44,458 nt of DNA. Origin: Gammaproteobacteria bacterium. Its GTDB lineage: Bacteria > Pseudomonadota > Gammaproteobacteria > SZUA-229. The number at the start of each line of letters is the position of its first letter. Within the stretch, counting starts at the first letter, position 1. Location of the stretch: positions 1 to 44,458 of the forward strand of contig JAOULC010000024.1 in assembly GCA_029882215.1 (NCBI GenBank), given 5' to 3'. Shown here piece after piece: positions 1-44,458 of the stretch. The position numbers and the translations under genes are program-made. The notes beneath the pieces are model-generated. The model was given only the letters and a program-made list of their open reading frames with translations, made no database searches and was not told where the DNA came from.

Positions 1-212
1 TAACCATGACAAAACCGGACGTGTCTTACAATCTATTTTTTAATATTATGCTTTTATTGCACCACAGCGAAAGAAACATCATAGCGGCGAGCGGTATCAC
101 CAAAGTAGTACCATCTATCTACAGCGTATCCAACAATGCAACGCTTTCTCACTGACAGATTACAATGATATTCCGTTCTGAGTTATATATTAAAAAAATC
201 ATTTATAAATTT
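1..212. other. left-edge intergenic stretch, no gene recognised
   Basis: This AT-rich stretch lies downstream of the leftward oxidoreductase gene and runs to the window edge. One 34-codon ORF on the plus strand starts at 48, but it has no clear ribosome binding site and no family resemblance. I see no convincing gene or terminator here. Confidence 0.4.
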
Positions 213-1367
213 TCAGGCCGCTTTGTTACCCGTTAAAAGATATTCCAGCACATCATAGACCGGGTGAATTTTATCTTTAAAAATCATCGGCTCAGATCCT
301 CTGAAAAACAGTCCCTTTTCATAATCGCCTTTCACCGCCGCTTCCAGTTGCTTCAGAATACAAAACTGGCCGGCATCCGGGTTGCCATCACGAAAACCGC
401 AGTGACTTAAACATTCAGCCCAGCCGGCACATTTTGCCCGTTCCGGTGCAGCCAGTGCGCGCAGTCTGTCTTCACGTTTTAAGTATTTATTCAGCCACGG
501 TGTTTTCACCGCTCTGGCAGGCAGTCCTGCTGTGCTTAAAAACGTTACGATGTCCTCTGCTTTGGCATCAATCAGCGTCTGTTTAAACACATCATCGGCA
601 TCACCTTCTTCTGTCACCGCAAATGCCGTACCTAACTGCACACCACTGGCACCCAGTTCAAATAATTCCTGCAGGCTCTCAAACGAGTTTATGCCGCCGG
701 CAACAATCAATGGAATGCGCTCAATCTCGAGGTCATCAAACAGCTTGTTGACACCGGCCAATAAGGGCGCGAAGTCATAACGCTCATGTCCGATTTCTTC
801 TGGTCTGGTGGCACCCAGATGGCCACCGGCATATTTAGGGTTTTCAAGAATAATCGCATCGGGTTTTACGCCTTTTCTCATCCAGCGTTTGAGCAGTACT
901 TTTACGCCTCTGGCATCGGCTAAAATCGGAATTAATGCAATATCATAACCGTCGGTCATTTCTGGCAAGTCCAGTGGCAGACCGGCACCCATGACAATCG
1001 CATCTGCACCACTTTCGCAGGCCTGCCTGACCAGTTTTGCATGTGATGCAACCGCTTTCATGGTGTTGACGGCGATAAAGCCATCCGGCGCTATTGTTCT
1101 GGCAGCTTTAATTTCCCGATCCAGTGCCTGCAGATTACATTCTTCTATCACCTCCGGGTCTCTTGATTTATTGCTAGACGCTAATAAATCCGGGTAGTGC
1201 ACCCTTAAGTCAATGCTGGCAATCGTCCCTACCGCCCCTTGTTTAGCCACACTACCGGCTAATTTATGAGCCGATACACCAACACCCATTCCCCCCTGAA
1301 AAACCGGCAGTACAGTTTTCCCTCTTATTGTTAATAACGGAAAGCTTGTTTTAATCATGTTTTTCAT
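213..1367 (-). CDS. NAD(P)H-dependent flavin oxidoreductase, nitronate monooxygenase (2-nitropropane dioxygenase) family
   Basis: The product is a predicted FMN-binding TIM-barrel enzyme of the nitronate monooxygenase family. Visible family features are FQGGMGVGVS near the N terminus, the glycine-rich VMGAGLPLDLP segment, and the phosphate-binding VAGGINSFESLQELFELG followed by GVQLGTAF. Near residues 313-336 there is a cysteine cluster of spacing CX5CX3CX12C, which plain nitronate monooxygenases do not need for catalysis. The open frame begins with TTG at 1379. I prefer the ATG at 1367, which gives 384 residues; neither start has a strong ribosome binding site, and ATG 1358 is a further option. 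It is monocistronic, with an FNR-like promoter directly upstream. The family assignment is firm, but the substrate cannot be told from sequence. Confidence 0.88.
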   Translation of the reverse strand: MKNMIKTSFPLLTIRGKTVLPVFQGGMGVGVSAHKLAGSVAKQGAVGTIASIDLRVHYPDLLASSNKSRDPEVIEECNLQALDREIKAARTIAPDGFIAVNTMKAVASHAKLVRQACESGADAIVMGAGLPLDLPEMTDGYDIALIPILADARGVKVLLKRWMRKGVKPDAIILENPKYAGGHLGATRPEEIGHERYDFAPLLAGVNKLFDDLEIERIPLIVAGGINSFESLQELFELGASGVQLGTAFAVTEEGDADDVFKQTLIDAKAEDIVTFLSTAGLPARAVKTPWLNKYLKREDRLRALAAPERAKCAGWAECLSHCGFRDGNPDAGQFCILKQLEAAVKGDYEKGLFFRGSEPMIFKDKIHPVYDVLEYLLTGNKAA

Positions 1368-1390
1368 TTGGGTAGTCAATCGGTAGCCGC

Positions 1391-1432
1391 ATTATCAGGA
1401 AAGCACCCACCGCTCGTCTTGACATACATCAA
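1391..1432 (-). promoter_or_regulatory. FNR/ANR-type box and -10 element for the NMO-family gene
   Basis: Positions 1419-1432 read TTGATGTATGTCAA on the minus strand, 9 of 10 defined positions of the FNR/ANR consensus TTGAT-N4-ATCAA. A -10-like GATAAT lies at 1396-1391. The box centre is 29.5 bases from the start of that hexamer, the geometry of a class II (-41.5) activated promoter, with a start site expected near 1384. The motif and spacing are seen; regulation by an FNR homologue is inferred. Confidence 0.6.
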
Positions 1433-1833
1433 GCGGTAATTCATTTTGCTTCCCTTCATAATGAGTTTATTTTATGGGTTAGCTTGATTTTCGGTATGAA
1501 ACTCAAGCAAACAACGACTTAGCAAGCAAAGTTATCAGAGCGCGAAAGGTCGTCATTAGTTTTTAATATTGTTTAATCATGATGATTAAAAATTCTAATT
1601 TGTGAGTTTTGTGAAATGCATATAAATTTTAATCACACCGGCTGCAAGCATAATCCCATGTGAGCAGCGTGATTTATGTACAGAAGCCCGGCTTCTAATA
1701 ACGGGCTTATCTTTCAGGAGAACTCCAGCTAAATCAGGTGTCACTCAAAAGACTCAGGTCTGACATATAGAGCTCATTCAGCTCATCCAAACCCGCAGGA
1801 TGCACGCCGTCACAGGCTGTCCTGCGGGTAACA
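1433..1833. other. intergenic region between NMO-family gene and greB
   Basis: No gene is visible in these roughly 400 bases. The stretch holds a 19-bp perfect palindrome at 1572-1590 (arms TTTAATC and GATTAAA), a short hairpin at 1685-1709 (AAGCCCG paired with CGGGCTT), and a longer one at 1792-1828 just beyond the end of greB. Confidence 0.5.
1792..1828 (-). terminator. stem-loop downstream of greB
   Basis: The perfect 9-bp arms CCCGCAGGA (1792-1800) and TCCTGCGGG (1820-1828) sit 5 bases beyond the greB stop codon. The loop is long (19 bases) and only a short T run follows on the minus strand, so this is a plausible but weak factor-independent terminator. Confidence 0.45.
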
Positions 1834-2340
1834 TTAACTCTCCGCTTTGTATTCGATGTCGACAATCACTAAGCGTTTATTTCCACCCGGAAGAACCAGT
1901 TTAATCTCATCATCTAAATTCTTTCCCATCAGTGCTTTAGCCACCGGTGAGTCCATACTGATGTAGTCTTTTTGCATAGAAAACTCATCCGGGCCGACGA
2001 TTCTGTAACGATTCTCGTCACCGTTTTCATCTTCTACTGTCACCCAGGCACCAAAGAACACCTTATTGTGATCATCAGGCATACTGGAGACGACCTTCAT
2101 GTTTTCCAGCCGTTTGCGCAAATGCCGCACCCGGCTGTCGATCTCTCTTAGCTGTTTTTTACGATAAATGTATTCCGCATTTTCTGAACGATCACCTTCT
2201 GCCGCCGCGGCACTGACCGCTTTTGTCACCTCCGGTCGCAGACTAAACCACAGATGATCTAACTCGCTTGCCAGGTGCTGATAACCGGCGGGTGTAATGT
2301 ATTTTGAGCCTGGCTGTTGCGGCGGTCTGTAACGCCCCAT
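1834..2340 (-). CDS. greB: transcription elongation factor GreB
   Basis: GreB binds in the secondary channel of RNA polymerase and rescues backtracked complexes by stimulating cleavage of the nascent RNA. The 168-residue protein has the N-terminal coiled coil with its tip (GDRSENAEY, acidic residues that reach the active site) and the C-terminal FKBP-like domain (SPVAKALMGKNLDDEIKLVLP). The N-terminal segment KYITPAGYQHLASELDHLW is GreB-like rather than GreA-like. The frame opens at a TTG (2343), but the ATG at 2340 is the sensible start. It overlaps the TGA of the upstream CoA-binding gene by one base, which implies translational coupling. Confidence 0.95.
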   Translation of the reverse strand: MGRYRPPQQPGSKYITPAGYQHLASELDHLWFSLRPEVTKAVSAAAAEGDRSENAEYIYRKKQLREIDSRVRHLRKRLENMKVVSSMPDDHNKVFFGAWVTVEDENGDENRYRIVGPDEFSMQKDYISMDSPVAKALMGKNLDDEIKLVLPGGNKRLVIVDIEYKAES

Positions 2341-2705
2341 CAATAGCGGCCCTGATCCAGCATCACCAGTGTGCAGTCTTCAACACATTTAATGCCGGTG
2401 GCTTCAAATTGCTGCTTAATCTCTGCTGACTCAGTACCGGGGTTAAAAATAACCCGCTTAGGCTTTAACTGACAAACACCCGCCACCAGTTCATGCATGC
2501 GTGCCGGGCCGATATATAGTGTCAGGGTATCAATGTCAGTTGCTATATCCGACAGCGATGCGATCACCTTAATCCCTTCGATTTCATCGGCTTTAGGGTG
2601 TACCGGAATCACTTCATGCCCGGCAGCCTGTAATTTAACCAGTGCCTTATAAGCAAACCTCGATGGTTTTGGACTAGCCCCTAATATCACTACTTTTTCA
2701 CTCAT
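2340..2705 (-). CDS. CoA-binding domain protein (YccU-like)
   Basis: This is a small Rossmann-fold protein of the CoA-binding family related to the N-terminal domain of succinyl-CoA synthetase alpha and to YccU. The nucleotide-binding turn VVILGASPKPSRFAYKA is at the N terminus, followed by the typical HEVIPVHPK strand, and the C-terminal VEDCTLVML carries the family cysteine. At 121 residues it is a stand-alone domain of normal length. It lies upstream of greB in an overlapping pair. The cellular role of the family is not established; a metabolite- or CoA-sensing role is only a guess. Confidence 0.85.
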   Translation of the reverse strand: MSEKVVILGASPKPSRFAYKALVKLQAAGHEVIPVHPKADEIEGIKVIASLSDIATDIDTLTLYIGPARMHELVAGVCQLKPKRVIFNPGTESAEIKQQFEATGIKCVEDCTLVMLDQGRY

Positions 2706-2822
2706 ACAGATCCGCCACCTTACTGATAAAAAACAGCTGACTATGCCATTGATTTTTTGCTTTATCCAGCCTGCGCTGTCACCTGACAGGCCGGCTGGCG
2801 ACTTTTAATCAGCGCAATTTTT

Positions 2823-3611
2823 TTAATTTTTCTTTCTAACTCTGGACACAAAGAATAACAAGGCTGCCGCAACCACAATGCTCGGGCCGGTTGGTGTATC
2901 CCACTGCAAAGAAGAATACATACCCAGTACCACCGCGCTCATGCCAAGTAACACAGCAATAGCCGCCATCTGCTCCGGTGAACGTGAAAACTTGCGCGCC
3001 GCAGCCGCCGGTATGATTAATAAAGCGGTAATTAATAAGACGCCGGTGACTTTCATCGCCACCGCCACCACAATTGCCATCAGTAACATAAATATCAGGC
3101 GAATTTTTAATACCGGAATGCCTTCTACTCGTGCCAAATCTTCATGCACAGCAATCGCTATCATCGGACGCCACAGCCAGGCAACAACCGGTATCAGTGC
3201 CAATACGCTGGCAAATATAAGCCATAATTCATTCTGGCTGAGCGCCAGAATATCGCCAAACAAATAAGCGTTTAAATCAATTCTCATGCCGCGTGACTGC
3301 AAAATGGCAATCACCACCAAACCCAGACCGAGTGATGTATGCGCCAGAATACCCAGCATGGTGTCCGATGCCAGGTCACGATAACGTTGCAGCCAGACCA
3401 GGCTGATGGCGATCACCAAACCTAATAATGCCACCCCGAGAACCGGGTGAATACTCCACATAATCGACAGTGCCACGCCGAGCAAAGCTGAGTGAGCAAG
3501 GGTATCGCCAAAATAAGCCATCCGTCGCCATATAATCAAACAGCCCAGCGGGCCGGTTAATAAGGCAACGGCCAGCCCGGCGAATAAAGCCCGGTAAATA
3601 AAATCATCCAT
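2823..3611 (-). CDS. znuB: zinc ABC transporter permease ZnuB
   Basis: This is the inner-membrane permease of the ZnuABC high-affinity zinc importer, of the ABC-3 metal permease family. The 262-residue protein is almost wholly hydrophobic and carries the family motifs GPLGCLIIWRRMAYFGDTLAHSALLGVAL near the N terminus (coupling region) and IPAAAARKFS near residue 215. The open frame extends upstream to 3767, but that part reads through znuC out of frame. The ATG at 3611 (MDDFIYRALFAG) is the real start, overlapping the 3' end of znuC by 8 bases. It works with ZnuC and the divergent ZnuA. Confidence 0.93.
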   Translation of the reverse strand: MDDFIYRALFAGLAVALLTGPLGCLIIWRRMAYFGDTLAHSALLGVALSIMWSIHPVLGVALLGLVIAISLVWLQRYRDLASDTMLGILAHTSLGLGLVVIAILQSRGMRIDLNAYLFGDILALSQNELWLIFASVLALIPVVAWLWRPMIAIAVHEDLARVEGIPVLKIRLIFMLLMAIVVAVAMKVTGVLLITALLIIPAAAARKFSRSPEQMAAIAVLLGMSAVVLGMYSSLQWDTPTGPSIVVAAALLFFVSRVRKKN

Positions 3612-4419
3612 CTTTCTTCTCCGCACTGCTGCAAGCTGTCTGACCACAGCCGGAGGTTTCGTTCCAGTGCTGACAGCCACTACCCAGCGGGACCACATTG
3701 CCGTGGCTGTCATGTTCATGGTCATGATGATGGGTATAAACGGCAAAACCATCCATCGCCTCACCAAATAAGCTTAAATATTCCGGGTGCTGGCTGATGG
3801 CATCAGGATGCCCGGTACAACAAATATGCCGGTTCAGACAAAGCACTCTGTCGGTGGCTTCCATCACCAGATGCAAATCATGTGACACCATTAAGATACC
3901 GCAGTGATAGCGGTCCCGAATTGAGGCTATTAACTGATAGAGATCTTGCTGGCCGATGACATCAACGCCCTGAGCCGGTTCATCAAGCACCACTAAATCC
4001 GGAGCCTGTAATATCACTCGGGCCAGTAACAGTCGTTGTAATTCGCCACCGGATAAATCCTGCACAGCCGCCTGCTCAAGCGTATGCAGCTGGACTTCCT
4101 GCAAAACCTCAGTGATCTTTGCGCTCTTCGCAGCCGGCACCATTTTCAAAAAACGGCTGACACTCAGTGGCATGGTCTCGTCGATATGCAGCTTTTGCGG
4201 CACGTAGGCGGTTTTCAAATTTTTGAGTTTGCTGATCTTGCCCTGATTAAAACGGATCAGCCCCAGCAGCCCTTTAACCAGACAGCTTTTACCGGCACCA
4301 TTGGGGCCAATAATGGTAACAATTTCCCCCCGGTTCACCTGCAGGTCAACATTTTCTAACACCAGACGACCTGAAAATGTCAGACTGGCTTTTTCAACTG
4401 CAATTAATTGCTCGGTCAT
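3604..4419 (-). CDS. znuC: zinc ABC transporter ATP-binding protein ZnuC
   Basis: This is the ATPase of the zinc importer. It shows Walker A (GPNGAGKS), the ABC signature (LSGGELQRLLLAR) and Walker B with its catalytic Glu (LVVLDEPAQGVD), followed by the switch His (SHDLHLV). After the ABC core there is a tail rich in His and Cys (THHHDHEHDSHGN, then several Cys), which may buffer or sense zinc. The 271 residues fit ZnuC plus this tail. The gene is first in the leftward znuCB pair, divergent from znuA, with a palindromic candidate Zur site in the 37-base gap between them. Confidence 0.94.
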   Translation of the reverse strand: MTEQLIAVEKASLTFSGRLVLENVDLQVNRGEIVTIIGPNGAGKSCLVKGLLGLIRFNQGKISKLKNLKTAYVPQKLHIDETMPLSVSRFLKMVPAAKSAKITEVLQEVQLHTLEQAAVQDLSGGELQRLLLARVILQAPDLVVLDEPAQGVDVIGQQDLYQLIASIRDRYHCGILMVSHDLHLVMEATDRVLCLNRHICCTGHPDAISQHPEYLSLFGEAMDGFAVYTHHHDHEHDSHGNVVPLGSGCQHWNETSGCGQTACSSAEKKDG

Positions 4420-4422
4420 TAT

Positions 4423-4439
4423 TTCATTCTACTAATGAA
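4423..4439. promoter_or_regulatory. candidate Zur operator between znuC and znuA
   Basis: A perfect inverted repeat, TTCATT-N5-AATGAA, fills the middle of the 37-base gap between the divergent start codons (4419 and 4457). Seven of nine positions match if the arms are extended. A zinc-responsive Zur dimer is expected at this position in znu loci. The match to the enterobacterial Zur box is only partial, so the assignment rests on symmetry and place. Confidence 0.5.
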
Positions 4440-4456
4440 TAAATTATCATGCGCCT

Positions 4457-5416
4457 ATGATATTACGTTGCTGTGTTACCTTGTTAATTATTTTCACCTC
4501 TGCTTTTGCTCAGGCCACTGAACTAACACCGTCGGGCCATGCTATTCAACAGCCCGGCGGTCACAAACTGACGGTAGTGGCTACCATCCGCCCTGTACAC
4601 TCTCTGCTCAGCTCTATTATGCAGGGCAGTGATGAGCCTGTTTTATTACTGGATCAGACGCAGTCTGTTCATCATTACAGCCTGCGCCCTTCTCAGCGCA
4701 GCACACTGACACACGCCGACATGCTATTCTGGGTGGGTGAGGCACTGGAAGGCTTTATGCCTCGCATCATCAACAGCCTGCCGAAAACAGTTCAGGTGGT
4801 TGAGCTTATCGAGTCAAAAGGGCTGAGCTTATTAGAGCCTCGTTCCAGTGAGCTATCAGGCACCGAGCAACACGATCATCATGGTCATAGTCACCATGAC
4901 CATGGCGATAATTTAGACCCGCATATCTGGTTATCGATTGATAACGCTCTGATCATGGCAGAAAAAATGGCACAATCATTAGCGCTGATAGCCCCGCACA
5001 ACAAGCCACTATACGATGCCAATCTGCAACAACTGCGCAGCGCATTGTTACAAGAAAAAGCACGAATCGGTCAGTTATTTAAGACGCAAGATTTTAGCTA
5101 TCTGGTTTATCATGATGCCTTTCAGTACTTTGAAGAACCGCTGCAGCTGAAACCACTGGCCGCCATCAGTAACGATGAAGAACAGGCGCCCGGCATCAAA
5201 CATTTAAACAAAATCAGTCAACTGATCAGCACGCATAAAATCAGCTGCGTGATTTACAACACCCCGACATTACCGGCTGTGGCACGCAACCTGTTTAAGC
5301 AGGACACCATCCGTGTGCATATCGACCCGGTGGGTCAGCGTTTTCAGGCAGGCCCCGGTTTATACTTTAATTTGCTGAATTCGCTGAGCGCCGGTTATCA
5401 GCAATGCCAGCCATAA
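4457..5416 (+). CDS. znuA: zinc ABC transporter substrate-binding protein ZnuA
   Basis: This is the periplasmic zinc-binding protein of the cluster 9 family, 319 residues. It begins with a Sec signal peptide (about residues 1-20, ending in FAQA). The metal-site region VATIRPVHSLLSSIM is followed by QSVHHYSLRPSQ, and a His/Asp-rich loop (HDHHGHSHHDHGD, about residues 139-151) typical of ZnuA captures zinc. Further metal ligands are expected in LDPHIWLS and LVYHDAFQYFE, and in the C-terminal IDPVG region. It is transcribed divergently from znuCB and followed after 12 bases by yjbQ, so the two may be cotranscribed. Confidence 0.95.
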   Translation: MILRCCVTLLIIFTSAFAQATELTPSGHAIQQPGGHKLTVVATIRPVHSLLSSIMQGSDEPVLLLDQTQSVHHYSLRPSQRSTLTHADMLFWVGEALEGFMPRIINSLPKTVQVVELIESKGLSLLEPRSSELSGTEQHDHHGHSHHDHGDNLDPHIWLSIDNALIMAEKMAQSLALIAPHNKPLYDANLQQLRSALLQEKARIGQLFKTQDFSYLVYHDAFQYFEEPLQLKPLAAISNDEEQAPGIKHLNKISQLISTHKISCVIYNTPTLPAVARNLFKQDTIRVHIDPVGQRFQAGPGLYFNLLNSLSAGYQQCQP

Positions 5417-5428
5417 GCTCAGATATAT

Positions 5429-5848
5429 ATGAAAACGTTTCAGCAAACCATAACAGTCCGCAGTCTGGGCCGCGGCACTTACAATATCACCCGCGACATT
5501 GAAAAAGCCATTCATAGCAGTGCGGTTCAAACCGGCTTGTGTAATATTTTTATTAAACACACCAGCGCTTCTTTAATTATCAGCGAAAATGCAGACCCTG
5601 ATGTCAGACATGACCTTGAAACATTTATGGGGAGAATTGCGCCGGATGGTGACCGTGATTACGCCCATCAGGATGAAGGACCGGATGACATGCCGGCACA
5701 TATCCGTTCGGTATTAACTCAAACTGCTATTTCTATTCCGGTGGTAAACGGCAAGGCAGGTTTAGGCACCTGGCAGGGTGTGTATTGCTGGGAACACCGC
5801 ACACACCCGCACCAGAGAAGTCTGATTATCACCGTCATGGGCGATTAG
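5429..5848 (+). CDS. YjbQ family protein (UPF0047)
   Basis: This is a 139-residue single-domain protein of the YjbQ/UPF0047 family. Family hallmarks are FIKHTSASLIISENADPDVRHDLE in the middle and the C-terminal TWQGVYCWEHRTHPHQR. Conserved His residues form a possible metal or active site. E. coli YjbQ shows weak thiamine phosphate synthase activity when overproduced, but its natural role is unresolved. It follows znuA by 12 bases, and its stop codon lies in the loop of a short hairpin (5839-5858), converging on the leftward dehydrogenase gene. Confidence 0.88.
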   Translation: MKTFQQTITVRSLGRGTYNITRDIEKAIHSSAVQTGLCNIFIKHTSASLIISENADPDVRHDLETFMGRIAPDGDRDYAHQDEGPDDMPAHIRSVLTQTAISIPVVNGKAGLGTWQGVYCWEHRTHPHQRSLIITVMGD

Positions 5849-5858
5849 TTTATCGCCC
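5839..5858. terminator. short hairpin at the end of yjbQ
   Basis: GGGCGAT (5839-5845) pairs perfectly with ATCGCCC (5852-5858) around a 6-base loop containing the yjbQ stop codon. There is no T run, so termination activity is uncertain. It lies between two convergent genes. Confidence 0.35.
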
Positions 5859-5871
5859 GTTGTCACTGTGA

Positions 5872-6855
5872 CTAATTGACAATATTACGAGGCCGGCCGG
5901 CCAGATACTCCGAAATATTTAACGCCACCTGATCAAACAGACGCTGGCGTGATTCTATGCTCGCCCAGGCGATGTGCGGTGTGACGATCAGATTGGGATA
6001 GGTTTTCTGCAACAGGATATGATCTTGCGCCGGTGGCTCGGTGATTAACACATCAGTGGCTGCGCCGCCCAGATGACCGCTTTCAATCGCTGCCAGTAAT
6101 GCCGCCTCATCAACTATACCGCCACGCGCACTGTTAATAATAATCGCACCCTTGGGTAATAACTGCATTTCCTTGGCTGAAATAAGGTTACTGGTTTGTT
6201 CGGTTAAAGGGCAGTGCAAACTGAGTACATCAACCGCGGGTAACAGGCTTGCCAGCGGCAGACGGTCTTCACGTTTATCAGCACTGTCTCTTGCGGCAAT
6301 CAGTACTTTCATACCAAAGGCTTGTGCAATCTTCGCAACCCCTTTCCCCAGCTCGCCATAACCGACAATACCCAGCGTTTTTCCGTTCAGCTCATGAAAC
6401 GGAAAATCAAGTAAGCAGAACATCTTGCTTCTTGACCAGTCACCCGCTGTCACTGCGGCCTGATATTCAGGTATACGACTGACCAGAGAAAGCAGTGTGG
6501 TGAAGACATATTGCACTACCGATGCGGTGCCATAGCCGGTCACATTGCAAACATCAATTCCCAGCTCGCGGGCCGCCTGTAAATCGACATTGTTAGTGCC
6601 GGTCGCGGCTATACAAATCAGCTTTAAATCTGTAGCGCCTGCAAGCAGCGCCCTGTCCAGTACCACCTTGTTGGTCACTACAATTTCTTTACCTTTAATC
6701 AGCGCTGCCACTTCACTGGCATCGGCCTGATCAACCATCTGCCAGTCAATCGCTGGCTGTTTTAATGCGTCAAGACACAGGTCATCTCTGTCGGTGGCTT
6801 TAAGGTCAAGCACAACGGCTTGTTTTGTTGAGTTACTCATCGCTTGCAAGGTCAT
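5872..6855 (-). CDS. D-2-hydroxyacid dehydrogenase (hydroxypyruvate reductase/glycerate dehydrogenase type)
   Basis: This is an NAD(P)-dependent D-isomer-specific 2-hydroxyacid dehydrogenase, 327 residues. It has the catalytic domain (ICIAATGTNNVDLQAARELGI), the Rossmann motif GIVGYGELGKGVAKIA, and the catalytic Arg in NSARGGIVDE, Glu in TEPP and His in TPHIAWAS. The overall sequence resembles glycerate dehydrogenase/hydroxypyruvate reductase (hprA), which interconverts hydroxypyruvate and D-glycerate, but other 2-ketoacids cannot be excluded. ATG 6855 and ATG 6840 are both possible starts, and neither has a strong ribosome binding site. It is divergent from the pentapeptide-repeat gene. Confidence 0.88.
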   Translation of the reverse strand: MTLQAMSNSTKQAVVLDLKATDRDDLCLDALKQPAIDWQMVDQADASEVAALIKGKEIVVTNKVVLDRALLAGATDLKLICIAATGTNNVDLQAARELGIDVCNVTGYGTASVVQYVFTTLLSLVSRIPEYQAAVTAGDWSRSKMFCLLDFPFHELNGKTLGIVGYGELGKGVAKIAQAFGMKVLIAARDSADKREDRLPLASLLPAVDVLSLHCPLTEQTSNLISAKEMQLLPKGAIIINSARGGIVDEAALLAAIESGHLGGAATDVLITEPPAQDHILLQKTYPNLIVTPHIAWASIESRQRLFDQVALNISEYLAGRPRNIVN

Positions 6856-6895
6856 ATCTTTAGAACTATTCTTAAGTTATCGGAGGGAGGATACT

Positions 6896-7240
6896 ATGGC
6901 ACAAAACGCACCTGAATTTAAAGATAATGATATGTATCGGTTATTACGAGACGAAAAGATTAATGAATTCAATCAGCGCATAGCCGCAGGCGAAATATGC
7001 GACCTGACCGGCGCAGACTTCAGGAATCTTGTGTTAACCGGCATCAATACAGCAGGACTTGATTTTAGTAACTGTTATTTCCGCGGCTGTGATTTGCGCG
7101 GTGTCGATTTTTCACAGAGTAAATTAAACGGTGCCAGTATTCATGATGCACAAATATCAGGCACCCTGTTTCCAAGCAGTCTGCGTGCGGAGGAAATTGC
7201 ACTCTCGCTGAATCACGGTACCCGAATGCGTTATTACTAA
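6896..7240 (+). CDS. short pentapeptide-repeat protein
   Basis: This is a 114-residue protein with one block of pentapeptide repeats of the A(D/N)LXX type (about residues 41-82: LTGADFRNLVLTG, LDFSNCYFRGCDLRGVDFSQ, LNGASIHDAQISGT). These would form a short right-handed quadrilateral beta-helix between a helical N terminus (MYRLLRDEKINEFNQRI) and a C-terminal tail. The start is fixed by a very strong ribosome binding site (GGAGGGAGG) just before ATG 6896; the frame remains open upstream to 6794 without signals. There is no signal peptide, so it is probably cytoplasmic. The partner and function are unknown. Confidence 0.85.
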   Translation: MAQNAPEFKDNDMYRLLRDEKINEFNQRIAAGEICDLTGADFRNLVLTGINTAGLDFSNCYFRGCDLRGVDFSQSKLNGASIHDAQISGTLFPSSLRAEEIALSLNHGTRMRYY

Positions 7241-7265
7241 AGCGCAGACAGAAACATCAAAAAAC

Positions 7266-7454
7266 TTAGCTGTCCGCTTTCTTGCTACTCAGGCCGAGTA
7301 AGGCATAAGGCGGACACCAGGACAACAGAGCCGTCATGATCGGTACAACACCGATGAGTCCCCAGACACTTTCATAGGCAATACCTGCTATCAATGCAGC
7401 CACACCAATCGCGTAACGGATATACTGATCTATCGAACCTACATTTTGTTTCAT
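7266..7454 (-). CDS. DUF2892 family small inner-membrane protein
   Basis: This 62-residue protein has the DUF2892 pattern: N-terminal MKQNVGSIDQYIRYAIGVAALIAG, then two closely spaced transmembrane helices (about 11-28 and 30-44) ending at CPPYALLG. The domain also occurs fused to rhodanese in YgaP. A ribosome binding site (GGGAG) lies upstream. It is convergent with the pentapeptide gene and lies just downstream of the MATE gene on the same strand. The function of the stand-alone domain is not known. Confidence 0.85.
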   Translation of the reverse strand: MKQNVGSIDQYIRYAIGVAALIAGIAYESVWGLIGVVPIMTALLSWCPPYALLGLSSKKADS

Positions 7455-7501
7455 CTTTCATTACTCCCTGTTGATATCAAACAATCCACCCTATAAAGCC
7501 G

Positions 7502-8827
7502 TCAGTCGCGGTTACTTACTGCTTCAAAATTGATAGTAGTCAATTTTTTCCGGTAATACCATGCCATTAATCCGCCACGCGCGAGCAGAAACAAAAACAT
7601 CGCCAGCCATAAGCCATGATTGTGCAAAGACTGTGTCAATATCCATACCGGCAAGTAGACGATCAGTACAGCCATTAACATGACATTACGCATTTCTCTG
7701 GACCAGGTTGCACCGATAAACACGCCATCAAACAGATAACTCCAGACAGCAATTAATGGCATAAAGGCCAGCCAGTATACATACTGAGCGGCAAAGATTT
7801 TTACTTCTTCAATATCGGTTAACAGTGCCAGTATTTGCTCACCTAGCAATAAATAAACCAGCATAAACAGCACTGCTGAACCGGCCGACCATTTCATGCA
7901 GGCGTTAACCGTTTGCATTAATTGCTGTTTATTTCGATGGCCTAATGCCTGTCCGACCATGGCTTCTGCCGCGTGTGCATAGGCATCTAATACATAGGCC
8001 ATAAAGGTTAAAAATTGCAGCAACACGGCATTAGCCGCCATCACCACTGCGCCGCTACGGGCGCTTTGGGTGGTAAAAAAAGCAAACACAAATAACAGGG
8101 TAATCGTCCTGATAAAAATATCCAGATTCAGGCTGATTAATTTTCGAAAGGCCGGCCAGTGCAGTGCCACTGCCCACTGACATCGGCCCTTTATTGTCGA
8201 GATCTGCCGGTATACTAAATAAATTGCCAGCAGCAGTCCGGCATACTCCGAGATCAGCGATGCAAATGCCACGCCTTTAACGGTTAAGCCCAGACCTACC
8301 ACGAATAAAATATCCAGCACAATATTTAATGCATTCACAAAAACCATGACATATAACACCAGTCGTGCTTTTTGTATGCCCAGAAACCAGCCTAACAATA
8401 CATAGGTTAATAATGTGGCCGGTGCCGACCAGATACGAATATTAAAATATTCGATGGTTAACAGTCTTATACTGTCCCCTGGTTGTACCAGATATAAAGC
8501 CCATTCGATCAGATAATGTTGTGATGCCAGCAACAGCAATGCAATAAACAATGCGGTCATGCCGGCGCGCAATAGTAACTGACGCAGCTCTTGAGCATTG
8601 TTTTCACCATAGGCCTGCGCCGCCAGCCCGACGGTGGACATGCGCAAAAAGCCAAAACCCCAGAAAATAAAATGCAAAATCATTGCGCCGACCGACACGG
8701 CAGCCAGATAAACCGCACTGTCGAGGTGACCCATAACCGCGGTATCCACCAGCCCTAATAATGGCAATGCAATATTCGATAACATCATTGGGCCGGATAA
8801 CGCCCACACCCGGCGGTTTAAATTCAC
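7502..8827 (-). CDS. MATE family efflux transporter (DinF/NorM-like)
   Basis: This 441-residue integral membrane protein has about twelve hydrophobic helices in two similar halves, as in MATE cation-coupled multidrug exporters. The first helix region LSGPMMLSNIALPLLGLVDTAVMGHLD is typical of the DinF-like branch, and the second half starts near KLISLNLDIFIRT. Initiation is at a GTG with the ribosome binding site AAGGA at good spacing. The start is 29 bases from the divergent aldolase gene, so the two share a promoter region. The exported substrates cannot be predicted. Confidence 0.9.
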   Translation of the reverse strand: MNLNRRVWALSGPMMLSNIALPLLGLVDTAVMGHLDSAVYLAAVSVGAMILHFIFWGFGFLRMSTVGLAAQAYGENNAQELRQLLLRAGMTALFIALLLLASQHYLIEWALYLVQPGDSIRLLTIEYFNIRIWSAPATLLTYVLLGWFLGIQKARLVLYVMVFVNALNIVLDILFVVGLGLTVKGVAFASLISEYAGLLLAIYLVYRQISTIKGRCQWAVALHWPAFRKLISLNLDIFIRTITLLFVFAFFTTQSARSGAVVMAANAVLLQFLTFMAYVLDAYAHAAEAMVGQALGHRNKQQLMQTVNACMKWSAGSAVLFMLVYLLLGEQILALLTDIEEVKIFAAQYVYWLAFMPLIAVWSYLFDGVFIGATWSREMRNVMLMAVLIVYLPVWILTQSLHNHGLWLAMFLFLLARGGLMAWYYRKKLTTINFEAVSNRD

Positions 8828-8856
8828 GTTGTTGGGTCCTTTTAATCTGGGGTAAG

Positions 8857-9465
8857 ATGATTGACTCCGATATATTACAGAGTCAGCTTATGAATTTAAA
8901 ACAAGAACTCGTCCAGTATTACAAATGGCTCAGACAATACGGTCTCAACGACTCTCACAGTGGTAATGCATCGGTTAGAGACGGTGACACCATCTGGATT
9001 ACACCAACCGGCGCATGCGCCGATACTTTAACAGAGCAGCAATTAATTGCCTGCAAAACTGGCCAGCCTGCCGCTGATGGTGCCTCTCTTGATGCACCAT
9101 TACACCTTGCGGTTTATCAAGATAATCCTCAGATTAATGCGGTTTTACATTGCCATGGCGCTTATACTGTCGCCATGACGATGAACGGGAAAGATTTCGT
9201 GCCGTTTGATTTTGAAGGTCAGTTTTACTTTGGCCGCATTCCGGTTATCAACCTTGAGTTTAACGACATCTTTATCAAATCGGCACAACTGATTGCAGAA
9301 GAGCTTAAAACATCAAAAGCGGCGGTTGTCTGTGGTCACGGCGTGTATGCGGCAGCAGAAAGTCTTAACCTGGCATATAAATGGAGCTGTTCACTGGAGT
9401 CCTCGGCCAAGGTCGCTCATATTGCGCATCAGGCAGGAACTTTTCCCAAACATAATGGTGAATAG
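8857..9465 (+). CDS. class II aldolase/adducin family protein
   Basis: This is a zinc-dependent class II aldolase/adducin fold protein of 202 residues from ATG 8857 (ribosome binding site GGGGTAAG; ATG 8890 is an alternative). Visible features are SHSGNASVRDGDTIWITPTGA (substrate phosphate and zinc region), the metal-binding HCHGAYT, and the C-terminal GHGVYAAAESLNLAYKW containing the third metal His. L-fuculose-1-phosphate aldolase and methylthioribulose-1-phosphate dehydratase belong to the same family, but no neighbouring sugar or methionine-salvage gene tells which reaction it performs. The open frame upstream to 8761 runs into the MATE gene and is not coding. Confidence 0.82.
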   Translation: MIDSDILQSQLMNLKQELVQYYKWLRQYGLNDSHSGNASVRDGDTIWITPTGACADTLTEQQLIACKTGQPAADGASLDAPLHLAVYQDNPQINAVLHCHGAYTVAMTMNGKDFVPFDFEGQFYFGRIPVINLEFNDIFIKSAQLIAEELKTSKAAVVCGHGVYAAAESLNLAYKWSCSLESSAKVAHIAHQAGTFPKHNGE

Positions 9466-9542
9466 TGACTGGTAAGGCATTGGTGCCGGGAGACAGACAT
9501 AAAGAAGAAAATGGCAGGGGAAATAACTGAGCAGATAAGGAT

Positions 9543-9559
9543 GACTCAGTCCCTGAGTC
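9543..9559 (-). terminator. compact hairpin downstream of the rubredoxin gene
   Basis: The perfect 7-bp arms GACTCAG and CTGAGTC, with a 3-base loop, lie 22 bases beyond the rubredoxin stop codon. No T run follows, so it may be a processing or stability hairpin rather than an intrinsic terminator. Confidence 0.35.
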
Positions 9560-9581
9560 GGCAAGATGAAAAGACCGGTTA

Positions 9582-9752
9582 TTAAACCTCGATCATTTCA
9601 AAATCATCTTTCTTGGCATCACATTCCGGGCAAGTCCAGTTCATTGGAACGTCTTCCCACTTTGTGCCTGCTGCTATGCCGTGCTCCGGGTCGCCTTGCT
9701 CTTCATCGTAGATGTAACCACAGATCACACACATATATGTTTTGTATTCCAT
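9582..9752 (-). CDS. rubA: rubredoxin
   Basis: This 56-residue rubredoxin is a small cytoplasmic electron carrier with one Fe(SCys)4 site. The iron ligands are C8 and C11 (CVICGY) and C41 and C44 (CPEC). The conserved aromatic core is also present (MEYKTYMCVICGYIYDEE at the start, then DPEHGI and KWEDVPMNWTCPEC). The start ATG (9752) and the TAA stop (9582-9584) are clear. It lies divergent from thiD, in the rubredoxin-thiD-thiE-hemL neighbourhood known from other gammaproteobacteria. Redox partners are unknown; a rubredoxin reductase is not in the window. Confidence 0.95.
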   Translation of the reverse strand: MEYKTYMCVICGYIYDEEQGDPEHGIAAGTKWEDVPMNWTCPECDAKKDDFEMIEV

Positions 9753-9877
9753 AAAGCTGCCTATAAAAATATTTAATAAAAGAGTATATAGATTGATAAT
9801 TGGCGTATTCTACCTACTTATATCGATAAATTCTAACGCTTAAACAAGCCTTGAAAATAATTTAACAGTTCCTCAAT

Positions 9878-10687
9878 ATGCCTATTCAACAGCCAGCTGA
9901 TAAAAAACCCGTTGTACTCTGCTTTTCAGGCCATGACCCCAGTGGTGGCGCCGGTATTCAGGCCGATATAGAAGCGATCGCGGCGCACGGTGTGCATGCG
10001 CTGACGGTAATTACCGCCTTAACCTGTCAGGACAGCTCACATGTCTACGGCTTTGAGCCGGTCAATGCCCATCAAATGCAGCAACAGGCCGAAATCCTGT
10101 TAAAAGATATACCGATTAATGCCATAAAAGTTGGTATGACAGCCAGCGTAGCGGCGATTAAGGCAATCAGAAACATCCTCAAACAACACCCTGAGATTCC
10201 GGTGATATTCGATCCTGTGCTGGCATCCGGCGGAGGTGACTCGCTATCCACAGAGATATTAATCGATGCAATCAATACCTATTTATTACCTTATTGCCAG
10301 CTGATTACGCCGAATATTCCTGAAGCATTAAAGCTGGCAAAAACAGATAATGGTCTCGATCTGGCGGCAAAAAGTTTACTCGAATCGGGCTGTCAGTACG
10401 TCCTGATCACCGGCACTCATTCAGAGGCGACAAAGATAGAACATCGGCTGTATCACAAGCTTCAGCCAGCCATATCATTTAGCAATGAGCGCTTAGCTCA
10501 TGAGTACCATGGCTCAGGCTGTACACTGGCAAGCAGTATCGCGGCACTCATCGCCCAGGGAATGAGCATACAAGCCGCCGTACAAGCAGGACTGGATTAC
10601 ACTTTTCACAGCCTGCAACACGGCCACGCGCCCGGCAAAGGGCAACTTTTTCCCGACAGGCTTTGCACACTGAATAGAAATGATTAA
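9878..10687 (+). CDS. thiD: hydroxymethylpyrimidine/phosphomethylpyrimidine kinase ThiD
   Basis: ThiD phosphorylates HMP to HMP-P and then to HMP-PP in thiamine synthesis. The 269-residue ribokinase-fold protein carries CFSGHDPSGGAGIQADIEAI near the N terminus, IKVGMTASVAAI, the DPVLASGGGDSL loop, and the C-terminal anion hole and catalytic base region HEYHGSGCTLASSIAA. The end overlaps the start of thiE by 8 bases, so the two are translationally coupled. This puts the two successive kinase and coupling steps of the pathway in one operon. Confidence 0.95.
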   Translation: MPIQQPADKKPVVLCFSGHDPSGGAGIQADIEAIAAHGVHALTVITALTCQDSSHVYGFEPVNAHQMQQQAEILLKDIPINAIKVGMTASVAAIKAIRNILKQHPEIPVIFDPVLASGGGDSLSTEILIDAINTYLLPYCQLITPNIPEALKLAKTDNGLDLAAKSLLESGCQYVLITGTHSEATKIEHRLYHKLQPAISFSNERLAHEYHGSGCTLASSIAALIAQGMSIQAAVQAGLDYTFHSLQHGHAPGKGQLFPDRLCTLNRND

Positions 10688-11315
10688 ATCTAAATTACAT
10701 GGTCTGTATGCCATTACAGATGCCACTTTAATGGCGCACAATTTTGCCGATGCCGTGGAAAGCACGCTTCAGGGCGGCAGCCGCATCATTCAGTATCGCG
10801 ATAAATCAAACGATACGGATAAGCGCCTGCAACAAGCTCTTACAATACGCCGGCTCTGCGACCAGTATCGTGCACTTTTTATCATCAATGACGATATAGA
10901 GCTCGCCTTATCATCCAATGCCGATGGTGTGCATTTGGGTAAAGATGATCAGCACATCAAAGTTGCTCGAGAGCAACTGGGCGAGCGAAAAATCATTGGC
11001 GTCAGCTGCTACAACCAGCTGCAACTAGCGATTGATGCCGAGCAAGCCGGTGCCGATTACGTGGCTTTCGGGGCTTTTTTCAGCTCATCCATCAAACCGG
11101 ATGCGAGCAATGCCCCGCTCTCCTTAATCCGGCAGGCTAAAGCTCAGATCAAAGTCCCTGTCTGCTGCATTGGCGGCATCACCGCTCTCAATGGCGGTGA
11201 ACTAATCGCCGCCGGCAGCGATATGCTTGCAGTTATTAGCGATATATTCAAGCCCGTGAATGAAGTGCAAAACATAGAGTTGTCCAGCCGCTGTATTAGC
11301 CAGCTGTTTTCTTAG
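10680..11315 (+). CDS. thiE: thiamine-phosphate synthase ThiE
   Basis: ThiE joins HMP-PP and thiazole phosphate to give thiamine monophosphate. The TIM-barrel protein is 211 residues, a normal length. It shows IIQYRDK (pyrimidine-pyrophosphate site), LFIINDDIELALSSNADGVHLGKDD, GVSCYN and the phosphate-binding CCIGGI near the C terminus. It overlaps thiD by 8 bases. The thiazole branch genes (thiG, thiS) are not in this window. Confidence 0.95.
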   Translation: MIKSKLHGLYAITDATLMAHNFADAVESTLQGGSRIIQYRDKSNDTDKRLQQALTIRRLCDQYRALFIINDDIELALSSNADGVHLGKDDQHIKVAREQLGERKIIGVSCYNQLQLAIDAEQAGADYVAFGAFFSSSIKPDASNAPLSLIRQAKAQIKVPVCCIGGITALNGGELIAAGSDMLAVISDIFKPVNEVQNIELSSRCISQLFS

Positions 11316-11500
11316 TATTTTTGCCACACCCTCATGAGCTCAGTGCGTCATCTGTGGCTAGCGTCTATATCGACTCCCTCGTCGCTGGCTGTAGTTTTAA
11401 TGATTCATCGGCAAAAATCCTGTAAAATCGCGTTTCGCTAAGATTCACGTTCAGACGAAATCAAATAACGTTTTATTGTTCATCCAGCAAGGGCAAACCC

Positions 11501-12775
11501 ATGTCAAAAATTTTCGAGCAGGCTCAGCAACACATTCCCGGCGGTGTTAATTCACCGGTACGTGCATTCAAAGGTGTGGGTGGTGATCCGGTTTTTATCA
11601 AACGCGCAACAGGCGCCTACATTATTGATAATGAAGACAAGCAGTACATTGATTACGTCGGTTCATGGGGTCCGATGATTCTTGGTCATGCTCACCCGCA
11701 AGTGATTCAGGTGGTTAAAGACACCGCCGAAAATGGCTTAAGCTTTGGCGCACCCACCGAACTTGAAACAAAAATGGCCGACAAGGTTTGTGAATTAGTA
11801 CCATCAATGGACATGGTTCGTATGGTCAGCTCCGGCACAGAGGCTACCATGAGCGCGATCCGTCTGGCGCGCGGTTTTACCGGTCGCGACACGATTGTAA
11901 AATTTGAAGGCTGCTACCATGGCCATTCCGATTCTTTATTAGTCAAAGCCGGTTCCGGTGCCTTAACTCTTGGCGTGCCGACCTCACCGGGCGTACCGGC
12001 CGCCCTGGCAGAACAGACACTGACGCTGGATTACAACAATATCGAGATGGTGCGTGACTGTTTCAAACAGTACGGTGATAAAATCGCCTGCATTATTGTT
12101 GAACCGGTTGCCGGCAATATGAACTGCATTCCGCCGGTTCCGGGATTCCTTGAAGGTTTACGCGAAGTCTGTGATGAATACGGCTGCGTGTTAATTTTTG
12201 ATGAAGTGATGACCGGCTTCCGCGTTGCCCTCGGCGGTGTTCAGGCTTATTACAATATCAAACCTGATTTAACCACCTTAGGTAAGGTTATCGGCGGTGG
12301 TATGCCGGTTGGCGCATTTGGTGGTAAACGTGAAATTATGCAGCAGATCGCGCCACTAGGCCCTGTTTATCAGGCCGGTACATTATCCGGTAACCCGGTG
12401 GCGATGGCGGCCGGTTTAAAAACACTGCAACTGATTTCTGCACCGGGCTTCTTTGATGAACTGAACGGTAAAGCGGTAACACTGGTTAAAGGCATACTCA
12501 AAAAAGCAAAGGCAGCTGGCATCCCGATGACCAGCAATGTTATCGGCGGCATGTTTGGACTGTTCTTTACTGATGCAGAGACGGTTACAGACTTTCAGCA
12601 GGCCACTCAGTGTGATGCAGAACGTTTCAAAAAGTTTTACCACGGTATGTTAAACGAAGGTATTTATCTGGCGCCTTCGGCTTATGAAGCCGGTTTCGTT
12701 TCATCTGCACACACCGCTGATGATCTTGAGAAAACCATAACAGCAGCTGAAAAAGTTTTCAGCACACTGAATTAA
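11501..12775 (+). CDS. hemL: glutamate-1-semialdehyde 2,1-aminomutase HemL
   Basis: HemL is a PLP enzyme that converts glutamate-1-semialdehyde to 5-aminolevulinate in the C5 route of haem synthesis. It has 424 residues with the conserved N terminus [36 protein letters not shown] for PLP phosphate, [10 protein letters not shown], and the Schiff-base Lys at about 262 in [17 protein letters not shown]. The 185-base gap from thiE suggests its own promoter. Haem supply fits the haem-rich cbb3 oxidase encoded later in the window, though that link is not specific. Confidence 0.97.
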
Positions 12776-12783
12776 GGCCTGTT

Positions 12784-13065
12784 ATGAACTGTTATATTTA
12801 TCGCTGCATGGCAAAAAATGATATGTACATTTATCTGAAAGATCAGGATGATTTTTCAGTGGTACCAAAACATATTCTTAAATCACTCGGTGAAACTGAA
12901 TTCACGCTTGAAATAGATGTGACACCGGAGCGCAAGCTGGCAAAAGAAAACCCGGTCACCGTCATCAGCAACCTGCAGGAGCATGGCTTCCATCTGCAGC
13001 TGCCCAGTGAAAAATCAATTGAAGAAATTATGACTGACATTGCCAATGCCAGCCGTAAAAAATAG
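12784..13065 (+). CDS. YcgL domain-containing protein
   Basis: This 93-residue protein of the YcgL family (DUF709) starts with the typical CYIYRCMAKNDMYIYLKDQDDFSVVPKHIL and contains LGETEFTLEIDVTPERKLAKENPVTVISNLQEHGFHLQLP. It is a small alpha/beta domain found almost only in gammaproteobacteria, with no established function. It lies 8 bases after hemL and 9 bases before the acyltransferase, so it is probably cotranscribed with both. Confidence 0.9.
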   Translation: MNCYIYRCMAKNDMYIYLKDQDDFSVVPKHILKSLGETEFTLEIDVTPERKLAKENPVTVISNLQEHGFHLQLPSEKSIEEIMTDIANASRKK

Positions 13066-13074
13066 TTTCAACGT

Positions 13075-13959
13075 ATGCTTGCGCACTTTTTAAAACTCAT
13101 ACTCCGCTTAACCTCTGTGACGACATTGCCGTTAGCACATCGCATCGGCAGTTTTTTTGGCTGGCTGCTGATTGCTTTGCCCAATAACAGTAAAAAAATT
13201 GCGAAAAAAAACATCGCTCTTTGCTTTCCTGAGTTAAACTCCGCAGCACAAAAAAAATTACTGCAAGACAGTCTGTTTGAAAGCGGTAAGACGCTGGCCG
13301 AGATGGGTATCATATGGCTGGCGAACAGTGAACGTGTACTGAGCATGATTAACGCCATAGAAGGTAAGGAGCATCTAGAGAAAGCCATCGAACAGCATAA
13401 AGGTGTGTTACTGGCAATGCCTCACATTGGCAGCTGGGAACTGATTAACCTTTATGTCGCGCGGCATTACCCGGTCACATCTTTATATAAACCGCCGCAC
13501 ATCGAAGCACTGGATGATATTATCAAACAGGCCCGCCAGCGTACAGGCGCGACGCTTGTGCCAACTGACACCTCCGGTGTGCGGGCGGTATCCAAGGCCT
13601 TAAAAAATGGTGAAGTCATCGTTATATTGCCCGACCAGCAACCCTACCTGCATCATAAAAATGGTGTCTTTGCTAACTTCTTTGGCACGGCTGCTTATTC
13701 AATGACACTGATGTCAAAATTAGCAGCGAAATTAGACAGCGAAATTGTCTATGCTTATGCCAGACGTCAGTCAGAAGGCAAAGGCTTTACACTGGTCTTT
13801 ACCCCGGCAGCAGAAAATAAAAACAAGCAGGACATTCAGCACTCTGTTGAGCTGATGAATAAAGACATTGAAAAAGTCATCCGCGACTGCCCGACACAAT
13901 ACCAGTGGACTTATAAACGCTTTAAAGCCAGACCCGAAGGATGCGAGCGGTTTTATTAA
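13075..13959 (+). CDS. lipid A late acyltransferase, LpxL/LpxM (HtrB/MsbB) family
   Basis: This is an inner-membrane acyltransferase that adds a secondary acyl chain to lipid A. The 294-residue protein has an N-terminal membrane-proximal hydrophobic region (about 5-36) and the catalytic HX4E motif H117-E122 (MPHIGSWE). It continues with the LYKPPHIEALDDIIKQARQR block and the conserved LPDQQP motif. It ends with the typical YQWTYKRFKARPEG. It probably transfers laurate or myristate from acyl-ACP; which of LpxL, LpxM or LpxP it replaces cannot be told. A merB-like gene follows it. Confidence 0.9.
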   Translation: MLAHFLKLILRLTSVTTLPLAHRIGSFFGWLLIALPNNSKKIAKKNIALCFPELNSAAQKKLLQDSLFESGKTLAEMGIIWLANSERVLSMINAIEGKEHLEKAIEQHKGVLLAMPHIGSWELINLYVARHYPVTSLYKPPHIEALDDIIKQARQRTGATLVPTDTSGVRAVSKALKNGEVIVILPDQQPYLHHKNGVFANFFGTAAYSMTLMSKLAAKLDSEIVYAYARRQSEGKGFTLVFTPAAENKNKQDIQHSVELMNKDIEKVIRDCPTQYQWTYKRFKARPEGCERFY

Positions 13960-14006
13960 AAAGTCAGCCATACAATCTTTGCCTAACAATCGACAGGACC
14001 CTCATT

Positions 14007-14636
14007 TTGCTTAGCGATCTCGAAAATTTATTTACTCTGGCTTTTCCTCAGCTGGACAAAACCGGGCAGCAACAATCGATGAAGCTTTACCAGCTGCTGT
14101 CACTCGGAAAACCCGTCTGCATTAACACCTTTGCTGAGAGCATTTGTTTAACGACAAAAGAAACTGAAAAATTATTAGCCTCATGGACCGGAGTAAGTTT
14201 TGATGACGAGCATCGTATCAGTGCCTTCTGGGGAGTCAGTACCAGCCCGACCGCCCACAGCTTCCGGTTAGATGGACAGATGCTGTATACCTGGTGCGCC
14301 TGGGATTTATTATTTGTACCCGTCATTTATCAGCAAAGTATTAGTGCTCAAACACAATGCCCCGTCAGCAAAAAAACAATCTCCTTAACGATTACTGAAG
14401 ACGGCGTTAAAATAATCGAGCCCGCTGATGCCATGATTACATTTATAAAACCGGAGCTTGATGCCTTAAAGGCCAATATAACAGGTACTTTCTGCCAGTA
14501 TATATTTTTCATTGACTCTGAAAACAGCGGCAATGACTGGCTTAAAAGTCATGCCAATGGTTTTTTACTTGAGATGAATCAGGGTTTTGAATTAGGCAAG
14601 AACATTATTACGAAAGTTTTTAAAGACTTGCAATAA
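14007..14636 (+). CDS. merB: MerB-like organomercurial (alkylmercury) lyase
   Basis: MerB cleaves the carbon-mercury bond of organomercurials, giving Hg(II). Counted from a TTG start at 14007, which has AGGA at good spacing, the protein has 209 residues and the key residues fall at C97, D100 (YTWCAWD), C118 and C163 (TFCQYIFF). These match C96, D99, C117 and C159 of plasmid R831b MerB. The N-terminal helix-turn-helix-like segment, FDDEHRISAFWG and the C-terminal GFELGKNI also fit. An in-frame ATG at 13941 overlaps the acyltransferase gene but has no usable ribosome binding site. No merR, merA, merT or merP is nearby, which is unusual. Catalytic residues support activity, but true substrates could differ. 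Confidence 0.82.
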   Translation: MLSDLENLFTLAFPQLDKTGQQQSMKLYQLLSLGKPVCINTFAESICLTTKETEKLLASWTGVSFDDEHRISAFWGVSTSPTAHSFRLDGQMLYTWCAWDLLFVPVIYQQSISAQTQCPVSKKTISLTITEDGVKIIEPADAMITFIKPELDALKANITGTFCQYIFFIDSENSGNDWLKSHANGFLLEMNQGFELGKNIITKVFKDLQ

Positions 14637-14668
14637 AAAAGCCTGTTCAGTTTCCCGAACAGGCCTTT
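14635..14668. terminator. bidirectional terminator between merB-like gene and peroxiredoxin gene
   Basis: GCCTGTTC (14641-14648) and GAACAGGC (14657-14664) form a perfect 8-bp stem with an 8-base loop. A run of six T follows on the minus strand, making it a good intrinsic terminator for the leftward peroxiredoxin gene. On the plus strand only three T follow, so it is weaker for the lyase gene. Confidence 0.8.
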
Positions 14669-14697
14669 ATCAAAGCAAGCGATCAACAAGCTTATCT

Positions 14698-15303
14698 TTA
14701 CAGTTTGTCAGCTTCTTCTGTCAGGTATTCAGCAACACCGGCTGGCGTTGCCTTCATGCCTTTATCACCATCATTCCAGCCAGCAGGGCAAACTTCGCCA
14801 TGCTCTTCTGTGAACAGCAAGGTATCAACCATACGCAGCATCTCATCGATGTTACGGCCTAATGGCAGATCATTAACAACCTGGTGACGAACAACTCCGT
14901 GCACATCGATTAAGAATGAACCGCGCAATGCAACACCGGCATCAGGATGCTCAACATCATAAGACTGGCAAATATCATGTTTTACGTCTGCAACTAAGGT
15001 ATAACCTACCTGACCAATACCACCGTCATTGATAGCTGTATTACGCCATGCATTGTGAGAGAATTGTGAATCGATAGAAACACCGATAACTTCAACACCA
15101 CGTTTTTTGAAATCTTCCAGACGGTGATCAAATGCGATCAGCTCTGACGGGCAGACAAAAGTAAAATCAAGCGGGTAAAAGAAAAGTACTGTGGTTTTAC
15201 CCTTTGTTGTTTCTTTAAAGTTAAAGTTATCAACAATCTCGCCATTACCAAGAACCGCTGCTGCAGTAAAGTCCGGTGCTTCGCGGCCAACTAATACGCC
15301 CAT
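14698..15303 (-). CDS. typical 2-Cys peroxiredoxin (AhpC/Prx1 class)
   Basis: This thiol peroxidase reduces H2O2, organic hydroperoxides and peroxynitrite. It has 201 residues with the peroxidatic Cys C51 in FYPLDFTFVCPSE and the resolving Cys C172 in EVCPAGW, the arrangement of a typical 2-Cys Prx. The C terminus extends past the YF-type region as AEYLTEEADKL. No ahpF lies next to it, so thioredoxin is the likely reductant. The ribosome binding site is GGAGA. The upstream leader contains a terminator-like hairpin right after a promoter with a perfect -10 box. Confidence 0.93.
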   Translation of the reverse strand: MGVLVGREAPDFTAAAVLGNGEIVDNFNFKETTKGKTTVLFFYPLDFTFVCPSELIAFDHRLEDFKKRGVEVIGVSIDSQFSHNAWRNTAINDGGIGQVGYTLVADVKHDICQSYDVEHPDAGVALRGSFLIDVHGVVRHQVVNDLPLGRNIDEMLRMVDTLLFTEEHGEVCPAGWNDGDKGMKATPAGVAEYLTEEADKL

Positions 15304-15329
15304 TTAAATCTCCAAATATATTATGCTTT

Positions 15330-15397
15330 AAAAAAAACCGTTTGATGTCAGACACCAAACGGGCGGCTATTATATGCGAGATAAGTTATTTTTTTAA
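15330..15397 (-). promoter_or_regulatory. peroxiredoxin promoter followed at once by a terminator-like leader hairpin
   Basis: On the minus strand TTAAAA (15397-15392) and a perfect -10 TATAAT (15374-15369) are spaced 17 bases apart. From about the start site, 15362-15338 folds into a stem with 12-base arms (CCGTTTGGTGTC and GACATCAAACGG, one G-U pair), followed by eight T (15337-15330). This is the form of an intrinsic terminator, only 34 bases upstream of the peroxiredoxin start codon. It may act as an attenuator or as a 5' stabilising stem-loop. Confidence 0.65.
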
Positions 15398-15734
15398 TTG
15401 TTAATCTTTATCAACCTTATTGATAATTACAATGATGGCTAACGTTGTTACCTGGAGCCGGTAAGCGTTCAAAAATTAACCACCAGGCCATCGAAAAAAA
15501 CATAATTCTGGCAGCGGTAGCTAGTACAGCAACGTCGTAAGACTGTTTATGGTGAAGGGAAAATAAATCGCTTATCGATAGCAGATAGCATTGTAACTCA
15601 TCAATAAGACTATTTTTTATACTGTCGCCAGCCATCAATGCAGAACTTTCTGCTGCAAGATATCATTTAACTACAACCTATCGTCAAACAATACTCAGCT
15701 TGATTGCCAGCGCGTGTTTTCAAAAACCAAACCG
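15398..15734. other. intergenic region upstream of the peroxiredoxin promoter
   Basis: No recognisable gene is visible. A 73-codon leftward frame (15638-15417) has no good ribosome binding site and no family resemblance, and it ends just before the peroxiredoxin promoter. A short palindrome (GCAGAA-N2-TTCTGC) lies at its upstream end. Confidence 0.4.
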
Positions 15735-16250
15735 TTATGCACTGTGTATTCGTTTGAATTTAGTGGCATGACATTTTGGACACGGTGGTATATGCCCTGG
15801 TTTTTGAAAGTGCAGTTCCTCACCACAGGCTTCACAACGTAAAACCCCTAAACTGATAATTTCACCGGTATGCCATTCACCGTTCAGATCAGCATCAATC
15901 GACCATTGTTCCAGCTCTATGCGGGTACGGTCGGCCAGTGATGAAAACTTTTCCAGCATGTACTTTTCTATTAGCAGGATATCAAGACGCAGCCAGTCGG
16001 CCAGTTCAGACTGCTGCTGTTCCATAAAATCAGCCGCTTCTGTCAGATCTTTTTCGATATAAGATGATAATTTATCAATTTCTTCCGTCGTCAGTTCAGA
16101 AAATTCAGACGCTTTCTGTCGTGCATCTGTTAATGCATCCTTGATGACAGGACCACTGTGCTCACGTGCATTGACAACAAACTCTTTGGCTACTTCCAGC
16201 ATGTTTTCATAGGCTGCTTCCAGCTTGTGACGCATATCATTTTCACTCAT
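15735..16250 (-). CDS. DUF1451 (YbeL-like) zinc-ribbon protein
   Basis: This 171-residue cytoplasmic protein has a long helical or coiled-coil N-terminal part (about 1-115, rich in Glu, Lys and Ala). A C-terminal zinc ribbon follows, with ligands CEAC and CPKC around GEELHFQKPGHIPP. This is the DUF1451/YbeL family, of unknown function. The ATG at 16250 has the ribosome binding site GGAAGAAG; the frame continues upstream to 16310 without such a signal. It lies downstream of murI on the same strand with a gap of about 125 bases. Confidence 0.88.
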   Translation of the reverse strand: MSENDMRHKLEAAYENMLEVAKEFVVNAREHSGPVIKDALTDARQKASEFSELTTEEIDKLSSYIEKDLTEAADFMEQQQSELADWLRLDILLIEKYMLEKFSSLADRTRIELEQWSIDADLNGEWHTGEIISLGVLRCEACGEELHFQKPGHIPPCPKCHATKFKRIHSA

Positions 16251-16377
16251 AACTTCTTCCTTCAATGATTTGATTACAACTATATATTCGTTGAAATATT
16301 TATAACACACTCAGCGCCCATGCCGCTTTGATCGCCATCAAAAAAATCGCTAAGCGGTCATAAATCTGCTCTTTAGC

Positions 16378-17160
16378 CTAGACCGGCAGCATCTCAACCT
16401 CAACATCCAGACCCATCAGCAATGCGATCATGTTTTTAGCATGCTGCGTATCAGATGAACTAAAATAACGATCCCGCGACTGCCCCCGAGAAGGCGTATA
16501 ACCTGCAGTATCCGCCAGTATTTTCTTAAGTCGTTCAGCAATAGCTGCACCGGTTTCAATCACGGTTACATTTTTACCAACAACCCCTTCTATCGGATTC
16601 ATAAGAAAGGGGTAGTGAGTACAGCCAAGAACAATACAATCCACACCCTGTTTTATCATCGGCTGTAAGTATTGCTGTAATAATTGCAAGGTTCGCGTAT
16701 CCTGCAACAAGCCAGCTTCGACTTGCTCTACCAGCCCATGAGCGGCCTGCTCGTAGCACTCCACATTCTCTGTATACTGCGCCAGCAAGTCATTATAATG
16801 CTTACTTTGCAGAGTAGACATCGTCGCCAGCACACCTATTTTTCCTGTCTTTGTTAACAAACTGGCAGGCTTCAGTGCCGGTTCAATAGCAACAACCGGA
16901 ATATCCAGTGCTTCTCTAATCTGTTTGACGGCTGCTGCTGTTGCTGTATTACAGGCAACCACAATCGCCGAGACCTGCTGCTCAGATAAAAATTCTGAAA
17001 TACGTAAACATCGTTGCTGAATAAATGCTTCAGTTTTATCTCCATACGGTGCATTCGCACTATCGGCCACATAGATAAACGATTCATTATTCAATTGTTG
17101 TTTTAAATGTTTTAAAACACTCAAGCCACCTACGCCTGAGTCAAACACTCCAATTGTCAT
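16378..17160 (-). CDS. murI: glutamate racemase MurI
   Basis: MurI makes D-glutamate for peptidoglycan. It has 260 residues with IGVFDSGVGGLSVLKHL at the N terminus (catalytic Asp/Ser region), the first catalytic Cys in VVACNTATAAAV and the second in IVLGCTHYPFL near residue 180. Length and motif order are normal for the aspartate/glutamate racemase family. The gene is leftward; no strong terminator was found between it and the DUF1451 gene. Confidence 0.96.
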   Translation of the reverse strand: MTIGVFDSGVGGLSVLKHLKQQLNNESFIYVADSANAPYGDKTEAFIQQRCLRISEFLSEQQVSAIVVACNTATAAAVKQIREALDIPVVAIEPALKPASLLTKTGKIGVLATMSTLQSKHYNDLLAQYTENVECYEQAAHGLVEQVEAGLLQDTRTLQLLQQYLQPMIKQGVDCIVLGCTHYPFLMNPIEGVVGKNVTVIETGAAIAERLKKILADTAGYTPSRGQSRDRYFSSSDTQHAKNMIALLMGLDVEVEMLPV

Positions 17161-17507
17161 TCACATTCCTGTTTATTTGAATAGTAACTATAAACTTCAT
17201 TTCAAATCATTATAAAATATATTAATTATCGCTACCTTATTAAATTAGCCAACCTGTCTGCGTAAACGACAGCTGACATTTACACCACTGGTTATCGCCT
17301 GGCTTTGACCTTCTGCAGCAACGAGTAACCTGTATATTAATATCATTACCATCAGCAATTAACCATCTCAATTTTAAACACTGCCAATAAAGAGCACATA
17401 CATTATTTGTTTGCAAAAATACATCCGCCTTGCAATTAATTACCAACCTGGAACCTGCAGAAATCGCCATAATATATGATACTGCCGGAACGTGAAGAGT
17501 ACTGAAT
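17161..17507. other. degenerate region upstream of the EAL remnant
   Basis: No intact gene is present. Just left of the clear EAL remnant a weakly similar stretch can be read in the same frame with stops (for example LEPAEIAIIYDTAG followed by a stop near 17484), consistent with an eroded 5' part of that gene. The 99-codon leftward frame across it (17539-17240) looks like a shadow. Confidence 0.4.
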
Positions 17508-17877
17508 GAGCTCAGTGAAACAGGAGTAGTACTGGCCACTGATGATTATGACACCGGCTTTTCATCTCTGAGATATCTTAAGCTACTGCCGGTGCGTGAA
17601 CTAAAAGTTGATGAATCATTTGTTTCTCAAATACTGGAAAATGACAATGATGCCATCACTGTCAAATCTATCATCGTAGCTGTCTCATAATCTGGGATAT
17701 AAAGCTAGCGCAAAAGGTGTTGAAAATCAGCAGGCACTGATCCGCTTAAAAGAGCATCATAGCAATTCCGTACAGGGTTATTTTAACTCCAGTCCGGTCA
17801 GTATTCGTCAGCTCGAGAGCAGGCTGATGAAACATCATCCGGCGCAGAAAAAATCACGCGAGGCTATTATTCCTTAA
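17508..17877 (+). pseudogene. remnant of an EAL-domain (cyclic-di-GMP phosphodiesterase) gene
   Basis: The first reading frame (17508-17690) gives ETGVVLATDDYDTGFSSLRY, then LKLLPVRELKVDESFV, matching the DDFGTGYSS...LPxDxLKID block of EAL phosphodiesterases. It hits a stop at 17688. The match continues one frame over from 17686 as HNLGYKASAKGVENQQ, then QGYFNSSPVS, down to a stop at 17875-17877. This is the C-terminal third of an EAL domain with a frameshift and no N-terminal half. The E in the canonical AEGVE motif is replaced (AKGVE). It overlaps the 3' end of the convergent ggt gene by 11 bases. Confidence 0.85.
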
Positions 17878-19555
17878 TCACTACCGCTTTGCCTATGCCC
17901 CGCTGATCAGAAGCGGCATCGATAGTTTTTTTTGTTTTATTCCAGATAACGGCATGCATATTACCCCATGCACTGCCTTCAGAGAGCCGGTGCCCCATTA
18001 ACTCCAGCTCTTCAATATTTTTTTCCGACAATGCACCTTTTTCATAATATATATTGTCCGGTAAATATTGATGATGGAAGCGGGGTAAATTAACCATCGA
18101 TCTGGCATCACCGCCTTTATGAAACTCCAGCGCTGCCAGAATCACCATGCTGATAATCCGGCTGCCTCCGGGTGTGCCCAGCACGGCTATTCGATCCTGT
18201 GTTTCTAAAAAAGTAGGCGTCATGCTCGAAAGCATGCGCTTACCGGCTGTAATACTATTAGACTCAGCGCCCACCAGACCATAGGCATTTGGTACACCCG
18301 GCTTGGCTGAGAAGTCGTCCATTTCATCATTCAATAAGACACCGGTGCCCGGCACCATATATCCCGAGCCAAACGGGTAGTTAACCGACAAGGTTGCTGC
18401 GACCCGGTTGCCGCGCTGATCTATCACTGAGAAGTGGGTGGTATTATTGCCACCGCTTTCAAAGGCAACCGGCTTAAGTGATGAACTGGGAGTCGCATCA
18501 TCATTATCAATATCCGCTGACAGCAAATCCGCATACGCCTGACTGATTAGCTTTTTTACCGGCACCTGAATGTAATCGCTGTCACCAAGAAACTCAGCAC
18601 GGTCTCTGTATGCGCGTCTCATGGTCTCTACAATAAGGTGTATTTGCTCGCTATCGGTTTTCTTTTTCTGCTCTATGGATGACAGCATATTAAACACTTC
18701 TGCCATCACGATCCCGCCCGATGAAGGTAACCCGGCCGATGTGACTTTCATGCCTTTATATTGTGAAACAACCGGCTCTCTCGCGACAACCTGATACTCT
18801 GCCAGGTCTTTAAGGCTCCAGATGCCACCGGCCTCTTTTACGCCATTGACCAGTTTAGTTGCCATCACGCCCCGGTAGAAACCATCCATGCCTTCATTCG
18901 CAATCAGTTCCAGCGTATTCGCCAGATCATCCTGTTTAATAATGTAACCGACTTCTGGCAGCGCATTATTGTTTAAAAATATTCTCGATGATTCTGCTGA
19001 TGCCAGTATCGCGGGTAAACGAAACTTTAACATTTGAATAAATTTTTCATCAACCTTGAAGCCATCACGCGCCAGATTAATCGCCGGTTCCAGGCTGGTA
19101 CTTAAATCCAGTAAGCCATGTTTTTCCGCAAGATATTGCAAGGCGGCCGGCACACCTGGAATACCTGCGGCTAATGCACCATCCATTGATTTTTTATGAT
19201 CAACATTACCATCTTTATCCAGGTACATATCACGATGGGCGGCATACGGTGCTCTTTCACGGCCATCGATCATGACATCTTTACCATCAACCACCGTATG
19301 TACTAACCAGAAGCCACCACCGCCAATACCGGAACCATAAGGCTCTACGACCGCCAGTGCCGCAGAAATGGCGACTGCGGCATCAATGGCATTACCGCCA
19401 TTTTTTAATATTTTTTCACCAATTTCAGTCGCTAACGGGTGCGCAGTTGCCACACCGGCCTGACTCAGGCTGGCGCTTTGTACGCTATGTGTACAAGCGA
19501 TAAAAACAAAAAAGGTAGCAACCCCAAATATCTGACTATATTTATTCATTTTCAT
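17867..19555 (-). CDS. ggt: gamma-glutamyltransferase (gamma-glutamyltranspeptidase)
   Basis: This periplasmic Ntn hydrolase splits or transfers the gamma-glutamyl group of glutathione and related compounds. It is made as a precursor that cleaves itself before the catalytic Thr, here the first T of NNTTHFSV. Other motifs are GNAIDAAVAISAALAVVEPYGSG, GLPSSGGI, LNDEMDDFS and TPGGSRI. A signal peptide is clear after MKMNKYSQIFGVATFFVFIA, so I take ATG 19555 (562 residues); ATG 19597 is also in frame but would add a hydrophilic lead. No strong ribosome binding site is visible. It stands alone in its operon. Confidence 0.92.
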   Translation of the reverse strand: MKMNKYSQIFGVATFFVFIACTHSVQSASLSQAGVATAHPLATEIGEKILKNGGNAIDAAVAISAALAVVEPYGSGIGGGGFWLVHTVVDGKDVMIDGRERAPYAAHRDMYLDKDGNVDHKKSMDGALAAGIPGVPAALQYLAEKHGLLDLSTSLEPAINLARDGFKVDEKFIQMLKFRLPAILASAESSRIFLNNNALPEVGYIIKQDDLANTLELIANEGMDGFYRGVMATKLVNGVKEAGGIWSLKDLAEYQVVAREPVVSQYKGMKVTSAGLPSSGGIVMAEVFNMLSSIEQKKKTDSEQIHLIVETMRRAYRDRAEFLGDSDYIQVPVKKLISQAYADLLSADIDNDDATPSSSLKPVAFESGGNNTTHFSVIDQRGNRVAATLSVNYPFGSGYMVPGTGVLLNDEMDDFSAKPGVPNAYGLVGAESNSITAGKRMLSSMTPTFLETQDRIAVLGTPGGSRIISMVILAALEFHKGGDARSMVNLPRFHHQYLPDNIYYEKGALSEKNIEELELMGHRLSEGSAWGNMHAVIWNKTKKTIDAASDQRGIGKAVVIKE

Positions 19556-19597
19556 AGGCATTAAGACATTGATAGTGATAGTGATAGAAAAATCCAT

Positions 19598-19803
19598 TAA
19601 CCGTTGCCAGCAACCTCTTATGGGTTACTTCAGCAGATAAGCTTTAAATGCTTCGTGCTCTGTACACACCGTCTATTTGCAGCGTTAAGTAGTGTCTATA
19701 CTAACGCAATAGTTTGAGGCAAAACACCTATAACTCATCCATTATAAGCAAACGATGGCAAGCTAAGTCTGCTTAAGCTCCGGCCTGTTTCCAGTCCGGC
19801 ATC
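19598..19803. other. intergenic region upstream of ggt
   Basis: No gene is seen. The inverted repeat GCGTTA...TAACGC (19681-19706) lies near a weak leftward promoter-like pair (TTGCCT and TATAGA, 16 bases apart), so it could be an operator for ggt. Confidence 0.25.
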
Positions 19804-19830
19804 AAAAAAGGCCCCTCAGGGCCTTTTCTT
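19804..19830 (-). terminator. intrinsic terminator of the ferredoxin gene
   Basis: AAAAGGCCC (19806-19814) pairs with GGGCCTTTT (19819-19827) around a CTCA loop. A run of six T follows on the minus strand. It begins 10 bases beyond the ferredoxin stop codon. Confidence 0.85.
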
Positions 19831-19839
19831 TAAGCTGTT

Positions 19840-21181
<1,342 letters not shown>

Positions 21182-21224
21182 TGAGGCTGCCGCCGGCGGC
21201 CGACTCGCCGCTTGTTTTTTGTTA

Positions 21225-22559
21225 TTAATTGTCTTTTACCTTAGCCGCTGAAGTTTCTCCACCAACAATTACGGTAATCATTTTTTCAGGGTCTAATCTT
21301 CTCTGCAGTGCGGCTTTAATATCATCGAGCGTCACGGTTTCAATCCTGCGATTGAAATTATGTAAGTAATCCAGCGGTAAATGGTAGAAACCAATCATCG
21401 CAAGATACTCAACCACTTTTTTATTGCTATCGATTCGCAACGGAAAACCACCGGTGATATTTTTCACACTGGATTCCAGCTCATCTTCAGTCGGGCCGTC
21501 TGACCAGTATTTGTGTAATTCGCCCTTCAGCAAATCCAGTGCCTGAGACGCCTGCTCATTTTTAGTTTGCATACCCATTATAAATGGCCCTGCTTCACGG
21601 CTCGGTGAGAAATAACTATAGACACTGTATGCCAGCCCGCGCTGCTCGCGTACTTCATCGACCAGACGTGATGCAAAGCCACTGCCACCAAAGGGATGAT
21701 TAGCAACATAGAGTGAAAAATAATCTTTATCACCACGCTGCACGCCCGGCTGCCCCATCAATATATGGCTTTGCTTAGATGGAAAATCAATGCGGATGTT
21801 TTGCGCCTTCTGTAATGCTTTTACCGGTGGAATGGCCGGTAATTTAATGCCTTTGTTTAAATCCGCAAGCAGATCATTGGCCAGATTTTCTGCCTGTGCA
21901 CGTGTCAGCTGACCCACAATCGCAATCACCGCATTGCTGCTGACATAATGCCGGTCATAAAAATCAATGACCTGCTTTCTCTGCATCGACGCCAGACTGT
22001 CTTCATCGCCATTCACAGGTGATGCGTAGGGATGATCGCCATACAGGGCTTTATAGAATGCTTCTGAGCCAATCTCAGAGGGTGACTGTTTAACAGACTG
22101 TCTAGCCATTTTCAGATTTGCCAGCTCGCGCTGAAAACTCTCCTCAGAAAAAACCGGTTTACTGAGCACGGCTTTCAGCATGTTTAATGCCGGCTGCAGG
22201 TACTGGTCATTTCTTAAGCTGCGTAAGCTCAGCCATGCCATATCACGCAATGCCCCGTTACTGAACTGCGCTCCGACATCTTCAAACTGCTCTGCAATTT
22301 GTTGTGCGCTTTTATCAGCGGCGCCTTCTGCCAGTAAAGCATTGGTTAAAACAGCCAGGCCTGACTGGCCCTGATCACGTGCACTACCCGCATCAAAAAT
22401 AATACGCACATCGACGATCGGTAGCTGTTTGGACTCAACAAAATAAACCGGCGTTCCTTTATCGGTATGCCACTGTAAAATTCTCGGTGAGGCATTAGCA
22501 TTAACGCTCAGTAATGACAGCGCGGCTATCAGCATAAAAAACTTAAAACTAATTCCCAT
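21225..22559 (-). CDS. M16 family peptidase-like protein, non-catalytic subunit
   Basis: This 444-residue M16-fold protein has a Sec signal peptide (about 1-23, ending NANA). The zinc-binding HXXEH expected near residue 75 is missing: the matching segment reads SGLAVLTNALLAEGA. Two M16 halves are visible (RQSPSEIG region, then QSHILMGQPGVQRGDKDYF and the GSGFASRLVDEVREQRGLAYSVYS block typical of the substrate-binding half). It overlaps by 11 bases the gene for the active partner, so the two very likely form a periplasmic heterodimer, as mitochondrial processing peptidase subunits do. Confidence 0.9.
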   Translation of the reverse strand: MGISFKFFMLIAALSLLSVNANASPRILQWHTDKGTPVYFVESKQLPIVDVRIIFDAGSARDQGQSGLAVLTNALLAEGAADKSAQQIAEQFEDVGAQFSNGALRDMAWLSLRSLRNDQYLQPALNMLKAVLSKPVFSEESFQRELANLKMARQSVKQSPSEIGSEAFYKALYGDHPYASPVNGDEDSLASMQRKQVIDFYDRHYVSSNAVIAIVGQLTRAQAENLANDLLADLNKGIKLPAIPPVKALQKAQNIRIDFPSKQSHILMGQPGVQRGDKDYFSLYVANHPFGGSGFASRLVDEVREQRGLAYSVYSYFSPSREAGPFIMGMQTKNEQASQALDLLKGELHKYWSDGPTEDELESSVKNITGGFPLRIDSNKKVVEYLAMIGFYHLPLDYLHNFNRRIETVTLDDIKAALQRRLDPEKMITVIVGGETSAAKVKDN

Positions 22560-23970
22560 GACGACCTCCCATACCAGATGTCGGGCCGGCTTGCATTTTC
22601 TTCATCGGTAATGGCTTTAACTCCGCCACAGTCAGGGTTTTATCGGTCAGATATTTAATTGCAACAGCCTGAACTTGTTCTGCAGTAACGGCACTGATTT
22701 TTTCCAGATATTCATCTTTCCTTTGCCAGCCCAGACCGGTGGTTTCTAAAATACCCAGTTGCATAGACTGATAAAAAAGAGAATCTTTCTCATAAACATT
22801 TGATGCAATCACTTGCGCTTTAACACGGTCCAGCTCAGCTTGTTCAGCCAAACCGGTTTTTAATTTTTCCACTTCTGCTAACAATGCGGTTTTTAATTCT
22901 GTCGCATTACTTTTGCCCGCCGGCATGCCACTCAACATAAACAGCGTATCCAGCCGGTCATACGGATTGTAACCGGCACCCGCACTGCTGGCAATTTCAC
23001 GTCCTCGCACCAGATTTTTGCTCAGCCGCGCACTGTTACCACCGTCCAGTAAACCGGCTAGTACTTCCAGTGCATACACATCAGCCGCCATTTCAGCTGT
23101 TTTCGCCTGCGTTAAACTCGGCACTTTATAGCCCATCATCAGATAAGGCACCTGTGCAGGGATCTCGACTTTAAGGTAGCGGCTTTCTGTCTGAACCGCT
23201 TCCGCCTTAAGCTTTACCTCAGGTACAGGCTGCGCTTTAATTTTGCCAAAGTATTTATTCGCCAGTTTTACTACCTGCTCAGCCTGTACATCACCATTGA
23301 CAATCAGTGTTGCATTATTAGGTGTATACCATTTTGAATACCAGTCACGCAGATCCGTCACCGTCATATTATCAAGGTCATCCATCCAGCCAATCACCGG
23401 ATGATGATAAGAGCCGGTCTGAAAAGCCGTTGCATTAAAACGTTCATAGGTTAATGAAGTAGGCTTATCTTCCGTGCGCAGACGGCGCTCTTCTTTAACC
23501 ACTTCCACTTCTTTTTTAAACTCTGCCTCATCTAACAGCAGATTCTTCATGCGGTCCGCTTCCAGCTGCAGACATAACTCCAGCCGGTCACTCGATATAC
23601 TTTGAAAGTAAGCTGTATAGTCTTTGCTGGTGAAGGCATTTTCACTGCCGCCATTTAGTGCGATTATTTCTGAAAACTTGCCGGCGGGGTAATCCGGCGT
23701 GCCTTTGAACATCATATGCTCAAGCACGTGTGACATGCCGGTTTTGCCTTCGGGTTCATAACTGGCACCCACCTTATACCAGACCTGTGAGACCACCACA
23801 CTTGAGCGGTCATCTTCCTGTACTAGCACCTTCATACCGTTAGCCAGCTGATAAACTTTTACTGTATCGGTCGATGAAAGCATGACCGCCGGCTCAGCTG
23901 GTTTTTCCATAAGATAGATATAACCTGCGACGAACATGACGACGCCTGTCAGAATCCCAATCAAACGCAT
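22549..23970 (-). CDS. M16 family zinc metalloprotease, catalytic subunit
   Basis: This 473-residue pitrilysin-family peptidase has the inverted zinc motif H81-V-L-E84-H85 (SHVLEHMMFKGT) and the distal Glu in EVEVVKEERRLRTEDKP. An N-terminal hydrophobic segment (about 4-20, LIGILTGVVMFVAGYIYL) exports it and may anchor it to the inner membrane. The second half carries GGNSARLSKNLVRGREIASSAG, a substrate-binding R/Y-type motif. It is first in a leftward run: active M16, inactive M16, rsmD, coaD, ferredoxin. Substrates are unknown. Confidence 0.93.
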   Translation of the reverse strand: MRLIGILTGVVMFVAGYIYLMEKPAEPAVMLSSTDTVKVYQLANGMKVLVQEDDRSSVVVSQVWYKVGASYEPEGKTGMSHVLEHMMFKGTPDYPAGKFSEIIALNGGSENAFTSKDYTAYFQSISSDRLELCLQLEADRMKNLLLDEAEFKKEVEVVKEERRLRTEDKPTSLTYERFNATAFQTGSYHHPVIGWMDDLDNMTVTDLRDWYSKWYTPNNATLIVNGDVQAEQVVKLANKYFGKIKAQPVPEVKLKAEAVQTESRYLKVEIPAQVPYLMMGYKVPSLTQAKTAEMAADVYALEVLAGLLDGGNSARLSKNLVRGREIASSAGAGYNPYDRLDTLFMLSGMPAGKSNATELKTALLAEVEKLKTGLAEQAELDRVKAQVIASNVYEKDSLFYQSMQLGILETTGLGWQRKDEYLEKISAVTAEQVQAVAIKYLTDKTLTVAELKPLPMKKMQAGPTSGMGGRHGN

Positions 23971-24150
23971 ATTGACCCCAAAAACAAAGACTTAAGAATG
24001 TTATTGATAGACCGGCAAATAACCGGCCAGTTCAATCGAATGATACAATGAATCGAATTAAAAAGGTCAGATCTGGCAAAAGATTCTTCTTTTGTGCGTC
24101 TGGGTAATGGATTCTTCAGCTTGTTATTTATTCTCTGCCAGCACGCTCAC

Positions 24151-25350
24151 TCAGTCCGTTTTAAAGCCACTGATCATGTTTTCCAGACTCTGCGCACGTA
24201 AGTTTATGTCTTCGCTTGCATTGTTGATCATATCCAAGTTTGAAGACGATTCTGAGATCACCTCGCTGATCACCTGCACATTGCCGTTAACCGTGGACAT
24301 CAGCTGATTTTGCACTTCAGCAGACTCGGCTATCTGCGCATTCATTTGCCTGACCGTTCCTATTGACGATGAAATAATAGCCAGCGACTCGACCGCCTGC
24401 TCAGTCAAATCAACACTGCTTTGCGCTGTCTCTTTGCCTTCTGACATCGACTCAACTGCCTTACGGGTGCCCAGCTGCAGCTTTTCTGTTATCGCTGTGA
24501 TTTCTTTCGTCGACTGCTGGGTTCTGTTTGCAAGCACCCTTACTTCATCTGCGACAACAGCAAACCCGCGCCCCTGCTCGCCTGCTCTTGCCGCTTCAAT
24601 CGCCGCATTTAATGCCAATAAATTAGTCTGCTCGGCAATGCCATTGATGACCGATAACACCTCACCAATATTTGCACTGTCATTTTCAAGCTTTGCAATC
24701 ACGTCGGTAGAGGCCTGAACGACCTCAGCAAGTGAGTCAACAGCACACATGGCCTCAACAATCACCAGTTTTGCCGTATTGCCCTGTTCGTCTGCTGCCT
24801 CCGTGGCTTTAGCTGTATCAGCTGAGCTGTTTGCGACATCTCCGGCTTTAACCACCACCTGATTAACAGCTGACACAACCTGATCGACCGTGGCCAGTTG
24901 TTGCTGCAGCCCCGAAGAAGCCAGATGCGCTGATTCACGTAATTCATTAGCCGACAATTGCAAACCTGCGGCTTCACTTTTCAGACTAACCACCAGCTCC
25001 CGCAGGGTATTGGCCATACGGTTAAAGCTATCAATAATGACACCGATAACATCATCACTTTGCATGTCGCACTGCAGGCTAACATCTTTATTACTGATCG
25101 CATTGGCAACATCAGCGATCCTTGACAGTCTCCGCAATAATATATATCTGACCAGTATAAAATTTGAAAACCCAATGAACACGCCGGCTATTAAACAGCC
25201 TGCAAAGAACCAGCCATACATTCCCTGTTTAAAATCGACAAAAAGCTCTGCAAAAAATGGAAAGATAGCGCCGACAATCAAGCCAAAGAAAAGGAAGGAT
25301 ATTAATAGATTACGTAATAAACTTGGTTTTAGTTTCTTTTTCACAGCCAT
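24151..25350 (-). CDS. methyl-accepting chemotaxis protein without a periplasmic sensor domain
   Basis: This 399-residue transducer has two transmembrane segments (about 13-33 and 43-66) separated by a loop of under ten residues ([10 protein letters not shown]). A HAMP-like region ([21 protein letters not shown]) and a full cytoplasmic signalling domain follow. The hairpin tip [37 protein letters not shown] is complete, so CheA/CheW coupling is expected. There is no CheR-binding pentapeptide at the end. With no room for ligand binding outside, it would sense membrane or cytoplasmic signals, or act with another receptor. No che genes are nearby. Confidence 0.92.
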
Positions 25351-25618
25351 TTTTTCCTCATTTGCGACGCAGTTATTAAGCCACTCTATAAACTGTCTCG
25401 ACTGATACTCGATTTATCCAACTACACAGGTATATATAGTAGAAATTTTCTGCTCTTTCTCAAACCACACGCCGTAATACTGTGCCAGTCGGCATTAAAT
25501 AGAACTTAACCCGCCAGACAGGCAATGTTAAGATAGAATCCGTTACTCTATGTATAAACGGCTGGACATCGCTTTTTTTACTCTTTTCATTAAATCCCAC
25601 TACTAGGCTCTACATTTC

Positions 25619-26596
25619 ATGTTTGGTTTTCTTAAACGCAAAAAGACTGACAGCAGCTCTGATACCAGCGTATCGACTGACAATAACGCACTTCGCGACT
25701 CAATCAAGATATCACGCCGAGGTTTTACAGACGGTCTGGCCGATATATTACTGGGTTCAAAGTCCATAAATGACGACATCCTTGAAGAACTGGAAAATCG
25801 TCTGATAACAGCTGATGTCGGCATTGACGTGACGCAGAAAATCATCTCTGACCTGAGCAAACGCGTCTCACGCAAAGAACTTAACAATGCAGACACTCTT
25901 ATGCAGTGTCTGGCTGAAGATATGATAGAGATGCTAAAACCAGCACAACAGCCTTTGCAAACTACCAACAAGCAACCTTTTGTTATTCTGGTGGTCGGCA
26001 TCAATGGTGCAGGAAAAACCACCACCATTGGCAAACTGGCCAAGCGCTTTCAAAATGAAGGTAAATCGGTCATGCTCGCTGCCGGTGACACCTTTCGCGC
26101 CGCCGCCGTAGAACAACTCAAAACCTGGGGTGAACGTAATAATATACCGGTCATCGCTCAGGGTACCGGTGCAGATTCCGCTTCAGTTATTTTTGATGCC
26201 GTGCAATCGGCGCAGGCTAAAGGCATTGATATTGTCATTGCCGATACAGCAGGCCGCTTGCACACCCAGAGCAACCTGATGGAGGAGCTCATTAAAATTC
26301 GCCGTGTCATGGGTAAACTCGATGACACAGCACCACATGAAGTGATGTTAGTCATGGACGCCGGTTTTGGTCAAAACGGTCTGATTCAGGCCGAGCAATT
26401 CCATAAAGCCATGAATGTCACAGGACTTACTATCAGCAAACTCGATGGCACAGCTAAAGGCGGTATTTTACTGGCTATTTCTCAAAAATTAGGCCTGCCA
26501 ATTCGTTATATCGGCGTAGGCGAAGGGATTGAGGATTTACGTGAATTCAATGCCAAAGAATTTGTTTATGCGTTACTGGATCATCAGCCAGACTAA
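25619..26596 (+). CDS. ftsY: signal recognition particle receptor FtsY
   Basis: FtsY is the GTPase that docks SRP-ribosome complexes at the membrane. It has 325 residues. The acidic A domain of E. coli FtsY is almost absent, leaving a short basic N terminus (MFGFLKRKK). The N domain follows, then the G domain with G1 GINGAGKTTTIGKLA (about 128-141), DTFRAAAVEQL, DTAGR, and TISKLDGTAKGG. It is followed by ftsE-ftsX, the classic ftsYEX order, but across a 370-base gap with its own promoter. Confidence 0.96.
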   Translation: MFGFLKRKKTDSSSDTSVSTDNNALRDSIKISRRGFTDGLADILLGSKSINDDILEELENRLITADVGIDVTQKIISDLSKRVSRKELNNADTLMQCLAEDMIEMLKPAQQPLQTTNKQPFVILVVGINGAGKTTTIGKLAKRFQNEGKSVMLAAGDTFRAAAVEQLKTWGERNNIPVIAQGTGADSASVIFDAVQSAQAKGIDIVIADTAGRLHTQSNLMEELIKIRRVMGKLDDTAPHEVMLVMDAGFGQNGLIQAEQFHKAMNVTGLTISKLDGTAKGGILLAISQKLGLPIRYIGVGEGIEDLREFNAKEFVYALLDHQPD

Positions 26597-26918
26597 TTTG
26601 TTTTAAGCGGGATTATTTATCCCTGGCTATGTACAACTTTACCCGCTCTATCCCATCATCACTTATTAACAATAGCTGTTGATAAGTATGTGGGAAAGCT
26701 GCTTACTACCTTGCTAAACCCAGATGGCGTACGGCTTCATTATTTTTGTTTAAGTTTCATACTTGCAAGACTCCTCTCTTTCCAATCTCTTTATTAAGGT
26801 AAGTAGCTGACAAAACTCACGTAAGTAAAGCTTCGAAAACCCTTATTTTCCACTGTAAACAGAACACTGCAAACTGTCTTCAAATATGGCAAACTAGAAC
26901 AACAACAGGTACCGGAGT
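26597..26918. other. intergenic region between ftsY and ftsE
   Basis: These roughly 320 bases hold no recognisable gene. AGCGGG shortly after the ftsY stop can pair with CCCGCT further on, a weak long-loop hairpin. The right end carries the ftsE promoter. The gap is odd because ftsY and ftsE are close together in most relatives. Confidence 0.4.
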
Positions 26919-26946
26919 TTGACTGCGATCTCCGAGTCCATATAAG
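26919..26946 (+). promoter_or_regulatory. strong sigma-70-type promoter for ftsE-ftsX
   Basis: TTGACT (26919-26924, 5 of 6) and TATAAG (26941-26946, 5 of 6) are separated by 16 bases. A start near 26953 would give a leader of about 13 bases, just enough for the ribosome binding site GGGGA before the ftsE ATG at 26966. Confidence 0.7.
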
Positions 26947-26965
26947 AATGATAGTTGGGGAATTC

Positions 26966-27649
26966 ATGATCCGTTTTGACAATATAAGCAAACAATACCC
27001 GGGGGGCTTTGAAGCATTATTAGGCCTAAGCTATCACTTACCTCGCGGCCAAATGGCCTACCTGACGGGACATTCCGGCGCCGGCAAGAGTACCTTGTTA
27101 AAACTTATCGCTATGATCGAGCGCCCCAGCCGTGGGCAGATTTTTCTCGATGGCGTTAATTTAAACCAGATTGGCAAAAGCAAGATCCCTTATATTCGTC
27201 GTAATATCGGTATTATTTTCCAGAACCACCAGCTGCTAAATGACCGCAATGTTTATCAGAATGTCGCCTTGCCCTTAATTATTGCCGGTTATCGCCACCA
27301 GGAAGTTCGCAAACGTGTACGCGCCGCACTCGATCAGGTTGACTTATTAAGCAAAGAAAACGCCATGCCCATCACCTTATCCGGCGGTGAACAGCAACGC
27401 GTGGGTATTGCCCGTGCCATCGTTCACAAACCCCCCTTATTACTGGCTGATGAGCCAACCGGTAACCTCGACCCTGAGTTATCCAAAGAAATCATGCAGC
27501 TGTTTGAACGCTTCAATCAGGTTGGTGTGTCGGTGCTGATTGCCAGCCATGACCTCAACCTGATCGATGAGATGGGCTACCCTGTTATTTCTCTTGATGA
27601 AGGCCGCCTGATCAGAAATGATCTTGTTTCAACGGGAGCATTAAGCTAA
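26966..27649 (+). CDS. ftsE: cell division ATP-binding protein FtsE
   Basis: FtsE is the ATPase of the FtsEX complex, which couples division-site assembly to peptidoglycan hydrolase activation. It has 227 residues with Walker A GHSGAGKST, IIFQNHQLLNDRNVYQNVALPL, signature LSGGEQQRVGIARA, Walker B LLLADEPTGNLD and the SHD switch. The frame opens at 26948, but ATG 26966 has a proper ribosome binding site (GGGGA). Its stop overlaps the ftsX start by one base. Confidence 0.95.
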   Translation: MIRFDNISKQYPGGFEALLGLSYHLPRGQMAYLTGHSGAGKSTLLKLIAMIERPSRGQIFLDGVNLNQIGKSKIPYIRRNIGIIFQNHQLLNDRNVYQNVALPLIIAGYRHQEVRKRVRAALDQVDLLSKENAMPITLSGGEQQRVGIARAIVHKPPLLLADEPTGNLDPELSKEIMQLFERFNQVGVSVLIASHDLNLIDEMGYPVISLDEGRLIRNDLVSTGALS

Positions 27650-28623
27650 TGGCTATGTCTCCTGATCGCACTCAAAAGCATGGGGTAAAACCTCAGCGTA
27701 ACTCACCTTTTCGCGCTTATTTCTTACATCATATCCGGGTGTTTATCTCCAGCTTGGGAGAGCTGACACGCCGCCCTATTGCCAGCATGATGACCATCAC
27801 GGTGATCGCTATCGCACTGGCACTGCCCAGCGGACTGTATCTGTTATTACACAATGTCAATCACATCAGTGCAGACTGGGACAGTTCGGCACAAATGTCG
27901 CTCTTTATAAAAAATGACATCAGTATAAAAAGGGTTGAGCAACTCGCCGATCGGCTAAATCTGCGAAATGATATTGAAAGTACCAACATAATCACGCCTG
28001 AAGAAGCTTTAGAAGATTTCGTACGCATTTCAGGCTTTGGTGATGCACTGAATTCACTCGACTCAAACCCTCTGCCAGCGGTCATTGTCATTCAACCGGT
28101 CGTTGATACCTTAAAACCGTTACAGGTTTCTCAGTTACTCAGTGACATGAAGAAGCTGCCAGAGGTCGATATTGCACAGCTTGATCTGGACTGGGTTAAA
28201 CGCCTTTATGCTATGTTAGACATCGCAGAACGCGCTGTCTGGGTGGTCAGTCTGCTACTGGCTATTGCTGTTTTATTAACTGTCGGTAATACCATTCGGC
28301 TGGATATTCAGAACCGAAAAGAAGAAATCATAGTCACCAAATTAATCGGTGCAACCAATGCCTTTATACGCAGGCCTTTTCTCTACACCGGCTTATGGTA
28401 TGGCTTAATCGGCAGCCTTCTGGCATTGATACTGACCAATATTGCACTGAGTTTACTATCTGAGCCCGTGCACACACTGGCGATTCTTTATAACAGTAAT
28501 TTTCAGCTCAGCGGCCTGAGTATCGATGACTCACTAATACTGATTTTAACCAGCTGCACTTTAAGCCTTGGCGGATCATGGCTGGCGGTTGGGCGACAGT
28601 TAAGTAGAATCGAGCCCAGTTAA
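27649..28623 (+). CDS. ftsX: cell division protein FtsX
   Basis: FtsX is the membrane subunit of FtsEX, 324 residues. It has a cytoplasmic N terminus, a first transmembrane helix (about 43-65, MMTITVIAIALALPSGLYLLL), and a periplasmic domain (about 70-190) that in relatives binds EnvC-type activators. Three more helices follow in the FtsX/MacB-type C-terminal domain (WVVSLLLAIAVLLTVGNTIRL, LWYGLIGSLLALILTNIAL, and the last near the end). The start overlaps the ftsE stop, and the pair is surely coexpressed. Confidence 0.95.
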   Translation: MAMSPDRTQKHGVKPQRNSPFRAYFLHHIRVFISSLGELTRRPIASMMTITVIAIALALPSGLYLLLHNVNHISADWDSSAQMSLFIKNDISIKRVEQLADRLNLRNDIESTNIITPEEALEDFVRISGFGDALNSLDSNPLPAVIVIQPVVDTLKPLQVSQLLSDMKKLPEVDIAQLDLDWVKRLYAMLDIAERAVWVVSLLLAIAVLLTVGNTIRLDIQNRKEEIIVTKLIGATNAFIRRPFLYTGLWYGLIGSLLALILTNIALSLLSEPVHTLAILYNSNFQLSGLSIDDSLILILTSCTLSLGGSWLAVGRQLSRIEPS

Positions 28624-28727
28624 GCTGAGTAGATAAGCAATTGTTTTATATTTAAAATATTTATCAAGCAACCGCATCATCTGCCTTTAGATATTTAGAA
28701 ACTAACTTTGACAACACCAGGGTAGGT

Positions 28728-29513
28728 ATGGCTAAACGTTCTATATTATTGATAGATGGCTCCAAAGCCAGTCGGGCGATTATTTGCAAGTCAATCCGTG
28801 CTAATTTAGAAAATATACAGCTCACTGATTTTGATACAGCCATTGCGGCACTGGTTTACTGCCAGACGCATTCTTTAGATCTTATTATTACCGCTATGAG
28901 TCTGCCCGATATGCAGGCTCAGGATTTCGCTGAAAAACTGCGTACTGATTACAATAATCTGAGTACACCCATTATCATGATGTCCGGGGACTTTATGCTC
29001 AATATCAAGAATAAAACCGCTACTCACCACATAAACGGCTATTTCGACAAATCCCGTGGCAATGATCACCTGATCAAATACATTCAGTCTTATCTGTGTA
29101 TGCGCATGTGGAACAAGGCCAAAAGCTGCCATGTGCTATATGTTGAGGACAGTCAAACCGTCACCCGTGTCGTCACCAATATACTTGAAACTCACAACTA
29201 CACCTTTCAGCACGTTACCAATGCAGCCGATGCACTCACTTTACTCGCTGATCAGAGCACCAGTAAAACCTTTGATATCTTGCTCACCGACATTCAATTA
29301 GATGGAATTATGAACGGTGATGATTTGATCCGTGAAATACGCTTTGGTCTTGGGCTGATGCCTAAAGACCTTCCCATACTGGTCTCCAGCTCTCCCAGTC
29401 TTGACCGCATGGGAAGTGTTGGAAATATTTTCGCGGCTGGGGCAAATGACATCATTGAGAAACCCTTAATAGAAACCCAGCTAATAGCTAGAATAGGCAA
29501 TCTTATCCAATAA
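28728..29513 (+). CDS. protein with two receiver domains, the first lacking its phosphoacceptor Asp
   Basis: This 261-residue protein is made of two CheY-like receiver domains in tandem with no output domain. In the first (about 4-122) the phosphoacceptor position is A56 (IITAMSLPDM), so it cannot be phosphorylated in the normal way, though K108 remains. The second (about 134-260) is complete, with E140-D141, D188 (LLTDIQLDG) and K245 (IEKPL). It lies between ftsX and rpoH, about 100 bases from ftsX. The partner kinase and output are unknown; proteins of this shape often act by protein-protein contacts. Confidence 0.87.
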   Translation: MAKRSILLIDGSKASRAIICKSIRANLENIQLTDFDTAIAALVYCQTHSLDLIITAMSLPDMQAQDFAEKLRTDYNNLSTPIIMMSGDFMLNIKNKTATHHINGYFDKSRGNDHLIKYIQSYLCMRMWNKAKSCHVLYVEDSQTVTRVVTNILETHNYTFQHVTNAADALTLLADQSTSKTFDILLTDIQLDGIMNGDDLIREIRFGLGLMPKDLPILVSSSPSLDRMGSVGNIFAAGANDIIEKPLIETQLIARIGNLIQ

Positions 29514-29596
29514 AACCCATTAAAAAACTCTGGTGGTTTATACTAAAGCTATTGTTTTTACTATCTTTTTTCCATTTATCGGAACTTTCTAAAGAA

Positions 29597-29623
29597 TTAG
29601 CACTCTATATTTAAGAGTGCTAA
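29597..29623 (+). promoter_or_regulatory. CIRCE element (HrcA operator) upstream of rpoH
   Basis: TTAGCACTC (29597-29605) and GAGTGCTAA (29615-29623) are separated by exactly nine bases. This is the full CIRCE consensus with no mismatch. It lies 31 bases upstream of the rpoH start codon, where a bound HrcA repressor would cover the promoter or early transcript. CIRCE normally marks groESL and dnaK/hrcA operons; here it precedes the heat-shock sigma factor gene. Confidence 0.92.
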
Positions 29624-29654
29624 ACTATATACAAGATTTTTAGGAGTGATGACA

Positions 29655-30521
29655 ATGAGTACAGCATTGATACCAGCTAAAACGGCTTTACCTGTCGTTA
29701 CCAGTAACGATCTGGACAGCTATTTCCGCGATATCAACAACATACCCATGATAACCGCCGAAGAAGAACGTCAGTTAAGCGACCGTCTGCAACAGCATGG
29801 CGATCTTGAAGCTGCGCAAAAGTTAGTTTTATCTAACTTACGCTTTGTTGTCCGTATCGCTCGTGGATATAGCGGTTATGGTTTACCACTGGCTGACCTG
29901 ATTCAGGAAGGCAATATTGGTTTAATGAAAGCCGTTAAGCGCTTTGACAGCTCGCATAATGTACGCCTTGTTTCTTTCGCTGTGCACTGGATTCGGGCTG
30001 AGATACATGAGTTTGTTATCCGTAACTGGCGCATTGTTAAAATTGCTACGACCAAACCTCAGCGTAAATTATTTTTCAAACTGCGTTCATCAAAGAAACG
30101 CCTTGGTTGGTTTAATCAGGATGAGGTTCAGGATATCGCAGCCACTCTGGGTGTAAAACCTGAAACGGTTATGGAAATGGAAGCACGCCTGAATAACTAT
30201 GATGTCGCTTTTGATGCACCTGACAATCAAGACAGTGAAGATAGTCACCTGTCGCCATCAACTTATCTGGCCAACCAGAGCATGGATCCTGCTAACGATG
30301 CAGAGTCTGCCGACTGGGAGCAAAACCAGTTACAGCAACTGACAGAATCTCTCACCACGCTGGATGAGCGTAGTCAGGATATTCTGCAACAGCGCTGGTT
30401 GAATGATGACAAAGCCACATTACAGGATCTGGCTAAAAAATATCAGATTTCTGCAGAGCGTATTCGCCAGCTGGAAGCCAATGCACTGAAAAAGCTTCGC
30501 AACGGCATGTTGGAAGCTTAA
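29655..30521 (+). CDS. rpoH: RNA polymerase heat-shock sigma factor RpoH (sigma-32)
   Basis: This 288-residue sigma-70 family factor directs transcription of heat-shock genes. Region 1.2 ([20 protein letters not shown]), regions 2.1-2.4 ([39 protein letters not shown]), the RpoH box that marks the sigma-32 group ([10 protein letters not shown]), and regions 4.1-4.2 ([28 protein letters not shown]) are all present. GTG 29646 and ATG 29649 are also in frame, but ATG 29655 has the best spacing from TAGGAG. A CIRCE element lies upstream and a strong terminator downstream. Confidence 0.96.
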
Positions 30522-30536
30522 GCTCTTATGCTCAAC

Positions 30537-30569
30537 AAAAAAGGCGGTCAAACGACCGCCTTTTTTGTT
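30537..30569 (+). terminator. rpoH terminator
   Basis: AAAAAGGCGGTC pairs with GACCGCCTTTTT around AAAC, followed by T residues. It starts about 16 bases after the rpoH stop. Its symmetry means it can also serve the convergent FHA gene. Confidence 0.88.
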
Positions 30570-30603
30570 TGTGTAGCCAGCCACACCGGCTACAATAAAC
30601 TCT

Positions 30604-30987
30604 TTATTTCCCTAAAAAGACACCCGGTATCCAGCTCTTTTTAATTTTACTGGTTTTTTCCAGCGTATCCTGCTCCTTACTTTCATCATAAAACTTGAAA
30701 TTAATCCAGCCAATACGAATAGTATCGTTATGTTTTAAACGCTGTCTTTTGGCTTCTACTTCATTTACAAACGAGCCATTCGTACTACCCAGGTCATGGA
30801 TATAGTAATTAAACTCACCGGTATATTCGACACTGTCTTCGACTTCCAGTGTCGCGTGTTCACCGCTCACTGATATATCATCAATCGTAATATCACACTC
30901 TACACGTCGCCCTATCAGGGTTTTCTTTGCCGAAATTGTAAATTTATTGATGACTACATCACCATCCAGTTGTAACAGCATTATCAT
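30604..30987 (-). CDS. small FHA-domain protein
   Basis: This 127-residue protein is nearly all one forkhead-associated domain, a phosphothreonine-binding module. It shows the conserved IGRRVECDI, ISVSGEHATLEV and DLGSTNGSFVN motifs, then a short basic and hydrophobic tail (KIKKSWIPGVFLGK). The frame stays open to 31056, but the domain begins at MIMLLQLDGD and I take the ATG at 30987 (30981 is possible). No Ser/Thr kinase lies nearby, so the phosphoprotein partner is unknown. Confidence 0.85.
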   Translation of the reverse strand: MIMLLQLDGDVVINKFTISAKKTLIGRRVECDITIDDISVSGEHATLEVEDSVEYTGEFNYYIHDLGSTNGSFVNEVEAKRQRLKHNDTIRIGWINFKFYDESKEQDTLEKTSKIKKSWIPGVFLGK

Positions 30988-31092
30988 AATTTGATCACTT
31001 CTACTCGACTCGATTTCACTGTTTATATCATAGACTATTAACACGCAACTCGGCAATCTGATCTTATGTTTTACACTAAATATCCCAGGCGA

Positions 31093-31121
31093 AAAAAAAG
31101 CAGCCTGATGCTGCTTTTTTT
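31093..31121 (-). terminator. terminator at the end of the ccoGHIS block
   Basis: AAAAAAAAGCAGC pairs with GCTGCTTTTTTTT around a short loop, giving an A/T-flanked hairpin that works in either direction. It lies 30 bases beyond the stop codon of the 30-residue ORF and closes the leftward cco transcript. Confidence 0.85.
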
Positions 31122-31150
31122 TCTAGCCGCCCGCAGTAGAGTGCCTGTCC

Positions 31151-31243
31151 TTAGGCAAAAATAACAGACAAAAAGCTAAGCCAGGATAAAACGACAATTG
31201 CAAAAACAATTGTTAGTGGTAGTCCATGGTAAAAACTAAACAT
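31151..31243 (-). CDS. 30-residue single-helix membrane microprotein at the end of the cco locus
   Basis: This tiny ORF begins MFSFYHGLPLTIVFAI and continues as one hydrophobic helix (about 9-29) to a TAA. It has a good ribosome binding site (GAGGTG, 6 bases from the ATG), follows ccoS by 35 bases on the same strand, and ends shortly before a strong terminator. These signals argue that it is translated. Pseudomonas stutzeri cbb3 oxidase contains a small single-helix subunit, CcoM, so a subunit or assembly role is plausible, but I cannot show homology. It could also be a chance ORF. Confidence 0.6.
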   Translation of the reverse strand: MFSFYHGLPLTIVFAIVVLSWLSFLSVIFA

Positions 31244-31278
31244 ACATCACCTCATTAAGCATATCAGCAAATATTAAT

Positions 31279-31497
31279 CTATTGGTCGTTATTTTTCAAG
31301 TCGGTTTTGGCTTGCTCAGACTTATCTGCAGCCGTATCAAAGCCAGGCACCATCGGGTCATCATCATCCATAAGAATACGGTGAGCCGGCCCTTCCAAAT
31401 CTTCAAACTGGCCGTTTTTAACCGCCCAGATGATGGCCCAGAGCGCAACGCCCATCACCATAAAACCCAGAGGTATTAACAAGTATAGTATTTTCAT
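31279..31497 (-). CDS. ccoS: cbb3 oxidase maturation protein CcoS
   Basis: This 72-residue protein has one N-terminal transmembrane helix (about 4-26) followed by WAVKNGQFEDLEGPAHRILMDDD, the CcoS/FixS signature. CcoS is needed for cofactor (haem/copper) insertion into the CcoN subunit in Rhodobacter. The C-terminal tail is acidic and hydrophilic. It starts 5 bases after ccoI. Confidence 0.95.
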   Translation of the reverse strand: MKILYLLIPLGFMVMGVALWAIIWAVKNGQFEDLEGPAHRILMDDDDPMVPGFDTAADKSEQAKTDLKNNDQ

Positions 31498-31502
31498 AAG
31501 GC

Positions 31503-33932
31503 TTATTCTTTAAAAGCTCTTAAACGCAAAGCATTTACGACGACGACAAGTGAACTCATCGACATCCCGATAGCTGCCATCCACGGTGCTACCACCCCCA
31601 TGGCAGCCAGCGGTACAGCTAGCAAATTATAGCCGATTGCCCAGCCAAAGTTCTGCCGAATAATTTGCAGTGTTCGCCGTGACATCGATATACCGACGGC
31701 CAGATGCTTCAGGTTCTCTGATAATAACACCATATCGGCACTTGCATGGGCCAGCTGGGTACCACTGCCCATCGCCAGAGAAACCTGTGCAGCGGCCAGT
31801 ACCGGTGCATCATTCACACCATCACCGACCATCGCCACAACAGCCCCCTGCTTTTGCAGTGTTTGCATATAACTTAACTTATCTTCTGGTAAACACGCGC
31901 CTCTGGCCTCATCAATGCCCAATTCAGCGGCTACGTGATCAACTACCGATTGCTGGTCACCACTGAGTAATATGATCTTGAGACCCAGCTGTTTTAGCTC
32001 ATTAATGCTATTGCCCGCTTCATGACGAAGCTGATCCTGAATAGCAATCATGGCCAGTAAGCCCGATTCATCGGCGACATAAACTGTACTTTTTATATCC
32101 TGCTCAAGCTCCGGCTCAGGTAGCACTGAATGCCCGAGCTCTTTCACGAAGGTTAGTGTACCTATTCTGACTTTTGAGCCCTTATAAATGGCTTCAAGGC
32201 CTTTTCCTGGCATTGACCGGGAGGCTGTCAGTGGCAGTTTTTTATCACTCAAATTGCCCAGTGCGCGGGCTATCGGGTGCTCAGAATCCTGCTCCATAGT
32301 GGAAACAAGGGCTCGCAACTCTGAAGCAGCCATCCGCTCCTGTAACAGCCGAATCGTACCGGCCTCTAACTGACCGTAAGTCAGTGTACCTGTTTTATCA
32401 AAAACAATATGCGTTGCATTAGCCAGTGTTTCAAGCGCATGACCACGGGTGGTTAATAAGCCAATTTCTGTCAGCCGGCCTGTCGCTGCAGTTAAGGCGG
32501 CCGGTGTGGCCAGAGACAAGGCACACGGACAGGTTACCACCAGTACCGACAAGGTAATCTGAAAAGCATGCAGCGGGTCGTGACCTGCCCAGTAGAACGC
32601 GACCAGCACAGCAATCACTAATAATGCAGCAATAAACCAGCCGGCAATTTTATCAACAGCACGGGTTAATGAGGGCTTTTCACTGGTCGCGCGATCCAGC
32701 AAACGAATCACCGAGGATAAGAAGCTATCCTCTCCTACCAATGTCACACATACGGTTAGCGGGCTTTCAATATTTTGCGTACCACCGACCACATCATCCC
32801 CTGCTTGTCGGCTACGTGGCAAACTTTCGCCGGTTAATAAACTTTCATCAACACTGCTAAGGCCTTCAACCACTTTGCCGTCAGCAGGAATCAGTTCTCC
32901 GGGTTTAACTAATACACGGTCATCTTTTTCAAGCTCACTGGTAGTAACGACCTCATACTCACCGCTGTCCCGTATTCGGGTTGCTGTGGCCGGTACTAAT
33001 TTGACAAGTTCTTCTGCTGCACGACCGGCCTTGTGGCGAGCGATCAGTTCAAGATAACGACCGGCCAGCAGAAAAAACACAAACATGGTGACCGAATCAT
33101 AATAGACTTCTCCAATGCCGCTAATGGTTGACCAGAGACTGGCAGCAAACGCCCCGCCCATTGCTAATGACACCGGTACATCCATACCCAGCCGGCGGCG
33201 CTTTAAATCACCCCAGGCTGATTTGAAAAATGGCTGCGCCGAATAAAGTATCACCGGTATTGCAAAACCAAGACTGACCCAGCGCAAAAACTCCCGGATA
33301 TCCGCATCCATTGCACCTTCACCGGCGTATAGCGCAATCGCTACCATCATCACCTGCATCATCCCAAGCCCGGCAACTAACAGACGGCGAACTGCGGTTT
33401 GCTTTTCTTTTTTATGCACCGACTCCTGACGACTCGGGTCAAACGGGTGCGCATGATAACCGATCGATTCGATAGCTCGTAATACCTGGCTGAGTTTTAT
33501 CTGTTCACTATGCCAGGTTAACTGTGCACGATGAGTCGAGTAGTTGACCCTAAATTCAACCACACCAGGCAATGAACTTATGTATTTTTCATTAAGCCAG
33601 ACACAGGCAGCACAAACGATGCCCTCCAGCATTAAAGCCGCTTCTTTTACGTCGCCTTGATCTTCACGCACAAAAGATTTTTGTAACTGAGGCTTGTCGT
33701 ACAAATCCAGCTTCATCAGCTCTTCAGGCACTAACTCACCGGCTGTGCGACTGTTATCGGTACGATGCTTATAAAATGAGGTGAGATTATTTTCGACAAT
33801 GGCATTGGCGACCGCTTCACAACCGGGGCAGCACATCGGCCGCATCAGCTTATCTATTTCAACCAGATAACGCGTACCCTCAGGAACGGGTAGTCCGCAA
33901 TGAAAACAGGACTGTTGCTTATTCTCGCTCAT
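31503..33932 (-). CDS. ccoI: copper-translocating P1B-type ATPase CcoI (FixI)
   Basis: CcoI supplies copper for the CcoN active site by moving Cu across the inner membrane. The 809-residue protein starts with a Cys-rich segment (CFHCGLPVP, then [10 protein letters not shown]). A heavy-metal-associated domain follows with [10 protein letters not shown] near residue 100, then eight predicted helices including the CPC motif ([12 protein letters not shown]). The P-type core (phosphorylated Asp in [24 protein letters not shown]) completes it. Length and domain order match the CcoI/FixI group. It lies between ccoH and ccoS. Confidence 0.95.
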
Positions 33933-33943
33933 CTTGTCTGTGC

Positions 33944-34762
33944 TTATTGAGTCTGAGATTTAACAAAGGTATCACCGCGAATTTCATGCACATCATCTCC
34001 GCCAGTGATCATTACCACAACATCCCAGTTTCCGGCTAACTCAAAATTAACACTTTGCTGATAAACACCATCCAGTACTTCTGTCATGTTAAATTCTTTA
34101 TCCGCTTTAAAATTCGACGGCCTTAAAAATTTAAGATTAATCTTCAGCCCGCTGATAATATGACCATTTTTATCTCTGGCTTCGATCTGAAATATTGCCG
34201 GCGTATTCTGCACAGGAGATACCAGCCAGCCCTGCTTTATTTTCCAGCCACGCGCTTTTTGTTTTTTCAGCTTTTCAAGGTATTCATTATAGAGTGCTTC
34301 TTTTTCCTGATAGTCATGAGAAATCACACCGGGGAACTGTGAGGTGTAAACCTCACCGCTCTGTTTAGGCAACAACCACTGCAGTAACTCCGGTGACATG
34401 CCTTTAGTAGAAAGCGTAACCAGCGTCATATTGACGACCACAACGACAAAAAAGAATGCAAAAAATAATGCCGGAATCCAGTGAAACCATTTCTTACGCT
34501 GTTCAGTATCCAGTGCCTGCTCACGATAATGACTGATCAGACCCAGCATATACGGCACCACACCAAAAATTGCCAGGTGAATAGCAAACACATCACCACC
34601 AGGCCAGAAAATAATAGCCAGCGGAATATACACGCCCAGTACTATTGCCGCGGATAAAAGCCCGGACTTTGGTGCGCTGAAATGAACAAACTTGTAAAAC
34701 ACTACAAAACTTAAAATTGCTGCTACAACACCAATTCCCAGTGAAGTTAATAAATCCGGCAT
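33944..34762 (-). CDS. ccoH: CcoH/FixH-family cbb3 assembly protein with extra N-terminal membrane helices
   Basis: FixH/CcoH proteins are membrane-anchored assembly or stability factors of cbb3 oxidase. The usual form is about 150-170 residues with a single helix. This one has 272 residues and four hydrophobic segments (about 4-22, 35-53, 58-77, 95-117). The fourth leads into the periplasmic FixH-like beta-rich domain ([22 protein letters not shown], then [13 protein letters not shown]). The first three helices therefore look like an added membrane domain. Its place between ccoG and ccoI supports the assignment. Confidence 0.82.
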
Positions 34763-34782
34763 AAACTGTCTCTCAATAACGA

Positions 34783-36210
34783 TTATTTAGGGGTGTAAAA
34801 CAACGCACTGTCTCTGATCGGATCAAATACAATATTCTTAGGTACCAGAACAAATTCAAAAGGTTGCTGACCATCAGAATGCATGATTCTCTCATGTTTA
34901 ATCCGCACCAGAACAGACTGCGTTTGTTCCGGCTTCAACTTTAATTCTTTAAGCCGGCCAAGATCGATCTCTGCATTCGGCAAACCTTCTATCACCAGCC
35001 CCAAGTCCACTGTTTGCTGACTTTTGTTATTCACTTTTAATTCGTAACTGTTCTGATAGCGGCCATCCGATAACTGCACATACATCGGCTGGCGAATTTT
35101 ACGCACTGACATATCCATCGGATCCTGATTTGCCATATTCCAGCCCATCCAGATACTGCCACCGATAAATGCCAGCGCATAACCAATATTTTTGGGTTTG
35201 AAATACTTAGGCCGTATTCCCATCGTCACTTCACGCTCTGATGTGTACCTGACCAGACCCTTTGGCCAGCCAAGATTTGTCATGATCTGATTACAGGCAT
35301 CAATGCACAAACCACAAGAGATACATTCATTTTGTAAGCCGTCACGGATATCAATACCGGTGGGGCACACCTGCACACAGAAACCGCAATCAACACAGTC
35401 GCCGATATTATTTGCCTGTCGTTGTTCACGAGTTTTATTGTCTTTAGAAATTTTGGCGCGACCGGCATCCGCCTCACCACGTTTATCATCATAGGCAATG
35501 ATCAGTGTGTCACGATCAAACATCGCTGCCTGAAAGCGCGCATAAGGACAAACCGACTTACATAATTGCTCGCGCGCAAAGCCCGCCAGCATAAACGTCG
35601 AAGCCGTTAATATAGCAACCGTGATGTAAGCCGCCTGATCCAGTTCACCTGCAAAAAAACCAAAGAACATGTCCGGCGCATTGCCCCAGTAAATAATAAA
35701 AGTGAAACCGGTTACAAAAGCAACTAACAGGTACAACAGAAAAGTGATGGAAATTTTAGTGATTTTTTCAGCATTCCATGGCTGCTTGCTCAAACGGATA
35801 CGCGCTGGCCGTTCACCCTGCACAAGTCGTTCAATGAAGGTATAGGTATCAAGCCATAAAGTGTGAAAACAAAAATAACCACACCACACCCGGCCCAGCA
35901 CACCGGTAACAAAAAACAAAAGATAGGCGGCGATAATTAAAAAAGCTGTCAGCCAGACCACGTCCTGCGGATGCATGATTAAGCCAAAGATATAAAACAG
36001 CCGGGCATCAAGATCAAACAATACAGCCTGATCAGGCCCGCTAATACGGTCCCAGCGTAGCCATGGTAATAAAAAATACACCGCATATGCCAGCAACAGC
36101 ATCAGTGTTTTGAAATTTCGGAATGAGCCTTTGACAGAGCGTACAAAAACTTTTTGGGCTGGCTCTACGCCATTAAAAATAACCCTTTGCTGTGAGTTGG
36201 GTTCTGCCAT
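34783..36210 (-). CDS. ccoG: cbb3 oxidase accessory protein CcoG (RdxA/FixG)
   Basis: CcoG is a membrane-bound polyferredoxin-like protein, shown in Rhodobacter to act as a Cu(II) reductase in oxidase assembly. The 475-residue protein has an N-terminal helix, more helices around GRVWCGYFCFHTLWLD and the REQLCKSVCPYARFQAAMFD motif. Two 4Fe-4S motifs follow (CVDCGFCVQVCPTGIDIRDG and CISCGLCIDACNQIM), and an Ig-like periplasmic C terminus ends it. It is first in the second cco block, behind a terminator and a TATAAT box. Confidence 0.95.
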   Translation of the reverse strand: MAEPNSQQRVIFNGVEPAQKVFVRSVKGSFRNFKTLMLLLAYAVYFLLPWLRWDRISGPDQAVLFDLDARLFYIFGLIMHPQDVVWLTAFLIIAAYLLFFVTGVLGRVWCGYFCFHTLWLDTYTFIERLVQGERPARIRLSKQPWNAEKITKISITFLLYLLVAFVTGFTFIIYWGNAPDMFFGFFAGELDQAAYITVAILTASTFMLAGFAREQLCKSVCPYARFQAAMFDRDTLIIAYDDKRGEADAGRAKISKDNKTREQRQANNIGDCVDCGFCVQVCPTGIDIRDGLQNECISCGLCIDACNQIMTNLGWPKGLVRYTSEREVTMGIRPKYFKPKNIGYALAFIGGSIWMGWNMANQDPMDMSVRKIRQPMYVQLSDGRYQNSYELKVNNKSQQTVDLGLVIEGLPNAEIDLGRLKELKLKPEQTQSVLVRIKHERIMHSDGQQPFEFVLVPKNIVFDPIRDSALFYTPK

Positions 36211-36254
36211 TATTACTTACGGAGTAAACTCGCCTCAAGAAAATTTATACGGTT

Positions 36255-36260
36255 ATTATA
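36255..36260 (-). promoter_or_regulatory. candidate -10 box for the ccoGHIS block
   Basis: A perfect TATAAT reads leftward at 36260-36255, immediately after the ccoP terminator and 45 bases before the ccoG start. No good -35 hexamer is visible, since the terminator stem occupies that position, so an activator or extended contact would be needed. Confidence 0.4.
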
Positions 36261-36263
36261 GCC

Positions 36264-36293
36264 AAAAACGCCGGACAAAGGTCCGGCGTTTTT
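36264..36293 (-). terminator. terminator between ccoNOQP and ccoGHIS
   Basis: AAAAACGCCGGAC pairs perfectly with GTCCGGCGTTTTT around AAAG. It is one of the strongest hairpins in the window and lies 27 bases after the ccoP stop, separating structural and assembly genes. Confidence 0.9.
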
Positions 36294-36320
36294 GAATCAT
36301 TATAAATAATCAGACAGCGA

Positions 36321-37259
36321 TTATTTACCACCACCCAGTTCATGTATAAACACAGTCAACAGTTTGATGTCATTAGCACTTAAACGCTCAGACCAGCCAG
36401 GCATTTTACGACTAATACCATTAGTCACGACTGACTTAACAGTGTCTTTCTTAGCTTCCAGATTAGACGCAGCAGGAACATTCGCCACAGTCCAGATACT
36501 GTCAGTCAGGTTGGCAGAACCCACAGACAACATACCGGTTGCATTTGTCGTATGACAGTAATAGCAACCGCCTTCCTGACCGTTAAAGATACGCTTACCG
36601 GTTGCTACTTTATTTTCATCCACCGAATGACCTGAAAGCGACAACACGTATTCTGCAACGGCATCTAACTGCTCTGCTGTAAAAGTATCTGTGTATGCCG
36701 GCATAAAGCCCTGACGACCGTGTTCGATGGTTGCCTGTATCTGCTCAACTTTACCACCCCATAACCAGTCATCATCAGCCAGATTAGGAAATAGTCCAAC
36801 AACACCTGTACCACCGCTACCATGGCAGGCTGCACAGTTATCACCGTAAATACCTTTTGCTAATGAACGTGCAAAAGCCATTTTTTCCGGATCTGCTAAA
36901 ATTTCATCAAAGCTCGCCTTAGACACTTCGTCCATATAGGCTTTTTGTTTCAGCGCTTCTTTACCGCGCTGCATATCCGCCATAAACAGCGCACGGGTAT
37001 TCCAGTGCGTAGTGACTTCTTTTGCTTCGCCGGTGTTTTTATCCACCACATTATAAGTAATGTCATTGAATGTACCGGTAGTAAAGCCTTTACCTACAGG
37101 CCATGCCGGATAAACAATCCAGTAAATAATGCAAATAACTACTGTAAAGTAGAAAGACCATATCCACCAGCGCGGTACTGGATTGGTTAACTCTTCAATG
37201 CCGTCCCAGCTATGGCCGGTAGATGCAGCACCACCTGATTTTTGATTCGTATTACTCAT
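36321..37259 (-). CDS. ccoP: cbb3-type cytochrome c oxidase subunit III, diheme cytochrome CcoP
   Basis: CcoP carries electrons from soluble cytochromes to CcoO and CcoN. The 312-residue protein has an N-terminal cytoplasmic stretch, a transmembrane helix (about 34-53), and two class I cytochrome c domains with CAACH (near 143) and CYYCH (near 232). The distal Met residues are in FMPAYTD and RKMPGWSE. The N-terminal extension ahead of the first haem domain is typical of CcoP. The start overlaps the ccoQ stop by 8 bases. Confidence 0.95.
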   Translation of the reverse strand: MSNTNQKSGGAASTGHSWDGIEELTNPVPRWWIWSFYFTVVICIIYWIVYPAWPVGKGFTTGTFNDITYNVVDKNTGEAKEVTTHWNTRALFMADMQRGKEALKQKAYMDEVSKASFDEILADPEKMAFARSLAKGIYGDNCAACHGSGGTGVVGLFPNLADDDWLWGGKVEQIQATIEHGRQGFMPAYTDTFTAEQLDAVAEYVLSLSGHSVDENKVATGKRIFNGQEGGCYYCHTTNATGMLSVGSANLTDSIWTVANVPAASNLEAKKDTVKSVVTNGISRKMPGWSERLSANDIKLLTVFIHELGGGK

Positions 37260-37461
37260 CTTTTTTCACCGTTGTCGAACTCTTTTGTTCGTCGTCGTCA
37301 TCCAGGAAGGGCATATGTTTATATGACTCAAGGCGCTTGCTACGTTCCTTACCAGTGAACACAAAAACCAGCAAAATGACAAATCCGACAAAAAATATCA
37401 GCAGCGCAAGAATCTTGCTATTGCGCATATCACCTAACCAGTTAAAAATTTCACCTATCAA
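37252..37461 (-). CDS. ccoQ: cbb3 oxidase small subunit CcoQ (FixQ)
   Basis: This small single-helix subunit stabilises the oxidase. The hydrophobic helix ILALLIFFVGFVILLVFVF is followed by a basic-then-acidic tail (GKERSKRLESYKHMPFLDDDDEQ), as in many CcoQ proteins. The start is uncertain: TTG 37461 has a good ribosome binding site (GGAAAGGG) and gives 69 residues. ATG 37428 has only AGG 4 bases away and would start just before the helix. The first in-frame start is TTG 37503. I choose 37461. It overlaps ccoP by 8 bases. Confidence 0.82.
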   Translation of the reverse strand: MIGEIFNWLGDMRNSKILALLIFFVGFVILLVFVFTGKERSKRLESYKHMPFLDDDDEQKSSTTVKKDE

Positions 37462-37520
37462 GTCATTACCCTTTCCGTATGCTGCGCTGAGTTTAAGTAA
37501 CAAAGCGCAGTTATCATTAA

Positions 37521-38255
37521 TTATCTGAACTGTACGAAATGACCTTCGTCATACTGGCTGAAATCAACCAGTGTACCCAGCATTTGCAAGTAAGCGACCA
37601 TCGCTTCCATTTCAGTAATACGCGTTGCATCACCGTCATAGTTGCCTGTTTGTGCTTGCTTGATCAGGTTTTCCTGTGCTTTCTGAATATCCAGCATTTC
37701 AGCAACGTCCTGTCCAAACTCTTTTACATTCGCTTCATATTCAGCTTTGCTTTCAGAGTAAGGCACACCAACTTTTTTCAGTGCTCGCATACGATCGGCC
37801 ATATCACTAAAGTCCAGATCATTTTCCAGTAACCAAGGATAGTTAGGCATGATGGACTCAGGCACAACTGAGCGAGGTGCTTTCAAATGCTGAACCTGCC
37901 ATTCGTTTGAGTACTTACCACCGACACGAGCCAGATCAGGACCAGTACGCTTAGAGCCCCACTGGAACGGATGATCATATTTAGACTCAGCCGCCAGTGA
38001 ATAATGACCATAACGCAGTGCTTCATCACGGAACGGGCGGATCATTTGTGAATGACACAGGTAACAACCTTCACGCTGGTAGATATCACGGCCACGTAAC
38101 TCTAAAGGAGTGTATGGACGTACGCCGTCCACTTTCTCAATGGTGTCATTGATGTGGAACAGTGGAACAATTTCAACCAGACCACCAATACTGATCACAA
38201 CCATTGTGAACAGCATTAAAAGTCCAAGATTTTTTTCAATTTTATCGTGCTTCAT
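37521..38255 (-). CDS. ccoO: cbb3-type cytochrome c oxidase subunit II, monoheme cytochrome CcoO
   Basis: CcoO is a membrane-anchored monohaem cytochrome c that passes electrons to CcoN. The 244-residue protein has an N-terminal transmembrane helix (about 10-30) and the haem c motif CYLCH in [21 protein letters not shown]. The axial Met is probably in [12 protein letters not shown]. The [22 protein letters not shown] block is strongly conserved in CcoO. It follows ccoN by 11 bases. Confidence 0.97.
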
Positions 38256-38266
38256 GAGTCAGTCTC

Positions 38267-39700
38267 CTAAGCAGCGGCTGCAGCAGCTTCAGCGGCTTCG
38301 CGCTTACCTTGCTTGGCAGTCATGTAAAGGTTATAAGCCATGATCGCAGCACCTGTCACAAACAGGAATCCACCGATCGCACGCGTAACATAAGGACCGT
38401 GCAAGTAACTAACAGACTCAACGAAGGTGTACGCTAAGTTACCGTAGCTATCAAAGGCACGCAGGATAAGACCCTGACCGATACCTGACGTCCACATAGC
38501 CGTGATATATAAAACGATACCGATAGTCGCTAACCAGAAGTGAGTGAATATCAGCTTTTCGCTGTACATCTTAGTGTTATAAAGCTTAGGTACCATGTGG
38601 TAGAAAGAACCAAATGAAACCATTGCAACCCAGCCTAAAGCACCTGAATGTACGTGACCGATAGTCCAGTCAGTGTAATGCGATAGTGCATTAACCGATT
38701 TCAGTGCCATCATTGGGCCTTCAAACGTCGACATGCCGTAGAAAGACAATGAAACGATTAAGAATCGCATAATCGGATCGGTACGCAGTTTGTCCCAGGC
38801 ACCCGACATTGTCATGATACCGTTGATCATACCGCCCCATGAAGGCATTAACAGAATGATCGAGAACGTCGCCGCCAGTGTTGATGTCCAGTCAGGCAGT
38901 GCTGTCCAGTGCAGGTGATGACCGCCAACCCACATGTAGAGGAATACCAGCGCCCAGAAGTGAATCACAGACAAGCGATATGAATAAATTGGACGACCCG
39001 CTTGCTTTGGTACGAAGTAATACATCATGCCAAGGAACGCAGCTGTTAAGAAGAAGCCAACGGCATTATGCCCATACCACCACTGCGTCATTGCATCTTG
39101 CACACCTGAGAACAGGCTGTATGACTTCATGCCCATCAAACTAACCGGCATTGCCAGGTTGTTGAAGACATGCAGCAATGCAGTTGCCAGAATAAAGGCA
39201 ATAAAGAACCAGTTAGCAACATAAATGTGTGGCTGTGAGCGCTTACGGATTGTCATCACGAATACATACAGGTAGATAACCCATGTCACCGTGATCAATA
39301 AATCGATAGGCCATTCAAATTCAGCGTATTCACGTGCCTGTGTGTAACCCAGCATGTAAGACATAACGCCCAGAGCAACAGAAACCTGCCAGCCCCAGAA
39401 TGTGAAGTTCGCCATGCCGTCACCATGCAGGCGAGCCTGACAGGTTCGCTGAACGATGTAGTAGGACGTTGCAAATAATGCACTACCACCAAAACCGAAG
39501 ATAACCAGCGTCGTATGCACCGGACGCAGGCGACCGAATGTAATGTACTGGGAGTCAAAGTTCAGGAACGGAAAAGCAAGTTCGGATGCGGCATAAAAAC
39601 CAACGAACATGCCCAAAACACCCCAAACCATTGCCATCGCGGCAAATCTCTTGATGATGTCGTAATTGTATTCTGCTTTAGCAGCCATACTATGCGCCAT
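38267..39700 (-). CDS. ccoN: cbb3-type cytochrome c oxidase subunit I CcoN
   Basis: CcoN is the catalytic haem-copper subunit (C-type) that reduces oxygen to water and pumps protons at low oxygen. The 477-residue protein has about twelve helices. Haem and CuB ligands are expected in [31 protein letters not shown] and [11 protein letters not shown], and in the pair of His in the late [11 protein letters not shown] short Ala-rich tail ends it ([10 protein letters not shown]). The start ATG has a GAGG ribosome binding site. It heads ccoNOQP. Confidence 0.97.
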
Positions 39701-39968
39701 GTTTATACCTCAGCGGGCTCAAAGGGAATTTGATAATCACCCCATTTTTGTCACTAAATCACAAAAAACGGGATCCAAATTTTGAAGGTGCGAATACTAC
39801 AGCATTTGCTAATGTTTTAAAATACTCATGCGGCTAGAAATACTGCAAGATGATGAGATTAAATAGCTTAAATTTGACGAATAACAAGATGATATAGCAA
39901 GAAAGCGATATTAGGCTGTCATTTAGCTGTAGAAACGGATGGTTTTAATAACCTGACTTTTTTCCCGA
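39701..39968. other. ccoN upstream region
   Basis: The region between bioC and ccoN holds no gene. It contains the weak FNR/ANR-like site described separately and is AT-rich around 39800-39900. No clear -35/-10 pair at class II distance could be fixed. Confidence 0.4.
39874..39887 (-). promoter_or_regulatory. weak FNR/ANR-like box upstream of ccoN
   Basis: The minus strand reads TTGTTATTCGTCAA, matching TTGAT-N4-ATCAA at 8 of 10 defined positions, about 180 bases before the ccoN start. cbb3 operons are commonly activated by FNR/ANR, which makes the site plausible, but the match and spacing are modest. Confidence 0.35.
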
Positions 39969-40793
39969 TTATTTTTCTTCAGCCAGCCAGGCCTGCCCAT
40001 AAACGATCTCATAACTAGCAGGCAGCACACCATTTTGACGAAATTGCTCATATGCCTGTTCTACCGCAGACAGGGTTGCCGCCGTCATTAACCCCCTGCG
40101 ACGGCCACTGGAAGGTGTGTTAGCACCAATCGCTTTTAAATCACGCATTAAATCGGTGACCTTCTCGTAGGTCAACGTCAATATTTCTCTGTCCATCACC
40201 GGATCAGCAAACTGGCAACGCTGTAATGCATCGCCCACATCATGCATATCCAGAAACTGATTCACATGGCCATCACCATCCACCTGAGCCCAGCTGTTAC
40301 GCAACTCCATTAATGAATCCGGACCAAAGGTGGCAAACATTAGCACCCCACCCGGCTTTAAAACACGCTTGAATTCACGAAAAGTCCGCTCCAAATCTCC
40401 ACTCCATTGCAACATCAGGCTGGAAACAATCATATCGACACTGTGATCGGCGATCGGTAAACGGTCTGCATCGGCACATAACACTGACGGGCGCCGCAGC
40501 CAGGAACCATGCTTGGCTGCCAGTTTCAGCATTTCGGGCGCCAGATCCACCGCCGTAATGTGCGCCTTTTTATAACGCTGCATTAACAAGCCGACGCCAA
40601 AGCCGGTACCTGCACCCACATCCAGTATCGTTTTCGGTATCATTTTTACCGGATCAAGGTGCTCAAGCATGCGCGTACACACTTCACGCTGCAATACAGC
40701 GGCATCATCATACGTTAATGCCGCACGATCAAATGCGCGACGAATCCGGCGTTTGTTGATAACCAAAGCAGGATTAAGTCCGGAACTATTCAT
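39969..40793 (-). CDS. bioC: malonyl-ACP O-methyltransferase BioC
   Basis: BioC methylates malonyl-ACP so that fatty acid synthesis can build the pimeloyl chain of biotin. The 274-residue SAM-dependent methyltransferase has RRAFDRAALTYDDAAVLQREV, motif I ILDVGAGTGFGVGLL, LCADADRLPIADHSVDMIVSSLMLQW, and the late RRGLMTAATLS. The frame starts at a TTG (40799), but ATG 40793 is the better start, overlapping the bioH stop by 8 bases. BioH removes the methyl group that BioC adds. bioA, bioB, bioD and bioF are not in this window. Confidence 0.94.
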   Translation of the reverse strand: MNSSGLNPALVINKRRIRRAFDRAALTYDDAAVLQREVCTRMLEHLDPVKMIPKTILDVGAGTGFGVGLLMQRYKKAHITAVDLAPEMLKLAAKHGSWLRRPSVLCADADRLPIADHSVDMIVSSLMLQWSGDLERTFREFKRVLKPGGVLMFATFGPDSLMELRNSWAQVDGDGHVNQFLDMHDVGDALQRCQFADPVMDREILTLTYEKVTDLMRDLKAIGANTPSSGRRRGLMTAATLSAVEQAYEQFRQNGVLPASYEIVYGQAWLAEEK

Positions 40794-41610
40794 TGACAAA
40801 TTCTAAAAACAACTGCATCACTTCTTCAGCGTGTGAAATAAAAGGCAAATGTGCCGAACCGCTTATGATATGTGATTTAACACCGGCATGAACACCTAAA
40901 TACTCACCCAGCCCTGCCGGCACCAAATTATCGTTCTCTCCCAGTAACCAGTATTGAGGCATTGCAAGCCGCTCCAGCTGTGCCCTTAAATCGCAGCTTT
41001 TTAGCACGTTCAAACCCGCCGATAAAGCACTGGAAGATGGCAGACCCTGCCCCACAATGGCCTGCCTCAGTACACGCAGCACGTCTCTCGACTCATCCAT
41101 CCCGCGCACCTGCAAACTTAAAAAACGCTGCAAGGTTTTCTCTGTATTCTGTTGTAAATTTGCCGCAAACACATCAAACACCGACTCATCAACTGCTGTT
41201 TGCCAGTCATCTCGAATAACAAAACACGGATTACTGGCCATCAGTACCACTTTACAAACCCGCCCGGGGTGTTGCCTGGCCAGCTCTAACACCGGCAACG
41301 CCCCTAACGACCAGCCCACCCAAATCGCTGAGCCCTTAATGACCTGCTCAGTTTGCAGCAGCAAATGTTGAACCAGGTCCTGCAAACTTGCAAAATCACT
41401 CTGGTTAAATTCCCCGTGACCGGGTAAATCAATACACAGCGGTTCTATATTATCCGGCAGGCGTTTAATAAAGGTATCCCAAACCGCAGTGTTCATTCCC
41501 CAGCCGTGCACAAATACACATTGCACTTTGGCACACGGTTCCTTGCTCTCCCGCTGACTGGCATCCTGGTGTATGCTATGACGATTATTTTCAGACTCAA
41601 GGTTTTTCAT
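40786..41610 (-). CDS. bioH: pimeloyl-ACP methyl ester carboxylesterase BioH
   Basis: BioH hydrolyses pimeloyl-ACP methyl ester to end the BioC cycle. It is an alpha/beta hydrolase with VFVHGWGMNTAVWD (oxyanion loop), nucleophile Ser in GWSLGALPVLELA, acid Asp near LLGENDNLVP and catalytic His in SGSAHLPFISH. The frame is open to 41856, but that part lies antisense to plsY. ATG 41610 gives 274 residues with about 28 extra residues before the hydrolase core, so a later start cannot be excluded. Its ATG and the plsY ATG sit in one CATG. Confidence 0.9.
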   Translation of the reverse strand: MKNLESENNRHSIHQDASQRESKEPCAKVQCVFVHGWGMNTAVWDTFIKRLPDNIEPLCIDLPGHGEFNQSDFASLQDLVQHLLLQTEQVIKGSAIWVGWSLGALPVLELARQHPGRVCKVVLMASNPCFVIRDDWQTAVDESVFDVFAANLQQNTEKTLQRFLSLQVRGMDESRDVLRVLRQAIVGQGLPSSSALSAGLNVLKSCDLRAQLERLAMPQYWLLGENDNLVPAGLGEYLGVHAGVKSHIISGSAHLPFISHAEEVMQLFLEFVNE

Positions 41611-42232
41611 GGATTCTTTTATTGCATTAGGTATTACTGACCCCAAAAGCTGGGGACTAATTCTTGCCGCATATATCATCGGCTCAATTTCAAGTGCCGT
41701 TATTACCTGTAAACTAATGGGCCTTGAAGACCCGCGCCTGAGCGGTTCAAAAAACCCCGGCGCCACTAACGTCCTGCGCAATGCTGGCAAAAAGGCCGCC
41801 ATCATCACCTTAATAGGCGATATGTTCAAGGGTGTTTTGCCGGTACTGGTCGCCATTTATTTAAGTGTGGATTATAACGTATTAGCTGGTGTCGCATTCG
41901 CCGCTTTTATCGGCCACTTATACCCGGTGTTTTTAAAGTTCAAAGGCGGCAAAGGCGTTGCCACCGCACTCGGCGTTTATCTGGCACTGGACTGGAGAAT
42001 TGGTTTATCTGTAATCGCTATCTGGCTGGCAACGGCTGCCATTTTCCGCACCTCATCTTTATCGGCACTGATTGCCTCTTTTTGTGCACCATTTTTAATC
42101 TGGCAAATCAGCGGTAGTCAGTCACTGATTATCATGTCGGCTGTTTTAACGGTTATGTTGTTCTGGCGACATCGCAGCAATATCCAGAACCTGATATCCG
42201 GTGCAGAAGAAAAGATTGGTAAGAAAAAATAA
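41609..42232 (+). CDS. plsY: glycerol-3-phosphate acyltransferase PlsY
   Basis: PlsY transfers the acyl group of acyl-phosphate to glycerol-3-phosphate, the first step of phospholipid synthesis. The 207-residue inner-membrane protein has the three conserved motifs: SGSKNPGATNVLRNAGKKAA, GHLYPVFLKFKGGKGVAT, and RHRSNIQNLISGAEEKIG at the end, with about five or six helices. It is divergent from bioH with the start codons overlapping in CATG, so the two promoters must lie inside the other gene's coding region. Confidence 0.95.
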   Translation: MDSFIALGITDPKSWGLILAAYIIGSISSAVITCKLMGLEDPRLSGSKNPGATNVLRNAGKKAAIITLIGDMFKGVLPVLVAIYLSVDYNVLAGVAFAAFIGHLYPVFLKFKGGKGVATALGVYLALDWRIGLSVIAIWLATAAIFRTSSLSALIASFCAPFLIWQISGSQSLIIMSAVLTVMLFWRHRSNIQNLISGAEEKIGKKK

Positions 42233-42248
42233 AACATTAAAACGGTCT

Positions 42249-42291
42249 TTACCGCCAAAATAAAGGGTAACCCCTCAATGGCGGTAAGAAA
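42249..42291. terminator. hairpin between plsY and the DUF4124 gene
   Basis: TTACCGCC and GGCGGTAA pair perfectly around a loop of about 25 bases between these convergent genes. There is no T run on either side, so it is weak evidence for termination. Confidence 0.35.
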
Positions 42292-42750
42292 TCATTTAGC
42301 ACAATCCCTGGCTATTTGTTTTTGCAGATTTGCAATAATCTGATCTCTCGCCGCTGATGGCAACACCACCCGATTTCCCTCTTTATCCAGATCATAAACA
42401 TACGAAGAACGCTGATAGCCGAGCAGGTTGTCACGTGCATTATGACACCGTTTCATCATCTCAGCCTTTTGCTTTTTCGCTTTATCAACCTCGTCTTTTT
42501 TCAGCTGACGGTCTTCATCAATGGCATCGATTAGTTTTTTTCTTTTCGCATGACGCTCATCAGACAAACCGCCAACAGCATTGCTATTCTCATTAATTTG
42601 CATCAGCTGCTTGCTGCTTTTATTTTCAACAGGCGGCTTATCATCGTAATGTACCTGGCCGTTTTTATCGATCCATTTGAAAATCTCAGCCTGCACACCA
42701 GTAGACAAACAAAACAAAACCATTAGCAACAATCGTAAATAAGACTTCAT
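42292..42750 (-). CDS. DUF4124 domain-containing exported protein
   Basis: This 152-residue protein has a Sec signal peptide (about 1-21, LLLMVLFCLSTGVQA). The DUF4124 core EIFKWIDKNGQVHYDDKPP comes right after it, as in many gammaproteobacterial periplasmic proteins. The rest is a charged, probably helical segment (about 60-110) and a Cys pair (C102 and the penultimate C151 region). The function is unknown. It follows the broken outer-membrane gene on the same strand by only 18 bases. Confidence 0.88.
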   Translation of the reverse strand: MKSYLRLLLMVLFCLSTGVQAEIFKWIDKNGQVHYDDKPPVENKSSKQLMQINENSNAVGGLSDERHAKRKKLIDAIDEDRQLKKDEVDKAKKQKAEMMKRCHNARDNLLGYQRSSYVYDLDKEGNRVVLPSAARDQIIANLQKQIARDCAK

Positions 42751-42768
42751 TCTTAATCCTTGTCTCAG

Positions 42769-43600
42769 TCAATATCGATTAACATATGAAAAACGAAGCT
42801 CAGCATTTAAATCACCAGCATGGCTTTTACTGTCTTTATATAACACATAATTTTACCAGCCACACTCTCTGTTCACCTTTACTATCAGGCTTGCTGGCAT
42901 TACTTCGTGCGCCAAGCGTCAGGTACATTAAATCGGTATCAATTTGTCCCTTCTGATTCGCACCTGCACCGGTATTATCAACCACCGAATAAGCAATATC
43001 ATAATCAACATAGTAAACACCCCAATAGGGCATTACACTGGGGGGAATATTGGTAACATTGCAGGTATGCCAACATTGAGCCATCAATATCGGCCTCATA
43101 ACGGTATTCATAATGACCTGAAGGCGAGTTAGAAAAATCAAAGATATCAGACAACCAACAGCCTATATCAAAAAATCCACAACCATCATCTTCATCCTGT
43201 ATGTACTGACCACCATGCCCCAACTTCATTGATCTAATCTTACCGAAAATCAATGCATGTTTTAAACCTGAACCAGCAGACTCAAAACTGTATTTAATCG
43301 AGGCATAACCATCGCTACTTGTGCTATCTATTTCAAACTCAAAGCCCTTGCCCAGACCAAACTTAAAACCCAGCATAAGATCATGATCCGGCTCGGCATC
43401 AATAAATGTATCAGTACCTGTTTTTGGCTCAAGCTGCAATTGAAAGTTTTCACCACCTTGCTCATACCCCACTACAAACGCCTTTTTTAAAAACCTAAAG
43501 ACACGGGATCATACTGGGCATTAAAGGGCAGTTGAATATTAAAAGGATCAGCCAGAGCAGGCATTGATATACATAATAAAAAAGGCAGTAATGTTTTCAT
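42769..43600 (-). pseudogene. outer-membrane-type beta-barrel protein split by three frameshifts
   Basis: Reading leftward, ATG 43600 opens a signal peptide (MKTLLPFLLCISMPALADPF) and stops at 43487. The protein continues one frame over as AFVVGYEQGGENFQLQLE (frame 43472-43005), then as MPYWGVYYVDYDIAYSVV (frame to 42836). It then ends in a third frame as LYKDSKSHAGDLNAELRFSY, closing with VNRY at 42769. The three breaks fall at T5A6, a run of six C (about 43040) and a run of four A (about 42855). One lost and two gained bases would restore 276 codons. The aromatic C-terminal strand suggests an outer-membrane barrel. I do not recognise the family. Confidence 0.78.
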
Positions 43601-43708
43601 ATTCCCTCATGATTTATAGTTTTTATTTTAAAGCTAATCCGTTACGCATTATATTAATAACAATACATACACTTTAATTTAAGCCACCTTAATATTTTGA
43701 CATGCAAC

Positions 43709-43981
43709 TCATACAGAATTAAGCACATAAAACATAATTATCAGCACTACAACGAACACATTCCAAATGAGCTCACGTTTTTTAACTTCTTTCCAGTAGC
43801 CTTCCAGCTCAGGATCATTTAACTCTTTATATTTTCCAGATGAAAAATACTTCTGCATGGTTGTTTTACTAAGGTCTTTATATCCTTTGATGGCATAATA
43901 GCCACCTAGCTGAGTATATTTTTCTGGATATGTCTTAGCAAAATATTCTTCCAGTTTTTTCTGTGCAGGTCGTGTTTTCAT
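43709..43981 (-). CDS. hypothetical small protein with C-terminal membrane helix
   Basis: This 90-residue protein starts with a hydrophilic, Lys/Tyr-rich part (MKTRPAQKKLEEYFAKTYPE). One transmembrane helix lies at the end (about 71-88, IWNVFVVVLIIMFYVL), with KKREL just before it, so the N terminus is probably cytoplasmic. I do not recognise the family. The ribosome binding site is weak, and the AT-rich composition differs from the core genes to the left. Confidence 0.6.
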   Translation of the reverse strand: MKTRPAQKKLEEYFAKTYPEKYTQLGGYYAIKGYKDLSKTTMQKYFSSGKYKELNDPELEGYWKEVKKRELIWNVFVVVLIIMFYVLNSV

Positions 43982-44005
43982 TTTTTCACATATACATTAT
44001 TAATA

Positions 44006-44024
44006 AACAAACGAGTGCCTTTTT
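44006..44024. terminator. hairpin upstream of the small membrane-protein gene
   Basis: AGTGCC and GGCACT pair around a T-rich loop, flanked by AT-rich sequence. It could end transcription coming from either side of this gene-poor region. Confidence 0.35.
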
Positions 44025-44183
44025 AGGCACTACTATATAAGAACAGGCACTATTTTTTTACAGTAGCGAATGTAACACAATTCTAATGAACATCTAATTT
44101 ATAATTCTTCCCCAGCGTTGCCCTATGGGTTATTTAGTTGATGTTAATAACTAAGTATAAAGACTGAATCAAAGTCAAAAGCT

Positions 44184-44435
44184 GTGGGTTCCCGCACCCA
44201 CGGGCGTGTTCATTTTCTTTACTCGTATAAAGAAAACGAACCAAAAGAAATACGCCCTTAATCAAGTTCGCATAAAACGCTCGGACATCCTCGCAGACAA
44301 CTCCCTGTTTTTAATTCCCTCTTCGGCTTGATTAAACGGGATAGGTAAATCAAAACTGGCTGTAAATTAATGGTTTTGATTTCTATTTTCTGTCTTTGGC
44401 TTTTGATTCACCCTCCCCATCTGAGCAAGCCGAAG
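44184..44435. repeat. block of nested inverted repeats at the right edge
   Basis: Several near-perfect inverted repeats are packed together. GTGGGT/ACCCAC lies at 44184-44201; GGGCGT/ACGCCC (44202-44257) encloses 14-base arms at 44208-44221 and 44228-44241 with one mismatch. TTAATCAAG/CTTGATTAA is at 44258 and 44327, AAATCAAAAC/GTTTTGATTT at 44347 and 44373, and CTTCGGCTTG/CAAGCCGAAG at 44321 and 44426. No ORF is convincing. It looks like a structured, possibly multicopy intergenic repeat, and may continue beyond the window. Confidence 0.6.
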
Positions 44436-44458
44436 CGCGAGTGATTTCTGTGGGGCTT

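Follow-up and report, generated by a model that had tools for sequence, protein, structure and literature searches.

The 30-codon open reading frame (ORF) that follows ccoS in the 44,458-nucleotide stretch of gammaproteobacterial DNA analyzed here, referred to below as the window, probably encodes a single-helix inner-membrane microprotein, and its predicted function is to work with one clade of cbb3 oxidases. In a sample of 369 genomes from the class, the 54 genomes that carried the microprotein were exactly the 54 that carried the corresponding clade of CcoN. The best reading of the comparisons described below is that the microprotein is a single-helix accessory protein specific to this one cbb3 clade and distinct by sequence from CcoM, the small subunit with which it might otherwise be equated.

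The ORF was located on the minus strand at positions 31151 to 31243, stop included, begins with ATG, and translates to MFSFYHGLPLTIVFAIVVLSWLSFLSVIFA. An earlier note on this DNA had described a 30-codon ORF with a ribosome binding site and a single hydrophobic helix between ccoS and a terminator, and each of these elements was recovered within 31093 to 31278 or directly at its border. The sequence GAGGTG, which resembles a Shine-Dalgarno site as read from the sequence (31248 to 31253, minus strand), is 4 nt ahead of the ATG and was found at the identical distance from it in two genomes of the same genus, G001 and G003. The gap between ccoS, which ends at 31279, and the ORF is 35 nt. The product has one hydrophobic stretch, which was modeled by AlphaFold as a helix spanning residues 4 to 29 with a mean pLDDT of 89.4. 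On the 3' side of the gene, a terminator-like hairpin with a T tract was identified at about 31092 to 31122 (minus strand) from the sequence and a custom scan; it is composed of GCAGC-ATCAG-GCTGC with A8/T8 on its flanks and was absent from the output of a simple terminator scan of the window, probably because the A/T tract lengthens the stem. The custom scan found hairpins with T tracts no more than 120 nt past the microprotein stop in 38 of 60 loci, versus 8 of 600 shuffles. A 28-amino-acid ORF with a TTG start overlaps the microprotein ORF in a different frame and is without support. A convergent gene of the sigma-70 family (29646 to 30521, plus strand) matched the Pfam regions Sigma70_r2, r4, and r1_2; Pfam yields sigma-70 regions, and we take the gene to be rpoH by recognition. 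An FHA-domain gene (30604 to 31056, minus strand) is situated between it and the microprotein, and an FHA gene was also seen upstream of the microprotein and on the same strand in loci L164, L169, and L170.

Upstream of the microprotein, the window contains a cbb3 cassette on the minus strand in the order ccoN, ccoO, (ccoQ), ccoP, ccoG, ccoH, ccoI, and ccoS. The ccoN gene (38267 to 39700) was assigned to the microprotein-associated clade by profile match, tree, and identity ranking, and ccoO (37521 to 38255), ccoP (36321 to 37259), and ccoG (34783 to 36210) matched TIGR00781, TIGR00782, and TIGR02745, respectively. Between ccoO and ccoP, a ccoQ-like ORF (37252 to 37503), the true start of which is probably internal, matched PF05545 (FixQ) with an E value of 2.9e-6 and 27.6 bits, slightly below the curated cutoff of 29. 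The ccoH gene (33944 to 34762) encodes a 272-amino-acid protein with a FixH match and three additional N-terminal hydrophobic segments, about four overall. The next gene (31503 to 33932) encodes a heavy-metal P-type ATPase by domain match and was called ccoI because of its position among the cco genes, and ccoS (31279 to 31497; TIGR00847, 61.8 bits) is directly upstream of the microprotein. The genome from which the window comes (G000) carries both kinds of CcoN, since it holds a second cbb3 set on contig C97, at approximately 24100 to 28900, with a CcoN 64% identical and a CcoG 39% identical to those of the window; no second ccoS was detected beside that set.

The earlier note had proposed that a real gene should keep its frame in close relatives and show a bias toward synonymous sites, and both were observed. 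The ORF was present after ccoS in both congeners with a detectable ccoS, and its product was identical to that of the window at 27 of 30 residues in G001 and at 28 of 30 in G003; for the latter, 15 of the 21 nucleotide differences were at third positions (p = 4e-4). In a third congener, G002, which is 68% complete, ccoS and the ORF both went undetected. When 11 close pairs were pooled, one hand-picked from each of 11 groups with repeat pairs within a group left out, the differences at codon positions 1, 2, and 3 numbered 34, 17, and 83 (p = 1e-11). Misalignment (3 of 29 residues identical) led us to exclude a pair from family f75 from this pooled test; the pair is included in the pN/pS of 0.29 calculated over all 18 pairs. 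On these sequence comparisons, selection acting on the ORF at the protein level is a well-supported reading.

The 39 aligned members of the family are 28 to 39 amino acids long and share the motif [SA]W-x-S-F-x-S-V near the C-terminal end. V27 was found in all members and position 20 was S, A, or G in all, followed in conservation by S23 (97%), W21 (95%, otherwise Y), S26 (92%, otherwise T), F24 (87%), and P9 (85%), and the amino acid motif was retained across distant genomes with a mean column identity of 44%. The hydrophobic core was free of charged residues in all 39 members: of 49 charged residues counted, 46 were before P9, none from P9 to V27, and 3 after V27. A conserved helical face was not apparent, with no significant 100-degree periodicity of conservation along the helix (p = 0.4).

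To define which genomes carry the family, a six-sequence profile (A1) was searched in the 369 genomes sampled from the class, and it gave matches at E ≤ 0.1 in 80 of them. Genomes were accepted as carriers if their best E was ≤ 0.005, which left 54, and the other 26 (best E from 0.0085 to 0.097) were dropped on E value, few of them having been inspected. The family is rare in a 398-genome sample of the phylum, where four matches at E ≤ 0.001 included three real ones (G000, G619, and G759); a 70-amino-acid frame in G428, from the same sample, was rejected because it lacked the motif, and the CcoN of this genome was 57% identical to that of the window. Among named genome records, 71 microprotein loci were found, with carriers including Thiohalobacter thiocyanaticus, Thiohalophilus thiocyanatoxydans, Plasticicumulans lactativorans, Plasticicumulans acidivorans, Thiothrix caldifontis, Thiothrix fructosivorans, Candidatus Competibacter, and Contendobacter, as well as metagenome-assembled genomes (MAGs) labeled Sulfurimicrobium and Hydrogenophilus. 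Two tandem copies of the gene were noted in G142 and G127 and at loci L224, L226, and L228; the loci with tandem duplicates (L224, L226, L228, L115, and L136) come from Thiothrix, a marine MAG, G142, and G127. The peptide of Plasticicumulans acidivorans has a calculated mass of 3310 Da in unmodified form, and the cultured strains among the carriers include P. acidivorans DSM 23606 and T. fructosivorans ATCC 49748. Five loci in positive genomes were away from both ccoS and rpoH (G288 C7:268887, near a polyphosphate kinase gene; G174 C2:326761; G224 C9:68819; G224 C1:275897; and G079 C7:136477, near COQ7); these could represent remote paralogues or have matched by chance, and they do not affect the genome counts.

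The description of the ORF as unannotated in the earlier note held as far as Pfam-A and NCBIfam are concerned, the two libraries against which it was judged. None of the 39 members reached a curated cutoff in either, and the best E values, 0.028 in Pfam and 0.064 in NCBIfam, were to models with unrelated names. The family profile gave a single match in the PDB, at an E of 9, and a search of 72,556 plasmid records with one made-up consensus query found nothing. No title or opening of an abstract on the family was found in the open-access literature, a search largely outside subscription journals, and nothing on it was found in portions of PMC11955535, PMC10903887, and PMC8475189.

The genes neighboring the microprotein were compared at 62 loci, two from the genus of the window (G001 and G003) and the remainder from the class sample. 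At 48 of these loci, the match to a same-strand ccoS began no more than 511 nt upstream, and at 43 there was an rpoH-like gene, always on the opposite strand. When counted by genome, 47 of the 54, the window included, had the microprotein directly after ccoS, and in the other seven (G096, G108, G120, G127, G142, G236, and G356) an rpoH-like gene of opposite orientation was 149 to 436 nt away. The named records gave a similar arrangement, with ccoS upstream on the same strand at 58 of 71 loci and rpoH within the flank at 37, always on the opposite strand; of the 13 loci without ccoS, 12 had rpoH. The microprotein follows ccoS in many families, where it usually closes the ccoNOQP-GHIS cassette, and this neighborhood, together with the co-occurrence described below, links the family genetically to the cbb3 genes.

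In three of the seven genomes, the microprotein gene was on a separate contig beside an rpoH-like gene and the clade cassette was also present: the complete cassette ended with ccoS in G142 and G356, as did the GHIS part in G127. The upstream regions of unlinked copies were searched with the FNR/ANR consensus TTGATNNNNATCAA, allowing no more than one mismatch. FNR/ANR-like boxes were found upstream of the copies in G127 (two, at -139 and -79) and at L222 and L223 (-117), upstream of the first tandem copy at L226 and L228, before the second copy only in G142, and farther off, at -389, in G356. No box with one mismatch or fewer was found upstream of L213, L217, L224, L227, G120, L183, G619, or the first G142 copy. 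The background was 90 of 1,320 random 400-nt pieces of the same contigs and, for the class loci, 36 of 2,400. Boxes were also present upstream of ccoN in three of six cassettes tested (G356, G142, and G127), and the best box upstream of ccoN in the window had two mismatches. These patterns suggest that the microprotein may be controlled together with microaerobic respiration, in what are few and partly related lineages.

CcoN was above the TIGR00780 cutoff in 189 of the 369 class genomes. With the CcoN of the window as the query, 54 genomes had a copy of at least 69% identity (at least 742 bits), the next copy being at 67% and 727 bits, and their identity with the 54 microprotein genomes gave a Fisher p of 3e-66, a value that ignores shared ancestry. 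Both the E threshold for the microprotein and the identity threshold for CcoN were chosen after the data had been seen, and the identity gap at the border of the clade is narrow (69% to 67%); a tree of CcoN agrees with it. This tree, of 117 rows, was built by a quick method with SH-aLRT support only, after partial CcoN sequences of fewer than 250 residues and partial duplicates had been removed. It placed 52 rows, one per microprotein genome, and a second copy from G210 in one group with an SH-aLRT support of 99; outside this group were all 43 rows of genomes without the microprotein and, of 22 additional CcoN copies in genomes with it, 21. Of the 52 rows, 49 come from class genomes and 3 from G003, G619, and G759; the remaining five of the 54 class genomes (G143, G215, G239, G310, and G354) were outside the tree, and their CcoN was 76 to 79% identical to that of the window. 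Genomes with a nonclade CcoN and no microprotein occurred beside positive ones in families f1 (G007, G011, and G018), f10 (G324), f44 (G342), f90 (G264 and G364), and f141 (G400).

We searched the 140 genomes whose CcoN-like matches were all outside the clade with a 39-sequence profile (A3) and found no convincing microprotein. Nine weak matches at E ≤ 0.05 were all inspected; none had the motif and none was accepted, the least certain of these rejections being a 42-amino-acid frame in G297 that ends in FPLVITMLLVISSYFSSINVIYKS (E 0.0098) and is without the motif. A match in G254 (E 0.0085 with A1, and 5.6e-5 with A3) was rejected because it covered nothing more than the N-terminal part of an LptC protein, and one in G018 (L005) was rejected because the motif was absent. 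In 20 cassettes of genomes without the microprotein, ccoS was present in 18, and a short hydrophobic ORF followed it in 1 of these 18 (L338) and was unrelated in sequence. One genome counted as negative, G416, has a contig with a clade-type CcoO (80% identical), CcoP, CcoG (50%), CcoH, and part of CcoI that is cut at both ends; neither a clade CcoN nor the microprotein was found in this genome, and we read the exception as an assembly gap.

The earlier note had compared the ORF with CcoM, the small subunit of the Pseudomonas stutzeri cbb3 oxidase, and this comparison holds as an analogy and fails by sequence. Chain N of PDB entry 5djq, which we take by its sequence to be CcoM, is 36 amino acids long, and the two have in common a length of approximately 30 to 36 residues, one hydrophobic helix, and a tie to a cbb3 oxidase. 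However, 5djq_N ends in the charged tail FIWRDAHKK, whereas the microprotein family has a mostly uncharged end with WxSFxSV. Homology was rejected, since hhalign gave a probability of 0.3% and the family profile did not retrieve 5djq_N from the PDB at E values up to 10; the best match to CcoM in the genome of the window had an E of 0.9 and was inside a 280-amino-acid frame. CcoM is treated in passages of PMC10433244 and PMC9264385. CcoS (FixS, PF03597) and CcoQ (FixQ, PF05545) are likewise small cbb3 proteins with a hydrophobic segment from the same cassette, but the window has a gene of its own for each of them, and the 39 members gave no match to PF03597 or TIGR00847 and none to PF05545 up to an E of 10. 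Short helices at the edge of an oxidase are also provided by CydX in bd oxidase and by subunit IIa in B-type oxidases. YnhF is mentioned as a bd oxidase subunit in a passage of PMC9264385. By analogy, the microprotein might work as CydX, YnhF, and subunit IIa do, although these belong to different oxidase families; their names did not appear among the Pfam-A and NCBIfam matches of the 39 members up to an E of 10, in libraries that possibly hold no such models. In Rhodobacter capsulatus, passages of PMC7876108 describe a transmembrane helix beside CcoN that is attributed to CcoH and stays with the oxidase; the microprotein would resemble it as a helix beside CcoN, but CcoH is larger and is encoded separately in the window (272 amino acids).

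Taken together, the conserved frame, the third-position bias, and the exact co-occurrence with one CcoN clade in 369 genomes support the idea, put forward in the earlier note, of a new cbb3 subunit or assembly factor. The microprotein probably inserts in the membrane as one helix with its N terminus inside, as judged from the 46 of 49 charged residues at that end. The conserved [SA]W-x-S-F-x-S-V stretch would then pack against a helix of the clade's oxidase, most likely in the CcoN-containing core, with contact made through small and aromatic side chains toward the C terminus, and the microprotein would stabilize the oxidase complex or aid its assembly. CcoN has 18 clade-specific positions, residue 265 among them, which together point to no single binding site. 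Residue 265, which comes just after the histidines that bind copper, is W in the clade (HHLHW) and Y in 98% of the other CcoN rows (HHLHY). Because its presence follows the oxidase clade and survives the loss of linkage to the cassette, a subunit of the CcoN-containing core is favored, and on these sequence patterns we lean, by a little, toward a permanent cbb3 subunit.

A subunit is more likely than a pure assembly factor, which would join CcoG, CcoH, CcoI, or CcoS in delivering copper or in membrane insertion before leaving the oxidase. Such a factor, which we consider unlikely but the strongest of the alternatives, would fit the place of the gene, which comes after ccoS and closes the ccoGHIS part, and it would fit the separation of CcoG, which is nearly as clean as that of CcoN: in 64 hand-chosen genomes, CcoG was 47 to 56% identical to that of the window where the microprotein was present and 36 to 43% where it was not, with only a CcoG of the other type found in G184 and none found in G120. 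As CcoG splits along nearly the same line as CcoN, the cassette appears to travel as a block, so the co-occurrence names the cassette and not a partner within it. The assembly of the clade's oxidase may also differ from that of others, since CcoH had three or four hydrophobic segments in 32 of 37 called microprotein cassettes, compared to 0 of 17 outside the clade, where each had one. These calls include wrong frames in L099 and L105, which are inside the 37 and were scored as not long, and they leave out L331, where the wrong gene was called; the CcoH of L350 is only 56 amino acids and may be miscalled. However, three microprotein cassettes (L134, L152, and L154) carry a CcoH of the usual one-segment form, and these are early branches of the clade when the CcoN tree is rooted at its midpoint; the microprotein is therefore not tied to the long form. 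The helix attributed to CcoH in the R. capsulatus oxidase (passages of PMC7876108) further blurs the line between factor and subunit. For the favored permanent subunit, we tentatively extend the reading to one that, with the HHLHW CcoN, a usually four-segment CcoH, and the 30-residue helix, would define a separate class of cbb3 oxidase; this is plausible, with the chances slightly against it.

That the microprotein is something other than a subunit or an assembly-only factor is improbable. The first such possibility, a regulatory peptide of the copper ATPase CcoI, would have precedent in KdpF and sarcolipin, peptides that act on other P-type ATPases, and CcoI is encoded two genes upstream in the same cassette, but nothing points to CcoI in particular and we regard this role as very unlikely. 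We give hardly any weight to a nonprotein function, in which the region would be a conserved RNA element at the 3' end or would encode a leader peptide and matter through its RNA sequence; the ORF is short and ahead of a terminator-like hairpin at 38 of 60 loci, yet the codon bias led us to reject this explanation, the amino acid motif is kept across distant genomes, and downstream there is often the hairpin and, at 43 of 62 loci, an rpoH-like gene in convergent orientation, and no gene that a leader could control. A hydrophobic type I toxin of a toxin-antitoxin pair, placed after ccoS by chance, would match the small size, the hydrophobicity, and the tandem copies in some genomes, but its one-to-one co-occurrence with a CcoN clade and the lack of matches to the single made-up consensus query in the plasmid records make it exceedingly improbable.

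The cbb3 oxidases support respiration at very low oxygen, and the microprotein very probably serves one branch of them specifically, as a component or a helper. A membrane protein of 30 amino acids is easily missed by gene finders. If the reading given here is true, oxidases of this clade that have been purified or heterologously expressed may be missing a chain, and the description of the gene cluster would be incomplete in sulfur oxidizers (Thiothrix, Thiohalobacter, and Thiohalophilus) and in wastewater bacteria (Competibacter and Plasticicumulans). If the microprotein is a permanent subunit, the oxidase would need a small chain that is outside the annotation models used and the PDB chains found here. 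With the two sets of genomes in the sample identical, cultured strains should offer an easy test of the question.
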